A stretch of DNA of 64,000 nucleotides from Planctomycetota bacterium (GTDB taxonomy: Bacteria > Planctomycetota > J058 > JAJDCQ01). The notes beneath the pieces were generated by a model that worked only from the letters and a program-made list of their open reading frames with translations, was not told where the DNA came from and did no database searches. Numbering within the stretch: the first letter of the stretch is position 1; the number at the start of each line of letters is the position of its first letter. The translations under genes were made by a program, and so were the position numbers. This document shows positions 1-64,000 of the stretch, one piece after another. Location: NCBI GenBank assembly GCA_029260755.1, contig JAJDCQ010000105.1, positions 1 to 64,000 on the forward strand, in the 5' to 3' direction.

Positions 1-518
1 TCGCCGGCCCTTGGGGCGGTCGCCGCCAAACGGCGCGAGGAGCGTCTCGACCTCGAGCCAGTCGGGCCGGGCCGCGCGCGAGAGATAGTGCCGGTGGCTG
101 CTCCACTCGTAGGCCTTCGCCGTCCGAACGAGCCTCGCCTCCACGGGATTGTTGTGGATGTAGCGCGCGGCGGCGAACGAGTAGACCTCCTCCTGAACGA
201 CCCGAGACCGAAACCGACCGCGGAAGAGCGAGCCATCACGGCCGTGCCGACGGTTGAAGCGCTGGGTGTAGACCCCGTTAATGTGCTGCACCGCCTCGCT
301 GAGCTTCTTGCGACCGTCCTCGAGGAGGAGGTGGTAGTGTGGTTCGTCATCAAGCAGAACGCATGGACTCGAACGTCCCAGCGCTCGCGGCACTCGCCCA
401 GCAGTTTCAGGAAGACCTCGAAGTCCTCGCGGTCGAGGAAGACCGAACGACGCGAGGCGCCCCGGTTCATGACGTGATGCCAGAGCCGGCGCTCCTTGAT
501 CCGAAGTGGTCGTGACAT
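1..518 (-). pseudogene. REP-associated tyrosine (RAYT/Y1) transposase, frameshifted and cut by window edge
   Basis: The minus strand encodes a Y1/HUH single-strand transposase of the RAYT type: it opens MSRPLRIKERRLWHHVMNRG, continues through VHAFCLMTNH and YHLLLEDGRKKL, then INGVYTQRFNRRHG, SLFRGRF and RYIHNNPVEARLV, all diagnostic of the family. The HUH metal-binding motif should read NHYHLLLE, but around positions 333-338 an extra dinucleotide (CAC became CACAC) separates NH from YH, so the two halves lie in different frames. No other stop or frameshift was seen. The ATG is at 518; the C-terminus runs off base 1. Such enzymes normally mobilise short palindromic REP elements. Recent inactivation is inferred from the otherwise intact reading frame; a sequencing or assembly indel is the alternative. 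Confidence 0.8.
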
Positions 519-586
519 GCCCGAGGACTAGCATCGCGAGGAGCAAGCAGCAACCATAGGCCTGACCCCTAGTGACTTTTCTGGGT

Positions 587-1075
587 CTAGTCCGGCGCCT
601 TGTCGATGCCAAGAGACGCGAGCGCGTCGAGTGTCTTCAGTGCGATCTCCTCGTCTTTCACGAATAGAGTCGCGAGAGGCCTGCCCGAGTAGAAGCTCCG
701 CCCCGTGGACTTGCCGTCGCTCCCCACGAACTCCTCATGGTAGTGGTCGAAGGCGATCTGAATGACGCCCGGGACGCGGAAGTCGTCCCGAAAGGCCGTC
801 CAGGTCGATCTCGAGTAGCTGACCTCGGTACTCAGCCGGCCCGTGTTAACCGTCCGGATCACCGTGAATCCATCTGGGTGGAACCGGATCTCCTGCTCGC
901 CATCGTACTCCTCCAGTTCCGCGAAGATGGCACACGTCTCGCGCAGAGCTTCCTCGGCCATCTCTTTCGGGATGGCGTTGACGAGCTCGCGAGGAGGACT
1001 GTAGGGGACCGCGGCGGAGGTGCAGCCCGCTCCGCAGGCCAACATGACCGCACCCATCGCCATCGCCGCGCGCAT
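587..1075 (-). CDS. small putative lipoprotein of unknown function
   Basis: This encodes 162 residues. A GGAGG ribosome site lies 8 bases before ATG 1075; a GTG immediately upstream (1078) is also possible. The N-terminus is a hydrophobic signal (AMAMGAVMLA) followed by two cysteines in LACGAGC, suggesting a lipoprotein although neither cysteine sits in a perfect lipobox. The mature part is acidic and mixed alpha/beta, with no domain I recognise; it includes IRFHPDGFTVIRTVNTGRLS and a tyrosine/histidine-rich stretch (AFDHYHEEF). Its GC content looks lower than that of its neighbours. It lies between the broken transposase and the cytochrome genes, so it may be accessory DNA. The existence of the gene is well supported by the ribosome site; its function is unknown. 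Confidence 0.6.
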   Translation of the reverse strand: MRAAMAMGAVMLACGAGCTSAAVPYSPPRELVNAIPKEMAEEALRETCAIFAELEEYDGEQEIRFHPDGFTVIRTVNTGRLSTEVSYSRSTWTAFRDDFRVPGVIQIAFDHYHEEFVGSDGKSTGRSFYSGRPLATLFVKDEEIALKTLDALASLGIDKAPD

Positions 1076-1137
1076 CACGGTATCCTCCGTCCTGACAAGT
1101 CAGGCGGCTGTGTTCCGCACGTAATCCTCGACCCGGA

Positions 1138-1419
1138 TCAGGCCGAAAGCCGTGGAGTAAGTCGCCCCCTCTGGCAACTCAGAAGACCGTGCTCTCGCAG
1201 AGCGCGGGTGACTGCTTCTCGGGTGACGGCACGCGCCGTCGTCAGGTCGTTCGTTTCGTCGTCGTCGTGTTGCCACTCGGCCTGGACTGTCTTCTCGAGC
1301 TCGTCGATGCGAGCGAGGAGGACGTGTCTGAGCTCGTCGCTGATCGGTCTGCGCGAGCGCCATCGTTGCTCCGGCGTGGGTCCATGCGGCCCGTCAGGAC
1401 GCGCTGTCTCATTCGCTAC
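1138..1419 (-). other. possible coding remnant without a start codon
   Basis: Immediately downstream of the cytochrome pair, one minus-strand frame reads like real helical protein: ISDELRHVLLARIDELEKTV, then QAEWQHDDDETNDLTTARAV and TREAVTRALREHGLL, ending at TGA 1138. No ATG, GTG or TTG occurs in this frame between 1138 and 1419, and further upstream the frame runs into the cytochrome gene in a non-coding register. The piece GPTPEQRWRSRR at its beginning vaguely recalls the N-terminus of IS3-type OrfA proteins, but the rest does not. It may be the 3' end of a gene whose beginning was lost or frameshifted. No function is assigned. Confidence 0.25.
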
Positions 1420-1442
1420 GGCAAGAGCTCGGCGATGTCCAC

Positions 1443-2492
1443 TCACCCCCGCAGCGAGAGGGTGTAGGCGACCAGATCCCAGATGTCGTCGGGCCCGAGG
1501 TGCCCGCCGAAGCCGGGCATCTTCGTGCCGGCCAGGCCGCACTCGATCCGGCGGTAGAGATCGATCGGCCGCGCGCCGCCGCGGAGCACGGCTCGCCGGA
1601 GGTCGCGCACCTCGGCGCGCGAGGCGGCGGTCGCGCCCTCGAGGGTGCCGCCCTTGCCGTGGCAGGTCATGCAGCCGCCCTTGCCCGCGTCGTGAAAGAG
1701 CGCCTCGCCGCGCTTCGCGGCGGCGGCGCGGGCCGCGTCGTCGCCCTCCCACGGGGCGGGCGGGACCTTCGAGACCTTCGAGGGCGCCTCGCTCCAGCTC
1801 TCGATCAGGTAGCTCCGCTCGTCGGCGACCGTGTCGGGGTCGAGCTCGTCCTCCTCGTTCGCGACGTGGGCGAGGTTCCGCTCGAGCTCGCCTCGCATGG
1901 CGAGCCAGATCACGAACGCGGCGAGGGCGTCGCGCTCGCCCGCGTCCGCCTCGGCGACGAGCTCGGCGTGCTGCGCCTGGCCCACGTAGTGGACGAGGTC
2001 GGCGCGCGTCGGCTTGTGGACCATCCGGGTCGACTTGTAGCGGAACTGACCGCGGCCGAAGTCGCGCGGGCGCGGGTCCTCGAGGAGGGCGCGCTTGCCA
2101 TCGCCGCGCCCCTCGGCGCCGTGGCAGACGGCGCAGCGGCGCGTCTTCCAGGCGTCGCGACCGGAGGCGACGAGCGCGGCGGGCGCCACCTCGCGCGCGT
2201 TCGGCGCCGCGGGCGTGCCGAGCGCGTCGTCGACCGCGGCGAAGACGCCGTCGCGGAGCGCCGGCGGGAGGGCGTTCGTTGCGGGCGGCGCGAACGGATC
2301 ATCGGCCGACCCGGCGCCGCCGCCCTTCCCGGACGGGGACGCGCCATCGCCGCCGGTGGAGGCGGACGCCGCGCCGCCGTCGCCATCGCGACGATCGCCG
2401 TCGCTCTCGCAGCCGGGAGCGAGCGCGGCGAGCGCGCCGGCGGAGACCAGGGCCACGCCGAACGCGGCCGACCGGGCGAAGCTCTTCGACAT
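1443..2492 (-). CDS. dihaem c-type cytochrome, lipoprotein-like
   Basis: The protein has 349 residues. It starts with a signal region ending in APGC (possible lipid attachment), then a Gly/Ala/Ser-rich linker. Two haem-binding motifs are visible: CAVCH at about residues 120-124 and CMTCH at about 274-278. Between them are RPRDFGRGQFRYKST and a helical segment; likely methionine ligands lie in GTKMPGFGG. The whole module is a third copy of the unit found twice in the upstream gene. ATG 2492 overlaps the upstream stop (TGATG), so the two are translationally coupled. It is probably a periplasmic electron carrier working with its neighbour; the donor and acceptor cannot be read from the sequence. 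Confidence 0.85.
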   Translation of the reverse strand: MSKSFARSAAFGVALVSAGALAALAPGCESDGDRRDGDGGAASASTGGDGASPSGKGGGAGSADDPFAPPATNALPPALRDGVFAAVDDALGTPAAPNAREVAPAALVASGRDAWKTRRCAVCHGAEGRGDGKRALLEDPRPRDFGRGQFRYKSTRMVHKPTRADLVHYVGQAQHAELVAEADAGERDALAAFVIWLAMRGELERNLAHVANEEDELDPDTVADERSYLIESWSEAPSKVSKVPPAPWEGDDAARAAAAKRGEALFHDAGKGGCMTCHGKGGTLEGATAASRAEVRDLRRAVLRGGARPIDLYRRIECGLAGTKMPGFGGHLGPDDIWDLVAYTLSLRG

Positions 2493-4507
2493 CAGCGTCC
2501 GTCCTTCTTCGCGCCCGCGCGGAGCGCCTGGATGTAGGCGACCAGGTCCCAGATCTCGGCCGGCTCGAGCCCCCGCCCGTAGCCGGGCATCGACGTGCCG
2601 CTCAGCCCGATCGCGATCCGGCGGTAGAGCTCGAGCGGCTCCTCGCCCCCGCCGAGCGGCATCGTCGCAATCGCGCGGACCTCGACCGGTCGGCCCCACT
2701 CGTCGACCCAGGCCTTCTCGTTCGAGACGTCGGTGGCCGCCCCATCGGTCCCGTGACAGCCCTGGCAGCTCCCCTTGGCCGCGTCGTGGAAGAGCGCGCG
2801 ACCGCGGGCGGCCGCGGCGGCCCGCTCTCCGTCGCTCGCGTAGGTCGGCGGCTCGGCCGTGACGACGCCGTCGGCTGCCCTCGTCCAGATCTCGGCGACG
2901 TCGGCGACGACGTCGTCCGCCACGTCCGGGTCGAGCTCCTCGTCCTCGAACGCCGAACGGGCCAGCCCCCGCAGGGTCTCGCCGCGCATCGCGAGCCAGG
3001 CGACGAACGCCCCGAGCGCCGCCCGCTCCTCGGCGTCGGCGACGGCCTCGGCGAAGTGAGGCCGGGAGAGGAATCGATCGATGTCGGCCGGAACCGGCCG
3101 CCCGCCGATCGCGGTCGATCGGTAGCGGAACGCCCCGGAGGTGAAATCACGCGGCCTCGGCTTCACGATCGCCGCCTTGTAGCCGTTGCCGAACCCCTCG
3201 CTCCCGTGGCAGTCGGCGCACGAACCCGCCGCGTAGGCCTCGCGCCCGCGCGCGATCAGGGCCGGGTCGAGGCTGGGCACTCCCTTCGCCGGGAGCCTCG
3301 GCGCGTCGAGGTCGCCGAGCGCCTTCGTCGCCCGCGCGAGGACCGCCGCGCGGTCAGCGTCGGGGAGCTTCGTCAGGTCGAACGGGCCGAACGGCGCGAA
3401 CGGGCCCCTCAGGAGCTCCGCAAACGTGTCCTCCGGGGCAGGATCGGGCGCGTCCTTCGGGGCGGTCTCGGGCGCGTCGGGCCTCTCGAATGCCTCCGGG
3501 TCGGCCCGGAGCGCCTCCAGGAACGCGACGAGGTCCCAGTTCTCGGACGGCTCGAGGTAACCGATGGTACCTACCATCTTCGTTCCGTAGAGGCCCCCGG
3601 AGATGCGCCAGTAGAGATCGATAGGCCGGTCGCCGCCACCGAGCGGCATCGTCGCGAGGTCGCGGATCTCGATCGTGCGTCCCCAGGCATCGATCCTCGC
3701 CGAGTCGTCGGCGATGTCTCGGGCTCGCCCGTCGGTTCCGTGGCAGCTCCGGCAGTTGCCCTTCTCGTTCGAGTTGAAGCTCGCCCGCCCCCGGAGGGCG
3801 GCGGCGCGACGCGCGCCGGCGTCCGGATAGATCGGCGGCTCGGCGGCGATGACCTCGCTCTTCGCGTCCCGCCACATCTCCACGACGAACTCGACGTCCG
3901 TGGCGACGAGGAGCTCGTCCTCCAGATCGTCCTCCGATCCGAGGAGCGCGAGCAGCTTCGTCGCCCACCCCCGCATCGAGAGCCAGCTCACCCATGCCGC
4001 GAGCGCGGCTCGCTCCGGCGCGTCAGGGACCGCCTCGGCGAAGTGCGGCCGCTCGAGGAAGCGCTCGAGGTCGCTCCGCATCGGTGGATGACCGAAGCGC
4101 GTCGACCGATAGCGAAACGCACTCGAGGAGAAGTCGCGCGGCCTCGGCTTGACGAGCGCCGCCTTCGGGCCGTCGGCGAAGCCCATCGGGCCGTGGCAAT
4201 CGGCGCAGCGACGGGTCCCGTAGGCCGCCCGGCCCCGAGCGAGCAGCTCGGGGGCAAAGGCCTCGCCGCCACCGGGCACCTTCGGCGCCTTCGGTTCGCC
4301 GAACGCGCCCTTGACCTCGGCGCGGACACGCTCTCGGACGGGGGCCTCGAGCTCGGCGAGGTCCTCGTCGACCGTCGATCCCGCGCTGAAGGGCGGGGGG
4401 CGCTCCTCCTCGTCATCGCCGGAGGCGAGCGTGACGCCTAGCGCGAGCCCCGCGACCAGCGCGGCCGCCGCCCACGCCGAAGAGCTCATCGACCATCGTC
4501 CGATCAT
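2492..4507 (-). CDS. tetrahaem c-type cytochrome made of two dihaem modules
   Basis: The protein has 671 residues with an N-terminal hydrophobic segment (AWAAAALVAGLALGVTLASG) that exports or anchors it. Four CXXCH motifs are visible: CADCH 101-105, CRSCH 252-256, CADCH 430-434 and CQGCH 581-585. They form two tandem modules, each with a first haem, a PRPRDF(S/T)S-AFRYRST segment, a helical spacer, a second haem and a C-terminal methionine region (GTKMVG; GTSMPGYG). The start at 4507 is preceded by GAGGA at 7 bases. It is co-transcribed with the single-module cytochrome downstream. The role is periplasmic electron transfer; no oxidase or dehydrogenase lies next to it to define the pathway. 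The PRPRDF/FRYRST signature recurs in class I cytochromes of many aerobic bacteria. Confidence 0.88.
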   Translation of the reverse strand: MIGRWSMSSSAWAAAALVAGLALGVTLASGDDEEERPPPFSAGSTVDEDLAELEAPVRERVRAEVKGAFGEPKAPKVPGGGEAFAPELLARGRAAYGTRRCADCHGPMGFADGPKAALVKPRPRDFSSSAFRYRSTRFGHPPMRSDLERFLERPHFAEAVPDAPERAALAAWVSWLSMRGWATKLLALLGSEDDLEDELLVATDVEFVVEMWRDAKSEVIAAEPPIYPDAGARRAAALRGRASFNSNEKGNCRSCHGTDGRARDIADDSARIDAWGRTIEIRDLATMPLGGGDRPIDLYWRISGGLYGTKMVGTIGYLEPSENWDLVAFLEALRADPEAFERPDAPETAPKDAPDPAPEDTFAELLRGPFAPFGPFDLTKLPDADRAAVLARATKALGDLDAPRLPAKGVPSLDPALIARGREAYAAGSCADCHGSEGFGNGYKAAIVKPRPRDFTSGAFRYRSTAIGGRPVPADIDRFLSRPHFAEAVADAEERAALGAFVAWLAMRGETLRGLARSAFEDEELDPDVADDVVADVAEIWTRAADGVVTAEPPTYASDGERAAAAARGRALFHDAAKGSCQGCHGTDGAATDVSNEKAWVDEWGRPVEVRAIATMPLGGGEEPLELYRRIAIGLSGTSMPGYGRGLEPAEIWDLVAYIQALRAGAKKDGR

Positions 4508-4622
4508 GGGTCATTCCTCGTCTCGACCGACGGCGCCGTTTCGCTCCGCCCTCGGGAGGCGCCATGATACGGCAACGCGCCGGCCGGTGGGGAGGGAGCG
4601 GGCGGGGCCCCCGGGAGGGCGA

Positions 4623-5453
4623 GTGAGCGAGGTGCGACCGACGACGGAGGCTGCCGAGGCGACGGCGGACGAGAACGCGGACCCGGCGCGTCACGGCGGC
4701 GTCTCCGCGGCGCTCCTCCGGCTCGCCGCTCTCGCGCCGCTCGTCGCCGGGTTCGCCGTCTACGCCCTCCACCCCGACTTCCGCGCCTGGCTCGGAGCGG
4801 GCACCGATCACCTCGCCCGCGGCGACCTCGAGAAGCTCGCCGCCTGGGCGCGCGACGCGGGCGCGTGGGCGCCGATGGCGACGACGCTCCTGATGATCGT
4901 CCAGGCCATCGCCGCGCCGATCCCGGCCGTCCTGGTCACGGCGACCAACAGCCTGCTCTTCGGGCCGTTTCTCGGCGGGCTCCTCTCGATCGCGAGCGCG
5001 ACGCTCGCCGCCAGCATCTGCTGGCTCATCGGCGCGGTGCTCGGCGACGCGGTCGTCGCGCGCCTGCTGCCGGCCGCCACCCTCGCTCGGGCGGACCGCC
5101 TCATCCGCGAGCACGGCGCGTTCGCCGTCCTCGCCGCGCGGCTCGTCCCGATCGTCCCGTTCGACCCGGTCAGCTACGCGGCCGGCATCGCTCGGATGCG
5201 CTTCGGGCCGTTCGTCCTCGCGACGTTCGTCGGACAGATCCCGGCCGGGATGACCTACTCCTACCTCGCCCAGGAGGTCGATCGGCCGGCGCGGTTCATC
5301 CCGATGGCCGTCGGGGCGTTCGCCGCGCTCCTGCTCTTCGGCTGGCTCGCCCGCCGCGCGATGCTCGGCAGCGGCGCGCGCGCCGGCGATCCGGATCAGT
5401 CGCCCGAGGCGGGCGCCTCGTCCTCGGCGGTCGCGACCTCGACGAGCTCGTAG
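4623..5453 (+). CDS. TVP38/TMEM64 (DedA-like) membrane protein
   Basis: This is a membrane protein of 276 residues from GTG 4623, which has GGGAGGG a few bases upstream. After a short charged N-terminus come hydrophobic helices at about 31-50, 80-130, 160-200 and 220-245. The family signature is clear: a re-entrant segment (NSLLFGPFLGGLLSIASATL), then AVLAARLVPIVPFDPVSYAAG and FVGQIPAGMTYSYLA. Family members are thought to act in lipid or membrane homeostasis; the substrate is not established here. It is transcribed divergently from the cytochromes across about 115 bp, and its 3' end overlaps the end of the opposing dehydrogenase gene by 58 bp. Confidence 0.85.
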   Translation: MSEVRPTTEAAEATADENADPARHGGVSAALLRLAALAPLVAGFAVYALHPDFRAWLGAGTDHLARGDLEKLAAWARDAGAWAPMATTLLMIVQAIAAPIPAVLVTATNSLLFGPFLGGLLSIASATLAASICWLIGAVLGDAVVARLLPAATLARADRLIREHGAFAVLAARLVPIVPFDPVSYAAGIARMRFGPFVLATFVGQIPAGMTYSYLAQEVDRPARFIPMAVGAFAALLLFGWLARRAMLGSGARAGDPDQSPEAGASSSAVATSTSS

Positions 5454-7489
5454 ATCCGGCCGTCGAAGCCGGTCGCGTGGAGCTCGCCCGCGGCATCCTC
5501 GCCCCAGCTCGAGATGCGGACGCCCGTGTCGGTGACGAGCTCGTGGACGGCGACGCCGTCGCCGCGCCAACCCTCACCCGGCAGGACCGAGCCGCCGCGC
5601 GTGACCGACCACACGACGCCGGCGAAGAAGTCGGTGAAGACGTAGCGACCCTCCAGCCACGGGATCGCCGCGCCGCGGTAGACGTGGCCGCCGATCACGG
5701 CGCGCCCCACCTCGGCCGGGTAGGAGACGACCGGATCGCGCGCTCCCCGCGCGGCGACCTCCTCGTCGAAGGGGACGAAGCCCTCGCGCGCGCGCCAGCC
5801 GTAGTTGCCGCCGCGCTCGATGACGTCGATCTCCTCGTGCGCGTCCTGGCCGACGTCGCCCGCCCACAGCTCGCCGGTCGCCCGGTCGAACGAGAAGCGC
5901 CACGGGTTGCGCAGACCGTAGGCCCACACCTCGGGGCGCGCGGAGCGGCGCCGCCGGAAAGGGTTGTCGGACGGGATCGCGTAGGGGCGATCATCGCTGC
6001 TCCGGTCGATGTCGATCCGCAGGATCGAGCCGAGCAACGTCTGCAGGTTCTGCGCGTTCCCGAGGGGGTCGCCGGCCGCCCCGCCGTCGCCGAGACCGAC
6101 GTAGAGCATCCCGTCCGACCCGAACGCGACGTGCCCGCCGTTGTGGTTCCGGAACGGCTGCTCGACCCGGAGGAGCTCGGTGAGCGAGCCCGGATCGCCC
6201 CGACCGTCGCGCGACTCGAGCCTCGCCACGACGCTCGAGCCGTCGCGCACGTCGGTGTAGCCGACGACGAACCGCCCGTCGCCGGACGGGTGGAACGCCA
6301 GACCGAGGAGCCCCTGCTCGCCGCGGGCGAACGAGACGCGGTTCGACAGGTCGATGAAGAGCTCCGCCCGCTCGATCCCGGGTCGATCCTCGACCAGAAA
6401 GACGCGGCCACCCTGCTCGACCACGACGAGGGCGTCGCCGCCGGGCGCGGCCGTGACGAGCACCGGTCGCCGGAAGCGCGGGAGCTCCGGGAACGCCTCG
6501 ACGATGGCGAGCTCCGGCGGCGGCGCATCGGGATCGCGCTCGGATGGCGCCGGCGTCGGCTCCGGCTCGGGCTCGGACTCGGGGTCGGCGTCCGAGGCCG
6601 CGCCCTCGCGCGTCCAGGTGTCGCGCCGGCGAACCCGCCGATCGACCCGCCAGGCGCCGACGAGGACGTCGCCATCGTCGTCGTCCGGACGGTAGCTCGC
6701 GGTGAACCGGACGGGCCCGGCGCGGTCGGGCTCGGCGTCGGGATCGAGCAGCCCGCCGAGGCGGTCGGTCGCCCCGTCGAGCCCGCCGCGGAGCTCGACG
6801 GCGAACGAGAGGCGTCCCTCGCGCACCTGACCGGTCGCCGCGAACGACTCCGATCGGCGCTCGGTCCCGTCGTCGCGCTCGAACCGGACGACGCCCTCGA
6901 CCCGGCGCTGCCCGGGATCGTCGGCCGCGGCGAGCGTCACCGCGCCGCTGTAGCGACCCTCGCGCGTGTCCTTGCCTTGGATGGTAAAGGCGCCGACGAA
7001 CGGGTCGTCGCCTCCGGCCGCCGGCGCCGCATCGGTCGGCTCGACCGGCTCGACTCGCCGGACCCACTCGGCGCGACGCCGCACCGCCCGGGCGAGTCGC
7101 CACGCTCCGGCGAGGGCGCCCGGAGCGGCCGCGTCCTCGCGGAAGCTGACCGTGAGCCGGACCGGCTGGCCGCTGCCGTCCTCCTCGATCACGGGGAACG
7201 AGAGCCGGACGCCGTCGACGACGCGCGCCTCGGCCGAGAACGCGCGCTCGAACCCGGCGGCGAAGCGGAGCGACCCGCTCACGCGAAGCGCCCCGCCCTC
7301 GCCGGCGGAGACGTCGACCACGCCTTCGTACGCGCCGAGGACGACGTCGTGGCCGACGGCGTCGAACGTCCCGACGAAGCGCGGGTCCGCGCCGGCAGGC
7401 GGCGCGGCCAGGATCGCGCCGGCGAGAACGGCGAGACCGGCGGCGAGGGTCAGGACGGCGCGACCGGGGAATCGTCTGGCAGAGCTCAT
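5396..7489 (-). CDS. PQQ-dependent sugar dehydrogenase-type propeller protein with duplicated N-terminal domain
   Basis: The protein has 697 residues from ATG 7489 (AAGGA upstream). A signal peptide ends near GADPRF (about residue 37). Residues about 37-130 and 160-265 are two copies of one beta-rich domain (DPRFVGTF... and DPFVGAFT..., each ending in GAWR followed by an arginine-rich stretch). An acidic Pro/Glu linker leads into a glucose/sorbosone dehydrogenase propeller (about 320-690). This carries the hallmark NHNGGHVAFG with the presumed catalytic histidine, LYVGLGDGG, GLRNPWRFSFD and GNYGWR. The family oxidises sugars or aldoses in the periplasm using PQQ; the true substrate is unknown. 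The repeated N-terminal domain is unusual and might bind carbohydrate or the cell surface (inference). Confidence 0.85.
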   Translation of the reverse strand: MSSARRFPGRAVLTLAAGLAVLAGAILAAPPAGADPRFVGTFDAVGHDVVLGAYEGVVDVSAGEGGALRVSGSLRFAAGFERAFSAEARVVDGVRLSFPVIEEDGSGQPVRLTVSFREDAAAPGALAGAWRLARAVRRRAEWVRRVEPVEPTDAAPAAGGDDPFVGAFTIQGKDTREGRYSGAVTLAAADDPGQRRVEGVVRFERDDGTERRSESFAATGQVREGRLSFAVELRGGLDGATDRLGGLLDPDAEPDRAGPVRFTASYRPDDDDGDVLVGAWRVDRRVRRRDTWTREGAASDADPESEPEPEPTPAPSERDPDAPPPELAIVEAFPELPRFRRPVLVTAAPGGDALVVVEQGGRVFLVEDRPGIERAELFIDLSNRVSFARGEQGLLGLAFHPSGDGRFVVGYTDVRDGSSVVARLESRDGRGDPGSLTELLRVEQPFRNHNGGHVAFGSDGMLYVGLGDGGAAGDPLGNAQNLQTLLGSILRIDIDRSSDDRPYAIPSDNPFRRRRSARPEVWAYGLRNPWRFSFDRATGELWAGDVGQDAHEEIDVIERGGNYGWRAREGFVPFDEEVAARGARDPVVSYPAEVGRAVIGGHVYRGAAIPWLEGRYVFTDFFAGVVWSVTRGGSVLPGEGWRGDGVAVHELVTDTGVRISSWGEDAAGELHATGFDGRIYELVEVATAEDEAPASGD

Positions 7490-7807
7490 GGGACCTCGTT
7501 CCTTTCGAGGGTAGGCGACCGGGCCGGTCGCGATCGATGAGCCGACGGCCGAGCCGACTCGAGCGAGGCGCGGACGCATCGCGCGGACCGAAAGCCGCCC
7601 CGGCCGCCGGCCGCCACAAATCGCCGCGAGGTCAGCCCCCGCGGCGGGCGCGTCGCCGCGTGGCCGCTCCCGGGACCGTCTCGACCGTCGCGCTCGATCG
7701 TCTCCTCCTGCGACGCTCGGCCCGCGAACCGTCCCGGACCGACGTCGGTCCTTCGCGCGAACCGACCGGGCGGGCTACGGTTGAGTCGCCGGGCCCGCGA
7801 GCGACGG
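7490..7807. other. 318-bp divergent intergenic region
   Basis: This region separates the minus-strand dehydrogenase from plus-strand kinase 1 and should hold both promoters. A TACCCT about 20 bp before the dehydrogenase ATG and a TACGGT about 30 bp before the kinase ATG could be -10 elements, but neither has a convincing -35. No repeat, hairpin or small gene was recognised. Confidence 0.4.
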
Positions 7808-10564
<2,757 letters not shown>

Positions 10565-10606
10565 GCCAGTCACCGGGGAGACTCGCTGGCCCGCGACCCG
10601 GCTAGG

Positions 10607-11746
10607 CTAGGTGCGCGCGCGCGCGGCCTCGCGTCGGGCCGCCTCCTCGGACTTTTTGCGACGCTTCGCCTCGGCCTTCGCCCGGCGCTTCGCCTCGCGC
10701 TCGGCGTCCCTCGCCTGGCGCGCCTCGTGCTTGGCGACCCGCTCGGGCGTCATGAAAGTGACGCCCTCGCCGCAGACCTTCTCGTTGTTGTCGTAGTACT
10801 CGCGCCCGTAGTCGGCGAAGCCGGCCACGTCGAACGCGGCGAGCGGCCGGAACGGCCGCGCCGCGAGGCGCTCGTGGACGAGGAGATCGATCGGCTTGCT
10901 CACCGGATCCCCGCGGCGGTCGAGGGCGTAGAGGGACCGGTCGGCGTCGAAGACGAACGTGTCGCGCTGCCGTCCGGCCTCGAGCCGCTTCAGCTCGTTC
11001 TTGCGGTCGAACCCCTGCCAGCCCGAGCGGGCGGTCGTCGCGAGCGAGTGGCCGGCGGCGTGATCGAGCTGGGCCTGCGCGAAGACGGCGCGCTTCACCT
11101 CGACCGACGGCGTCGGAGCGGCCCACAGAGCGGCGAGCTGCAGACCGAAGCGCAGCTCGTCGGCGAGGTCCTCGGCGTGCCAGAAGCCGGGGAGCGCATG
11201 CAGGACGGTGCCGTCGGCGGCGAGGACGAGGATCTGGGTGTTCACCGGACCGGCGCCGTTCGTCGTGCCGACGGCGACCTCGTTGCAGGCGTAGCCGTGC
11301 GACTCACCGACGTAGTCGGTGGCGATCAGGTTCTCCCAGACGAGGACGACCTCGTCGCGCAGGATCGGGAAGACGGGATCTCGGGGAAGGGACACGCCCC
11401 TCAGGCTCTGGCCCGCGCTTCACAAGAAGCCGTCGAGCTCGCCGAGCGCCGCGACCATCACGATGGGCCGCCCCGTCACCTGCGCCTCGGGCACCGCCGT
11501 CTCGAGCGAGCGATGCCAGCGGAGCTCGGCCGTGAGGCGCTCGACGCCGCGGATCACCTCGGCGCCGTCGACCTCGAGCTTCCGGAACGCCTTCGCCTCT
11601 CGCTTCGCCTCCTTGGCGGCGCGGGCGGCGGCGACCTCGGGCGACTCTGGCGACTGGTCGCGGCGGCGCTTCGCGTGCGTGCCGCCACAGCCGGCGGCGG
11701 TCGCGAGGCCGAGCAGGACCACGAGGAACCAGGGCATCGAGCGCAT
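10607..11746 (-). CDS. putative selenoprotein: thioredoxin-fold lipoprotein with in-frame TGA (Sec109)
   Basis: The frame opens at ATG 11746 with a strong GGAGGT 8 bases upstream and a lipoprotein signal ending ATAAGC. A charged helical linker follows, then the start of a thioredoxin-like fold: LRWHRSLETAVPEAQVTGRP, IVMVAALGELDGFL. At 11422-11420 the codon is TGA, and the same frame continues SAGQSLRGVSLPRDPVFPIL, VVLVWENLIATDYVG and the fold's closing strand ILVLAADGTVLHALPGFW, ending in a lysine/arginine-rich coil. Total is 379 residues with U109 where a redox cysteine is expected. A GTG inside the second half (11395) has a poorly spaced ribosome site, so independent translation is less likely. 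A GU-loop hairpin follows the TGA. The alternative is a nonsense-mutated gene or two adjacent genes. Confidence 0.6.
11386..11402 (-). promoter_or_regulatory. candidate bacterial SECIS hairpin
   Basis: Read on the minus strand, GAGGGGCGTGTCCCTTC starts 17 bases after the in-frame TGA. It folds into six base pairs (one G-U) closed by the five-base loop CGUGU. Bacterial SECIS elements are short hairpins just downstream of UGA with a GU in the apical loop, which SelB recognises. The 17-nt size and loop fit. The spacing is slightly longer than in the E. coli fdhF example, and hairpins are common in GC-rich DNA, so this is suggestive only. Confidence 0.4.
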
Positions 11747-11831
11747 GACGGCAGACCTCCCACCGCGATCATGGCACATCGCCGCGGACGCCACCCCCTC
11801 GATCTCGCGAACCGGAGCGGGACGCTCCGCC

Positions 11832-12272
11832 TCAGATCGCCCAGGCGTGCTTCGCGTCGGGGTAGAAGAGGACGTCGCTGACGCTGGGGGCGAAGAAGAC
11901 GAGGAGCCAGCCGCCCGGCACCTTCGCGCGGAAGAGGTTCCCAAGTCGCCCCTTCATACCGGGTAGCGCAAGCACGCCGCCGGGCACCTCCTCGAACGCC
12001 ACGGCCGGATCGGTCCAGGCGTGGGTGGGGTCAGGCAGAAAGTCGAGACCTGCGCTCGCGATCAACCAGCCTCCGGGCACCCGGAGACGGGAGATCGCGG
12101 CCAGGGCCAATCCCCCGGTCTTGCCATCGCCGACGGTCTCCCAGCTCGGCTTCTCGTCGGCGGCATCCTGCGCGGTAGCCGGATCCGGGCGGATTCCGAA
12201 GGAGAAAGCGGCTCCGAGAGCGACACCCACGAGGACGAGTCCGGCCGCCGTGACGGTACGGTCGATTCGCAT
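11832..12272 (-). CDS. small exported or membrane-anchored protein with an internal repeat
   Basis: The protein has 146 residues from ATG 12272, with AAAGGAG 6 bases upstream. An N-terminal hydrophobic helix (VTAAGLVLVGVALGAAFSFG) is followed by a linker and a compact domain containing two imperfect copies of one unit: RVPGGWLIASAGLDFLPDPT-HAW and KVPGGWLLVFFAP...FYPDAKHAW. No family is recognised. It sits 85 bp upstream of the putative selenoprotein on the same strand, so the two may be co-transcribed, and it is divergent from the nickel/cobalt importer operon. Its function is unknown; the repeat suggests a small symmetrical beta domain. Confidence 0.7.
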   Translation of the reverse strand: MRIDRTVTAAGLVLVGVALGAAFSFGIRPDPATAQDAADEKPSWETVGDGKTGGLALAAISRLRVPGGWLIASAGLDFLPDPTHAWTDPAVAFEEVPGGVLALPGMKGRLGNLFRAKVPGGWLLVFFAPSVSDVLFYPDAKHAWAI

Positions 12273-12308
12273 GAGGGACTCCTTTGGTCGGCGAAGTCTC
12301 GCACAGGC

Positions 12309-12337
12309 TTGCATCCGCAAGGATCGCTTCATACGAT
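12309..12337 (+). promoter_or_regulatory. probable sigma-70 promoter of the metal-importer operon
   Basis: TTGCAT (12309-12314) and TACGAT (12332-12337) are separated by 17 bp. The predicted transcription start is about 20 bases before ATG 12364, with GGAG between. No metal-regulator operator or riboswitch could be recognised in the 91-bp divergent region. Confidence 0.5.
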
Positions 12338-12363
12338 CTCGAGAACCTTGCTACGGAGCCATC

Positions 12364-13122
12364 ATGGCCCAGCCCCCCCGCAATGCCGCCCGCGTCGCCA
12401 CCCTGCTCGCCCTCGCGCTCATCGCCGCCTCCGCCCGGAGCGCCGAGGCGCACTTCCCGATCCTCATCGCCGATCGACCCTGGGCGAAGAAGGGGGACGC
12501 GGTCCGGATCGACTACGCGTTCGGGCATCCGTTCGAGGCCGCCCACGTCGACGTCGCGCGCCCGGCGAAGGTCGGCGTGCGCACGCCGTCGGGGAAGACG
12601 ATCGCCCTCGACGACGGCCTCTCCGAGGCCACGATCGGGTCGGGCGACGCGAAGGCGACGGCCTGGCAGCTCGAGTATCGCCCCGAGGAGCGCGGCGACC
12701 ACGTCCTCCACCTCGAGGCGGCGCCGCGCGAGCACGAGGGGCGCGCCGTCGTCGACCACGTCAAGCTGATCCTCCACGTTCAGGCGCAGCGCGGCTGGGA
12801 CGCCGTCGTCGGCCACCCCGTCGAGCTCGTGCCGCTGACGCGGCCCTACGGCATCCCGGTCGGCGCGAGCTTCCGGGCGAGGGTGCTCGTCCACGGGAAG
12901 CCGCTCGGCGGCCTCGACGTCGCCGTCGAGGCGCGCAACGCCATCGCGCCGGACCCACTCCCGCCGGACGAGCTCATCACCCGCATTGAGAAGACCGACG
13001 ACCTCGGCGTCTTCGCCACGACCCTCGACCGTCCCGGCTGGTGGCTCCTCGCCGTCGACCACGAGAGCGAGGGCACGCACACCCGCGGCTGCCTCTGGGT
13101 CCACGTCGGCGCGCCCCGCTGA
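12364..13122 (+). CDS. NikK-like DUF4198 periplasmic protein of a Ni/Co importer
   Basis: The protein has 252 residues with a signal peptide ending EAHFP, so the mature N-terminus begins at or near a histidine. The body is two beta-sandwich-like parts typical of DUF4198: HFPILIADRPWAKKGDAVRI, YAFGHPFEAAHVD, then a carboxypeptidase-regulatory-like fold (VGASFRARVLVHGKPLGGLD) and WWLLAVDHESEGTHTRGCLW. DUF4198 proteins accompany nickel and cobalt ECF transporters, where they are thought to capture or hand over the metal. The conserved histidines near the start (AHFP, FGHPFEAAH) are candidate ligands. It is the first gene of a five-gene operon, its stop overlapping the cbiM start. Confidence 0.8.
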   Translation: MAQPPRNAARVATLLALALIAASARSAEAHFPILIADRPWAKKGDAVRIDYAFGHPFEAAHVDVARPAKVGVRTPSGKTIALDDGLSEATIGSGDAKATAWQLEYRPEERGDHVLHLEAAPREHEGRAVVDHVKLILHVQAQRGWDAVVGHPVELVPLTRPYGIPVGASFRARVLVHGKPLGGLDVAVEARNAIAPDPLPPDELITRIEKTDDLGVFATTLDRPGWWLLAVDHESEGTHTRGCLWVHVGAPR

Positions 13123-13805
13123 TGCACATCCTCGACGGCTTCCTCCCGACCTCGATCGTGATCGGCGGCGCCGTCTCCGGCGCCGCCCTGCTCGCCGTCA
13201 CCGTCCCACGCCTGACCGACCAGGAGGCGCCCAAGGCGGCCGTGATGACGGCGGCCCTCTTCGTCGGGTCGCTCCTGTCCTTCCCGCTCGGCGTCACCAG
13301 CGTCCATCTCTCGCTGATCGGGCTCGCCGGCGTCCTCCTCGGCCGCGCCGCGTTCCCCGCGATCGCGGTCGCCCTCGCGCTCCAGGCCGCGCTGCTCCAG
13401 CACGGCGGCCTGACCACGCTCGGCGTCAACGCGACGACGATGGGAGTCGGAGCGCTCGTCGCTGCGGCGATCTTCGCGCTGCGCGGACGCGGCGTGGCGC
13501 CTCGGCGCGACGCGATCGTCGCCGCGCTCGCCGCGGGCGTCGGGACGACGGTGGCGCTCGCCCTCTACGCGGCGGCGCTCCTCGCCGCCGGCGAGGCGTT
13601 CCGCGAGGTGGCGACGATCGCCTTCGTCCTCCACCTCCCGGTGATCGCGATCGAGGCGGGCGTCGCCGGCAGCGCGGTCGGCTACGTCGCCCGGGTGCGA
13701 CCGCGGATGCTCGGCGCGCGCGCGACGACCGACGCGACGCCGCCCGCCGCGCCGACGCCCTCGACCGAGACGCCGCCGCCGGTCGTCGAGGGAGCGGCCC
13801 GATGA
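13122..13805 (+). CDS. cbiM: CbiM/NikM substrate-binding membrane component of a Ni/Co ECF transporter
   Basis: The protein has 227 residues with six or more hydrophobic helices. It starts MHILDGFLPT, matching the family's invariant N-terminus, in which the amino group of residue 1 and His2 bind the metal; TSVH at 59-62 supplies the further conserved histidine. A Pro/Thr-rich cytoplasmic tail (about 195-227) is longer than usual. The start overlaps the NikK stop (TGATG), and its stop overlaps the next gene (ATGA). It selects Ni(II) or Co(II) for import with CbiQ and CbiO; sequence alone does not separate the two metals, though NikK and NikL partners favour nickel. Confidence 0.9.
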   Translation: MHILDGFLPTSIVIGGAVSGAALLAVTVPRLTDQEAPKAAVMTAALFVGSLLSFPLGVTSVHLSLIGLAGVLLGRAAFPAIAVALALQAALLQHGGLTTLGVNATTMGVGALVAAAIFALRGRGVAPRRDAIVAALAAGVGTTVALALYAAALLAAGEAFREVATIAFVLHLPVIAIEAGVAGSAVGYVARVRPRMLGARATTDATPPAAPTPSTETPPPVVEGAAR

Positions 13806-14326
13806 GGACGCCGATGCTCCGCGCGATCGCGCTGGTCGCTCCCGCGGTCGCGATCGGGCTGGCCTTCGCCGCGCCCGCCCACGCCCACGGGCTGAAGCTC
13901 GACTGCCGCCTCGGCGAGACGACGGTGCGGGTCGAGGCCTTCTTCAGCGATGGCACCGAGGCGGTCGGCTTCACCGTGACCGTCCGCCGGGTCAGCCCCG
14001 ACGGCGAGGTCGAGGCCGAGCCGCTCGCGATCGGCGAGACCGATGCCGGCGGCGCGTGCGAGCTCCCGCGACCGACGGCGGGCGCGACGATCGAGATCGA
14101 GGTGCGCGACGCCGCGGGCCACGCCGCCCGCGAGCGGCTCGAGGTGCCGGCCGCCGGCGAGACGCCGCCGAAGACGCCGTCCGCGCCGCCGACCGAGACG
14201 CGCGGGGCGGTCCGGTGGAGCCGCGTCGCCGCCGGCCTCCTCGTGATCGCCGCCCTCGGCGGGCTGCTCGCGATCGCGCAGCGACGCGCCCGCGGCGCCC
14301 CGCGGGCGGACGGCGGGGACGCGTGA
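13802..14326 (+). CDS. NikL-like accessory subunit of the Ni/Co importer
   Basis: The protein has 174 residues: signal peptide (ending AHAHG), a small beta-sandwich domain (LKLDCRLGETTVRVEAFFSD, TDAGGACELPRPTAGATIEI), a Pro/Thr linker and one C-terminal transmembrane helix (about 140-158) with an arginine-rich tail. This is the layout of NikL, which replaces the small NikN/CbiN subunit in some ECF importers. His residues directly after signal cleavage (AHAHGLKL) resemble the metal-binding start of its NikK partner. It overlaps cbiM by ATGA and cbiQ by TGATG, so strict translational coupling is likely. Confidence 0.75.
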   Translation: MRTPMLRAIALVAPAVAIGLAFAAPAHAHGLKLDCRLGETTVRVEAFFSDGTEAVGFTVTVRRVSPDGEVEAEPLAIGETDAGGACELPRPTAGATIEIEVRDAAGHAARERLEVPAAGETPPKTPSAPPTETRGAVRWSRVAAGLLVIAALGGLLAIAQRRARGAPRADGGDA

Positions 14327-15102
14327 TGACCGACCCGACCGCCGCCGCCTGGCTGCTCGGATGGGATGCGCGCGCCCGCGTCGTCGCGCTCCTCGCCCTC
14401 GCCCTCGCCACGGCCCTCTCGACGACCCTGGCCGCGGCGCTCCTCGGCACGAGCGCCGCCTTCGCGATCGCGCTGGTCGGCCAGGTCGGCCTCGCCGCCC
14501 TCGCCCACCGCCTGCGCCTCCTCGCTCTCTTCCTCGTCCCGATCGTGATCGTCGTCCCGTTCCACCGCGCCGCCGAGGCCGCCCCCCTCTTCCCCTACGC
14601 CTGGCCCGGCGGACCGACCGACGCGGGCGCCGACCTCGCCCTCCTCGTCGCCGTGCGGATCGTCGGCGCGAGCGTCGCCGCCGCGCTCGCGATCGCCGTC
14701 GGCCCGTTCGACCGGACGGCCAAGGCGCTTCAGGACCTGGGCCTGCCGCGGATCCTGGTCCACATGACGCTCCTGGCCTACCGCTACACGTTCATCTTCG
14801 GCGACGACCTCGGACGGGTCCGCGCCGCCCTCGCCTCGCGCGGCTTCCGGGCACGGCCGACGCCGGCGACGCTGCGGACCTATGGAGGGATCGTCGGCGG
14901 GCTGCTGGTGCGGAGCGTCGACCGGACCGAGCGCCTCGATCAGGCGATGCGCTGCCGCGGCTACGACGGCCGGATCCGGACCCTCGAGACGCCGGGCGTC
15001 GGCGCACGCGACGTCTCGATCGCCCTGGGCGTGATCGTCCTCGCGGCCGGCGTCGCCGCGCTCGAGGTCGCCGCCCGGCTCGCCGGGCCGGCGCTCACGT
15101 AG
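14326..15102 (+). CDS. cbiQ: CbiQ/NikQ transmembrane coupling protein of ECF transporter
   Basis: The protein has 258 residues with about five to six membrane helices. The two coupling-helix motifs expected in T-components are present: ALASRGFRARP and AMRCRGYDG, which contact the ATPase. Other family features are LLAYRYTFIFGDDLGRVRAA and VRSVDRTERLDQAM. It transmits ATP-driven movement from CbiO to CbiM. It lies between the NikL-like gene (overlap) and cbiO (20-bp gap). Confidence 0.88.
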   Translation: MTDPTAAAWLLGWDARARVVALLALALATALSTTLAAALLGTSAAFAIALVGQVGLAALAHRLRLLALFLVPIVIVVPFHRAAEAAPLFPYAWPGGPTDAGADLALLVAVRIVGASVAAALAIAVGPFDRTAKALQDLGLPRILVHMTLLAYRYTFIFGDDLGRVRAALASRGFRARPTPATLRTYGGIVGGLLVRSVDRTERLDQAMRCRGYDGRIRTLETPGVGARDVSIALGVIVLAAGVAALEVAARLAGPALT

Positions 15103-15122
15103 GCTGCGAGCAGGAGCTCCCG

Positions 15123-15851
15123 ATGGCCGACGCCCTCGTCGACGTCCACGACCTCCGCCACGTCTACCACGACGGCACCCGCGGCCTCGACGAGGTCACC
15201 CTCCACGTTCACCGGGGCGAGAACGTCGGCCTCGTCGGCCCGAACGGAGCCGGGAAGTCGACCCTGCTCCTCCACCTCAACGGCGTCCTCCGACCATCCT
15301 CGGGGAGCGTCCACATAGGCGGCGTCCCGATCGACGACCTCCACGTGACCGAGGTGAGGCGCCGGGTCGGGCTCGTGTTCCAGGACCCGAACGACATGCT
15401 CTTCACGACGTCGGTGCGGGACGACGTCGCGTTCGGACCGCTCCAGCTCGGCCTGCCCGCCGAGGAGGTCCACCGCCGCACGGCCGAGGCGATCGCCGCG
15501 GTCGGCATCGAGGGGCTCGAGGAGCGACTGCCCCACCATCTCTCGCTCGGCCAGAAGCGCGCGGCCGCGATCGCCGCCGTCCTCGCGATGCAGCCCGAGA
15601 TCCTGGTCATGGACGAGCCGACGAGCAACCTCGACCCGCGCGGGCGGCGTCAGCTGATCGAGCTGCTCCGCGGGCTCGATCAGACGCTGCTCGTCGCGAG
15701 CCACGACCTCGAGTTCATCCTCGAGCTGTGCCCGCGCGTGGTCGTCCTCGACGGCGGCCGCATCGTCGCCTCGGGCGCGACCCGAGAGCTGCTCGCCGAC
15801 GAGCCGCTCCTCCTCGCCCACGGCCTCGAGCGGCCGCCCTCGCTACGCTGA
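15123..15851 (+). CDS. cbiO: CbiO/NikO ATPase of ECF transporter
   Basis: The protein has 242 residues, the full length for the family. Walker A is GPNGAGKST (about 41-49), the Q-loop FQDPNDMLF, the signature LSLGQKRAAAIA (Q-K-R form usual in ECF ATPases), Walker B ILVMDEPTSNLD and the switch histidine SHD. AGGAG lies 6 bases before ATG 15123. It powers nickel/cobalt import. The last 9 bases overlap the end of the opposing YkgJ-family gene. Confidence 0.9.
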   Translation: MADALVDVHDLRHVYHDGTRGLDEVTLHVHRGENVGLVGPNGAGKSTLLLHLNGVLRPSSGSVHIGGVPIDDLHVTEVRRRVGLVFQDPNDMLFTTSVRDDVAFGPLQLGLPAEEVHRRTAEAIAAVGIEGLEERLPHHLSLGQKRAAAIAAVLAMQPEILVMDEPTSNLDPRGRRQLIELLRGLDQTLLVASHDLEFILELCPRVVVLDGGRIVASGATRELLADEPLLLAHGLERPPSLR

Positions 15852-16838
15852 GCGAGCCGCCCCGATCGCGGCGACCGCCTCGATGAGCCCGTCGCCGAGC
15901 TCGGTCCCGTCGAGCGCCTGGTCGACCAGCCCGCCAGCCGCGTTGATCGCCGCGGCGTCGGGGTCGGCGCCGGCGAGGACGAGGACGAGCCGACGCACGA
16001 TCGCCACGACGCCCGCGATCACGTCCCCGCGGGCGCGCGCGCCCTCGGGGAGCAGGAGCGCCGCGCGCCCGCCGTCGCGCCACCCGGCGAGGTAGAGGGC
16101 GAGGAGCGACGCGGCCGCCGCATCCGCCGGATCGCCGCCGCGGGGCGGCGCCGCCTTCGCCGCGCGGGCGACCTCGCGCCGCGCCCGCACCGGGTAGGGC
16201 AGCTCGGGACGCGCGAGGGCGAGGAGCTCCGCCCGGAGCGAGGCCGCCTGCGCGATCGCGCCGAGGACCGGGCCCCAGGCGGTCGGGCCGGCCGACGAGC
16301 TCGTCGACCGGGGCGCCACGTTGCGCACCTCGGGCACCGTCGCGACCGGGAGCCCCGGCTCCGCGGCGAGGAGCCGCGCCGGCTCACCATCGACGGCGCC
16401 GAGGGAGGGGTCCTCCGCGGTCGCGAGGTGAACGCTCGGGCACTCGAACCCGAGCGAGGCCCGCAGCGCGCCGCTCGCGTCGCGCACCATCCGATAGGGG
16501 AACTTCCGGCACGCGACGGGCTTGCCCGCCTCGCCGAACGCCGCGTGGAGGGCGCAGAGGTCGTCGTCCCGGAGGAACACGCATCGCCCGTCGGGTCGGA
16601 TCCCGACCCGCCAGAGACCGTCCTCGGTCGTCCGCACCGCCACGACCGAGGGGTGCTGGCGGAGCTCCGGACGCCCGGCGACCGATGCCTCGATCCGTCG
16701 CGCCTCGGCGGCGTCCGCGAGAGGCACGTCGTAGGAACGGCAGCAGTGGGTGCAGCCGCGACACCGGAACCGCGCGCCGCCGACCGCGCGGATCGTCACG
16801 ACGGGCTCCGATCGATCCGCCATCTCGTCGTCGGTCAC
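15843..16838 (-). CDS. YkgJ-family cysteine-cluster protein
   Basis: The protein has 331 residues from GTG 16838, chosen because GGGAGGGAG lies upstream; ATG 16823 is an alternative. The N-terminal half has the family cysteine pattern: CRGCTHCC at 26-33, then CVFLRDDDLCALH and KPVACRKFPYRM, ending with a fourth group (GFECPS). This cluster is expected to bind zinc or an Fe-S centre. The C-terminal half (about 150-331) is helical and alanine-rich with no recognised domain. It converges on the metal-importer operon, which could be coincidental. The biochemical role of the family is not settled; some members act in protein lysine modification. Confidence 0.8.
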   Translation of the reverse strand: MTDDEMADRSEPVVTIRAVGGARFRCRGCTHCCRSYDVPLADAAEARRIEASVAGRPELRQHPSVVAVRTTEDGLWRVGIRPDGRCVFLRDDDLCALHAAFGEAGKPVACRKFPYRMVRDASGALRASLGFECPSVHLATAEDPSLGAVDGEPARLLAAEPGLPVATVPEVRNVAPRSTSSSAGPTAWGPVLGAIAQAASLRAELLALARPELPYPVRARREVARAAKAAPPRGGDPADAAAASLLALYLAGWRDGGRAALLLPEGARARGDVIAGVVAIVRRLVLVLAGADPDAAAINAAGGLVDQALDGTELGDGLIEAVAAIGAARSA

Positions 16839-16934
16839 GTGGCTAGGCTCCCTCCCCACGGCGGAACGCGTGGATTGCCCGAGTCGGTTGGACGACCCGC
16901 TCCTCCCCGGCCATGATGCCTTTCGAGGTCCGCC

Positions 16935-19775
<2,841 letters not shown>

Positions 19776-19797
19776 GACGCCAGGAGTGAAGGGGAGT

Positions 19798-19864
19798 GAA
19801 GGGGTCAGGTCTCGGAAGTTCGCATTAACGGGGCTACTGCGAACATCCGAGACCTGACCCCTTC
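19798..19864. repeat. REP-like palindrome, copy 1
   Basis: This is an inverted repeat of about 67 bp. The left arm is GAAGGGGTCAGGTCTCGG, then AAGTTCGCATTAA; the right arm is its reverse complement with a few changes (ATGTTCGCAGTAG on the complementary reading). It is preceded by a direct repeat of AGTGAAGGGG. The element is almost identical to the palindrome at 27561-27631. It lies between kinase 2 and the FHA gene and could also act as a transcription barrier. Confidence 0.85.
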
Positions 19865-20053
19865 GTGGGTTCCTCCGAAGCGTCGCGAACCGTTTTCGCG
19901 ATCGGGGCGTATCGACCCGAAGCGAGAGTGTTGCATCCTTGCCTCATGGGCACTTACGCCGCCGACCATCCGGCGTGGCGTTTGCGTTCTCACCAGACGG
20001 TTTCAAGCGCGGAGAGAAAGCCGCGGAGACGACGAGACCCAGGAGAGAGGGTC

Positions 20054-21313
20054 GTGAACGACCGAGCCGAGAGACCGACCGGGAACGGACGCTGGCACGC
20101 CGCCCGCTCCATCCTCCTGCCGTGGCCGGAGGGCGACGGCCGCGCGAGCGCCTCGAGCGTCGCCGCTGCGACCGATCCGAGCCCGACCCGTCGCCCCCGC
20201 GTCTGGCGCCCGGCCCCCTGGAGCCCCAGCAAGACCGCCCCGACGCCGGCCCCGGCCCCGGCCGCCGTCGAGCCGATCGAGCCGAAGCGGCAGCCCGCGC
20301 CGCTGCACTTCGAGGAGCTCGAGGAACGAACCGCCCTCGCGGCGCGGACCGTGATGATCAAGCGCTGGGACGTCGCGTCGATCCACGACCTCTTCCGCGA
20401 GCGCGAGCCCGGCGCGATCGAGACCCGCGTCGCCATGACGACCGCGCAGGCGCGCCTCGTCGTCGGCTTCGTCCACGCGCCCCAGGACGTCCTCATCCAG
20501 ACCAAGCTCGTCACCGTCGGACGCAGCGACGGCGCGCAGGTGAAGGTGCCGCACCCGTCGGTCGACCCGAAGCACGCCCGGATCTTCTGGACGGGGCGAC
20601 GGTTCGTCATCGAGGACCTCGGCAGCGTCAACGGCATCCGCGTCGGCGACCGCCTCCTCCGAAAGGGCGACCGCGCCCAGCTCCGGCCCCACACCGCCCT
20701 GTGGATCGGCGGGGTGCCCTGCCTGTTCCTGATGCGACGGCTGACGGTCGCGAACGGGTCGGACTCGATCGAGCGGCCGGTGCGCGCCGAGCTCGCCATC
20801 GAGCAGCTCGAGCGGCGCGGGCTCATCTCCGCCTACCAGGGCGTCGACGCCCTCACCGAGGAGCGTGGGGCGATCGACGAGATCGCCGCCCGGTTCATCC
20901 AGCGCGGCGTCGTCACTCCGGAGCAGTGGGCGGAGGCGTACGCGGCGGCCGCCGCCGTGCAGCTCCTCCGCGCCCGAGACATCGAGGACGAGATCGACGC
21001 GGCCGTTCGCGTCGGCGTTTCCGGTCTGCGCCGCCTCATCGCCAGCGCCGCGGGCACGGTCTCCTCCGGCGTCGCGCGGCTCTCGATCGGCGCGGCAAAG
21101 GCGCTCGTCGCGGCGCTCCGGTCGGGGCGCGAGCGCCTCCGCCAAGTCCAGACCGAGGTCGTCGCCCCGAAGGGCTCCCGTCGCTGGCGCAAGGCCGCGC
21201 GGCCGATCGCGAAGCGCCGGCGCAGCACGAAGCGCTTCCGCAAGACGCTGACGGTCGACCCGAGCCGCGCGAAACGCCACGCCCGGCCGCAGCCGCAGCG
21301 TCGCGCCGGCTGA
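20054..21313 (+). CDS. FHA-domain protein with basic tail
   Basis: The protein has 419 residues from GTG 20054, chosen for AGGAGAGAGG just upstream; ATG 19946 would add 36 less convincing residues. After a Pro/Ala-rich N-terminus, the FHA domain (about 150-225) has VTVGRSDGAQVKV, PSVDPKHARIFW and LGSVNGIRVGD, containing the Arg, Ser/His and Asn-Gly positions that read phosphothreonine. The C-terminal half is helical and ends in a strongly basic tail (KRRRSTKRFRK). It probably docks on threonine-phosphorylated proteins, and the flanking kinases are obvious candidate partners (inference). It faces the gamma-glutamyltransferase gene with a 6-bp gap. Confidence 0.8.
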   Translation: MNDRAERPTGNGRWHAARSILLPWPEGDGRASASSVAAATDPSPTRRPRVWRPAPWSPSKTAPTPAPAPAAVEPIEPKRQPAPLHFEELEERTALAARTVMIKRWDVASIHDLFREREPGAIETRVAMTTAQARLVVGFVHAPQDVLIQTKLVTVGRSDGAQVKVPHPSVDPKHARIFWTGRRFVIEDLGSVNGIRVGDRLLRKGDRAQLRPHTALWIGGVPCLFLMRRLTVANGSDSIERPVRAELAIEQLERRGLISAYQGVDALTEERGAIDEIAARFIQRGVVTPEQWAEAYAAAAAVQLLRARDIEDEIDAAVRVGVSGLRRLIASAAGTVSSGVARLSIGAAKALVAALRSGRERLRQVQTEVVAPKGSRRWRKAARPIAKRRRSTKRFRKTLTVDPSRAKRHARPQPQRRAG

Positions 21314-21319
21314 CCGCCC

Positions 21320-22975
21320 TCAGAGCCCCAGGGCCAGGCCGTCCTTGCGTGACTCGGACGCGCCCGCGAACACGCTCGCCGCGCGATCCCACGCGATCGC
21401 CTGGTAGCCGCCGAAGCCGCCGCCGCCGCGGACGACCCGGTGCCCGCGCGTCGCGAGCTCGGCCGCCACGGCCTCGTCGATCCCGTGCTCGAGCGCGACG
21501 ATCCCGCCGCCCGGCTCGCCCGGCTCCCCCTTCGGCCCGGGCGACCCGTGGTGATGGACGCGCGCGGCGTCGCCCGCCTCCTGGAGCCCGAGGCCGAAGT
21601 CGATCAGGTTCGCGAGCACCTGGACGTGGCCCTGCGGCTGCATGTCGCCGCCCATGACGCCGAAGGCGAGCCACGGCTGGCCGTCTCTCGTCACGAACGC
21701 CGGGATGATCGTGTGAAACGGGCGCTTCCCGGGCGCCCAGACGTTCGGATGGCCCGGGTCGAGCGAGAGGAGCTCGGCGCGGCTCTGGAGCCCGAAGCCG
21801 AGCTCGGGATCGACGAGGCCCGAGCCGAAGCCGCGGAAGTTGCTCTGGATCAGGCTGACCATCATCCCGTCGCCGTCGGCCGTCGCGAGGTAGCAGGTGT
21901 CCCCCTCGTCGATCACGCCCGGCGTCCCCGGCGCCGGATGCTCGGACGCGCGGGCGGGGTCGATCAGGGCGCGGCGTCGCGCCGCGTAGCTCTTGCTCGA
22001 GAGCTCGGCGACGGGCACCGCCGCGAACTCGGGGTCGGCGTAGTGGCGCGCGCGGTCGGCGAAGGCGAGCTTCTTCGCCTCGATCACGAGATGAAGATGC
22101 TCGACGCCGTTTCGCGGCAGCGCGCCGAGGTCGAACCCCTCGAGCACGTTCAGCATCTGCAGCGCCGCGAGACCCTGACCGGCTGGCGGCAGCTCCCAGA
22201 CCTCGTGACCGCGGTAGGTCGTCGAGATCGGGTCGACCCAGCGCGACGCGTGCGCCGCCAGATCCTCGGCCCGGAGGAAGCACCCCTCGTCGCGGCAGAA
22301 CGCGTCGAGGCGGGCGGCGATCTCGCCCCGGTAGAAGGCGTCGGCGCCGCCGGCGGCGATCCGTTCGAGGGTCGTCGCGAGCGCTGGGTTGCGAAACACG
22401 TCGCCCGCGCGCGGCGCGGCGCCGCCGGGGAGGAAGACCGCGTCGAACCCCGAGCCGCCCCGGAGCGCCTCGGCGCCGCGACCCCACTCGTGCGCGATCA
22501 CCGGCGAGAGCGGGAACCCATCGCGGGCGTGGTCGATCGCCGGGGCGAAGAGCTCGCCCCACGGCCGGCGCCCGAAGCGCTCGTGGAGGGCGCGCCAGCC
22601 GTCGACGCAACCCGGAACGCTCACCGTGAGCGGACCGCGCGGCGGCATCAGCTCGATGCCGCGCCCGCGGAGGGTGGCGAGGTCGAGGCCGCGCGGCGTC
22701 CTCCCCGAGCCGTCGAGCCCGTGGATCCGCCGCTCCCGCCCGTCCCAGACGATCGCGAACAGGTCGCCGCCGAGCCCGCATCCGGTCGGCTCGACCAGCC
22801 CGAGGACGGCGTTGGCGGCGATCGCCGCGTCGACGGCGCTCCCGCCGTCGCGCAGGGTCGCGACCGCCGCGCCGGTCGCGAGCGGCTGACTCGTCGCCGC
22901 CATCCCGTTTCGGGCGAACACCGGAGATCGCGTCGCGAAAGGCTCGCCGGTCGGTCGGTCGCCGCCGCCGATCAC
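21320..22975 (-). CDS. ggt: gamma-glutamyltransferase family protein (cytosolic type)
   Basis: The protein has 551 residues from GTG 22975, which overlaps the stop of the upstream gene (GTGA). Typical GGT segments are seen: GGSAVDAAIAANAVLGLVEP, GLGGDLFAIVWD, GPLTVSVPG, SFRAMLIQSNF-like SLIQSNFRGFGSGL and the late GGFGGYQAI. The self-cleavage nucleophile is Thr360 in DEGDTCYLATADGDG; the neighbouring residue is Cys, where many family members have a second Thr. No signal peptide is visible, so a cytoplasmic enzyme of the YwrD-like kind is more likely than a periplasmic glutathione hydrolase. It presumably cleaves gamma-glutamyl amides; the substrate is unknown. Confidence 0.88.
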   Translation of the reverse strand: MIGGGDRPTGEPFATRSPVFARNGMAATSQPLATGAAVATLRDGGSAVDAAIAANAVLGLVEPTGCGLGGDLFAIVWDGRERRIHGLDGSGRTPRGLDLATLRGRGIELMPPRGPLTVSVPGCVDGWRALHERFGRRPWGELFAPAIDHARDGFPLSPVIAHEWGRGAEALRGGSGFDAVFLPGGAAPRAGDVFRNPALATTLERIAAGGADAFYRGEIAARLDAFCRDEGCFLRAEDLAAHASRWVDPISTTYRGHEVWELPPAGQGLAALQMLNVLEGFDLGALPRNGVEHLHLVIEAKKLAFADRARHYADPEFAAVPVAELSSKSYAARRRALIDPARASEHPAPGTPGVIDEGDTCYLATADGDGMMVSLIQSNFRGFGSGLVDPELGFGLQSRAELLSLDPGHPNVWAPGKRPFHTIIPAFVTRDGQPWLAFGVMGGDMQPQGHVQVLANLIDFGLGLQEAGDAARVHHHGSPGPKGEPGEPGGGIVALEHGIDEAVAAELATRGHRVVRGGGGFGGYQAIAWDRAASVFAGASESRKDGLALGL

Positions 22976-24297
22976 GCGTCCGGCCGCGGGTCGATGGGGA
23001 CGACCTCCCAGCGGAACGACTCGGGCCGGAACTGCCACTGCCGGAGCGGCTGGCGCGCGACCGCGACGACGACCCGCCGAGGCGCTCCCGGGAGAGCCAC
23101 GACGCGGAACGCCTCCTCGTCTTGCGCGAGCGGCGCGCCGCAGCGGCGGAGCCGCCGGACATCGACCGGCGAGGGCGTCGCCCCCGGGGGGCAGGCCTGC
23201 TCGAGGTCGAGGACGAGGACGCCGTCGTTCCCGGCGGCGACCACCAGGCGCTCCTCGACGAAGGCGACGTCGTGCCAGGTCGGCCCGCGGACCGGCTCGT
23301 CCTCGGCGATCGGGCCCTCGTCCGCCGGGCGGACCATCTCGAGGACGCTGTGCCGCTCCTGGAGCGTCTCCCGGTCGAGCAGCCCGAGGCAGCTCGCGCG
23401 CCCGGCCCGGCCGGCGCCGTGGCTGAGGACGGCGAAGAAGCGATCGCCGGCGACGGCTCGACGGATCGTCTCGTAGGTGTAGTGGGCGGGGATCTCGGTG
23501 ACGCGGTCGACCCGCGGCTCGAGCGGCTCGGCGATGTCGTACACGACGAGCCACTTCGGGTAGATGATGTCATCGACGGCGTAGAGGCGCGCACGCTCGA
23601 CATCGACGATGAGGGCGTCGAGCGCCTTCCGGTCGCCGAGCACCTCGCCGACCTCGTCGGGGACGGCGATCGGCCGCCACGGTCCGACGCCGCGCGAGGC
23701 GTCGCGGACCTGGAGGAGCTCGCCCTCGCCCGAGCCGTCCTCGCCGCCCGCGTAGATCGCGCGGCGGCCGTCGGGACCCTCGACGACGGCGACCGCGTGG
23801 GCGACGAAGCCGGCCGGGAGCTCCCACGGGCAGCCGGGCAGCGGGGGGAGCCCATCGACGCCCGCGTCGCCGTTCCCGGTCACGCCGAACGCCGCGATGG
23901 ACGTGGCCGCCCCGGCCAGACTACCTTCGAGGTCGTTCGCCGGCGGCACGAACGGGATCCCGAGGGCGACGCCATCCCCGAGCACCGGAAAGGTGTGCGT
24001 GCCGAAGGGGAGGGCGCCGATCGGCAGGACCTCGTCGTCGGGCCCGATCGCGACGAGGACGGTGCCGGCCGCGTCGGCGTCGGGGAGGATCGCGGTCGGC
24101 AGGTCGGCCGCGCGCGCGACGGCGGGGGCGTCGGGGCCCGGGCCGGAGCGCGCGAGCCAGCGAGCGCCGACGCGCGCGGCGTCGACGGCGCGGCCGGCGC
24201 GGACGTGGTGACCGGCGAGCCGGGCGACGGCCTCGGCGTCATCGGGGTCGTGGCCGACCCGGCGCTCGAGCTCGGCGGTCTCGCGATCGAGGGTCAT
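22972..24297 (-). CDS. hypothetical protein, helical N-terminus plus beta-propeller-like body
   Basis: The protein has 441 residues. The first 60 look like a TPR-type helical hairpin (MTLDRETAELERRVGHDPDD, DAEAVARLAGHHV). The rest is beta-rich with recurring short strands ending in acidic turns, such as RLYAVDDIIYPKWLVVYDIA, FFAVLSHGAGR and ERLVVAAGNDGVLVLDL, which suggests a propeller. No signal peptide is seen. It is translationally coupled to the gamma-glutamyltransferase downstream. No family name is assigned; it may regulate or accompany the transferase, but only the gene order supports this. Confidence 0.65.
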   Translation of the reverse strand: MTLDRETAELERRVGHDPDDAEAVARLAGHHVRAGRAVDAARVGARWLARSGPGPDAPAVARAADLPTAILPDADAAGTVLVAIGPDDEVLPIGALPFGTHTFPVLGDGVALGIPFVPPANDLEGSLAGAATSIAAFGVTGNGDAGVDGLPPLPGCPWELPAGFVAHAVAVVEGPDGRRAIYAGGEDGSGEGELLQVRDASRGVGPWRPIAVPDEVGEVLGDRKALDALIVDVERARLYAVDDIIYPKWLVVYDIAEPLEPRVDRVTEIPAHYTYETIRRAVAGDRFFAVLSHGAGRAGRASCLGLLDRETLQERHSVLEMVRPADEGPIAEDEPVRGPTWHDVAFVEERLVVAAGNDGVLVLDLEQACPPGATPSPVDVRRLRRCGAPLAQDEEAFRVVALPGAPRRVVVAVARQPLRQWQFRPESFRWEVVPIDPRPDA

Positions 24298-24448
24298 GTC
24301 GGTTCGCCCGCTTCAGGGTGGCAACGGTAGGGTAGCACGATGTCGAGTCCCCGCGAACCGCCTGGATTTCCTTGAAGCCCCGACCCCGCCCGGTGTAAGG
24401 AGATGCACGGCCGGGCCTCGCCCGGGCCGATGGGAGAGGGATAATCGC

Positions 24449-27400
24449 ATGCGCCGCAGTCACTTCGCCGCGACGATGATCGTCGCGTCGCTCGCTTCAT
24501 CCGTGCTCGCCGCGCCGGCCCACGCCCAGGCGCTCGACCCGCGCCCGGTGCGTCCGGCGCCCGTCGCGAGCCCGATCGGCGGCAACGGCCACGCCGAGAC
24601 CTGGGACGGTCGCGTCTTCATCGTCACGCGGAACACCCGCCAGCCGGGCAACCCCGTCGGCTGGGTCGTCTTCGCGATGCGGCCGGAGCGGGTGACCCGG
24701 ATCGCCAACGGAACGCCGAGCTTCCAGAACGCGTTCAGCGCGGGCGTCGTCCTCGAGAACAACAACGCGACCAACACGGGGATGGGCGACCACAACGCCC
24801 TCGCCATCGTCCCCGCGCCGGGGCGCGCGGAGAACCCGTTCCGGAGCCGCGCCGACGGCAGCCCGGCCGCGAACGGCGCGTTCGAGACCTACGACGCCTT
24901 CATCATCACCCAGTTCTACGGCGCGCCCGGCGGCGACCGGATGGGGCGGCGCCCCGCCCGGATCGTCGTCCGCGACCCGCACACGCGCGACGCCGCGATC
25001 GAGCGGGCCGAGCTGACCGGACCGTTCGAGCCGCTGACCGGCCCCGGCGGCGTCGCCCTGCGCGGGATCGAGCCGACGATCACGTTCGACGGGCGGCTCC
25101 TCATCTGGCAGGGCCACCCCGACAACGACGGCAAGATCGACGTCATCGTCTACTCGTTCAACCAGCAGCCGGCCGCCGTCGGCGGATGGTCGACGCCCCG
25201 GTCGATCGCCGACCTGTTCCACCGGGACCGCGACACGCTGATCGCCGGCGAGCCGCTCCACGAGCTCTTCCCGATCGCGCGGCAACAGCTCCGCACGGCC
25301 GACGGAACCCCCTACGACGCGAGCGAGCTGTTCACCGGCGCCTACCCGTGGGTGACCCTCGACGGCAGCGAGCTCATCTACATGTCGATCACCGCCCGTA
25401 ACCATCCCCGGCGCGCGGGCGCGAGCGTGATCGGACGCCTCACCCGCTGGACCGAGCGGCTGATCGACGGCCCGATCAACCCGGACCGCCGCGAGACGGT
25501 GCGCCTCTTCTACAGCTCGCCCGGCACCGTCCCGGGCTTCTGGGCGCCCTACCGCGACGTCCCCGACGTGCCGATCCCCTATACGGCGAGCCGGCCGGTG
25601 ATGCCGCTCTTCGGGACGAACACGAGCAACTACGCCGAGGTGAGCTTCGAGGACACCGACGGCGACTACGTCCTGGCGCTGCGCGGCAACGAGATGATCA
25701 CCAAGGGGCGCGACGTCGAGGTCCAGCAGACGCCCGACACCTCGGGCCGGCTCAACACCGGGCTGCTCGAGGGCGCGCGCTTCCCGCTCGAGCTCGACGG
25801 GACCGACGCGAACGTGGGCGCCGCCGGCCAGGCGATCCACTTCGGGCAGGCGGACCGCGTCCGCGTCCGGCACGCCCCGAGCCTCGACGAGGCGCGCGGG
25901 ATGCTGACCGTGCAGATGTGGGTCAAGCGGGTCGTCGACATGGCCCAGGACGCCGAGAACCGGTTCGTCTACCTCGCGCGGAAGGAGGGCGCGTTCGACC
26001 TGATCCTCGAGGAGAACGGCAACGTCCAGGCGACGGTGATCGTCGGCGGCCAGCAGAAGCGCTCGGGCCCCGTCGGCCCGGCCCTCCCGCTCGGGCAGTG
26101 GGCGCACGTCGCCTTCACCTGGGACGGTCGAAACGGCGCGATGGGCGTGTGGCGCGACGGCGTCCTCGTGAGCGAGCAGCTCCTCGGCGCCGGGATCGTC
26201 GACGCGAGCCCGCGCGACCTCGAGATCGGGCCGTCGGGCATCGCGCCGGCCGCCCCCTTCGTCGCCGGCAACACACCGATCGTGACGATCGACGAGGTGT
26301 TCGTGAGCCGCGTCGTCCGTGACGAGCGCGAGCTCGCCGAGGCGGCCTTCCGCGTCCGCCCGGCGCCGAGCTTCGCCCCGGCGATCCCGCTGCCGATCGG
26401 GCTCGAGGCGAGCGATCTGCGGATCCCCGCGTCGAGCCCGGTGCGGGCCGACGTCACCGAGCTCGGCCGGATGCTCTTCTTCGACGAGCGCCTCTCGCGC
26501 GAGCGAACGCACTCCTGCGCGACCTGCCACGACCCGAGCGCCGGGTTCGACGACGGCCTCGCGACGGGGCGCGGTCGCAACGGAGCGGTCCTGCCGCGCA
26601 ACTCGCCGACGATCGCGAACCGCGCCCTGTCGACGCGCCAGCTCTGGGATGGGCGCGCCACCTCGCTCGAGGACCAGGTGCTCCGGCCGATCACCCACCC
26701 CGACGAGATGGGGATGAACCTCCCGTACCTCGTCCAGATACTCGAGGCGATGCCGGAGTATCGGCAGCGGTTCCGCCAGGCGACGGGCGGACCGGCGAAC
26801 CGGAACCGCATCGCGCGGGCGCTCGCCACGTTCGTCCGCACGATCACGACCGGCGACGCGCCGAACGATCGGTTCGAGGCCGGCGACCAGGCCGCCCTCA
26901 ACGCCGCCCAGAAGCGAGGCCGGCGCCTCTTCTTCGGCAAGGCTCGGTGCAGCGCGTGCCACGACGGGAACAACTACACCGATGAGGCGTTCCACGCGAC
27001 CGACGCGGCCGCCGACGGCGACCTCGGCCGGGCCGAGATCACCGGAAGGCGCCGCGACCGCGGAGCGTTCAAGACGCCAACGCTCCGAGACGTCGCGCTC
27101 ACCGCGCCCTACTTCCACGACGGAAGCGCCGCGACCCTCGCCGAGGTCGTCGACCGCTACGACGAGGGCGGCCGCACCCGGACCGACGACCGCAGCGTCG
27201 AGATCCGTCCGCTGCTGCTCTCGCCGCAGGAGAGGACCGACCTCGTCGCGTTCCTCGAGGCGCTCACCGGTCAGGCGCGCGTCGTCCCGAACGCGCCGAA
27301 CCTCCCGCCGGACCCGGTCGGCCTCCCGCCGCCGCCGCCGCCGCCGCCGGCGCCCGCCCCCGGCCGAGGCGCCCCGCCGCCGCTCCCGCCGCCGTCGGCG

Positions 27401-27541
27401 CCGCCGGGCACGACCGGAACGCCGATGCCGACGTGCGCCGGAGGCCCCGTCGTGATGGACGCCCCCATCCGCTGGGACGCCCTCGCGCCGCTGCTGCTGA
27501 TCGCGCTCGCGCTCGGCGCGCTGAGACGACGCACCGCCTGA
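24449..27541 (+). CDS. LamG / dihaem cytochrome c peroxidase fusion with C-terminal membrane anchor
   Basis: The protein has 1030 residues from ATG 24449 (GGGAGAGGG 8 bases upstream). It has a signal peptide (1-26), then a long beta-rich region with no assigned family, then a LamG/concanavalin-like domain (about 440-630; LTVQMWVKRV, WAHVAFTWDGRNGAMGVWRD). A MauG/CcpA-type dihaem domain (about 650-960) carries CATCH at about 690 and CSACH at about 834 with ELGRMLFFDERLSRERTHSC, NSPTIAN and KTPTLRDVALTAPYFHDG. A proline-rich stalk leads to a single transmembrane helix and RRR end, like a sorting or anchoring tail. It would hold a peroxidase-like redox domain at the cell surface or in the periplasm; the substrate is unknown. 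Confidence 0.88.
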   Translation: MRRSHFAATMIVASLASSVLAAPAHAQALDPRPVRPAPVASPIGGNGHAETWDGRVFIVTRNTRQPGNPVGWVVFAMRPERVTRIANGTPSFQNAFSAGVVLENNNATNTGMGDHNALAIVPAPGRAENPFRSRADGSPAANGAFETYDAFIITQFYGAPGGDRMGRRPARIVVRDPHTRDAAIERAELTGPFEPLTGPGGVALRGIEPTITFDGRLLIWQGHPDNDGKIDVIVYSFNQQPAAVGGWSTPRSIADLFHRDRDTLIAGEPLHELFPIARQQLRTADGTPYDASELFTGAYPWVTLDGSELIYMSITARNHPRRAGASVIGRLTRWTERLIDGPINPDRRETVRLFYSSPGTVPGFWAPYRDVPDVPIPYTASRPVMPLFGTNTSNYAEVSFEDTDGDYVLALRGNEMITKGRDVEVQQTPDTSGRLNTGLLEGARFPLELDGTDANVGAAGQAIHFGQADRVRVRHAPSLDEARGMLTVQMWVKRVVDMAQDAENRFVYLARKEGAFDLILEENGNVQATVIVGGQQKRSGPVGPALPLGQWAHVAFTWDGRNGAMGVWRDGVLVSEQLLGAGIVDASPRDLEIGPSGIAPAAPFVAGNTPIVTIDEVFVSRVVRDERELAEAAFRVRPAPSFAPAIPLPIGLEASDLRIPASSPVRADVTELGRMLFFDERLSRERTHSCATCHDPSAGFDDGLATGRGRNGAVLPRNSPTIANRALSTRQLWDGRATSLEDQVLRPITHPDEMGMNLPYLVQILEAMPEYRQRFRQATGGPANRNRIARALATFVRTITTGDAPNDRFEAGDQAALNAAQKRGRRLFFGKARCSACHDGNNYTDEAFHATDAAADGDLGRAEITGRRRDRGAFKTPTLRDVALTAPYFHDGSAATLAEVVDRYDEGGRTRTDDRSVEIRPLLLSPQERTDLVAFLEALTGQARVVPNAPNLPPDPVGLPPPPPPPPAPAPGRGAPPPLPPPSAPPGTTGTPMPTCAGGPVVMDAPIRWDALAPLLLIALALGALRRRTA

Positions 27542-27560
27542 GTCGACGCGTCCCGCCAAA

Positions 27561-27631
27561 CCGAAGGGGTCAGGTCTCGGATGTTCGCATTAACGCGGTT
27601 AATGCGAACATCCGAGACCTGACCCCTTCGG
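27561..27631. repeat. REP-like palindrome, copy 2 (perfect)
   Basis: Two 34-bp arms (27561-27594 and 27598-27631) are perfect reverse complements around a 3-base loop. The arm begins CCGAAGGGGTCAGGTCTCGG and ends ATGTTCGCATTAAC. It matches copy 1 at 19798 almost base for base. It sits between two plus-strand genes, 20 bp after the LamG/peroxidase stop and 41 bp before the kinase 3 ATG, overlapping the region where the kinase 3 promoter should lie. Confidence 0.92.
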
Positions 27632-27635
27632 TCCG

Positions 27636-27665
27636 TTGCCGGCCGCGGCGCTCGGGTCGTATCGT
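27636..27665 (+). promoter_or_regulatory. possible promoter of kinase 3, giving a leaderless or near-leaderless mRNA
   Basis: TTGCCG (27636-27641), an 18-bp spacer and TATCGT (27660-27665) end only 6 bases before ATG 27672. If used, transcription would begin at or next to the start codon, and indeed no ribosome site is visible before this ATG. The motif begins 5 bases after the palindrome. Confidence 0.35.
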
Positions 27666-27671
27666 CTCGAC

Positions 27672-30600
27672 ATGACGCGTGTCCCGACCGGCCCGGTCAC
27701 TCCCGGCGGCCCGCCCCGATCATCCGGGCCGGGGCCAGGCCGGGCTCCCGGCCCGCACGCCCGGATCGGGCGCTACGAGATCCTCGCCGAGCTCGGCCGC
27801 GGCGGCATGGGCGTCGTCTACCGCGCGTTCGACCCGTCGCTGCGCCGCGAGGTCGCGATCAAGATGGTGCTCGCGGCCGGAGCGGGCCGCGCCCGGCAGG
27901 TCGAGCGCTTCGTCCGCGAGGCGCGCGCCGCGGCGCGGCTGCGTCACCGATCGATCGTGAGCGTCCACGAGGTCGGCAGCGACGAGGATCGCCCGTTCAT
28001 CGTGATGGACCTCGTCCCCGGCGAGACCCTCGCCGAGCTCGTCGAGCGCGAGCCGATGGCGCCGCGCGCCGTCGTCGCGGCGATCCGCGACGTCGCCCTC
28101 GGCCTCCAGCACGCCCACGACCACGGCATCCTCCACCGCGACGTCAAGCCGCAGAACATCCTCCTCGACGCCTCGGGGCACGCTCACCTGACCGACTTCG
28201 GCCTCGCCCGCGACATCGCGAGCGACGCCGAGCGACTCACCGTCTCCGGCCAGCTCGTCGGTACGCCGGCCTACGTCGCGCCCGAGCAGGCGCGCGGCGA
28301 CCGGGGCGCGGTCGCCGCCCCGAGCGACGTCTACGGCCTCGGCGGCGCCCTCTACTTCGGACTGCTCCGCCGCCCGCCCCACGAGGGGGACACCGTCGTC
28401 CAGATCATCGCGGCGGTGCTGCAGCGCGAGCCCGAGCGCCCGCGTGACCTCGACCCCGAGATCCACCCCGACCTCGAGCGGATCGTCCTCCGGTGCCTCG
28501 CGAAACGCGCCGACGAGCGCTACGCGACCGCCGCCGCCCTCGCCGCCGACCTGACCTCGTTCCTCGAGGGCCGGGCGATCTCGATCCGGACGCCGAACCG
28601 CCGCGAGCGACTCGGCCGCTGGGTGCGCGAGCACCCGGCCGCCGCCGCCGTGATGAGCGCCGTCGCCGTCTCGGGCATCGTCTTCGGCGCGATCCTCGCC
28701 GCGCGCGAGGTGCAGACGCGCGCCCGCCTCGAGGAGGCGCTCGTCACCGCGGAGCGCCGGCGCGACGAGGCGGTCGCCGCCGGCGAGCGCCTGACCGCCG
28801 CCCTGGGCGCGGCCGAGCGCGAGCGCGAGCGGGCGCGCGCCGCCGAGGTCTCGGCGAGCGGCCTCGGCAACCGCCTCCTCGTCGAGAAGGCACACGGCCT
28901 GATCGCGAGGCGGCGATTCATCGAGGCCGCGCCGCTCCTCGCCCGCAGCCTCGAGCGGGAGACGACGGCGGCGACGCGCTCGGCGCTGATCGAGGCGGTC
29001 GCGGCGACGCCGCGGCTCGCGTGGACACTGCGACGCCAGCTGCGCGCCGATCTCGCGGCGCTCGACCCGACCGGCGACCTCCTCGTCCTCGGCGGCGACT
29101 GGGGCAAGGACGTGCGCCTGATCGACCTGCGCCACGGGCGCCTCGTCGCGAACGCACCGATCGCCGCCCACGCCCTCTCGGCGTCACCTGACGGCGCGAC
29201 CCTCGCCGTCGGAAGCGATCGGGGCGTCCACCTCCTCGAGCTCCCCTCGCTCCGCGAGCGCGCGTTCGAGCACCGCGGCCAGGTCGATCACATCGCCTGG
29301 GTGGAGGGCGGCGACCGCCTGGCCGCCCTCGCGACGGGGCAGGCCGCCCTCCACGACGCCGCGACCGGACGAATCGTCGGCGAGCTCGCGAACGATCTCG
29401 CGGGGCTCCGCGGCCTGAGCGTCTCGCCCGACGGGGAGCGCCTCGCCCTCTGGAGCGGCGAGCTCGTCGATGTCCGGCGGATCGACGACGACCGGAGCGA
29501 GGGCCGCATCGAAGGGCTCGAGGTCCGGACCGTCGCGTGGCTCGACGACGAGCGGGTGCTGGTCGCGTCCGGCTCCGCCCTCCACGTCCGCGAGATCGGG
29601 AACGGGATCGACCCGGCCCTCGGAGGCGATCCGCCCGCGCCGATCGAGCACGGCGCCGTGGTGAGCGAGGTCTCCGCCGTCGCCCCCGACCGCGTCGTCG
29701 TCGTCGACGCGCAGGGCGGCGTCGCCGTGCGCGACCTGGCCACCGGAGAGACGCTCGACGACGCCGACCCGCTCGGCCCGCGAGGCTCGCGATGGCCCCG
29801 GCTCGCGGTCGGCCACGCGGGCCGCCGCATCGCGGTCGCCGAGTGGAAGGGCGGGGTCGGCGTCTGGGACCTCTCCGCGGACGGGACGCTGACGCTCCGG
29901 GCGACGAGCGCGGACCCGGACGCCGTCGAGGTGCTCGCCGGCCACGTCGCGTTCGCCTGGTCGCCCGACGGCGAGGCGATCGCCGTCGGAGCGCAGACCG
30001 CCGGGGGACCGGTCCGGGTCCTCGAGGCGCGCTCGGGACGCGCGCTCCGACGCATCCCGCCCGCGGATGGCGGCGAGGGCGTCGCCTCGATCGCCTGGAG
30101 CCACGACGGCGCCACCCTCGCCGTCTCCCGGTTTTTCGGGCGCGACGAGCGCGGCCGAGCCGGCAGCCGGGTCGACATCCACGACGCCGCGACCGGCGCC
30201 GTCGTCGCCGAGCTCCACGCGGGCGAGGGCCACCCGGCCGAGCTCGGGTTCTCACCCGATGGACGCTCCATCGCGGCGGCCGTCGGCACCGAGGTGCACG
30301 TCTTCGACGCCGCCACCGGCCGGCGACGCCACCGCCTCGAGCCGCCGCCGAGGCCGCGGAGCAGCGGGACGCCGATCACGCAGCTCTCGCGCCCGCGGTG
30401 GCTCCGCGACGGCCGCCTCTACGCGTCCAACGGGGTCGGCACCGCGGCCGCCCTCTGGAACGCGGACGAGCCCGACGCGAAGGAGCGGCTCCCCGTTCAG
30501 GTGCGCGAGGTCGCCTTCCACCCCGACGGGCGCCACGTCGCCTTCGAGGAGGGCCTCCCGTCGGGCGACACCCGCTCGCGTCTCGACGTCGTCGAGGTCG

Positions 30601-31931
30601 CCGGTCCCGACCGCGCCATCCCGCGGACGGTCGAGGACCCCGAGATCCAGGACGGGGAGGTCCGGATCTGGGGGATCCGCCGGATCGCGTGGAGCGCCGA
30701 CGGACGCGCCCTCGCCGCCTCGGCCCAGGGCATCTGCCGGGTCTGGCGGTTCGACGGGCGCGCCCTCCACACCCTCGCGTCGATCCCGATCCCGGGCGAC
30801 GGGCGCCACGTCGGCTTCGACCCGTCCGGGCGGCGCCTCGCCGTCTCGACCGACGGGCTCCTCCAGGTCTGGGAGCTGCCGCGACCGACCCTCGAGCCGG
30901 CGCCGCCCGACGCGACCGACGGCTGCGCGAAGGTCGCGACGGCGCCCGCCGGAACGCTCGTCGCCTCGATGGGGAAGGACCACCTCCGGGTCTGGGACCG
31001 CGCCACGGGCGCGCTCATCCTCGATCGGCCGCACGGCGACGACGGCTTCGGACGTTCGATCGCCTGGTCGCCCGACGGCGCGCGGCTCGTCGCCGTCACG
31101 ACCCGGCGGGTCCGCGTCCTCGACCCGCGACGCGGCGAGCTCGCGCCTGGGTGGATCGATGCCGACGAGCCGCGCGACGCGACCTTCGTCGACGGCACCC
31201 GGGAGGTCGCGGTCCTCCTCCGCGACCGCCTCTTCCGGTGGGAACCGTCGACGCCCGGCCCGGCGAACCGGGACGTCCTCGACCGCGACGCGCCGGCCAT
31301 GCCCTTCGCCAGCGTCGTCGGGCGCGACCCGGCGGGGCGCATCCTCGCCATCTCCCGGAGCGTCGAGGAGAACCGCCGAAGAAGACAGGCGGTCGAGTGG
31401 GTCGACGTCGCCTCGGGACGAATCGAGCCGGTCGCGGTCGTCGCGACCGTGCGCCATCCCTCGACGCTCGACGTGAGCGCCGACGGCGCCCGGATCGCGG
31501 CGACCGTCGAGGGCGCGGCGATCGTCTTCGACGTCGCCGCGCGCCGCGAGCTCGCCCGCCTGCGCCGGCGCGATGGCGCAGGCGCGCTCTCGGTCGCCTG
31601 GGCACCGGACGGACGCCTCATCGCGCTCGGGTGCGGCGACGGCGCCGTCGTCGTCTGGGATCCGGACGAGCGCCGCCCGCTCTTCCAGGTCCGCCCCGAC
31701 GACCGATCGATGAGCGACATCGACTGGACCGACGACGGCGCGATCCTCTGGGGGTCGGCCGATCGCGGGCACGAGAACGGCGCGGTCGGAATCCTCGACC
31801 TGGAGCGAGTCCTCGCCTTCACGCCGCCCGCCGAGCTGGTCGCGCGAGTGCGCGACCTCACCGGTCGGGTCGAGGCGGACGGCGGCTCCCGGCTGATGCC
31901 GACCGACCGATTGACGCTCGAGCCCCGCTGA
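27672..31931 (+). CDS. kinase 3: transmembrane Ser/Thr kinase with long WD40 region
   Basis: The protein has 1419 residues. The kinase domain (about 31-305) has LGRGGMGVVYRAFD, K64 in VAIKMV, HRDVKPQNI, TDFGLAR and GTPAYVAPEQA. A transmembrane helix (about 325-346, AVMSAVAVSGIVFGAILAAR) and a short coiled coil follow. Residues about 430-1400 form many WD40-like blades, recognisable from repeated SPDG-LAV and V-VWDL patterns, enough for about two propellers. Such kinase/WD40 fusions are common in planctomycetes; the propellers probably bind partner proteins outside the cytoplasm. It is separated from kinase 4 only by a small minus-strand gene. Confidence 0.92.
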   Translation: MTRVPTGPVTPGGPPRSSGPGPGRAPGPHARIGRYEILAELGRGGMGVVYRAFDPSLRREVAIKMVLAAGAGRARQVERFVREARAAARLRHRSIVSVHEVGSDEDRPFIVMDLVPGETLAELVEREPMAPRAVVAAIRDVALGLQHAHDHGILHRDVKPQNILLDASGHAHLTDFGLARDIASDAERLTVSGQLVGTPAYVAPEQARGDRGAVAAPSDVYGLGGALYFGLLRRPPHEGDTVVQIIAAVLQREPERPRDLDPEIHPDLERIVLRCLAKRADERYATAAALAADLTSFLEGRAISIRTPNRRERLGRWVREHPAAAAVMSAVAVSGIVFGAILAAREVQTRARLEEALVTAERRRDEAVAAGERLTAALGAAERERERARAAEVSASGLGNRLLVEKAHGLIARRRFIEAAPLLARSLERETTAATRSALIEAVAATPRLAWTLRRQLRADLAALDPTGDLLVLGGDWGKDVRLIDLRHGRLVANAPIAAHALSASPDGATLAVGSDRGVHLLELPSLRERAFEHRGQVDHIAWVEGGDRLAALATGQAALHDAATGRIVGELANDLAGLRGLSVSPDGERLALWSGELVDVRRIDDDRSEGRIEGLEVRTVAWLDDERVLVASGSALHVREIGNGIDPALGGDPPAPIEHGAVVSEVSAVAPDRVVVVDAQGGVAVRDLATGETLDDADPLGPRGSRWPRLAVGHAGRRIAVAEWKGGVGVWDLSADGTLTLRATSADPDAVEVLAGHVAFAWSPDGEAIAVGAQTAGGPVRVLEARSGRALRRIPPADGGEGVASIAWSHDGATLAVSRFFGRDERGRAGSRVDIHDAATGAVVAELHAGEGHPAELGFSPDGRSIAAAVGTEVHVFDAATGRRRHRLEPPPRPRSSGTPITQLSRPRWLRDGRLYASNGVGTAAALWNADEPDAKERLPVQVREVAFHPDGRHVAFEEGLPSGDTRSRLDVVEVAGPDRAIPRTVEDPEIQDGEVRIWGIRRIAWSADGRALAASAQGICRVWRFDGRALHTLASIPIPGDGRHVGFDPSGRRLAVSTDGLLQVWELPRPTLEPAPPDATDGCAKVATAPAGTLVASMGKDHLRVWDRATGALILDRPHGDDGFGRSIAWSPDGARLVAVTTRRVRVLDPRRGELAPGWIDADEPRDATFVDGTREVAVLLRDRLFRWEPSTPGPANRDVLDRDAPAMPFASVVGRDPAGRILAISRSVEENRRRRQAVEWVDVASGRIEPVAVVATVRHPSTLDVSADGARIAATVEGAAIVFDVAARRELARLRRRDGAGALSVAWAPDGRLIALGCGDGAVVVWDPDERRPLFQVRPDDRSMSDIDWTDDGAILWGSADRGHENGAVGILDLERVLAFTPPAELVARVRDLTGRVEADGGSRLMPTDRLTLEPR

Positions 31932-31946
31932 CGCCCGCCTCCCGCC

Positions 31947-32174
31947 TCACGCGGGCCAGTCGAGAACCCTCACGGGGACGCGCTCCCAGTCGATCACGTA
32001 GACCGGGCCGACCGGGCTGACGAGCAGCTCGGTGATCGCCCCATCGCGGAGCGCCTCGTCGATCAGGTCGATCGCGAGGTCGAGCGGCCACTCGAGGTCG
32101 TTGGTGACGTCCCCGACGGTGAACCCGCCGGGCTGCCCCATCGCGTAGGCGATCAGGTTGTCCTTGCTGACCAC
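31947..32174 (-). CDS. small winged-helix-like protein
   Basis: This is a short protein of 75 residues from GTG 32174, with only a weak ribosome site. The pattern KDNLIAYAMGQPGGFTVGDV, LEWPLDLAIDLIDEALRDGA followed by a two-strand hairpin (VSPVGPVYVIDW) fits a winged helix-turn-helix fold, as in small DNA-binding or scaffold proteins. It lies convergently between the ends of kinase 3 and the start region of kinase 4. A DNA-binding role is possible but is an inference from secondary structure only. The upstream 80 codons of the same open frame lack coding character, so I do not extend it. Confidence 0.5.
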   Translation of the reverse strand: MVSKDNLIAYAMGQPGGFTVGDVTNDLEWPLDLAIDLIDEALRDGAITELLVSPVGPVYVIDWERVPVRVLDWPA

Positions 32175-32312
32175 AGGTACGGCTCGCCGCGAGCGCCTGA
32201 CTCGAACCTCGAGTCCGTGGCCGTGTGACGCCCGCGGGTTACGGCTGAGAACGAAACGGCTCTGAAATTCTGGACGCCGCGGCGACGTCCCGCAAGGGTG
32301 GTCGGGGCTCGA

Positions 32313-32341
32313 TTGAACGCCCGACATTGCGATGCTAGGCT
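32313..32341 (+). promoter_or_regulatory. probable sigma-70 promoter of kinase 4
   Basis: TTGAAC (32313-32318), a 17-bp spacer and TAGGCT (32336-32341) precede GTG 32421 by about 80 bp. The leader between them contains a GC-rich potential hairpin (CGGCGGCCGGGTGCCGCCG). Confidence 0.45.
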
Positions 32342-32420
32342 CTCCTTACGTCATTGGGCGTCCCCTCGGCGGCCGGGTGCCGCCGCCGTTTACCTCCATG
32401 AGATCAGGACTTCCAAGCTC

Positions 32421-37451
<5,031 letters not shown>

Positions 37452-37510
37452 CCGCCCCTGCTGGTTCGTCCCGGACAGGAATCTCGGGCCCACCGTCGCG
37501 ACGCGCCGGA

Positions 37511-37870
37511 AACGGCTTGGCGCCGTCCGAGACAATCCGCGCAATCCGCGGTTCGGTCTTTCGGTTCGAACGAGTGGGAACCGCGGATTACGCGGATTGC
37601 GCGGAATGCGGCTTGCCAGGTCCGGGTTCGTTCGCTGTTGCGTGGGCTCGTTCCAGGGACAGGGAGTCCCGTGCGGAGCGCCGCCACGCGTCGGCAATGG
37701 CTCGGCGACGCCCGAAACCAATCCGTGTAATCCGCGAAATCCGCGGTTCCAGTCTCTCTCGAGCGCCGAAACGAACGAGAACCGCGGATTGTTGGATTGA
37801 CTGGATTGCGAGCTGCCAGGCGCCCAGTCCATTGCCGACGCCCTGCGCTCCCGCTCCAGGAACACGACCA
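37511..37870. repeat. tandem pair of about 200-bp noncoding hairpin repeats
   Basis: Two related units spaced about 200 bp apart fill most of the 504-bp gap between kinase 4 and the pilin gene, which converge here. Unit A has 21-bp arms (37534-37554 and 37578-37598, one mismatch) built from repeated AATCCGCG and ending CCGCGGTTC, around a 23-base loop. Unit B has 12-bp perfect arms (AATCCGCGGTTC at about 37738-37749; its complement at 37779-37790). Both are preceded by GGCT-GGCG-CG-CCGA and followed by GC-TGCCAGG, then a CTC--TCCAGG-ACA block. No open frame of coding character is present. It may be a mobile palindromic element or a bidirectional terminator. Confidence 0.75.
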
Positions 37871-37955
37871 GATGAAAAGAGCCGAGGCCCCCGGCGACCA
37901 CCGCCGCGGACCTCGACCTGTCGCGCTTGTCTGAATGTCGGACCGTCCGGGCGGC

Positions 37956-38336
37956 CTACCGTCGCTCCGCCGGGTCCCGCGGCCGCTCGTCCTCGTCGTC
38001 GCCGCCCTCGACGATGAGCCCGCCGCCGCCGCCGCTGCTCCCGCCGCCCGAGATCCCGCCACCCGCGCCGTTCGGGGCACGTCCGGTGTCGGGACGGTCC
38101 GGCGCGGGCGGGCCGCCGATGATGCCCCGGTCGTCGGGGTCGCCGGCGGCCATGGCGTCGGCCACCTCGCGTCGGAGCGTCTCGGTGATCCGCTCGAACG
38201 CCCGCCCGAGGGTGACGCCGTAGGTCCGGGCGCCCGCGATCGCCGCCGCGGCGACGACCCCGACGAGGATGACGTATTCGGTCATCCCCTGACCTCGGTT
38301 GAACCTACGCTGACTCGCTCGTCTTCTCGTCCTCAT
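37956..38336 (-). CDS. Flp-type (type IVb) prepilin-like protein with glycine-rich acidic tail
   Basis: The protein has 126 residues. The N-terminus MRTRRRASQRRFNRGQG followed by MTEYVILVGVVAAAAIAG is a classic class III prepilin leader: a basic segment, Gly at the cleavage point, then the EY pair within the hydrophobic helix. A short amphipathic helix (FERITETLRREVADAM) leads to an unusual tail rich in Gly/Ser/Pro and ending in acidic and basic residues (GGDDEDERPRDPAERR). No tad/cpa assembly genes are in the window, so it is an orphan here. It is divergent from the sigma-factor gene across 128 bp. It might be a surface filament subunit or a pseudopilin. Confidence 0.75.
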   Translation of the reverse strand: MRTRRRASQRRFNRGQGMTEYVILVGVVAAAAIAGARTYGVTLGRAFERITETLRREVADAMAAGDPDDRGIIGGPPAPDRPDTGRAPNGAGGGISGGGSSGGGGGLIVEGGDDEDERPRDPAERR

Positions 38337-38464
38337 CGTCCTGCTCCTCGCGGCTCTCCTGTCACCCCGGGTACGCCGGCCTCTCGCCGCCGCTCTCGCA
38401 GTTTTCTCGGGCGCTCGGAAAATCGATCCGGAGCGACTACGCTCGGAGTGGAGGCCCCCCCGGC

Positions 38465-39187
38465 GTGATCGACGGATCCTCTCGCTTCGAGACGACCTGC
38501 TGGAGCCAGGTGATCAACCTCTGCGAGGACGGCGGGGACGCGTACGAGGCGGCCCTCGAGAACCTCGCCCGCGTCTACTGGCGCCCGGTCTACGCGTTCA
38601 TCCGGCGGCGCGGCATCGCGCCGGCCGCCGCCGAGGACCTCACCCAGGCGTTCTTCGTCCAGATGATCGAGCGGCGCTCGTTCGAGCGCCTCGACCGCGA
38701 GCGCGGCAGCTTCCGGGGCTACCTCTGCCAGGCCGTCCGCAACTTCATCATCGGCGAGCACCGCCACGCCCATCGAAAGCGCCGCCACCCGTCGAAGCCG
38801 ATCGTGCCCGTCCACGACCTCGAGGACGCGATCGGCGGGATCGACTCGGACGAGACGCCCGAGGCGATCTACGAGCGGCAGTGGGCCCGGTCGGTCGTGC
38901 GCGAGGCGATCGGGCGGCTGGAGAAGGAGTCGGCCGCCCGCGGCCGCGAGACCGCGTTCCGGGTCTTCGAGCGCTGGGTCCTCGATCGCCACGACCCGGG
39001 CGCCCCGAAGAACCAGGAGGAGCTGGCCGCCGAGTTCGGGCTGAGCAAGGCGCAGGTCAACAACTACATCCACCGCGGCAAGGACGCCTTCCGTCGCCTC
39101 GTCCGCGAGACCGTCGCCGACTACGTCTCGACCGAGGCGGACCTCGAGCGCGAGCTCGAGTCGCTCCGCGACGCCCTGTCGATGTGA
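38465..39187 (+). CDS. ECF-type sigma factor linked to Ser/Thr kinases
   Basis: The protein has 240 residues from GTG 38465 (GGAGTGGAGG upstream). Region 2 (about 30-95) has YWRPVYAFIRRRG, AEDLTQAFFVQMIER and the DNA-melting stretch GSFRGYLCQAVRNFI; region 4 (about 165-225) has NQEELAAEFGLSKAQVNNYI and GKDAFRRLV, a helix-turn-helix for the -35 element. No anti-sigma gene or zinc-finger domain is adjacent. Its stop overlaps the start of kinase 5 (ATGTGA with GTG inside), so both are made together. Kinase-linked ECF sigma groups are known from planctomycetes; control by phosphorylation rather than by an anti-sigma factor is the natural hypothesis. Confidence 0.9.
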   Translation: MIDGSSRFETTCWSQVINLCEDGGDAYEAALENLARVYWRPVYAFIRRRGIAPAAAEDLTQAFFVQMIERRSFERLDRERGSFRGYLCQAVRNFIIGEHRHAHRKRRHPSKPIVPVHDLEDAIGGIDSDETPEAIYERQWARSVVREAIGRLEKESAARGRETAFRVFERWVLDRHDPGAPKNQEELAAEFGLSKAQVNNYIHRGKDAFRRLVRETVADYVSTEADLERELESLRDALSM

Positions 39188-42100
39188 ACGGGCCCGCCAA
39201 CGGCGACGCCCCGGGCGACGCGTCGGGCCGGGTCGACGCCTTCGCCGATCTCCTCGCGTCGCCCTCACCGACGGAGGATGCGCCGCCCCCCGCCACGGAC
39301 GCCGGCGACGCCTCCGAGGAGGACCCCGCCCTCCGGAGCGGTCGCCGGATCGGCCCCTACCTCGTCCGGGGACGGATCGGTCGCGGCGGCATGGGCGTCG
39401 TCCTCCGCGTCGAGCACGCGGAGTCGGGCGCCGAGCACGCCCTGAAGCTCCTGAGCCCGCCCCGCGGCGACGACGCCGCGCGCGAGATGGCCCGCTTCCG
39501 ACGCGAGATCGAGCTCCTGGCCCGCGCCGACGCCCACCCCGCGATCGTGCGGATCCACGCCAGCGGCGACCTCGACGGACGCCCGTGGTATGCGATGGAG
39601 CTGATCGAGGGGACGCCGCTCTCCGCCCAGCTCCGCCGCGGATCCCTCGCCCCGCGTGAGGCCGCCACGCTCGTCTCCGAGCTCGCCCGCGCCGTCGAGC
39701 ACCTCCACGGGCTCGGCATCCTCCACCGCGACCTCAAGCCGGCCAACGTCGTCGTCGAGCCGGACGGGCGACCCCGCCTCGTCGACCTCGGCATCGCGTT
39801 CGAGGCCGGCGCCGAACGCCTCACCCAAACGGGGGAGATCATCGGAACGCCCGCCTACATGGCGCCCGAGCAGGTGAAGCGACCGACGGATGGCGCGCGC
39901 CGGCGTGAGCTCCCCACCGTCGATGTCTACGGCCTCGGGACGATCCTCTACGAGTGCCTCGGGGGACGGCGTCCGTTCGCTCACCTCGTCGGAGGGATGG
40001 CGATCCTCGGCGCGCTCCTGCGCGCGACCCGACCGCCGAGCGTTCGCGACCACGCCCCCGACGTCCCGCCCGAGCTCGACGCGATCGGCGCCTGCGCGCT
40101 CCACCCGAGCTCGGGCGCCCGCTACCGGCGGGCCGCCGACCTGGCCGACGACCTCGACCGCTGGCTCCGCGGCGAGGCGGTGCGCGCGACGGCCTCGGCC
40201 GGATCGAGCTCAGCGGGCGCCCGCGCGCGCGCCCCGGCTCGCCGGGCCGGGGCCGCGGCCCTCGTCACCGTCGCCGTCGGTGTCGTGGTCGCCCTCGCCT
40301 GGCCGCGTCGCGACCCCGGACCGACCCTCGACCCCGCGCGATGGGACGCGCTCGCCGCGGCGGCCCTCTCGGGCGACCCCGACGCTCTCGCGCGGGCCAG
40401 CGAGATCGCCCGCCTCGACGAGCTCCGACGCGATCCGGCCCGCGCCCGGCGCGCGGAGACGATCGAGGCGCTCGCGCGCCTCGTCGAGCCCGGCGTCGCG
40501 ATCGCCCCCGCCGACCTCGACGCCCCGGCGATCCGCGGCCACCACCCCGCCCTGCGCGATCTCCTCGCCGCGGCCGGCCGCGTCGATGGGCTCGCGCGCC
40601 TCGTCACCCGCGACCCGTCCCTCCTCGCGGACGGGCCCCTCGACGCGCCCGGCCTGCTCCTCGACGCGATCGAGGCCGGCGACCTCCCCACATCCCCGGC
40701 CCTCGTCGATGCGCTCGTCGCCGGCGTCGAGGCGCCCCGCCGCGACCACGACCGCGACCGGCGAGCCCGGCTCGCGTCCCGCGCCCTCGCCGCCCGCCTC
40801 GGGAACCTCATCGTGGCCGCCGAGCCCGACCTCGCCGCCCTCGACGAGACGATGACCCGCCTCCTCGACCTCGTCCGGATCGACGGCGCGACGGTCCGCC
40901 TCTCCGGACTCCTCGTCGCCCGGTTCGAGGAGGTCATCGCCGAGGCCCATCGGACCGGATCGCGCCTCGACCGGAGCAAGGCATGGGAGCTCGTCCTGGC
41001 CTTCCGCCCCGGCGGCGGCCCCATGCCCCCGGACCTGGCCGCCCGCGCCGCGCGGGCCCTCGCCGGGCTGATCGTGATCGGCCGCCTCGGCTCCGGACCC
41101 GAGGCGAGCGAGCAGGGCTTCGCCGCCGCCCTCGCCCTCGCCCGACACGCGGCCCTCCCGATGTTGCCCGAGGAGATCGGCGACTTCGCGCCACCGGAGG
41201 CCCGACTTCGAGCCACGATCGAGGAGACGCTCGAGCGACGCGCCGATGGCCCCCTCGACATCGAACGCCTCGGGAGCCTCGTCGCCGCGATGATCCGGGT
41301 CGGCGCGCTGGAGATACGCCGCGCCGGGGACGTCGAGGACTCCGACGCGCGCAGCCGCGCGATCCTCGCCGAGCGAACGCTCCTCGCGGCCCTCTTCGAC
41401 GCGATGCTCGACGCGGAAGGGCGCACTCCCGCGTGGCTCCTCGCCTGGATCGCCAACCTCATCGACGAGCGCTTCGCGCGTCCATCGCCGGCATCATCGA
41501 TGGCTCGTGACCTCCTCGCCGAAGGGCTCGGCCGGATCCGGCGGGCGCCGGGCGCGCCCGTCGACGTCCTCGTCGCCGAGACCATCGCCGACGCCCTCGC
41601 GCGCGACCGGCGCGGCCCGCGCCGGTCCCAGGTCACCCACTTCGCGTCCGCGCACACCGCCCGCCACGCCGACGAGGGCGGCGACCCCGACGCGCTCGAG
41701 CGCGCCCTCGACCTGCAGCTCGAGTCGTTCTCGATCGCGCTCGAGCGCGCCCGGTTCTTCGGCCTGCGTTCGCCGTCGGAGCTCGGCATGGGGAGCAACT
41801 GGCGCGTGGCCTCGCACTCGATGGACCTCGTCCGAGGGCTCTGCGCAGCGGACGTCACCCACGCCGATCCCTGCCGCCACGAGGAGCGCCTCACCCGGAT
41901 GGCCGTCGCTCTCGAGAGCATCCTCCCCGCAGGCCATCACGGCGAGCGGGCGCGCGCGCTCCATCTCTGGCGTCACGGCGAGATCGACCAAGGGCTCGCC
42001 ATCATCGATGCGGGGATCCGGAAGAAGAACGAAGGCTACCCCCTGCGCACCTTCTGCGACGGCGCGGAGACGGCCAACGCGCTCGGGCGCGATGATGACG

Positions 42101-42243
42101 CCCGCCGCATCCTGAGCGCGACCCTCGCCACCGACCGCGCCGCGCAGGGAGCGCGGTCGCTCGAGCGGCGGGCCGCCCTCCTCGAGCGACTGGGCGAGGC
42201 CGAGCTCGCCGCCGAGGACCGGCGGAGCCTGCGACGACGGTGA
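39184..42243 (+). CDS. kinase 5: Ser/Thr kinase coupled to the ECF sigma factor
   Basis: The protein has 1019 residues from GTG 39184, overlapping the sigma stop. The N-terminal extension has GRVDAFADLLASPS (about 15-28), shared with kinase 6. The kinase domain (about 57-325) shows IGRGGMGVVLRVE, HALKLL (K88), HRDLKPANV, VDLGIAFE (DLG form) and GTPAYMAPEQV. A transmembrane helix (about 353-374) is followed by about 640 residues of helical, alanine/leucine-rich sequence without a named domain, ending with the shared block HEERL... ALHLWRHGEIDQGLAIIDAG and a TPR-like end. This extracytoplasmic part may be the sensor that feeds the sigma factor (inference). Confidence 0.9.
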   Translation: MNGPANGDAPGDASGRVDAFADLLASPSPTEDAPPPATDAGDASEEDPALRSGRRIGPYLVRGRIGRGGMGVVLRVEHAESGAEHALKLLSPPRGDDAAREMARFRREIELLARADAHPAIVRIHASGDLDGRPWYAMELIEGTPLSAQLRRGSLAPREAATLVSELARAVEHLHGLGILHRDLKPANVVVEPDGRPRLVDLGIAFEAGAERLTQTGEIIGTPAYMAPEQVKRPTDGARRRELPTVDVYGLGTILYECLGGRRPFAHLVGGMAILGALLRATRPPSVRDHAPDVPPELDAIGACALHPSSGARYRRAADLADDLDRWLRGEAVRATASAGSSSAGARARAPARRAGAAALVTVAVGVVVALAWPRRDPGPTLDPARWDALAAAALSGDPDALARASEIARLDELRRDPARARRAETIEALARLVEPGVAIAPADLDAPAIRGHHPALRDLLAAAGRVDGLARLVTRDPSLLADGPLDAPGLLLDAIEAGDLPTSPALVDALVAGVEAPRRDHDRDRRARLASRALAARLGNLIVAAEPDLAALDETMTRLLDLVRIDGATVRLSGLLVARFEEVIAEAHRTGSRLDRSKAWELVLAFRPGGGPMPPDLAARAARALAGLIVIGRLGSGPEASEQGFAAALALARHAALPMLPEEIGDFAPPEARLRATIEETLERRADGPLDIERLGSLVAAMIRVGALEIRRAGDVEDSDARSRAILAERTLLAALFDAMLDAEGRTPAWLLAWIANLIDERFARPSPASSMARDLLAEGLGRIRRAPGAPVDVLVAETIADALARDRRGPRRSQVTHFASAHTARHADEGGDPDALERALDLQLESFSIALERARFFGLRSPSELGMGSNWRVASHSMDLVRGLCAADVTHADPCRHEERLTRMAVALESILPAGHHGERARALHLWRHGEIDQGLAIIDAGIRKKNEGYPLRTFCDGAETANALGRDDDARRILSATLATDRAAQGARSLERRAALLERLGEAELAAEDRRSLRRR

Positions 42244-45200
42244 GCGGGCGCGACGCCGAGGATCCGGCCGGCGGATCGGACCGCGTCGACGCGTTCGCCG
42301 ACCTCTTCGCGGCCCCCTCCTCGGAGACCGGGCCCGCCGACGAGACGGCCGCGCTCGACCCCACGACGCGAGCCGCGGACGAGACGGACGGCGCGCCCGA
42401 GCCGGCGCCGGGCGGCCGGGTCGGTCCCTACCTCGTCCGCGGGCGCATCGGCCGCGGCGGCATGGGCGTCGTCCTCCGGGTCGAGCACGCCGAGACGGGC
42501 GGCGCCTACGCCCTCAAGCTCCTCCGCGCGCCCCGCTCCGACGACGACCGGCGCGAGCTCGCCCGGTTCCAGCGCGAGATCGAGCTGCTCGCCCGCGCCG
42601 ATGCTCACCCGGCGATCGTCCGGATCCACGCCTCCGGCGAGACCGATGGCCGACCGTGGTATGCGATGGAGCTGGTCGCGGGGAGCTCACTCTCGACGCG
42701 CCTGGCCGCGGGACCGCTCCCGCCGCGCCAGGCCGCGGCCCTGGTCGCCGAGCTCGCCCGCGCCGTCGAGCACCTCCACGGGCTCGGCATCCTCCATCGC
42801 GACCTCAAGCCGGCGAACGTCCTCGTCGAGCCGGACGGGCGACCTCGCCTCGTCGACCTCGGGATCGCGTTCGAGACCGGGGCGGTCCGCCTGACCCACA
42901 CCGGCGAGGTCATCGGCACGCCCACCTCGATGGCGCCCGAGCAGGTTCAGGGTCCCGCGCGGAAGGAGCCGGCCGTCCTCGGGCCGACCGTCGACGTCTA
43001 CGGCCTCGGCGCGATCCTGCTCGAGACCCTGACCGGGCGCCCACCCTTCGCCGGCCTCCCCACCCACGCCGTCCTCGCCGCGCTCCTCCGGGGCGACGCC
43101 CCCGAGCGGGCGAGGGCCCGGGCGCCCGCGGTCCCCGACGCGCTCGACGCGATCTGCGCGCGGGCGCTTCGGCCGAGCCCCGCCGAGCGCTACCCGAGCG
43201 CGAAGGCGCTCGCCGACGACCTCGAGCGCTGGCTCCAGGGCGAGTCGATCGCGGCGCTTCCGGCGGCCAGCCCGCGCCGAGCGCGACGCGCCCTGCGCGT
43301 CGCGGTCGGCGCCGGGATGCTGATGGCGGTCATCGCGCTCATCGGAGTCATCGCTCTCCCCGGCGGACCGAACACGCTCGAGGCGACGGCCCGCTGGAAC
43401 GCCCTCGCCGACGCGGCGCTCGAGGGCGACCTCGACGCGCTCGGCCAGGCCGTCGCCCTCGGCGCCCGCGCGGGCGCGCAGGACGACCCCGAGCGCTCCC
43501 GACGAGCGCGCCTCCTCGCGGCGCTCGCCCGACTCCTCGAGCGCGGCGACGTAGCCGCGCTCGAGGCGCCCGCCCTCCGGGCCGATCGCGGCGCCGTCCG
43601 ACGCTTCCTCGTCGGCGCCGGTCGAGCCGACATCCTCGCCCGCCTCGCCGAGCGCGAGCCGCGCGGCCTCCGCTCGGAGAGCCTCTCCGCGGAGTCCCTT
43701 CTCCTGGATGCGGTCGAGGCCGGGACGCTCGCCCCGCGCCCTGCGCTCGCCGACGCCCTGATCTGGAGCCTCGAGACGACGCGGGCCGGCGCCAGCGAGG
43801 GTCGGCAGGAGCTGCTCGGGCGCGCCCTCTCCGTCGAGCTCCGGCTCGCGATCGCCGCCGAGCCGCCCGACCTCGCCGAGCTCGACGAAGCCATCGCGCG
43901 CCTCGTCGTGTTCCATCGCGCCACCGGCGAGGCCGTCGCCCTCCCCGCCGAGCTCGTCACCCGGTTCCTCGAGATCGTCGGGCGTGCGCTCATCGATGGC
44001 GCCGAGCTCGACCCGGCGAGCGCGTACGAGCTCGGCCTCGCCCTCCGCCCCGACGGCCAGCCGCAGACGACGGAGCTCACCGAAGACGTCCTGCAGGCGC
44101 TCTCGAGCCTCATCATCGCCGGCCGCCTCTCGCCCGAGCCGGAGAACGCCGAGCGCGGGCTCGCCGCGGCGATCGCGCTCCATCGAGCGGGGGCGTGGCC
44201 GATGCTCGCCTACCACATCGGCGACTTCGGCTCGACCGAGGAGTCGCTCCGCCCGCTCATCCGCGAGGATCTCACGAGCGCGGGCCCCGACGGCCGGCTC
44301 GACCTGCACCGGCTCGGATGCCACGTCGCGACCCTCGTGCGGGTCGCGGAGCTTCGCATCCGCCGAGACGGGATGGCCGAGGAGGCTGGGGCCCGCAGCC
44401 TCGCGATCCTCGAAGATCGAGCGCTCCTCGGGGCCGCCTTCGACGCGTTGATCGACGCGCGCGAGGACGTGCCCGGCTGGCTCGTCGCCTGGCTCGCCGC
44501 GCTCGTCGACGAGCGCGAGGCGGTCCCGGGGCTGCCCCTCCCGAGCGAGACGGACCGGGAGGCCGCCCTGGTCGTCGGGGACGCCCTCGCCCGCATCATC
44601 GACCGCCCCTCACTCACCGGGGTCGACCTCGCGATCGCCGCCGCCGATGCGGCGGTCGTCCGAGACCGGCGCGAACGGACGCGGCAGTTCGAGACGACCT
44701 ATCATGCGTCCCTCGTCCTCGAGCGCGTCGTCGCCCGCGGTCGCGACCCGACGATCCTCGAGCGCGCCATCGCGCTCCACACCGAGTCCCTCGAGCTCAT
44801 CACGGCTCGCCGGGTCAGGTTCGAGATCGCCTCGTCCGGACCCGGAGGGGTCGGCACCCACTGGCGCCTCGCCTCGCACGTCGTCCGGCTCGTCTCGCGG
44901 CTCTGCCGGCCGGAGTTCGAGCACCCCGAGCCCTGCCCTCACGAGGAGCGGATCGACCGCCTCCTGGCCGCGCTCCGGTCGGCGCTGCCGATGAGCCACC
45001 ACTTCGAACGGGGGACCGCGCTCCATCTCTGGCGTCACGGGGCGATCGACGACGGCCTCGCCGTCCTCGCCGAGGGCGTCGGTCGCCATCCCGGCGACGA
45101 GTTCCCGCTGCGTACCTACGTCGAAGGCGCCGAGAACGCTCTCGGCCTCGGACGGCACGCCGACGCGCGGCGCCTCCTGGAGGCGACCGCCGACGCCGAT

Positions 45201-45269
45201 CCCGAGGACGACCGCGCCGCGGCGGCTCGCCGCGCGGAGCTGCTCGAGCTGCTCGAGAGAGGTCGCTGA
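42240..45269 (+). CDS. kinase 6: tandem paralogue of kinase 5
   Basis: The protein has 1009 residues from GTG 42240, overlapping the kinase 5 stop by GTGA. It is collinear with kinase 5 along its whole length: SDRVDAFADLFAAPS (about 13-27), IGRGGMGVVLRVEHAETGG, YALKLLRAP, HRDLKPANV, VDLGIAFETG, a transmembrane helix (about 352-373), the helical extracytoplasmic region and the closing HEERI... ALHLWRHGAIDDGLAVLAEG. One difference is GTPTSMAPEQ in place of GTPAYMAPEQ, which replaces the usual tyrosine of the activation segment. The pair arose by tandem duplication and has since diverged. Both kinases probably act on the same sigma factor or on each other. Confidence 0.9.
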   Translation: MSGRDAEDPAGGSDRVDAFADLFAAPSSETGPADETAALDPTTRAADETDGAPEPAPGGRVGPYLVRGRIGRGGMGVVLRVEHAETGGAYALKLLRAPRSDDDRRELARFQREIELLARADAHPAIVRIHASGETDGRPWYAMELVAGSSLSTRLAAGPLPPRQAAALVAELARAVEHLHGLGILHRDLKPANVLVEPDGRPRLVDLGIAFETGAVRLTHTGEVIGTPTSMAPEQVQGPARKEPAVLGPTVDVYGLGAILLETLTGRPPFAGLPTHAVLAALLRGDAPERARARAPAVPDALDAICARALRPSPAERYPSAKALADDLERWLQGESIAALPAASPRRARRALRVAVGAGMLMAVIALIGVIALPGGPNTLEATARWNALADAALEGDLDALGQAVALGARAGAQDDPERSRRARLLAALARLLERGDVAALEAPALRADRGAVRRFLVGAGRADILARLAEREPRGLRSESLSAESLLLDAVEAGTLAPRPALADALIWSLETTRAGASEGRQELLGRALSVELRLAIAAEPPDLAELDEAIARLVVFHRATGEAVALPAELVTRFLEIVGRALIDGAELDPASAYELGLALRPDGQPQTTELTEDVLQALSSLIIAGRLSPEPENAERGLAAAIALHRAGAWPMLAYHIGDFGSTEESLRPLIREDLTSAGPDGRLDLHRLGCHVATLVRVAELRIRRDGMAEEAGARSLAILEDRALLGAAFDALIDAREDVPGWLVAWLAALVDEREAVPGLPLPSETDREAALVVGDALARIIDRPSLTGVDLAIAAADAAVVRDRRERTRQFETTYHASLVLERVVARGRDPTILERAIALHTESLELITARRVRFEIASSGPGGVGTHWRLASHVVRLVSRLCRPEFEHPEPCPHEERIDRLLAALRSALPMSHHFERGTALHLWRHGAIDDGLAVLAEGVGRHPGDEFPLRTYVEGAENALGLGRHADARRLLEATADADPEDDRAAAARRAELLELLERGR

Positions 45270-45279
45270 TCGCTCCTCG

Positions 45280-45308
45280 TTGCGCGACGAGGTCCGGCGC
45301 TGCATGAT
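45280..45308 (+). promoter_or_regulatory. possible promoter of the DUF72-ABC importer operon
   Basis: TTGCGC (45280-45285), a 17-bp spacer and CATGAT (45303-45308) end 9 bases before ATG 45318, implying a very short leader. No ribosome site is visible before this ATG, which fits a near-leaderless message. Confidence 0.4.
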
Positions 45309-45317
45309 GCGCCCGTC

Positions 45318-46097
45318 ATGCGCGTCCTCGTCGGCACGAGCGGCTACAGCTACAAGCAGTGGAAGGGGACGTTCTACCCGGCCGGCCTCAAGAACGCCGA
45401 CATGCTCCGCCACTACGCCGCGCACCTCTCCGCCGTCGAGATCAACAACACGTTCTACCGGAACCCGAAGTCGAGCGTCCTCGCGCGGTGGGCCGACGAG
45501 GCGAGCGAGGGCTTCGTGTTCGTCCTCAAGGCGAGCCGGCGGATCACCCACCAGGCGTGTCTCCAGGACTGCGACGAAGTGCTCGGCTACCTCTGGAAGG
45601 CGGCCCGGGAGCTCGGCCCCCACCTCGGCCCGATCCTGTTCCAGCTCCCGCCCTACCTGCGGAAGGGCATCCCCCGGCTCGCCGCCTTCCTCGAGTCGCT
45701 CCCCGACGGGCTGCGGCCCGTGATCGAGCCCGGCCACGCCTCGTGGAACGACGACGAGGTCCACGAGCTGCTGCGCGCGCACGGGGCCGCCCTCTGCCTG
45801 ACCGACCGGGCGCGCAAGGGCTCGAAGGGCGCGGACGACGACGAGGAGGCCCGCCAGCCGGGCGAGTCGCTCGACGACCTCGACCTCCTCTCGACGGCCG
45901 ACTGGGGCTACCTCCGGCTGCGCCGCGGCGACTACGACGACGCCGAGCTGAACGCCCTCGCGCGGCGAGTCCGCGCGCAGCCGTGGCGGGAGGCGTTCGT
46001 CTTCTTCAAGCACGAGGATGACGGACCGGCGCTCGCGAAGCGCTTCGAGGCCGCGTTCGAGACCGGCGCGGCGTCGTCGTCCGAGGAGACGCCATGA
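45318..46097 (+). CDS. DUF72 (YecE-like) protein
   Basis: The protein has 259 residues. The family start is plain: MRVLVGTSGYSYKQWKGTFY, followed by FYPAGL, AVEINNTFYRNPKSS, FVFVLKASRRITH and LGPILFQLPPYLRKG. The usual EFRH-SWF segment appears here as VIEPGHASWND, and the fold is a TIM barrel. The biochemical function of DUF72 is unknown. The gene overlaps the following ABC ATPase by ATGA, an association I cannot explain functionally. Confidence 0.88.
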   Translation: MRVLVGTSGYSYKQWKGTFYPAGLKNADMLRHYAAHLSAVEINNTFYRNPKSSVLARWADEASEGFVFVLKASRRITHQACLQDCDEVLGYLWKAARELGPHLGPILFQLPPYLRKGIPRLAAFLESLPDGLRPVIEPGHASWNDDEVHELLRAHGAALCLTDRARKGSKGADDDEEARQPGESLDDLDLLSTADWGYLRLRRGDYDDAELNALARRVRAQPWREAFVFFKHEDDGPALAKRFEAAFETGAASSSEETP

Positions 46098-46834
46098 CGA
46101 CCGGCGCGCCCCCGATCCTCGAGGCCCGCGGCGTCCACAAGAGCTATCCGGGCGGCGTCGTCGGCCTCCGCGACGTCTCCATCGCCGTGGCCGCGAGCGA
46201 GACGGTCGCCCTCGTCGGCGAGAGCGGCAGCGGCAAGACGACCCTCCTGAAGCTCTTCAACCGCCTCCACGACGCCGACGCCGGCGAGGCGCTCGTCCGC
46301 GGACGCGCCACCGGCGAGCTCGACCCCGTCACGCTCCGAAGGAGCATCGGCTACGTCAGCCAGGAGGGCGGCCTCCTGCCCCACTGGACCGTCGCCCGCA
46401 ACGTCGCCCTCGTGCCGGACCTCATCGGGAAGGCCTGCGACGTAGCCCGCCTCCTCGGGCTCGTCGGGCTCGACGTCTCGCTCGCCAGCCGCCACCCGAA
46501 GGAGCTCTCGGGCGGACAGCGGCAGCGCGTCGCGATCGCCCGCGCCCTCGCGGCGGAGCCGGACGTGATCCTGCTCGACGAGCCGTTCGGCGCGCTCGAC
46601 CCGATCACCCGGCACGAGGTCCAGGGCGAGCTCGTCCGCATCCGCGACGCGCTCGGGACGACGGCCCTGCTCGTCACCCACGACCTCGACGAGGCGTTCC
46701 TCCTCGGCCATCGGGTCGCCGTGATGAAGGATGGCGCGATCCAGCAGGTCGGCCCGCCGGGAGAGCTTCGCGACGCGCCGGCGACCGACTACGTCGGCGA
46801 GCTCCTCGCCCGCTGGAAGGGAGCGGCGGCGTGA
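46094..46834 (+). CDS. ABC transporter ATPase, osmoprotectant/quaternary-amine type
   Basis: The protein has 246 residues: Walker A GESGSGKTT (about 42-50), Q-loop SQEGGLLPHW, signature ELSGGQRQRVAIARALAAEP, Walker B VILLDEPFGALDP and switch THD. The segment RHEVQGELVRIRDALGTTAL is characteristic of the ProV/OpuA/OpuC group. It lacks the C-terminal CBS domains found in many OpuA/OpuC ATPases. The partner is the binding-protein/permease fusion immediately downstream (GTGA overlap). Import of glycine betaine, choline or a related trimethylammonium compound is expected from the family. Confidence 0.88.
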   Translation: MTTGAPPILEARGVHKSYPGGVVGLRDVSIAVAASETVALVGESGSGKTTLLKLFNRLHDADAGEALVRGRATGELDPVTLRRSIGYVSQEGGLLPHWTVARNVALVPDLIGKACDVARLLGLVGLDVSLASRHPKELSGGQRQRVAIARALAAEPDVILLDEPFGALDPITRHEVQGELVRIRDALGTTALLVTHDLDEAFLLGHRVAVMKDGAIQQVGPPGELRDAPATDYVGELLARWKGAAA

Positions 46835-48435
46835 GGAGCGAAGCTCGGAGCCCGGTCCGCCGCGCCGCGATCGGAGCGATCGCCACGCTCGTCGTCGCCG
46901 TGATCGTGTCGGCGCGCGCGCACGCCCAGCCCGGCGATCCGCCGCCCGGCGGCGAGCCGCCCGCTCCCGGCACGGTGACGATCGTCTCCAAGAACTTCGC
47001 CGAGAATCGTCTCCTCGCCGAGATGTTCGCGCAGCTCATCGAGGCGCGCGCCGGGCTCCGCGTGGAGCGGCGCTTCAACCTGGTCGGGACGCAGCCCTGC
47101 TTCGACGCGGTCCGCACCGGCGAGGCCGACATCTACGCCGAGTACACCGGCACCGGCCTCCTCTCGATCCTCAAGGCGGCGCCCGACGGCGACCCGGCCC
47201 GGGTGCTCGCCAAGGTGCGCGCCGACTTCCGCGCCCGCTGGGACCTCGAGTGGCTCGCCCCGCTCGGCTTCGAGAACAGCTACGAGATCGCGGTCCGCCG
47301 CGAGCTCGCCGAGCGGCACGGGCTCGCGACGATCTCCGACCTGGTCCCGCACGGCCAGACGCTGCGCGCCGGGGTCGGGTTCGAGTTCGTCGACCGACCC
47401 GACGGGCTCCCCGGCCTGCGCGAGGCGTACGGGCTGGAGCTCGGGACGGTGACGAAGTTTCAGCAGACGCTCAAGTTCCAGAGCGCGATCGCCGGCGAGA
47501 TCGACGTCCTCGACGTCTACACGACCGACGGACGGATCGACCTGTCCCAGCTCGTCGTGCTCGAGGACGATCGCCGCTTCTTCCCTCCGTACCAGGCCTG
47601 CACGCTCGTCCGGCGTGACCTCCTCCGGCGCCACCCCGAGGTGGGCCTCGCCCTGAACACGCTCGCCGGCGTCCTCGACGTCGATCGGATGCGGGCGCTC
47701 AACCGGCGCCTCCAGGACGACGCCGAGCCGGTCGAGCGGGTCGCCGCCGACGCCCTCCGCGAGCTCGCCGGCCAGAGCGCGGGGCCGAGGCGCCTGGAGC
47801 AGCTCGCGCTCCCCGCCTACTTCTGGCGCGAGCGCGGCGCGATCGCGACCAACGCGGGCCGTCACCTCGTCCTCGTCGCGATCTCGCTCGCCCTCGCGAT
47901 CGCGCTCGCCGTGCCGCTCGGCGTCGCCCTCGAGCGGCGGCGGGCGCTCGCCGAGCCGACGATCCGCGGGGTCGGCCTGATCCAGACGATCCCGTCGATC
48001 GCGCTGCTCGCGTTCGCGATCCCGATCCTGGGCACCGGCATGCAGCCGGCCGTCGCGGCGCTCTTCCTCTACTCGCTCTTCCCGATCGTGCGGGCCACGT
48101 TCACCGGCGTCCGCGACGCCGACCCGACGGCGTGCGAGGCGGCGCGCGCCCTCGGGATGACGCCCGGCCAGGTGCTCGCCCGCGTCCGGCTGCCGCTCGC
48201 GGCGCCGATCATCATGGCCGGCGTCCGCACGGCCGCGGTGATCAACGTCGGCACCGCGACCCTGGCGGCCTTCATCGGCGCGGGCGGCCTCGGCGATCCG
48301 ATCGTGTCGGGGCTCCAGCAGATGGACACCCAGGCGATCCTCTCGGGAGCGATCCCGGCGGCCGCCCTGGCCGTCCTCGTCGACGTCGTCCTCGCCGGAT
48401 CAGAACGGCTCGTGCGCCCGCGTGGGCTCGCGTAG
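46831..48435 (+). CDS. fused substrate-binding protein and permease of an osmoprotectant ABC importer
   Basis: The protein has 534 residues from GTG 46831. It has an N-terminal signal or anchor helix ending AHAQ, then an OpuAC/ProX-type binding domain (about 45-325): TIVSKNFAENRLLAEMFAQL, RRFNLVGTQPCFDAVRTGEA, DIYAEYTGTGLLSIL and IDVLDVYTTDGRI. A binding-protein-dependent permease follows (about 345-530) with GLIQTIPSIALLAFAIPILG, the EAA-like loop EAARALGMTPGQVLARVRLP and GTATLAAFIGAGGLG. Fusions of this group usually have the permease first; here the order is reversed. If the N-terminal helix is retained, the binding domain would be tethered on both sides. Confidence 0.88.
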   Translation: MRSEARSPVRRAAIGAIATLVVAVIVSARAHAQPGDPPPGGEPPAPGTVTIVSKNFAENRLLAEMFAQLIEARAGLRVERRFNLVGTQPCFDAVRTGEADIYAEYTGTGLLSILKAAPDGDPARVLAKVRADFRARWDLEWLAPLGFENSYEIAVRRELAERHGLATISDLVPHGQTLRAGVGFEFVDRPDGLPGLREAYGLELGTVTKFQQTLKFQSAIAGEIDVLDVYTTDGRIDLSQLVVLEDDRRFFPPYQACTLVRRDLLRRHPEVGLALNTLAGVLDVDRMRALNRRLQDDAEPVERVAADALRELAGQSAGPRRLEQLALPAYFWRERGAIATNAGRHLVLVAISLALAIALAVPLGVALERRRALAEPTIRGVGLIQTIPSIALLAFAIPILGTGMQPAVAALFLYSLFPIVRATFTGVRDADPTACEAARALGMTPGQVLARVRLPLAAPIIMAGVRTAAVINVGTATLAAFIGAGGLGDPIVSGLQQMDTQAILSGAIPAAALAVLVDVVLAGSERLVRPRGLA

Positions 48436-48467
48436 CGACCCCGCGACGCGCCGAGCCGCGCCGTGCG

Positions 48468-51056
48468 TCAGTGGCCGAGGGCGCCGTGCTCGTCGCGGAG
48501 CTTCGCGATCTCGTCCGCCTTCGTCGGGTCGAGCTCCGCCGAGCGATCGAGCAGCTCGGGAACGGTCCGACCCTCGGCGCAGCAAGCGGGCGCGCCCCGG
48601 GCAATCAAGAGCCTCGCGACCCGGCGCAGCAACCCGGAGACGCCGCGCGTCGGCGCGAGCACCCACGGACGGATCCCGCCCGCGGCCTCGATCTCGCGGA
48701 CCCGCGGCGCCGCCGCCTCGACGAGCTCCGCCGCATCCCACGCCGCGTCGATCCCGAACCGCTCGTCGACCAGATCGGCGCGTCCGGGGTCGAGCGCGAG
48801 ACGCGATGCGAGCTCCGCGAGGCGCGCCCAGCGCTGCGCCTGAGGTCGACGCCGATCGAGCTCGAGGGCGAGGCGCGCGTGACCGTGCGCCTCGCCCCGA
48901 AGCCCCGCACCGGCGAGCACCTCGGCGACGATGAAGCGCGCCCACGCCCGACGGCCGGACGGATCGACGCCGACCCGACGAGCCGCCTCGACGGCCGCCG
49001 ACCGGGCCTCGTCGTCCTCGCTCTCGGCCAGGACGCGGGCGAGGACGAGGGTGAAGGCCGGGTTCCGGAGCTCGGACGGACGCTCGAGCTCGGCCTCGAG
49101 AAGCGCTTCGAGGGTGTTCATCTCGACGATGGAGGCGACCCGACCCCGGATGAAGCTCGCCGAGACCGGGGACGCGCCGAGGCGATCGAGCACCGCGGCG
49201 AGAACGAACGTCCGCTCGACATCCTGCGCATCGCGGGCGTGGCGGGCGTCGAGGCCGTGGGAGGCAGCCATGAGGGCGTCCTGAAGGACGGCGACCGTCC
49301 TCGGCGGGAGGGCTGGACCATCCTCGGCCCGGACGATCAGAGTCGCGGCGGGCCGGAGCCGTCGGAGCTCCCCGCCCCGCTCCTCGAGGAGGACGCCGCG
49401 GGCCTGAACGTGGAGTGCGTCGGGCCAGCCGGCGACCGGCGGCAGCGTCCCGTGCCGGGCGAACGCCTCGCCGAAGGCGGCGAAGGCGACATCGACGTCG
49501 GGCGGAACGCGCGCGAGCGCGGCTCGCCCCCGAACGACGAGGAGGCGACCCTGCTCGTCGGATCGTAGCCCCGCGGCGCCGTGGAGCGCGGCGAACGCCG
49601 TCGCGCTCGCGGCGAGGGCGGGAATGTCGGCGTCCGCCGAGAGATCCCCGGCGAGGGCCGGGGCGAGCTGCGACGCCGCGCGCGCCGACGGAACCGCGGG
49701 CGGGTCACGACCGAAGAGGACGACGGCGAGCGCGTCGAGCCGGCCGCTCCGGAGGAGGGCCGACTCGGCCGTCGCCTGAAGGGCGCGGTCGACGCTCGCC
49801 TGCGGGCGGATGAGGATCGCGAGCCGACGAGCCCGCTCGAACCGCGCATCGTCAGGTTCGGCTCGCGCGAGCAGCCCGCTGAGACAGGCGAGCGCCGCGG
49901 CGCGGCGGGCAGGCTCGGCGGGAGCGCTCTCGGCGATCTGCTCGAGGGTGGCGAGGAGCGAAGGCGGGAGCTCGCGCCCCGTCGCGAGCCGCGCCTCCGC
50001 GTCGTCCAGCACCCCGGAGCCCGCCGTTCTCGGTCCGAGCCACGCCGGAGAGGCGACGACGGCGAGGAGGGCGACCGACGCGAAGACCGCCGTGAGGACG
50101 ATCGGCGTCGCGCGACGGGGTCGGAGCCGCCGGAGGAGCCCGGGGCTCGTCGACGCGGCGATGGGCTCCCCGGCCAGGAAGCGCTCGAGGTCGTCGGCGA
50201 GGGCGCCCGCGGAGCGGTAGCGGTCGGTCGGCTCCTTCCGCAGGGCGCAGCGACAGATGACGCCGAGCTCGCGAGAGACGCCCGGAACGATCGCGTCGGG
50301 CCAGGGCGGTTCCTCGAGCATGATCGCGTGCATCACGCCGGCCGGCGACGCCTTCTCCTCGAACGGCGCGCGGCCGGTGAGGGTCGCGAACAGGACCCCG
50401 CCGAGGCCGTAGACGTCGGTCGCGGGAGACGCGCGGGCGGCGCCAGCGGCGCCGCTGACCGGCCTGAGCTGCTCGGGCGCCATGTAGAGGAGGGAGCCGA
50501 CGATCGCGCCCGATCCGGTGAGGCTCTCGGCCAGGTCGTCGAACGCGAGGCCGAAGTCGATCACCCGCGGCTGGCCCTCCGGATCGAGCACCACGTTCTC
50601 GGGCTTGAGGTCGCGATGGACGATGCCCGCTCCGTGGACGCCGTCGAGGGTACGCGCGATCCGGGCCACGAGGCGCGCCGCCTCCTCCGGCGGCAACGGA
50701 CCGCCGGCGAGCACCTCGGACAGCGGACGCCCGGCCACCCGCTCCATCGCGCACCACGGCCGCCCGCCGTCCTCCCCGAAACCGTGGACACGTACCACGC
50801 CGCCGAGCCCGTCGACGCGGGCGAGCGCCTCGGCCTCCCGCCGGAACCGCTCGAGGGCTCGCGGGGTGATGCGGTCGACGGGGAGGACCTTGAGGGCATG
50901 CTCGGCGCCGGTGGCCCGATGAACCGCCCGGTAGACGTGACCCATCCCGCCGCGGCCGAGCAGTCCGACGACGTCGTACGGCCCGATCCGGAGAGGACGT
51001 CCCCCCTCGGGCGGCTCGCTCGGCGTGAGTGGCGTCGGCGGCGTCGGCGGCTGCAT
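48468..51056 (-). CDS. kinase 7: transmembrane Ser/Thr kinase
   Basis: The protein has 862 residues. The kinase domain (about 24-290) shows LGRGGMGHVYRAVH, HALKVL (K56), HRDLKPENV, IDFGLAFD and GSLLYMAPEQ. A transmembrane helix (about 314-337, IVLTAVFASVALLAVVASPAW) is followed by a long helical C-terminus with TPR-like stretches and the closing ARLLIARGAPACCAEGRTVP, LLDRSAELDPTKADEIAKLR. No named sensor domain was recognised. The AEHALKVL region is closer to kinases 5 and 6 than to the others. It converges on the ABC importer genes (32-bp gap). Confidence 0.9.
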   Translation of the reverse strand: MQPPTPPTPLTPSEPPEGGRPLRIGPYDVVGLLGRGGMGHVYRAVHRATGAEHALKVLPVDRITPRALERFRREAEALARVDGLGGVVRVHGFGEDGGRPWCAMERVAGRPLSEVLAGGPLPPEEAARLVARIARTLDGVHGAGIVHRDLKPENVVLDPEGQPRVIDFGLAFDDLAESLTGSGAIVGSLLYMAPEQLRPVSGAAGAARASPATDVYGLGGVLFATLTGRAPFEEKASPAGVMHAIMLEEPPWPDAIVPGVSRELGVICRCALRKEPTDRYRSAGALADDLERFLAGEPIAASTSPGLLRRLRPRRATPIVLTAVFASVALLAVVASPAWLGPRTAGSGVLDDAEARLATGRELPPSLLATLEQIAESAPAEPARRAAALACLSGLLARAEPDDARFERARRLAILIRPQASVDRALQATAESALLRSGRLDALAVVLFGRDPPAVPSARAASQLAPALAGDLSADADIPALAASATAFAALHGAAGLRSDEQGRLLVVRGRAALARVPPDVDVAFAAFGEAFARHGTLPPVAGWPDALHVQARGVLLEERGGELRRLRPAATLIVRAEDGPALPPRTVAVLQDALMAASHGLDARHARDAQDVERTFVLAAVLDRLGASPVSASFIRGRVASIVEMNTLEALLEAELERPSELRNPAFTLVLARVLAESEDDEARSAAVEAARRVGVDPSGRRAWARFIVAEVLAGAGLRGEAHGHARLALELDRRRPQAQRWARLAELASRLALDPGRADLVDERFGIDAAWDAAELVEAAAPRVREIEAAGGIRPWVLAPTRGVSGLLRRVARLLIARGAPACCAEGRTVPELLDRSAELDPTKADEIAKLRDEHGALGH

Positions 51057-51202
51057 CGTGGCCAGCGTCGCTCGCCGTCCGAGGCCATCGCAACGGGCCG
51101 AACGAAAGATGGGTCGAGACCGTGTACCATCCTGAACATCATTGGGCGCCGGCGCGGTTCGTAGCCTACCCGAACTGACGCAACGCCTTACGAAAACGGA
51201 CG

Positions 51203-51231
51203 TTTACAGACCCCGGGGTGCGTGCTACCAT
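51203..51231 (+). promoter_or_regulatory. probable sigma-70 promoter of the outer-membrane protein operon
   Basis: TTTACA (51203-51208), a 17-bp spacer and TACCAT (51226-51231) lie about 20 bp before the TTG start at 51253. The predicted leader contains the GAGGA ribosome site. Confidence 0.5.
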
Positions 51232-51252
51232 CCCGCCGGGGAGGATGGCCGC

Positions 51253-52698
51253 TTGCATCGAAGCAGCCCCCGCACAAGGACTTCCGGAGTCGGCCGCCCG
51301 GCCGCGCTCGCGTTGCTCGCCGCGACCCTCGTCGGCGGCCTGCTCGCGCCGAGCATTGCCTTCGCCCAGGCGGCGAACGGCGGTCGCTCGATCGCGCGGA
51401 TGTCGAAGTTCGAGCCCTCGGCGAGCCTCGGGGTCACCGAGGGGGAGATCAAGCTGCCCCCGATCGGCCTCGGCGGCGGGGTCGACACCCTCGACAAGGA
51501 CGGGACGGGCAGCGAGACCCTCTTCGTCCTCTCGATGAAGACCGCCTTCAAGTTCTGGCGGCTCAAGGCGGGCCTCCAGCTCGACCTCCGCTTCGACGAG
51601 GACCTCGAGATCCGCGAGCGCGACTTCGACGAGCGCTCCGACTACCTCCGCTTCATCGACTACGTCGAGTTCGGCGAGCCCGGTCAGTTCGCGCACCTGC
51701 GGGTCGGGCGCCTCCGGGACTTCTCGGTCGGGCACGGCACGATCGTCGGTCACTACTACTCCGACACCGACTACGACAGCCCGCTGACCGGCTTCGCCGC
51801 CGGCTTCCACGCGGACTGGATCGGCGTCGAGGCGATGACCAACGACATCACGCGCTTCAACTTCAACGCCGCCCGGATCTACGTCGAGCCGTTCAACTGG
51901 TCGGAGAACACGTTCCTCGAGCACATCACGATCGGAGGCTCGGTCGCGGTCGACTTCCGCGCGCCCGGCAAGCTCCGCACCCTCGCCGGCATCCCGCAGC
52001 TCGACGACGAGGTCAACTTCCGGACGAGCAACGAGCGCGTCCTGATCTACGGCGCCGACCTCGAGCTGCCGATCCTCGAGACGCCGATCTGGGACTTCAC
52101 GCCGTACGTCGACTACAACTGGATCCAGGACCACGGCTCGGGGGGTCACTTCGGCGCGATCTTCGGGCTGACCCTCCCGTTCGCGTTCGAGGCCGACCTG
52201 ACCGCGCGGCTCGAGTACCGCGCCTTCCAGAGCGAGTACATCGGGACCTACTTCGACGCCTTCTACGAGATCGAGCGGTTCCGCTACCCCGACCTGGCGA
52301 GCGCCACCACCAAGGAGCAGTTCCTCGACGAGCAGGGCAGCGCCCAGGGCTACATGGCCGAGCTGCGCTTCACGATCCCGGAGATGTTCGAGATCGCGGG
52401 CTCGTGGGAGGACATGGACGGGCAGCGCAACGACCGGCTCGACCTGTTCGCCCAGTTCACCGCGTTCGAGTGGCTCAAGATCCGCGCCCACTACCACAAG
52501 CGAAACGTCGGCGGCTACGAGGACATCGCGAGCTTCGACGACCAGACCTTCCTCTCGGCGCAGGTGCTCGTCCGGATCTGGTCGGGCCTCTGGGCCGACG
52601 TCGGCTTCGACCGCACGTGGATCATGGACGACGGCGACCGGCGCTTCGTGCCCGTCGACGCGTGGTCGCTCGGGGCGATGTGGGTGATCAGCTTCTGA
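51253..52698 (+). CDS. outer-membrane beta-barrel (porin-like) protein
   Basis: The protein has 481 residues from TTG 51253, chosen because GAGGA lies 7 bases upstream and the start gives a clean signal peptide (ALALLAATLVGGLLAPSIAFAQ). The mature chain consists of alternating aromatic and polar strands (FVLSMKTAFKFWRLKAGLQL, FAHLRVGRLRDFSVGHGTIV, ITIGGSVAVDFRA, FTPYVDYNWIQDHG) and ends in phenylalanine (LGAMWVISF), the usual barrel-assembly signal. No porin family can be named. It heads an operon with the WD40-like gene and lpxD, which fits an envelope role. Confidence 0.82.
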   Translation: MHRSSPRTRTSGVGRPAALALLAATLVGGLLAPSIAFAQAANGGRSIARMSKFEPSASLGVTEGEIKLPPIGLGGGVDTLDKDGTGSETLFVLSMKTAFKFWRLKAGLQLDLRFDEDLEIRERDFDERSDYLRFIDYVEFGEPGQFAHLRVGRLRDFSVGHGTIVGHYYSDTDYDSPLTGFAAGFHADWIGVEAMTNDITRFNFNAARIYVEPFNWSENTFLEHITIGGSVAVDFRAPGKLRTLAGIPQLDDEVNFRTSNERVLIYGADLELPILETPIWDFTPYVDYNWIQDHGSGGHFGAIFGLTLPFAFEADLTARLEYRAFQSEYIGTYFDAFYEIERFRYPDLASATTKEQFLDEQGSAQGYMAELRFTIPEMFEIAGSWEDMDGQRNDRLDLFAQFTAFEWLKIRAHYHKRNVGGYEDIASFDDQTFLSAQVLVRIWSGLWADVGFDRTWIMDDGDRRFVPVDAWSLGAMWVISF

Positions 52699-53744
52699 GC
52701 CCGGCTCGCGCCGGACCGGCGAGCGCCGCGGGCGGGCTCGCCGCCGTCGCCCTCGTCGTCTCGCTCGCCGCGGTCGTCGCCTCGCCTCCCCCGCCAGCCG
52801 ACGCCCAGGACGCGCCGCCGCCCGCTCCGAGCCGACGCGTCCTCGACGCCGGCGACGGTCCGGTGGTCGCGCTCGCCTTCTCCCCCGACGGAGCGCTCAT
52901 CGCGCTCGCGATCGCCAACGGCGAACGCCACCGCATCGAGCTCTGGGAGCTCACCGGGAAGCGACGCTGGTCGGTCGACGCCGCGCGCTGCGACGCGCTC
53001 CGGTTCGCGCCCGACGGCGCGTCGATCGCGGTCGTCGACCGGGTCCGACGCGTCCGCCTCCTCGACGCGGCCGACGGGAGCCAGACCCGCGAGCTCCCGA
53101 TGCCGGCGTCGGCGCCCGAGAGGAAGGGCCGCCGGACGCAGGACCCCGAGATCCGCGAGGTGGCGTTCTCCCCCGACGGTCGGTCGATCGTGATGGCCTG
53201 CGCCCCCTCGAGCGTCCACGTCTTCTCGGCGAAGGGCGGGAAGCCGAAGAAGACCCTCGACGACCTCGGGGCGACGTGGGCCGGCTGGGTCGGCAAGCGC
53301 GAGCTCGCCGTCGGGACGAGCGCGGGCGAGCTGCTGATCGTCGACGTCCGCTCCGGCAAGACGAAGCGTCGCTTCCCGATCCATCCGACCGGACGACGCG
53401 AGGCCGTCACCCTCGCCGTCTCGGGCGACGGCGAGCTCCTCGCCGCCGCCACCGGCGGCCAGCCGGTCGCGATCTACGCGGCCGACTCGGGCGAGAAGCG
53501 CGCGAGCCTCGAGGGCCCGGCCATCCGCTACCTCGCCCTCGCGTTCTCGGGCGACGGCGAGGCGGTCGCCTTCGCGATGCCCGGCACGCGGATCGCCGTC
53601 CGCTCGGTCGCGACCGGCGCCCCGATCCCGCTGCCCGACGGGGACGGGGCGCGCAGCTTCGCCTGGTCGCCGACCGGGCGCGTGATCGCGATCGGCACGC
53701 GCGACGGGCAGGTCCGGGTCGTCGAGGCGAGCGCGACCGACTAA
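52680..53744 (+). CDS. exported WD40-like repeat protein
   Basis: The protein has 354 residues if the GTG at 52680 is used, overlapping the barrel gene by 19 bp. No better start exists before the hydrophobic segment (GLAAVALVVSLAAVVASPPP), and the ribosome site is poor, so the start is uncertain. The body has about seven WD40-type blades with repeated LAFSPDGALIALAI, VAFSPDGRSIVMA, LAVSGDGELLAAA and FAWSPTGRVIAIGT. It is a likely periplasmic propeller of unknown partner. It lies between the outer-membrane barrel and lpxD, which hints at an envelope-assembly or scaffolding role (inference). Confidence 0.72.
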   Translation: MGDQLLSPARAGPASAAGGLAAVALVVSLAAVVASPPPPADAQDAPPPAPSRRVLDAGDGPVVALAFSPDGALIALAIANGERHRIELWELTGKRRWSVDAARCDALRFAPDGASIAVVDRVRRVRLLDAADGSQTRELPMPASAPERKGRRTQDPEIREVAFSPDGRSIVMACAPSSVHVFSAKGGKPKKTLDDLGATWAGWVGKRELAVGTSAGELLIVDVRSGKTKRRFPIHPTGRREAVTLAVSGDGELLAAATGGQPVAIYAADSGEKRASLEGPAIRYLALAFSGDGEAVAFAMPGTRIAVRSVATGAPIPLPDGDGARSFAWSPTGRVIAIGTRDGQVRVVEASATD

Positions 53745-53813
53745 GTAGTTGCCCTGAGGGGCGTCTTGTCTCAAGATCCTCCTCGTCCGACCCGTCACGG
53801 AGACCCCGACCCG

Positions 53814-54866
53814 ATGGAACTCGGCTGGACCCTCGCCCGCGTTCGCGACGTCCTCGGCGGCCAGCTCCACGGCCCCGAGGACATGGTCGTCGAGCGCTTC
53901 TGCCGCCTCGAGCTCGCCCGCGCCAACGACATCTCGTTCGTCCGCGAGGTCCGCTACGTCGAGCCGGGCGTCGCCTCCGCCGCCGGCGCGCTCATCGTCT
54001 GGGAGAAGCAGGAGGCGTTCGGCGACCGGCCCCAGATCGTCGTCCCCGACGTGATGATGGGGCTCCTCCAGCTCCTCGCGGTCCTCAACAGCGAGCGCGC
54101 CGAGCCGATCGCGGTCGGCGTCCACCCGACCGCGGTCGTCGACCCGACCGTCGAGCTCGGCGACGGCGCCGCCGTCGGACCGCTCGCCGTCATCGAGGCC
54201 GACGCGAAGATCGGCGCCAGGACCCAGATCGGCCCCGGCGCCATCGTCGGCCGGCGCGCCTCGCTCGGGGAGGACACCGTCGTCCACCCGCGCGCGGTGA
54301 TCCATCACGATGTCGAGATCGGCTCGAGGGTGATCATCTGGAGCAACGCGGTGATCGGCCGCGATGGGTTCGGCTTCGTCCCGACCCCGGATGGGACCTT
54401 CGTCCGCCTCCCCCACCTCGGCACCGTCATCATCGAGGACGACGCCGAGATCGGCGCCTGCGCCACGGTCGACCGGGCGATGATCGACGAGACCGTCATC
54501 GGGCGGGCCGTGAAGATCGACGCCCACTGCCACGTCGCGCACAACTGCCGGATCGGCGCGAGGAGCATGCTCGCCGGCTACACGAAGATGGCGGGGAGCG
54601 TGACGATCGGCGAGGGATGCCTGTTCGCGGCCGACGCCTCGATTAACGAGCACCTCACGATCGGCGACGGCGCCATGGTCGGAGCCGCGGCGCGCCTCCG
54701 GAGCGACATCCCCGCGGGCGAGTCCTGGTTCGGCTACCCGGCCGTCCCCGCCGGTCGCGCGCGGCGGATCCTCGCGGCGCAGGCCTCGTTGCCCGAGATG
54801 CGGAAGCTGATCAAGCGGATCGCCAAGAAGCTCGACATCGACCTGCCCAAGCCCGGCTCCTCGTAG
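53814..54866 (+). CDS. lpxD: UDP-3-O-acylglucosamine N-acyltransferase
   Basis: The protein has 350 residues from ATG 53814; TTG 53766, with GAGG 6 bases upstream, would add 16 residues. The N-terminal uridine-binding domain (WTLARVRDVLGGQLHGPEDM, ANDISFVREVRYVE) is followed by a left-handed beta-helix of hexapeptide repeats (about 95-320) and a C-terminal helical arm. The catalytic histidine lies in DAHCHVAHNCRIGARSMLAG. It adds the N-linked acyl chain in lipid A synthesis, so the organism should make LPS. No other lpx genes are in the window. It follows the WD40-like gene closely and precedes a membrane protein by 18 bp. Confidence 0.92.
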   Translation: MELGWTLARVRDVLGGQLHGPEDMVVERFCRLELARANDISFVREVRYVEPGVASAAGALIVWEKQEAFGDRPQIVVPDVMMGLLQLLAVLNSERAEPIAVGVHPTAVVDPTVELGDGAAVGPLAVIEADAKIGARTQIGPGAIVGRRASLGEDTVVHPRAVIHHDVEIGSRVIIWSNAVIGRDGFGFVPTPDGTFVRLPHLGTVIIEDDAEIGACATVDRAMIDETVIGRAVKIDAHCHVAHNCRIGARSMLAGYTKMAGSVTIGEGCLFAADASINEHLTIGDGAMVGAAARLRSDIPAGESWFGYPAVPAGRARRILAAQASLPEMRKLIKRIAKKLDIDLPKPGSS

Positions 54867-54884
54867 GCGCGCGCCGGGCGCCCC

Positions 54885-55952
54885 GTGAGCACATCCTCCG
54901 GCGACCACGAGCAGGGGCTCGAGCTCATCGCGTTCGACCCGACGCCGTGGCTGCTGATCCGACTGAGCCTGCTCGGGCTCACCGGCACCGTCCTCGCGAT
55001 GCTCGCGCGCTCCGTCGGCGACACGCCGCCGGTGAGCGCGGCGATCGCGGCGGTCGCCCTCGCCGGGATCGCGGCCGCGACGCACACCCGGCAGATCGTC
55101 TGGGCGTTCCTGTCGGCCACGCCGCTCGTGGTCATCGGCGGGTCCGTCCTCGCGAGCTCGATCGGGCAGCGCCACGCGTTCGTCGGCTCAGTCCTCGACC
55201 GCGCCGCGACGACCGCGTTCTTCCTCGCGAGCGGCTTCGCCCTCCTCCAGCTCCTCACCCTCGCCACGCTCGGCCAGCGCAAGCTCCGGAGCATCCTGTC
55301 GGTCCTCCTCGGCATCGGCGCGCTCGCGATCTTCAGTCAGACCGAGCCGGCCCGGGAGCTGCTCTCCCTCCCGGCGAGCGCAGACGCCGGCGAGGCCGGA
55401 GCGGGAGGCAGCCGCGGCGGCATCGTCGCGGCGGCCCTCGCCCTCGCCGTCGCGATCAACGCGCTTCCCTGGAGCGTGGAGAGCCAGCGGGAGGCCGACG
55501 AGGACAGCGAGGGCCCGAGGATGGGCATCAGCGTCCTGTTCCTCTTCCTCGCGATCCCCCTCCTGACCTTCGGCTCCCTCGCGATCGACCGCGTCCTCGT
55601 CAACGGCAACGGCCAACGGCCGACCTCGTCGATGAGCTACGGCGTCCTCCACTTCCACGGCGACGTGATCCAGCGGGCGAACGCGGTCCTCGCCGTCGAG
55701 ATCGGAGGGCACGCCCCCGGCACCGAACACGACCAGATGCACGTGGCCGGCGAGCTCACCCTCGGCGGCACCCTCACCGTCGCGCGCGACACCCGGTTCT
55801 GGCCCGACCCCGGCGCCCGGTTCGTGATCATCAAGGCGGGCCGCGTCACGGGGAGGTTCGACCGGGTCGAGGGTCTCGAGATGGGATGGGGCCGGGCGCT
55901 CGAGGTCGACTACGGCCCGAGAACGGTCGCCCTCGTGGTCGTGAACCGCTGA
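54885..55952 (+). CDS. multi-helix membrane protein with C-terminal beta-strand repeat
   Basis: The protein has 355 residues from GTG 54885. The first 250 residues contain about six hydrophobic helices (LIRLSLLGLTGTVLAMLA, VSAAIAAVALAGIAAA, AFFLASGFALLQLLTLATLG, ISVLFLFLAIPLLTFGSLAI). The last 95 residues are soluble and beta-rich: HFHGDVIQRANAVLAVEIGG, TEHDQMHVAGELTLGGTLTV, FVIIKAGRVTGRFDRVEGL. That pattern is familiar from autotransporter-associated strand repeats in large exported proteins, and it is odd to find it at the end of a polytopic membrane protein. It is the last gene of the barrel-lpxD cluster. No function is assigned. Confidence 0.7.
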   Translation: MSTSSGDHEQGLELIAFDPTPWLLIRLSLLGLTGTVLAMLARSVGDTPPVSAAIAAVALAGIAAATHTRQIVWAFLSATPLVVIGGSVLASSIGQRHAFVGSVLDRAATTAFFLASGFALLQLLTLATLGQRKLRSILSVLLGIGALAIFSQTEPARELLSLPASADAGEAGAGGSRGGIVAAALALAVAINALPWSVESQREADEDSEGPRMGISVLFLFLAIPLLTFGSLAIDRVLVNGNGQRPTSSMSYGVLHFHGDVIQRANAVLAVEIGGHAPGTEHDQMHVAGELTLGGTLTVARDTRFWPDPGARFVIIKAGRVTGRFDRVEGLEMGWGRALEVDYGPRTVALVVVNR

Positions 55953-55967
55953 CGAGGGGCCGGCCCG

Positions 55968-56672
55968 TCAGCGGACGGCGCGGCCCCGCCAGAGGTCGAC
56001 GCGCCGCTCGAGCGCGTCGGTCAGCAGGAAGAACGGCGGCAGCAGCCCCGCGACGACCACGACGCCGCCGGCGAGGACGGCGGCGACGTGGATGTCCTTG
56101 CCGCCGAGGGCGACGAGCGTGCCGCCGCACGTGCAGCCCCCCGAGAGAGGGCCGGCCAGCAGCACCTGTACGGCGAGGGGCAGGCGGAGGCCTCGCACGA
56201 GACTGACGAGCGCCACCGGCGCGCCGACGAGCGGGTAGGGCGCCGCGTAGACGAGCGGCTCCTCGACGATCTTGCCGACGAACGCGCGGACCGCGGCGAG
56301 GGCGTCGGCGACCTCACCGCCCCGCACGATCTCGGAGGTGTAGACGACCTCGAGCCAGACGAGGAGGCTCCCGAAGCTGCCCAGAACGAAGATGACGGCC
56401 GCGGCGAGCAGCGCCCCGACGATGGGCGTCTCGACCGGCCGGGCGAGGCGGCCCTCGATGAGCGCGCCGGGAACGAGGAGCAACCCCATCAGCGGACACG
56501 ACGCGAGGACGGTGAGCCGCATCGGGTGGGTGAGGTCCCCGGTGAGGATCGCGAGGGTGATCGTCGCGGCGAGCGTCAGGAGGAAGCCGCCGATCACCGC
56601 CCGCGCGACGGCGCGGACGAACGGGCTCGTCCCGATCCTCGCCGTCCCGGGCGACGTCGGAACCTCGCTCAC
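55968..56672 (-). CDS. hypothetical membrane protein
   Basis: The protein has 234 residues from GTG 56672, overlapping the ADP-ribosylglycohydrolase stop by GTGA. About five hydrophobic helices are visible (AVIGGFLLTLAATITLAILT, VLASCPLMGLLLVPG, ALLAAAVIFVLGSFGSLLVW, LVYAAPYPLVGAPVALVSLV, VAAVLAGGVVVVAGLLPPFF). A CTCGG pair of cysteines lies between helices 4 and 5. No family is recognised. It is the third gene of an apparent operon with the PQQ/HEAT protein and the hydrolase. Confidence 0.65.
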   Translation of the reverse strand: MSEVPTSPGTARIGTSPFVRAVARAVIGGFLLTLAATITLAILTGDLTHPMRLTVLASCPLMGLLLVPGALIEGRLARPVETPIVGALLAAAVIFVLGSFGSLLVWLEVVYTSEIVRGGEVADALAAVRAFVGKIVEEPLVYAAPYPLVGAPVALVSLVRGLRLPLAVQVLLAGPLSGGCTCGGTLVALGGKDIHVAAVLAGGVVVVAGLLPPFFLLTDALERRVDLWRGRAVR

Positions 56673-57622
56673 GTCGAGGTCGCCGCGACGAACCGCTCGA
56701 GCAAGGCCTCGACCTCGGCGCGGCGAGCGATCGCCTCGCGCCAGGCCGCCGGGATCGAGTCGACGCCGAAGCAGAGCCCGGCGAGGCCGCCGGCGACGGC
56801 GCCGGTGGTGTCCGTGTCGTCGCCGAGGTTGACCGCGGCGAGCGTCGTCTCGCGCCAGTCCGCCCCTCGGAGCAGGCACCAGACGCTCGCGACGAGGCAG
56901 TCGACGACGTAGCCCGACCCCGAGATCCCCGCGCGCGGGACCGCGGCGAGGTCGCCGTCGATCAGCAGCGCGTAGCGGTCGAGCTCGTCCTTCCACGCCG
57001 GCCCGCCGTAGGCGCGGCGCGCGTCCTCGCGCATCGCCTCGAGCGCGTCGAAGGGCGCCGCGCCCCGCAGGAGATGCCGGACGAGGAAGGCGTGGAGACC
57101 GCAGCCGATGAGGCTGCGCGGGTGGGCGTGGGTCACGGCGCTCGAGGCGTGCGCTCGCTCGAGGAGGACGGCGTCGGGCTCGTCGGCGAGGCGGACCGCG
57201 AGCGGGAGGGCCCGCATGAGCGAGCCGTTCCCGTTGCTGTGCTCGGCGCGGCCGCCGGTCCGATCGAGCGGATCACCCCGCGCGACGGCGAACAGCGCCT
57301 CGCGGGTGGTGCCGCCGCAGTCGAAGACGACCCCGTGCGGCGTCCAGTGCCCCTCGAAGATCCAGCGCCGCCACCGATCGGCCTGATCGGCGAGATCGAA
57401 GCCGCCGCGCTCGACGAGGCTCTCCGTGAGGCAGAGCGCCATCGAGCCGTCGTCGCTCCACGTCCCGGCGGGCTGGTTGTGGACGCCGTGACCCCGCAGG
57501 TCGGTGACCGGGTCGGCATCGAGGCGCGCCCGCGGCGAGAACTCGACCGGGACGCCGAGGGCATCCCCGACCAGCGAGCCGAGGAGACCGCCGCGGACGC
57601 GATCGGCGCGCGCCTCGGTCAC
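56669..57622 (-). CDS. ADP-ribosylglycohydrolase family protein
   Basis: The protein has 317 residues from GTG 57622. Family motifs for the two-metal active site are clear: GGLLGSLVGDALGVPVEF, GTWSDDGSMALCLTESL, GNGSLMRALPLAV, AVTHAHPRS and NLGDDTDTTGAVAGGLAG. These enzymes remove ADP-ribose from modified amino acids or hydrolyse related compounds such as O-acetyl-ADP-ribose; the substrate is not predictable. It is 24 bp downstream of the PQQ/HEAT gene and overlaps the membrane-protein gene that follows. No ADP-ribosyltransferase was seen in the window. Confidence 0.88.
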   Translation of the reverse strand: MTEARADRVRGGLLGSLVGDALGVPVEFSPRARLDADPVTDLRGHGVHNQPAGTWSDDGSMALCLTESLVERGGFDLADQADRWRRWIFEGHWTPHGVVFDCGGTTREALFAVARGDPLDRTGGRAEHSNGNGSLMRALPLAVRLADEPDAVLLERAHASSAVTHAHPRSLIGCGLHAFLVRHLLRGAAPFDALEAMREDARRAYGGPAWKDELDRYALLIDGDLAAVPRAGISGSGYVVDCLVASVWCLLRGADWRETTLAAVNLGDDTDTTGAVAGGLAGLCFGVDSIPAAWREAIARRAEVEALLERFVAATST

Positions 57623-57646
57623 CGCGGGACGCTCATAGCGCGTCGA

Positions 57647-60600
57647 TCACCGGGAGTCATGCCAGGTCTTCCAGGCGGCCTTCACCTTCGCGCGCTCGAG
57701 CTTCTTCAGGCCCTGCTTCCACCCGAAGTCCTCGCCGCTGAGGTTGCGGAGCGCGGCGATCAGGCCGGCCTCGACCCAGCCGACCCTCTCCCGGGCGAGC
57801 GCATCGACGAGCGCCGCGAGGACCGCGTCGTCGCCGAGGAGCTTGCCCGCGACCTCCGAGGCCTTGAAGCGCTTCGTCGGGTTCTTGCCGACGAGGTCGC
57901 GCAGCACCACATCCCGGTCGAAGCCCGGGTTCTTGCGCTTGAACCACCAGGACTCGAACTTCCGCACGGCCGGCTCGCGGACGGCCGGGTCCGCGTCGGC
58001 GTCGAAGCCGAACGTGTCGTTGCTGCTCCCGACGAGCCCCATGAACGAGAAGCGCCGGACCTCCGCCCGGTCGTGACGGAGGAGGCCGACCATCGCCTCG
58101 AGGTAGGCGTCCGGACGCATCGCGGCGAGGAAGCCGTTCGCGTCCGCGCGCACCTTCCCGGTCCGGGTCGCCGCGATCACGATCACGCCGGCCGTCGTCT
58201 CGGGCCAGTCGAGCGTCTTCAGCGCGGTGAACGCCATCCGGCGGACATCGTCGTCCTCGTCGGCGGCCGCCTTCAGGAGGGCGGGGATGGTGCGGCGGTG
58301 CTTCATGTCGCGGAGGATCTGCGTCGTCCAGAGCCGCTTCTCCGCGTCCTCGAGCTCGAGCAGCTCCGCGACGCCGTCGGCGTCGGCCGGCCCGGCCTGA
58401 TTGAGGAGCTTCTGCCAGGCCGGGTAACTGATCTGGTCGACCTCGTCCTTGCACATCTGGATCAGGAGCGCCGTCGACGTCGCGCCGCGTCCGCGCTTGT
58501 GGGCGATCTGGAGGATGTGGAAGCGGGTGTTGTCGTCGACCTTCTCGTAGACCTTGGCGAGGGCATCATCAGGAATGTCGAGGCCGTCGGCCGTCTTCGC
58601 CAGGTTCACGAGCGCCTGGGCCGCCCGGCGGGCGTTGGCCGGCTCGGGGTCGTCGAGCGCCTGCGCGATCGCGCGGGCGATGTTCTCGCCGCGCAGGCCG
58701 ATGATCGCGTTCAGCACCTCGTTCCGGATCTCGGCGTTGTCGTCGTCGATGAACCGGACGAGGAGGTCGCGGGCCGCCTCCTGGTCCTTCCGCTCGGCGA
58801 CGAACCTCACGATCGCCAGGCGGACCTGCTCGTCGTCATCGGCGAGCACCTTCTCGAGCTTGGGGATCGCCGCGTCGCCGAGCCGCAGGACGAGCGCGCC
58901 GACGGCCGCGGCGCGCACCTGTCCGTTGGTGTCGGCGAGGGCCAGCTCGATCGCCGGCACGTCCTCGTCGCCGCCGTGGTCGGCCAGCGCCCGGAGCGCG
59001 GCGAGGCGGTCGTCGACGTTGGGTCCGCTGACGGCGAGGCGGATCTGCGCGATCCCGCTCCGGTCGCCGCGGGCGAGGAGCGAGGTCGCGGCGACGAAGG
59101 CGACCCGCGCGTCCCGGTCGGCGAGGAGGTCCCGGAAGAGCGCCAGGACCGCGTCGTCGGGGACGTCGCGGAGGCTGCCGAGGGCCGAGAGGCGCACCGT
59201 CGGATTGCGATGGCTGAGCCGCTCGAGCAGCCCGAGGCGACCCTGGAGCCAGGCGGGGTCGATCCGCGCCTTCCAGGCGATGAGGCGCTCGTGGCTCTCG
59301 ACCTCGAAGACGAGGTCGGCCGCCCGGAAGCGCGCCTCGGGGTCGCCCGCTTCGGTCGCCGCCGCGCGGACGGAGTCGAGGGCGGCTCGCCCCGCGGCCT
59401 CGAGCGTTCGATGGGCGCTCTCGCGCGAGGACCAGCCGGGAGCGGCGAGCCGGTCGACGAGGGCGGCCAGGCGCTCGGGCCCGACCTCGCCGGCTTCCAC
59501 CGTCGGGGCGGCCGCGGCGGGTGACGACCCGATCGCGTAGAGGCCATCGCCGCAGGAGGCGACGACGCGGCCGCCGACGGCGATGACGTCGCCGGCGCTC
59601 GCCTTCGTCGGCAGCGCGAAGCTCTGGACCTCGCCCGTCGCGACCTCGACGACGGTGAGGCCCCGCCGCGTCGGCAGAGCCAGGAGGCCGTCATGAATGC
59701 TCGGACGCGCGCCGGTGCCGAGCCAGCCGGACGCGCCCTCGGGGAGGGGCGCCAGCCAGCGCGAGCCGTCGGGCCCGACGTGGAGCAGGCCGGCAGGACG
59801 GACGACGACGAGGCCGCCGTCGGCGAACGCGAGCGGCGTCGCGAGGGCGAGGACGGGGCCGCCGGCCGTGGTCCGTACCGGCCAGCTCCGGGGCGGGGTC
59901 GGCTCGGGGTCGGCTCCGTAGCCGCCGGTGAGCGCGCCTGTCCGCGGATCGAGGACGAGCACCTCGGGCCCATCGCCGGGCAAGACGTGGATTCCATCGG
60001 CGCCGACGCCGACGAGGCTGCGGCGCGGCGTCACCGGCGGAACGTGGGCGTGCTCACGAAGCCAGCGAACCGAGCCGCCGCGCGGGGCGAGGGCGGCGAC
60101 GACGCCGTTGCCGGTGACCGCGACGATCTGCCCGGCCAGGGCCGCGATCTCCATCGGGCCGGCGGGCGCGTTCGCCTCGCTCGCGAGGAAGGTGCGCCAG
60201 GCGGGCGCGCCATCCTCGGTGTCGAGGGCGATCACGCTGTACTCGCGGTCGGCCCCCTCGCTCACCATCCCCAGGACGAGGCTGCCCGCGGCGACGGCGA
60301 TCCGGTCGACGAAGTGGGCGGTGAACTCGTAGCCGGTCGCCTTGCGCACCTTCTCGACGTCGGTCCGCCAGAGCAGGCGCCCGTCGACGGCGTCGAAGGC
60401 GAACAGCTCGCGCCCCTCGCGCAGCACGAAGAACCGACCGCGGTCCAGGGCCGCGGCGCAGCGGGCGTGCGGCCTCAGGTAGTAGTCGTGGCCATCGACG
60501 AACGTGGTCCGCCAGAGCACCTTGCCGGTGTCGAGGTCGAGGGCCGCGGCGCGGGCGCCGTCGTGGAACCAGACGGTCTGCCCGTCGCTGATCGGCTCGT

Positions 60601-61594
60601 AGAGCGGCTGCGCGGCGCCGGGCTCGTCGTAGTAGTCGCGGATGCGGTGCTCCCAGGCGAGCCCCTGGAGCGCCGGGCGATCGCCGCCGCTCGAGATCCC
60701 CGCGCGCCAGCGTCGCCCGACGCGCTCGGCGCGCGCGCGGGCGGACTCGCCGAGCCCGGCGTCGAGGGCGAGCTCGCCGACGCGGCCGAGGGCTCGCTCG
60801 GTCGCCTCGACGTGGCCGATCGCGGCCGAGCAGACGGCGAGGCGCGCCCAGAGGACGGCGTTCCGGGCGCGCGCCTCGGCTTCGGTCCCGCCACCACCCT
60901 CGGCGCCTTGGGCCTCGTCTGCGCCGCCGACCGGCTCGAGCAGCTCGATGCAGGCGGCGGCGGCGTCGGCGTAGCGTCCCTCCTCGAAGAGCCACTTCGA
61001 GAGGAGGGCGCGCGCCTCGGGCGCCGCCGTGGCGGCCGGGTAGCGCTCGACGAGCTCCTCGAGCGGCGCGGTCGCGCCGGCCTCGCGAGCCGCGGAGAGC
61101 AGGGCGAGGGCGCGCTGATCGACGAGCAGCCGGTAGGCGACGAGCCCGTCGTCGGGGAGGGCGAGCAGGCGGCGGCGCGCACGCTCGCGGGCGCTCGTCA
61201 GGCTGCCCTCGACCCGCGGGTCCTCGGTCAGGAGCGCGCCGCTCTTCTCGTTCTCGATGATCTCCTGAAAGGCCTTCACGGCGGCGGCCCAGTCGCCCCG
61301 GGTCGCGCGTTCGTCGGCGCGGTTCAGGCGCGTCTGGAACTCCCGATCGAGGTTGACCCAGATCCGCTTCTGCGGGTCGTCGAGCCCCGGGGGGACCGGC
61401 GGGCCGTCGTCGCCGCCGGGACCGGGAAACGGCGGGAGCGGCCCGGGCTGGGGCGGCTGCGGCGGCATCGGGCGCGGCGGGCGGGGCCCGATCTGCGCGC
61501 TCGCCGAGCCGGCGGCGCCGACGCCGCCGACCAGGACGGCAGCGGCGAGCGCGGCTCCGAAGGCCCAGGCGCGTCCGTGGCCGATTCGCATCAT
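57647..61594 (-). CDS. large exported protein: TPR-like region, PQQ-type propeller and HEAT repeats
   Basis: The protein has 1315 residues from ATG 61594 (GAGGA upstream). A signal peptide ends near SASAQIG. A proline-rich stretch and a helical TPR-like region (about 60-290) follow, then a beta-propeller with PQQ-repeat character (about 300-680; AALDLDTGKVLWRTTFVDG, LFAFDAVDGRLLWRTDVE). Residues about 700-1250 form HEAT-like repeats (VRLSALGSLRDVPDDAVLAL, VRAAAVGALVLRLGDAAIPK, IRNEVLNAIIGLRGENIARA). The C-terminus is lysine-rich. It is a likely periplasmic scaffold; no catalytic residues are evident. It is first in an operon with the ADP-ribosylglycohydrolase. Confidence 0.85.
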   Translation of the reverse strand: MMRIGHGRAWAFGAALAAAVLVGGVGAAGSASAQIGPRPPRPMPPQPPQPGPLPPFPGPGGDDGPPVPPGLDDPQKRIWVNLDREFQTRLNRADERATRGDWAAAVKAFQEIIENEKSGALLTEDPRVEGSLTSARERARRRLLALPDDGLVAYRLLVDQRALALLSAAREAGATAPLEELVERYPAATAAPEARALLSKWLFEEGRYADAAAACIELLEPVGGADEAQGAEGGGGTEAEARARNAVLWARLAVCSAAIGHVEATERALGRVGELALDAGLGESARARAERVGRRWRAGISSGGDRPALQGLAWEHRIRDYYDEPGAAQPLYEPISDGQTVWFHDGARAAALDLDTGKVLWRTTFVDGHDYYLRPHARCAAALDRGRFFVLREGRELFAFDAVDGRLLWRTDVEKVRKATGYEFTAHFVDRIAVAAGSLVLGMVSEGADREYSVIALDTEDGAPAWRTFLASEANAPAGPMEIAALAGQIVAVTGNGVVAALAPRGGSVRWLREHAHVPPVTPRRSLVGVGADGIHVLPGDGPEVLVLDPRTGALTGGYGADPEPTPPRSWPVRTTAGGPVLALATPLAFADGGLVVVRPAGLLHVGPDGSRWLAPLPEGASGWLGTGARPSIHDGLLALPTRRGLTVVEVATGEVQSFALPTKASAGDVIAVGGRVVASCGDGLYAIGSSPAAAAPTVEAGEVGPERLAALVDRLAAPGWSSRESAHRTLEAAGRAALDSVRAAATEAGDPEARFRAADLVFEVESHERLIAWKARIDPAWLQGRLGLLERLSHRNPTVRLSALGSLRDVPDDAVLALFRDLLADRDARVAFVAATSLLARGDRSGIAQIRLAVSGPNVDDRLAALRALADHGGDEDVPAIELALADTNGQVRAAAVGALVLRLGDAAIPKLEKVLADDDEQVRLAIVRFVAERKDQEAARDLLVRFIDDDNAEIRNEVLNAIIGLRGENIARAIAQALDDPEPANARRAAQALVNLAKTADGLDIPDDALAKVYEKVDDNTRFHILQIAHKRGRGATSTALLIQMCKDEVDQISYPAWQKLLNQAGPADADGVAELLELEDAEKRLWTTQILRDMKHRRTIPALLKAAADEDDDVRRMAFTALKTLDWPETTAGVIVIAATRTGKVRADANGFLAAMRPDAYLEAMVGLLRHDRAEVRRFSFMGLVGSSNDTFGFDADADPAVREPAVRKFESWWFKRKNPGFDRDVVLRDLVGKNPTKRFKASEVAGKLLGDDAVLAALVDALARERVGWVEAGLIAALRNLSGEDFGWKQGLKKLERAKVKAAWKTWHDSR

Positions 61595-61791
61595 CCGGGC
61601 TCGCTTCCTCTCGGATGCAGCAACCGCTCTCCGGGACTCGCCATCATGCCGCTCCGCGAAGGGCCCCACAAGGGACCCGGCCCCGCGAGGATGGGCAATG
61701 AGTTAGGGATGACGTACCGATGCCCCACCCCCTAGTAGACGCGCCCTCCCCCCGTCCGGGTTCCGCGGGCTTGTGAGGCGAGTGGAGCGAC
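61595..61791. other. 197-bp intergenic region upstream of the PQQ/HEAT gene
   Basis: It contains the ribosome site of the minus-strand PQQ/HEAT gene and presumably its promoter. It includes a less GC-rich patch (GGGCAATGAGTTAGGGATGA) around 61692. No repeat, hairpin or small gene was recognised. Confidence 0.35.
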
Positions 61792-62778
61792 TCAGCCCAG
61801 GAAGAGCAGCCCGACGCCACCAACCGCCCCGAGCGCACCCAGAATCGCCCGGACGCTCGGCCGCTCCCCGTAGAGGACCGCCGCGGTCGGGAGGATCCAG
61901 ATCGGCGTCGTCGCCATCAGGGTCGCCGCGACACCCACCGCCGCGTGCTGCGCGGCGACGAGCGAGAGCCAGACGCCGATGAACGGACCGATGAAGCCGC
62001 CCGCGCTAAGCCACGCGATCGCGCGCGGCTCGCTCCGGGCTCGACGGAGAAGCGCCGGAGCCTTGCCGCGAAGGACGGTCCAGCCCCAGATGGAGACGAT
62101 CGCGAAGACGAGGCGGATCTGCGTCGCCGAGAGCGCGTCGATGCGAGCCTCGCGGGTGATCTCGTCGACCTGCATTCCGAGCTTGGCGAGGACGAAGCCG
62201 AGCGCCTGACCGAGCACGGCGCCGAACGAGCAGAGGATGCCGAGGGCGAACGCCCGGCGCCCGGCGGCGTCATCGGAGCCGTCCGCGGCGGGCGGCGGCG
62301 AGTCGGAATCGGCCGGCGGTGGTCGGCGCTCGCTCGCGACCCAGGCGACGCTCCCCAGGGTGACCGCCATCCCGGCGAGCGAGATGAGGTCGAGCCCCTC
62401 GCCGAGGACGAGCCAGCCGAGAAGCGCCGCGAGGGCGGGCCAGAGCGAGAAGACGAGCGTCGTCAAGCGGGGGCCGATGAACAGCAGCGCCTGAAACATG
62501 CAGGCATCGCCGAAGTAGAAGCCGACGAGGCCCGACGCCGCGAGGATCCAGAACGCCCAGGCCTCGACCTCCCACGGCCAGACGCCCGCGCCGAGCCCGA
62601 CGCCCGCGCCGAGGTCGGTCCGGCTGAGCCCGACCATGAGCGCGAGGAAGACGAGCGCGACGATCATCCGGAGATGGTTGACGGCGACGCTGCCGATGAG
62701 GCGGCCGGCGTTCGTGAAGCAGACGGCGGTGCCGGTCCACGAGAACGCGGTGCCGAGGGCGGCGAGCTCGCCGATCAT
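61792..62778 (-). CDS. EamA/DMT-superfamily transporter
   Basis: The protein has 328 residues with ten predicted membrane helices in two EamA halves. Half one contains GELAALGTAFSWTGTAVCFT and LVGFYFGDACMFQALLFIGP with LVLGEGLDLISLAGMAVTLG. Half two contains GILCSFGAVLGQALGFVLAK and GVWLSLVAAQHAAVGVAATL with ILPTAAVLYGERPS. A hydrophilic Pro/Asp linker joins them. It is a likely exporter of metabolites or amino-acid derivatives; the substrate is unknown. It follows the M28 peptidase gene on the same strand by 15 bp. Confidence 0.88.
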   Translation of the reverse strand: MIGELAALGTAFSWTGTAVCFTNAGRLIGSVAVNHLRMIVALVFLALMVGLSRTDLGAGVGLGAGVWPWEVEAWAFWILAASGLVGFYFGDACMFQALLFIGPRLTTLVFSLWPALAALLGWLVLGEGLDLISLAGMAVTLGSVAWVASERRPPPADSDSPPPAADGSDDAAGRRAFALGILCSFGAVLGQALGFVLAKLGMQVDEITREARIDALSATQIRLVFAIVSIWGWTVLRGKAPALLRRARSEPRAIAWLSAGGFIGPFIGVWLSLVAAQHAAVGVAATLMATTPIWILPTAAVLYGERPSVRAILGALGAVGGVGLLFLG

Positions 62779-62793
62779 GGATCCGCGGCGCGC

Positions 62794-64000
62794 CTAGGCG
62801 CGCGGTCGTCGCGTCGCGAGGGTCGCCGCGAGGAGACCGGCGGCGATCACCGCGACGGTGAGGCACCACTCGAGCTGGCTTCCCCGCGGCACGAAGCCGA
62901 ACGACGCGACCGCGGAGCCGAGCAGGACGGCCTCCGCGATCAGCGGAGCCACGCCGATGTAGGCGGCGACTCGTGCGAGACGGGGCAGGGTCGCCGCGAG
63001 GCAGGCGCCGAGCGCGAGGGGGACGCCGATCGACAGCCCGAGGACGCCGCCGACGAGACCGAGGCCGTAGAGGGCGACCGCGGTGATGGCGAACAGGGCG
63101 CCCGAGACCGGCCGACCGTTCGTGAGGAGACCTCCCGCGGCGATCGCCGCCGACGCCGCGGCCGCGAGACCGATCAGGAGCAGCCCGCCGCGTCCGATCG
63201 TTCGCGAGGCGATCTGGATCCAGCCATCACCGAGAAGGCGCGGGCACCGCTCGTCGGGCATGGCGGCGAGCTCGATGCAGATGCCGACGAGCGCCTGAGC
63301 CGCGTCGTCGAGGCGGGCCGAGTCGACCTTCTGCATCCCGTCGAGGGCGGTGTGGTAGCCGTCGTAGAAGTTGGTGAGGGCCGAGCCGGTCAGCATGACC
63401 GCGGGGATTCCGCCCTCGAGGAACGCGCCCGCGTCGCTGCCGGTCTTGACGCGGAGCAGCCGGATGGTGCCCTGATACCAGTAGCCGACCCGCGGATCGC
63501 CGATCCCGACCGAGACGCCTGCCCGCGCGGCGCCGGCCCGGACGGCGGACGGCAACCAGGCGCCCGGGACGCCCTCGGCATGAAAGGCGAACCCCGATGG
63601 GATCGTGTGCACGACCAGGTCGTCCTTCACCCAGCCGACGAGCTCGACGGCGACCATCGCACGGATCGCGCCGCGCTCCTCGGGGGTGAGGGCGTCGACG
63701 TGCGCGAAGGAGCCGACGCACCCCTCCTCCTCGCCGTCGTAGATCACGAGCTGCACATCGCAGCCGGGCGGCGGTCCGGCGGCGAGGACGCGGCCGGCCT
63801 CGATCATCGCCGCGATGGCGCCGGCATCATCGATCGCGCCCGGGGCGCCGCGGACGACGTCGTAGTGGGCGCCGATCACGACGGTGCGCGTGCGGTCGAG
63901 GCCGGCGACGCGGCCGACGACATTGGCGACCGTGCGGTCCTCGCTTCGCATCTTCTCGATCGTGACGTCGGTGAGCCCGACCTGACGAAACGCGAGGGCG
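62794..64000 (-). CDS. M28-family zinc metallopeptidase with C-terminal membrane helices (N-terminus beyond window)
   Basis: The frame is open to the window edge (ALAFRQVGLTDVTIEKMRSE), so the start lies outside. Zinc-site motifs of M28 aminopeptidases are present: VVIGAHYDVV, GAIDDAGAIAAMIEAGR, LVIYDGEEEGCVGS and YDGYHTALDGMQKVD. After about residue 260 of the visible part come five hydrophobic helices (GGLLLIGLAAAASAAIAAGG, ALFAITAVALYGLGLVGGVL and others). That tethers the peptidase domain to the membrane, an arrangement also seen in FXNA-type M28 proteins. It is likely an exopeptidase acting outside the cytoplasm or in a membrane-bound compartment. Confidence 0.85.
   Translation of the reverse strand, partial: ALAFRQVGLTDVTIEKMRSEDRTVANVVGRVAGLDRTRTVVIGAHYDVVRGAPGAIDDAGAIAAMIEAGRVLAAGPPPGCDVQLVIYDGEEEGCVGSFAHVDALTPEERGAIRAMVAVELVGWVKDDLVVHTIPSGFAFHAEGVPGAWLPSAVRAGAARAGVSVGIGDPRVGYWYQGTIRLLRVKTGSDAGAFLEGGIPAVMLTGSALTNFYDGYHTALDGMQKVDSARLDDAAQALVGICIELAAMPDERCPRLLGDGWIQIASRTIGRGGLLLIGLAAAASAAIAAGGLLTNGRPVSGALFAITAVALYGLGLVGGVLGLSIGVPLALGACLAATLPRLARVAAYIGVAPLIAEAVLLGSAVASFGFVPRGSQLEWCLTVAVIAAGLLAATLATRRPRA

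Follow-up and report, generated by a model that had tools for sequence, protein, structure and literature searches.

Does the single TGA that interrupts an otherwise open frame of 379 codons in this planctomycete DNA encode selenocysteine, or is it a genuine stop, a sense codon for another residue or an error in the record? The frame lies on the minus strand of the window, by which we mean the whole 64,000-nucleotide stretch that was analysed, and runs from an ATG at 11746 to a TAG stop ending at 10607. An earlier note, made from the sequence alone, had claimed that the frame continues across one TGA. The continuity is exact, with the codon at 11422..11420 corresponding to residue 109. The features discussed below are as follows.

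10607..11746, minus strand: predicted selenoprotein gene of 379 codons, recognised from one frame with a single TGA and nearly full-length conservation in homologues
11670..11746, minus strand: predicted signal peptide with a possible, unconserved lipobox (AAGC), from the sequence and the hydrophobic N-termini of homologues, which mostly lack the lipobox Cys
11120..11520, minus strand: predicted thioredoxin-fold domain (strand beta1 at residues 95-100, Sec109, helix alpha1 at 110-119), from AlphaFold2 and Foldseek
11420..11422, minus strand: in-frame TGA, predicted Sec109, in the motif GELDGFL-U-SAGQSLRG; TGA in the same aligned column of 30 homologues and Cys in distant ones
11386..11402, minus strand: bacterial SECIS-like hairpin of 17 nt (6-bp stem GAGGGG/CCCUUC, loop CGUGU), supported by a synonymous-shuffle test, a Cys-form control and covariation
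10607..11119, minus strand: C-terminal region, a helical segment with a conserved VHERxAxRPF followed by a charged helical tail differing from member to member, from the alignment and the model

From the comparisons set out here, it is very probable that UGA codon 109 is decoded as selenocysteine, as the earlier note had inferred. Three lines of evidence support this reading: selA, selB, selD and tRNA-Sec in the host genome, homologues with U, CU or Cys at the same position, and selection on the hairpin at the RNA level.

Conservation of the UGA codon

The host genome holds a paralogue with the same TGA and 56% identity to the window protein. Over the first 61 codons past the TGA, the two USAG paralogues (named here for the motif U-S-A-G) are 70% identical, and the extreme third-position GC of both clouds dN/dS between them. 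Of 98 related genomes searched, 21 contained homologues, and most of these homologues have a single TGA in frame. In a profile search across 392 genomes of the phylum, 30 near-full-length members in 29 genomes scored above 250 bits, and all 30 carry TGA at the family's Sec column (motif U-S-A). The 12 best aligned members all share Sec109, Ser110, Ala111, Leu115 and Arg116. One USAG homologue, L018 (G016:C48), loses its match about 60 codons past the Sec position and resumes it in another frame, so a frameshift or assembly error in that record is probable.

At greater distance, this column is occupied by CU (EEFC-U-TNARLARTV), TU (GRT-U-NNARAFRV) or Cys alone (SERS-C-ANSRFFRT, the SCANS group). 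U, CU or Cys thus aligns with the TGA, as was expected of homologues of a selenoprotein, and none of the homologues ends there. In the tree, the 32 USAG rows, all with Sec, are separate from the CU group, and the Cys rows are nested inside the CU group. A degenerate pattern with a Cys codon in the USAG motif retrieved no relative from 84,980 named genomes, for which reason the USAG subfamily appears to be intolerant of Cys; nor was a Cys form present among the subfamily members retrieved from the 392 genomes of the phylum. Another scan of named genomes gave no relative, and plasmid records gave no match.

These comparisons bear directly on the suggestion that the TGA arose through a sequencing error, or that a recent mutation has made a pseudogene of an ordinary Cys protein. 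The host assembly is a draft of 12.26 Mb in 276 contigs with 88% completeness, which speaks in favour of this suggestion. However, the same TGA occurs in the paralogue, and about 40 genes of separately assembled genomes have it in the corresponding position; this recurrence excludes a sequencing error. The lack of a Cys form among USAG members and the codon-level selection past the TGA described below argue in the same direction, and the likelihood of this explanation as a whole is negligible.

A SECIS-like hairpin past the UGA

The earlier note had also described a 17-nt hairpin after the TGA, and it is present at 11402..11386 with the loop CGUGU, starting 20 nt past the U of UGA. By itself, the hairpin does not stand out in a gene so rich in GC: the surrounding 44 nt have a different minimum-energy fold (z = +1.1), and for the 20-nt hairpin alone z = -1.5. 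The GU of the loop is conserved, but this is partly imposed by a Val codon.

Comparison of homologues, through shuffles, a Cys control and covariation, places the hairpin far beyond chance. It lies about 20 nt past the U of UGA in nearly all of 40 TGA genes, typically as GAGAGC-CGUGAC-GCUCUC. When synonymous codons were drawn randomly in proportion to the codon use of the gene concerned (2000 shuffles), the summed stem length of the 40 genes, 273 bp, far exceeded both the random mean of 105 +/- 9 and the largest random sum of 138. Of the 38 genes with Arg in the 5' arm, 33 use AGA or AGG for it; outside this site the two account for only 83 of 561 Arg codons in these genes. In the Cys homologues (n = 7), pairing does not exceed that of shuffles (12 against 13.7). 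In the aligned elements 93.9% of cells are paired and double changes occur in four of the six pairs, with 18 cells carrying compensatory double changes against 3.1 +/- 1.5 when shuffled; sliding the partner by 1 to 3 columns lowers pairing to 31-67%. Together, these comparisons indicate selection on the hairpin as RNA. Searches of the region with Rfam returned only chance matches below threshold.

L079 is the sole TGA-form gene without the standard stem where it usually lies (3 pairs there); an alternative stem, CACUACGG/GUAGUG, may substitute.

Decoding machinery of the host

The earlier note had asked whether selA, selB, selC (tRNA-Sec) and selD are encoded, and all of them are present in the host genome. 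Profile searches found SelB at 335 bits (over its curated cut-off), SelA at 541 bits and SelD at 343 bits, and a tRNA-Sec with a UCA anticodon was detected by two programs. SelD of the host is a UGA selenoprotein in its own right, its TGA lying in frame within SGG-U-AGKLGP. Across the 98 related genomes, SelB exceeded its cut-off in 13 of 13 relatives with the TGA form and in 57 of the 85 others (Fisher p = 0.017, uncorrected for relatedness). SelB and tRNA-Sec would then decode UGA codon 109 under the direction of the hairpin 20 nt downstream.

A complete Sec system, including the UCA tRNA-Sec, also argues against UGA being a sense codon for some other residue through code reassignment or a suppressor tRNA. 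In one gene, a frame left open by such a change would look alike. However, TGA is the terminator of 16 of the 21 called genes in the window, and UGA is therefore not generally reassigned; moreover, the TGA forms have the hairpin and the Cys forms do not. Reassignment is accordingly a highly improbable account of this codon.

Fold, export and possible chemistry

An AlphaFold2 model built from the alignment (mean pLDDT 81, and about 90-98 over most of the thioredoxin-fold domain) predicts further strands at 134-139, 170-175 and 180-186. In this model Sec109 is predicted to cap helix alpha1, which is the reactive position of thioredoxins. The earlier placing of the TGA at the redox-Cys site of a thioredoxin-like fold agrees with this position at the N-terminus of alpha1 and with the Cys of distant homologues. 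The best Foldseek matches in the PDB are human AGR3, AGR2, DsbD-gamma and DsbH (E about 0.004, probability near 1.0); at the sequence level, no PDB entry matches the family profile.

The model also bears out the earlier view that the TGA splits the fold, as the upstream part would end after beta1 and the downstream part carries the remainder. This matters for the possibility that UGA is mostly a real stop, with a 108-residue main product and a hairpin that tunes termination or acts as a selenium-dependent switch. Many bacterial Sec codons are read inefficiently, which lends this scheme some credit. However, its main product would hold an incomplete domain, and the downstream part, with the rest of the thioredoxin fold, is conserved as protein across the family. 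We consider a predominant stop very unlikely, and selenocysteine insertion remains the preferred reading. The product would fold as a thioredoxin-like domain in which the Sec selenolate caps the N-terminal end of helix alpha1.

Upstream of the TGA, the protein begins with a hydrophobic stretch, a signal sequence by which the product would be exported. Its classification as a lipoprotein in the earlier note is doubtful. The N-terminus, MRSMPWFLVVLLGLATAAGC, looks like a lipobox, but the lipoprotein signal is weak, AAGC occurs only in the window copy, and lipobox Cys is not conserved in the family; the N-termini of the host's paralogue and of the other homologues inspected resemble ordinary signal peptides.

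The motif (UxxG) is without a resolving Cys, and no other Cys is invariant. As there is no invariant second Cys, a single-selenolate mechanism that needs an outside thiol is most likely. The protein is probably an exported one-selenol oxidoreductase that, outside the cytoplasm, would either reduce peroxides or resolve mixed disulfides with an external thiol partner; as an account of the precise reaction this is quite possible but falls short of probable. A function closer to that of a disulfide isomerase or chaperone of the AGR2/DsbD type, rather than a peroxidase, is favoured by the top structural matches to AGR3/AGR2 and DsbD-gamma. However, those matches are at the level of the fold only (E about 0.004), and Sec is often retained for peroxide or reductase chemistry; we hold the isomerase-like alternative as a tentative one that deserves to be kept in view.

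Relation to catalogued families

The earlier note knew of no named selenoprotein family with this layout, and that statement holds. No Pfam family matches the window protein, no NCBIfam model (June 2026) covers the family, and none of the 119 families in a 2026 inventory of prokaryotic selenoproteins has the USAG motif (PMC13188914), although supplementary lists elsewhere may contain it. The family is nevertheless not wholly isolated, since a distant named relative exists in VPGUxxT type 2 (NF041383, 'OS_HP5'). This nearest catalogued relative aligns in a profile-profile comparison, for which NF041383 members from the same phylum were used, over 119 columns (95.8%, E 8e-9) with Sec matched to Sec. 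Both families begin with a W.....A..A....KP pattern and both occur in the same phylum. In contrast, the window family has USAG after LDGxx (LDGFLUSAG) and lacks the VPGU motif, and the C-terminal parts differ, that of NF041383 members being MsrA-like by our reading of the sequence. The NF041383 model itself (curated cut-off 275 bits) gave no match, with the window protein at E 5 and 12 members at E 1, and a very long tree branch separates the two families. Within VPGUxxT, the frames of L083, L084 and L086 each contain TGA twice, the second one falling in the C-terminal, MsrA-like region (e.g., FGMT-U-YWVGE), and these members are therefore probably double selenoproteins.

Other known proteins are linked to the family by fold. 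Thioredoxin_7 (PF13899), Thioredox_DsbH (PF03190) and DsbD-gamma share the thioredoxin fold by structural match, and PF13899 and PF03190 weakly match 4 and 3 of 12 members, respectively (E 0.0036-1); they have CxxC where the window family has UxxG, and the window protein itself is unmatched. The Trx7/PDZ selenoprotein (NF041199) likewise combines a thioredoxin domain with Sec, and a CU-type relative matches it weakly at the N-terminus (E 0.22), but it has a CxxU motif and a PDZ domain and does not match the window protein. AGR2 and AGR3 are one-Cys thioredoxin-fold proteins of the endoplasmic reticulum. As the best structural neighbours they share with the window family the fold, a location in a secretory compartment and a single reactive residue, Cys in their case, whereas they are eukaryotic, lack Sec and are only 13-17% identical, so the likeness is one of analogy only. 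USAG is best described as a new family within the class of thioredoxin-fold selenoproteins, outside VPGUxxT by score and motif.

Genomic context and the wider superfamily

A planctomycete host is probable from six PSD1-domain matches, with none in 14 control genomes. The wider superfamily is represented in this host by at least five genes with a TGA. Three further thioredoxin-like genes with TGA (L109, L110 and L108; G000:C114, C207 and C91) carry the motifs GRT/GLT-U-NNA and PFC-U-TNA with a hairpin past each TGA, and look like further uncatalogued selenoproteins. Elsewhere, L030 and L041 have the motif variants DC-U-NAG and DC-U-GAG and fall on a deep branch of the superfamily tree; their hairpins are explicable by the protein sequence alone in the synonymous-shuffle test.

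Directly upstream of the selenoprotein gene, at 11832-12332 on the minus strand, lies a gene for a small, probably exported protein of 166 aa that matched no Pfam family and is possibly co-transcribed with it. On the plus strand, at 12190-15851, genes for DUF4198, CbiM, CbiQ and an ABC ATPase stand in a row and constitute a cobalt/nickel ECF-type transporter. No conserved neighbourhood was found for the window copy.

At 8 of 18 loci examined (L091, L092, L093, L096, L100, L101, L105 and L106), an FHA-domain gene lies immediately upstream on the same strand. These neighbours have a probable membrane span and, in several cases, a HEAT-like end; they are absent beside the two USAG copies of the host genome. 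As the pairing is repeated, the FHA-domain protein is a possible functional partner. A broader and rather unlikely reading is that USAG is the branch in which Sec is obligate within a large superfamily of exported thioredoxin-fold selenoproteins (USAG, CUTN, CUAN, TUNN and CUNA/CUGA) that is absent from catalogues, and that the FHA pairing in some lineages reflects a redox pathway that depends on selenium, operates outside the cytoplasm and is linked to phosphothreonine signalling.

The locus adds a widespread predicted selenoprotein family and several sister subfamilies, none of them named in current profile libraries. Because these libraries do not name the family, annotation that takes UGA as a stop splits its genes in two, and because the subfamily seems to be without a Cys form, methods that depend on Cys homologues would tend to miss it. 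The apparent intolerance of Cys raises the question of which extracytoplasmic reaction might demand selenium so strictly.
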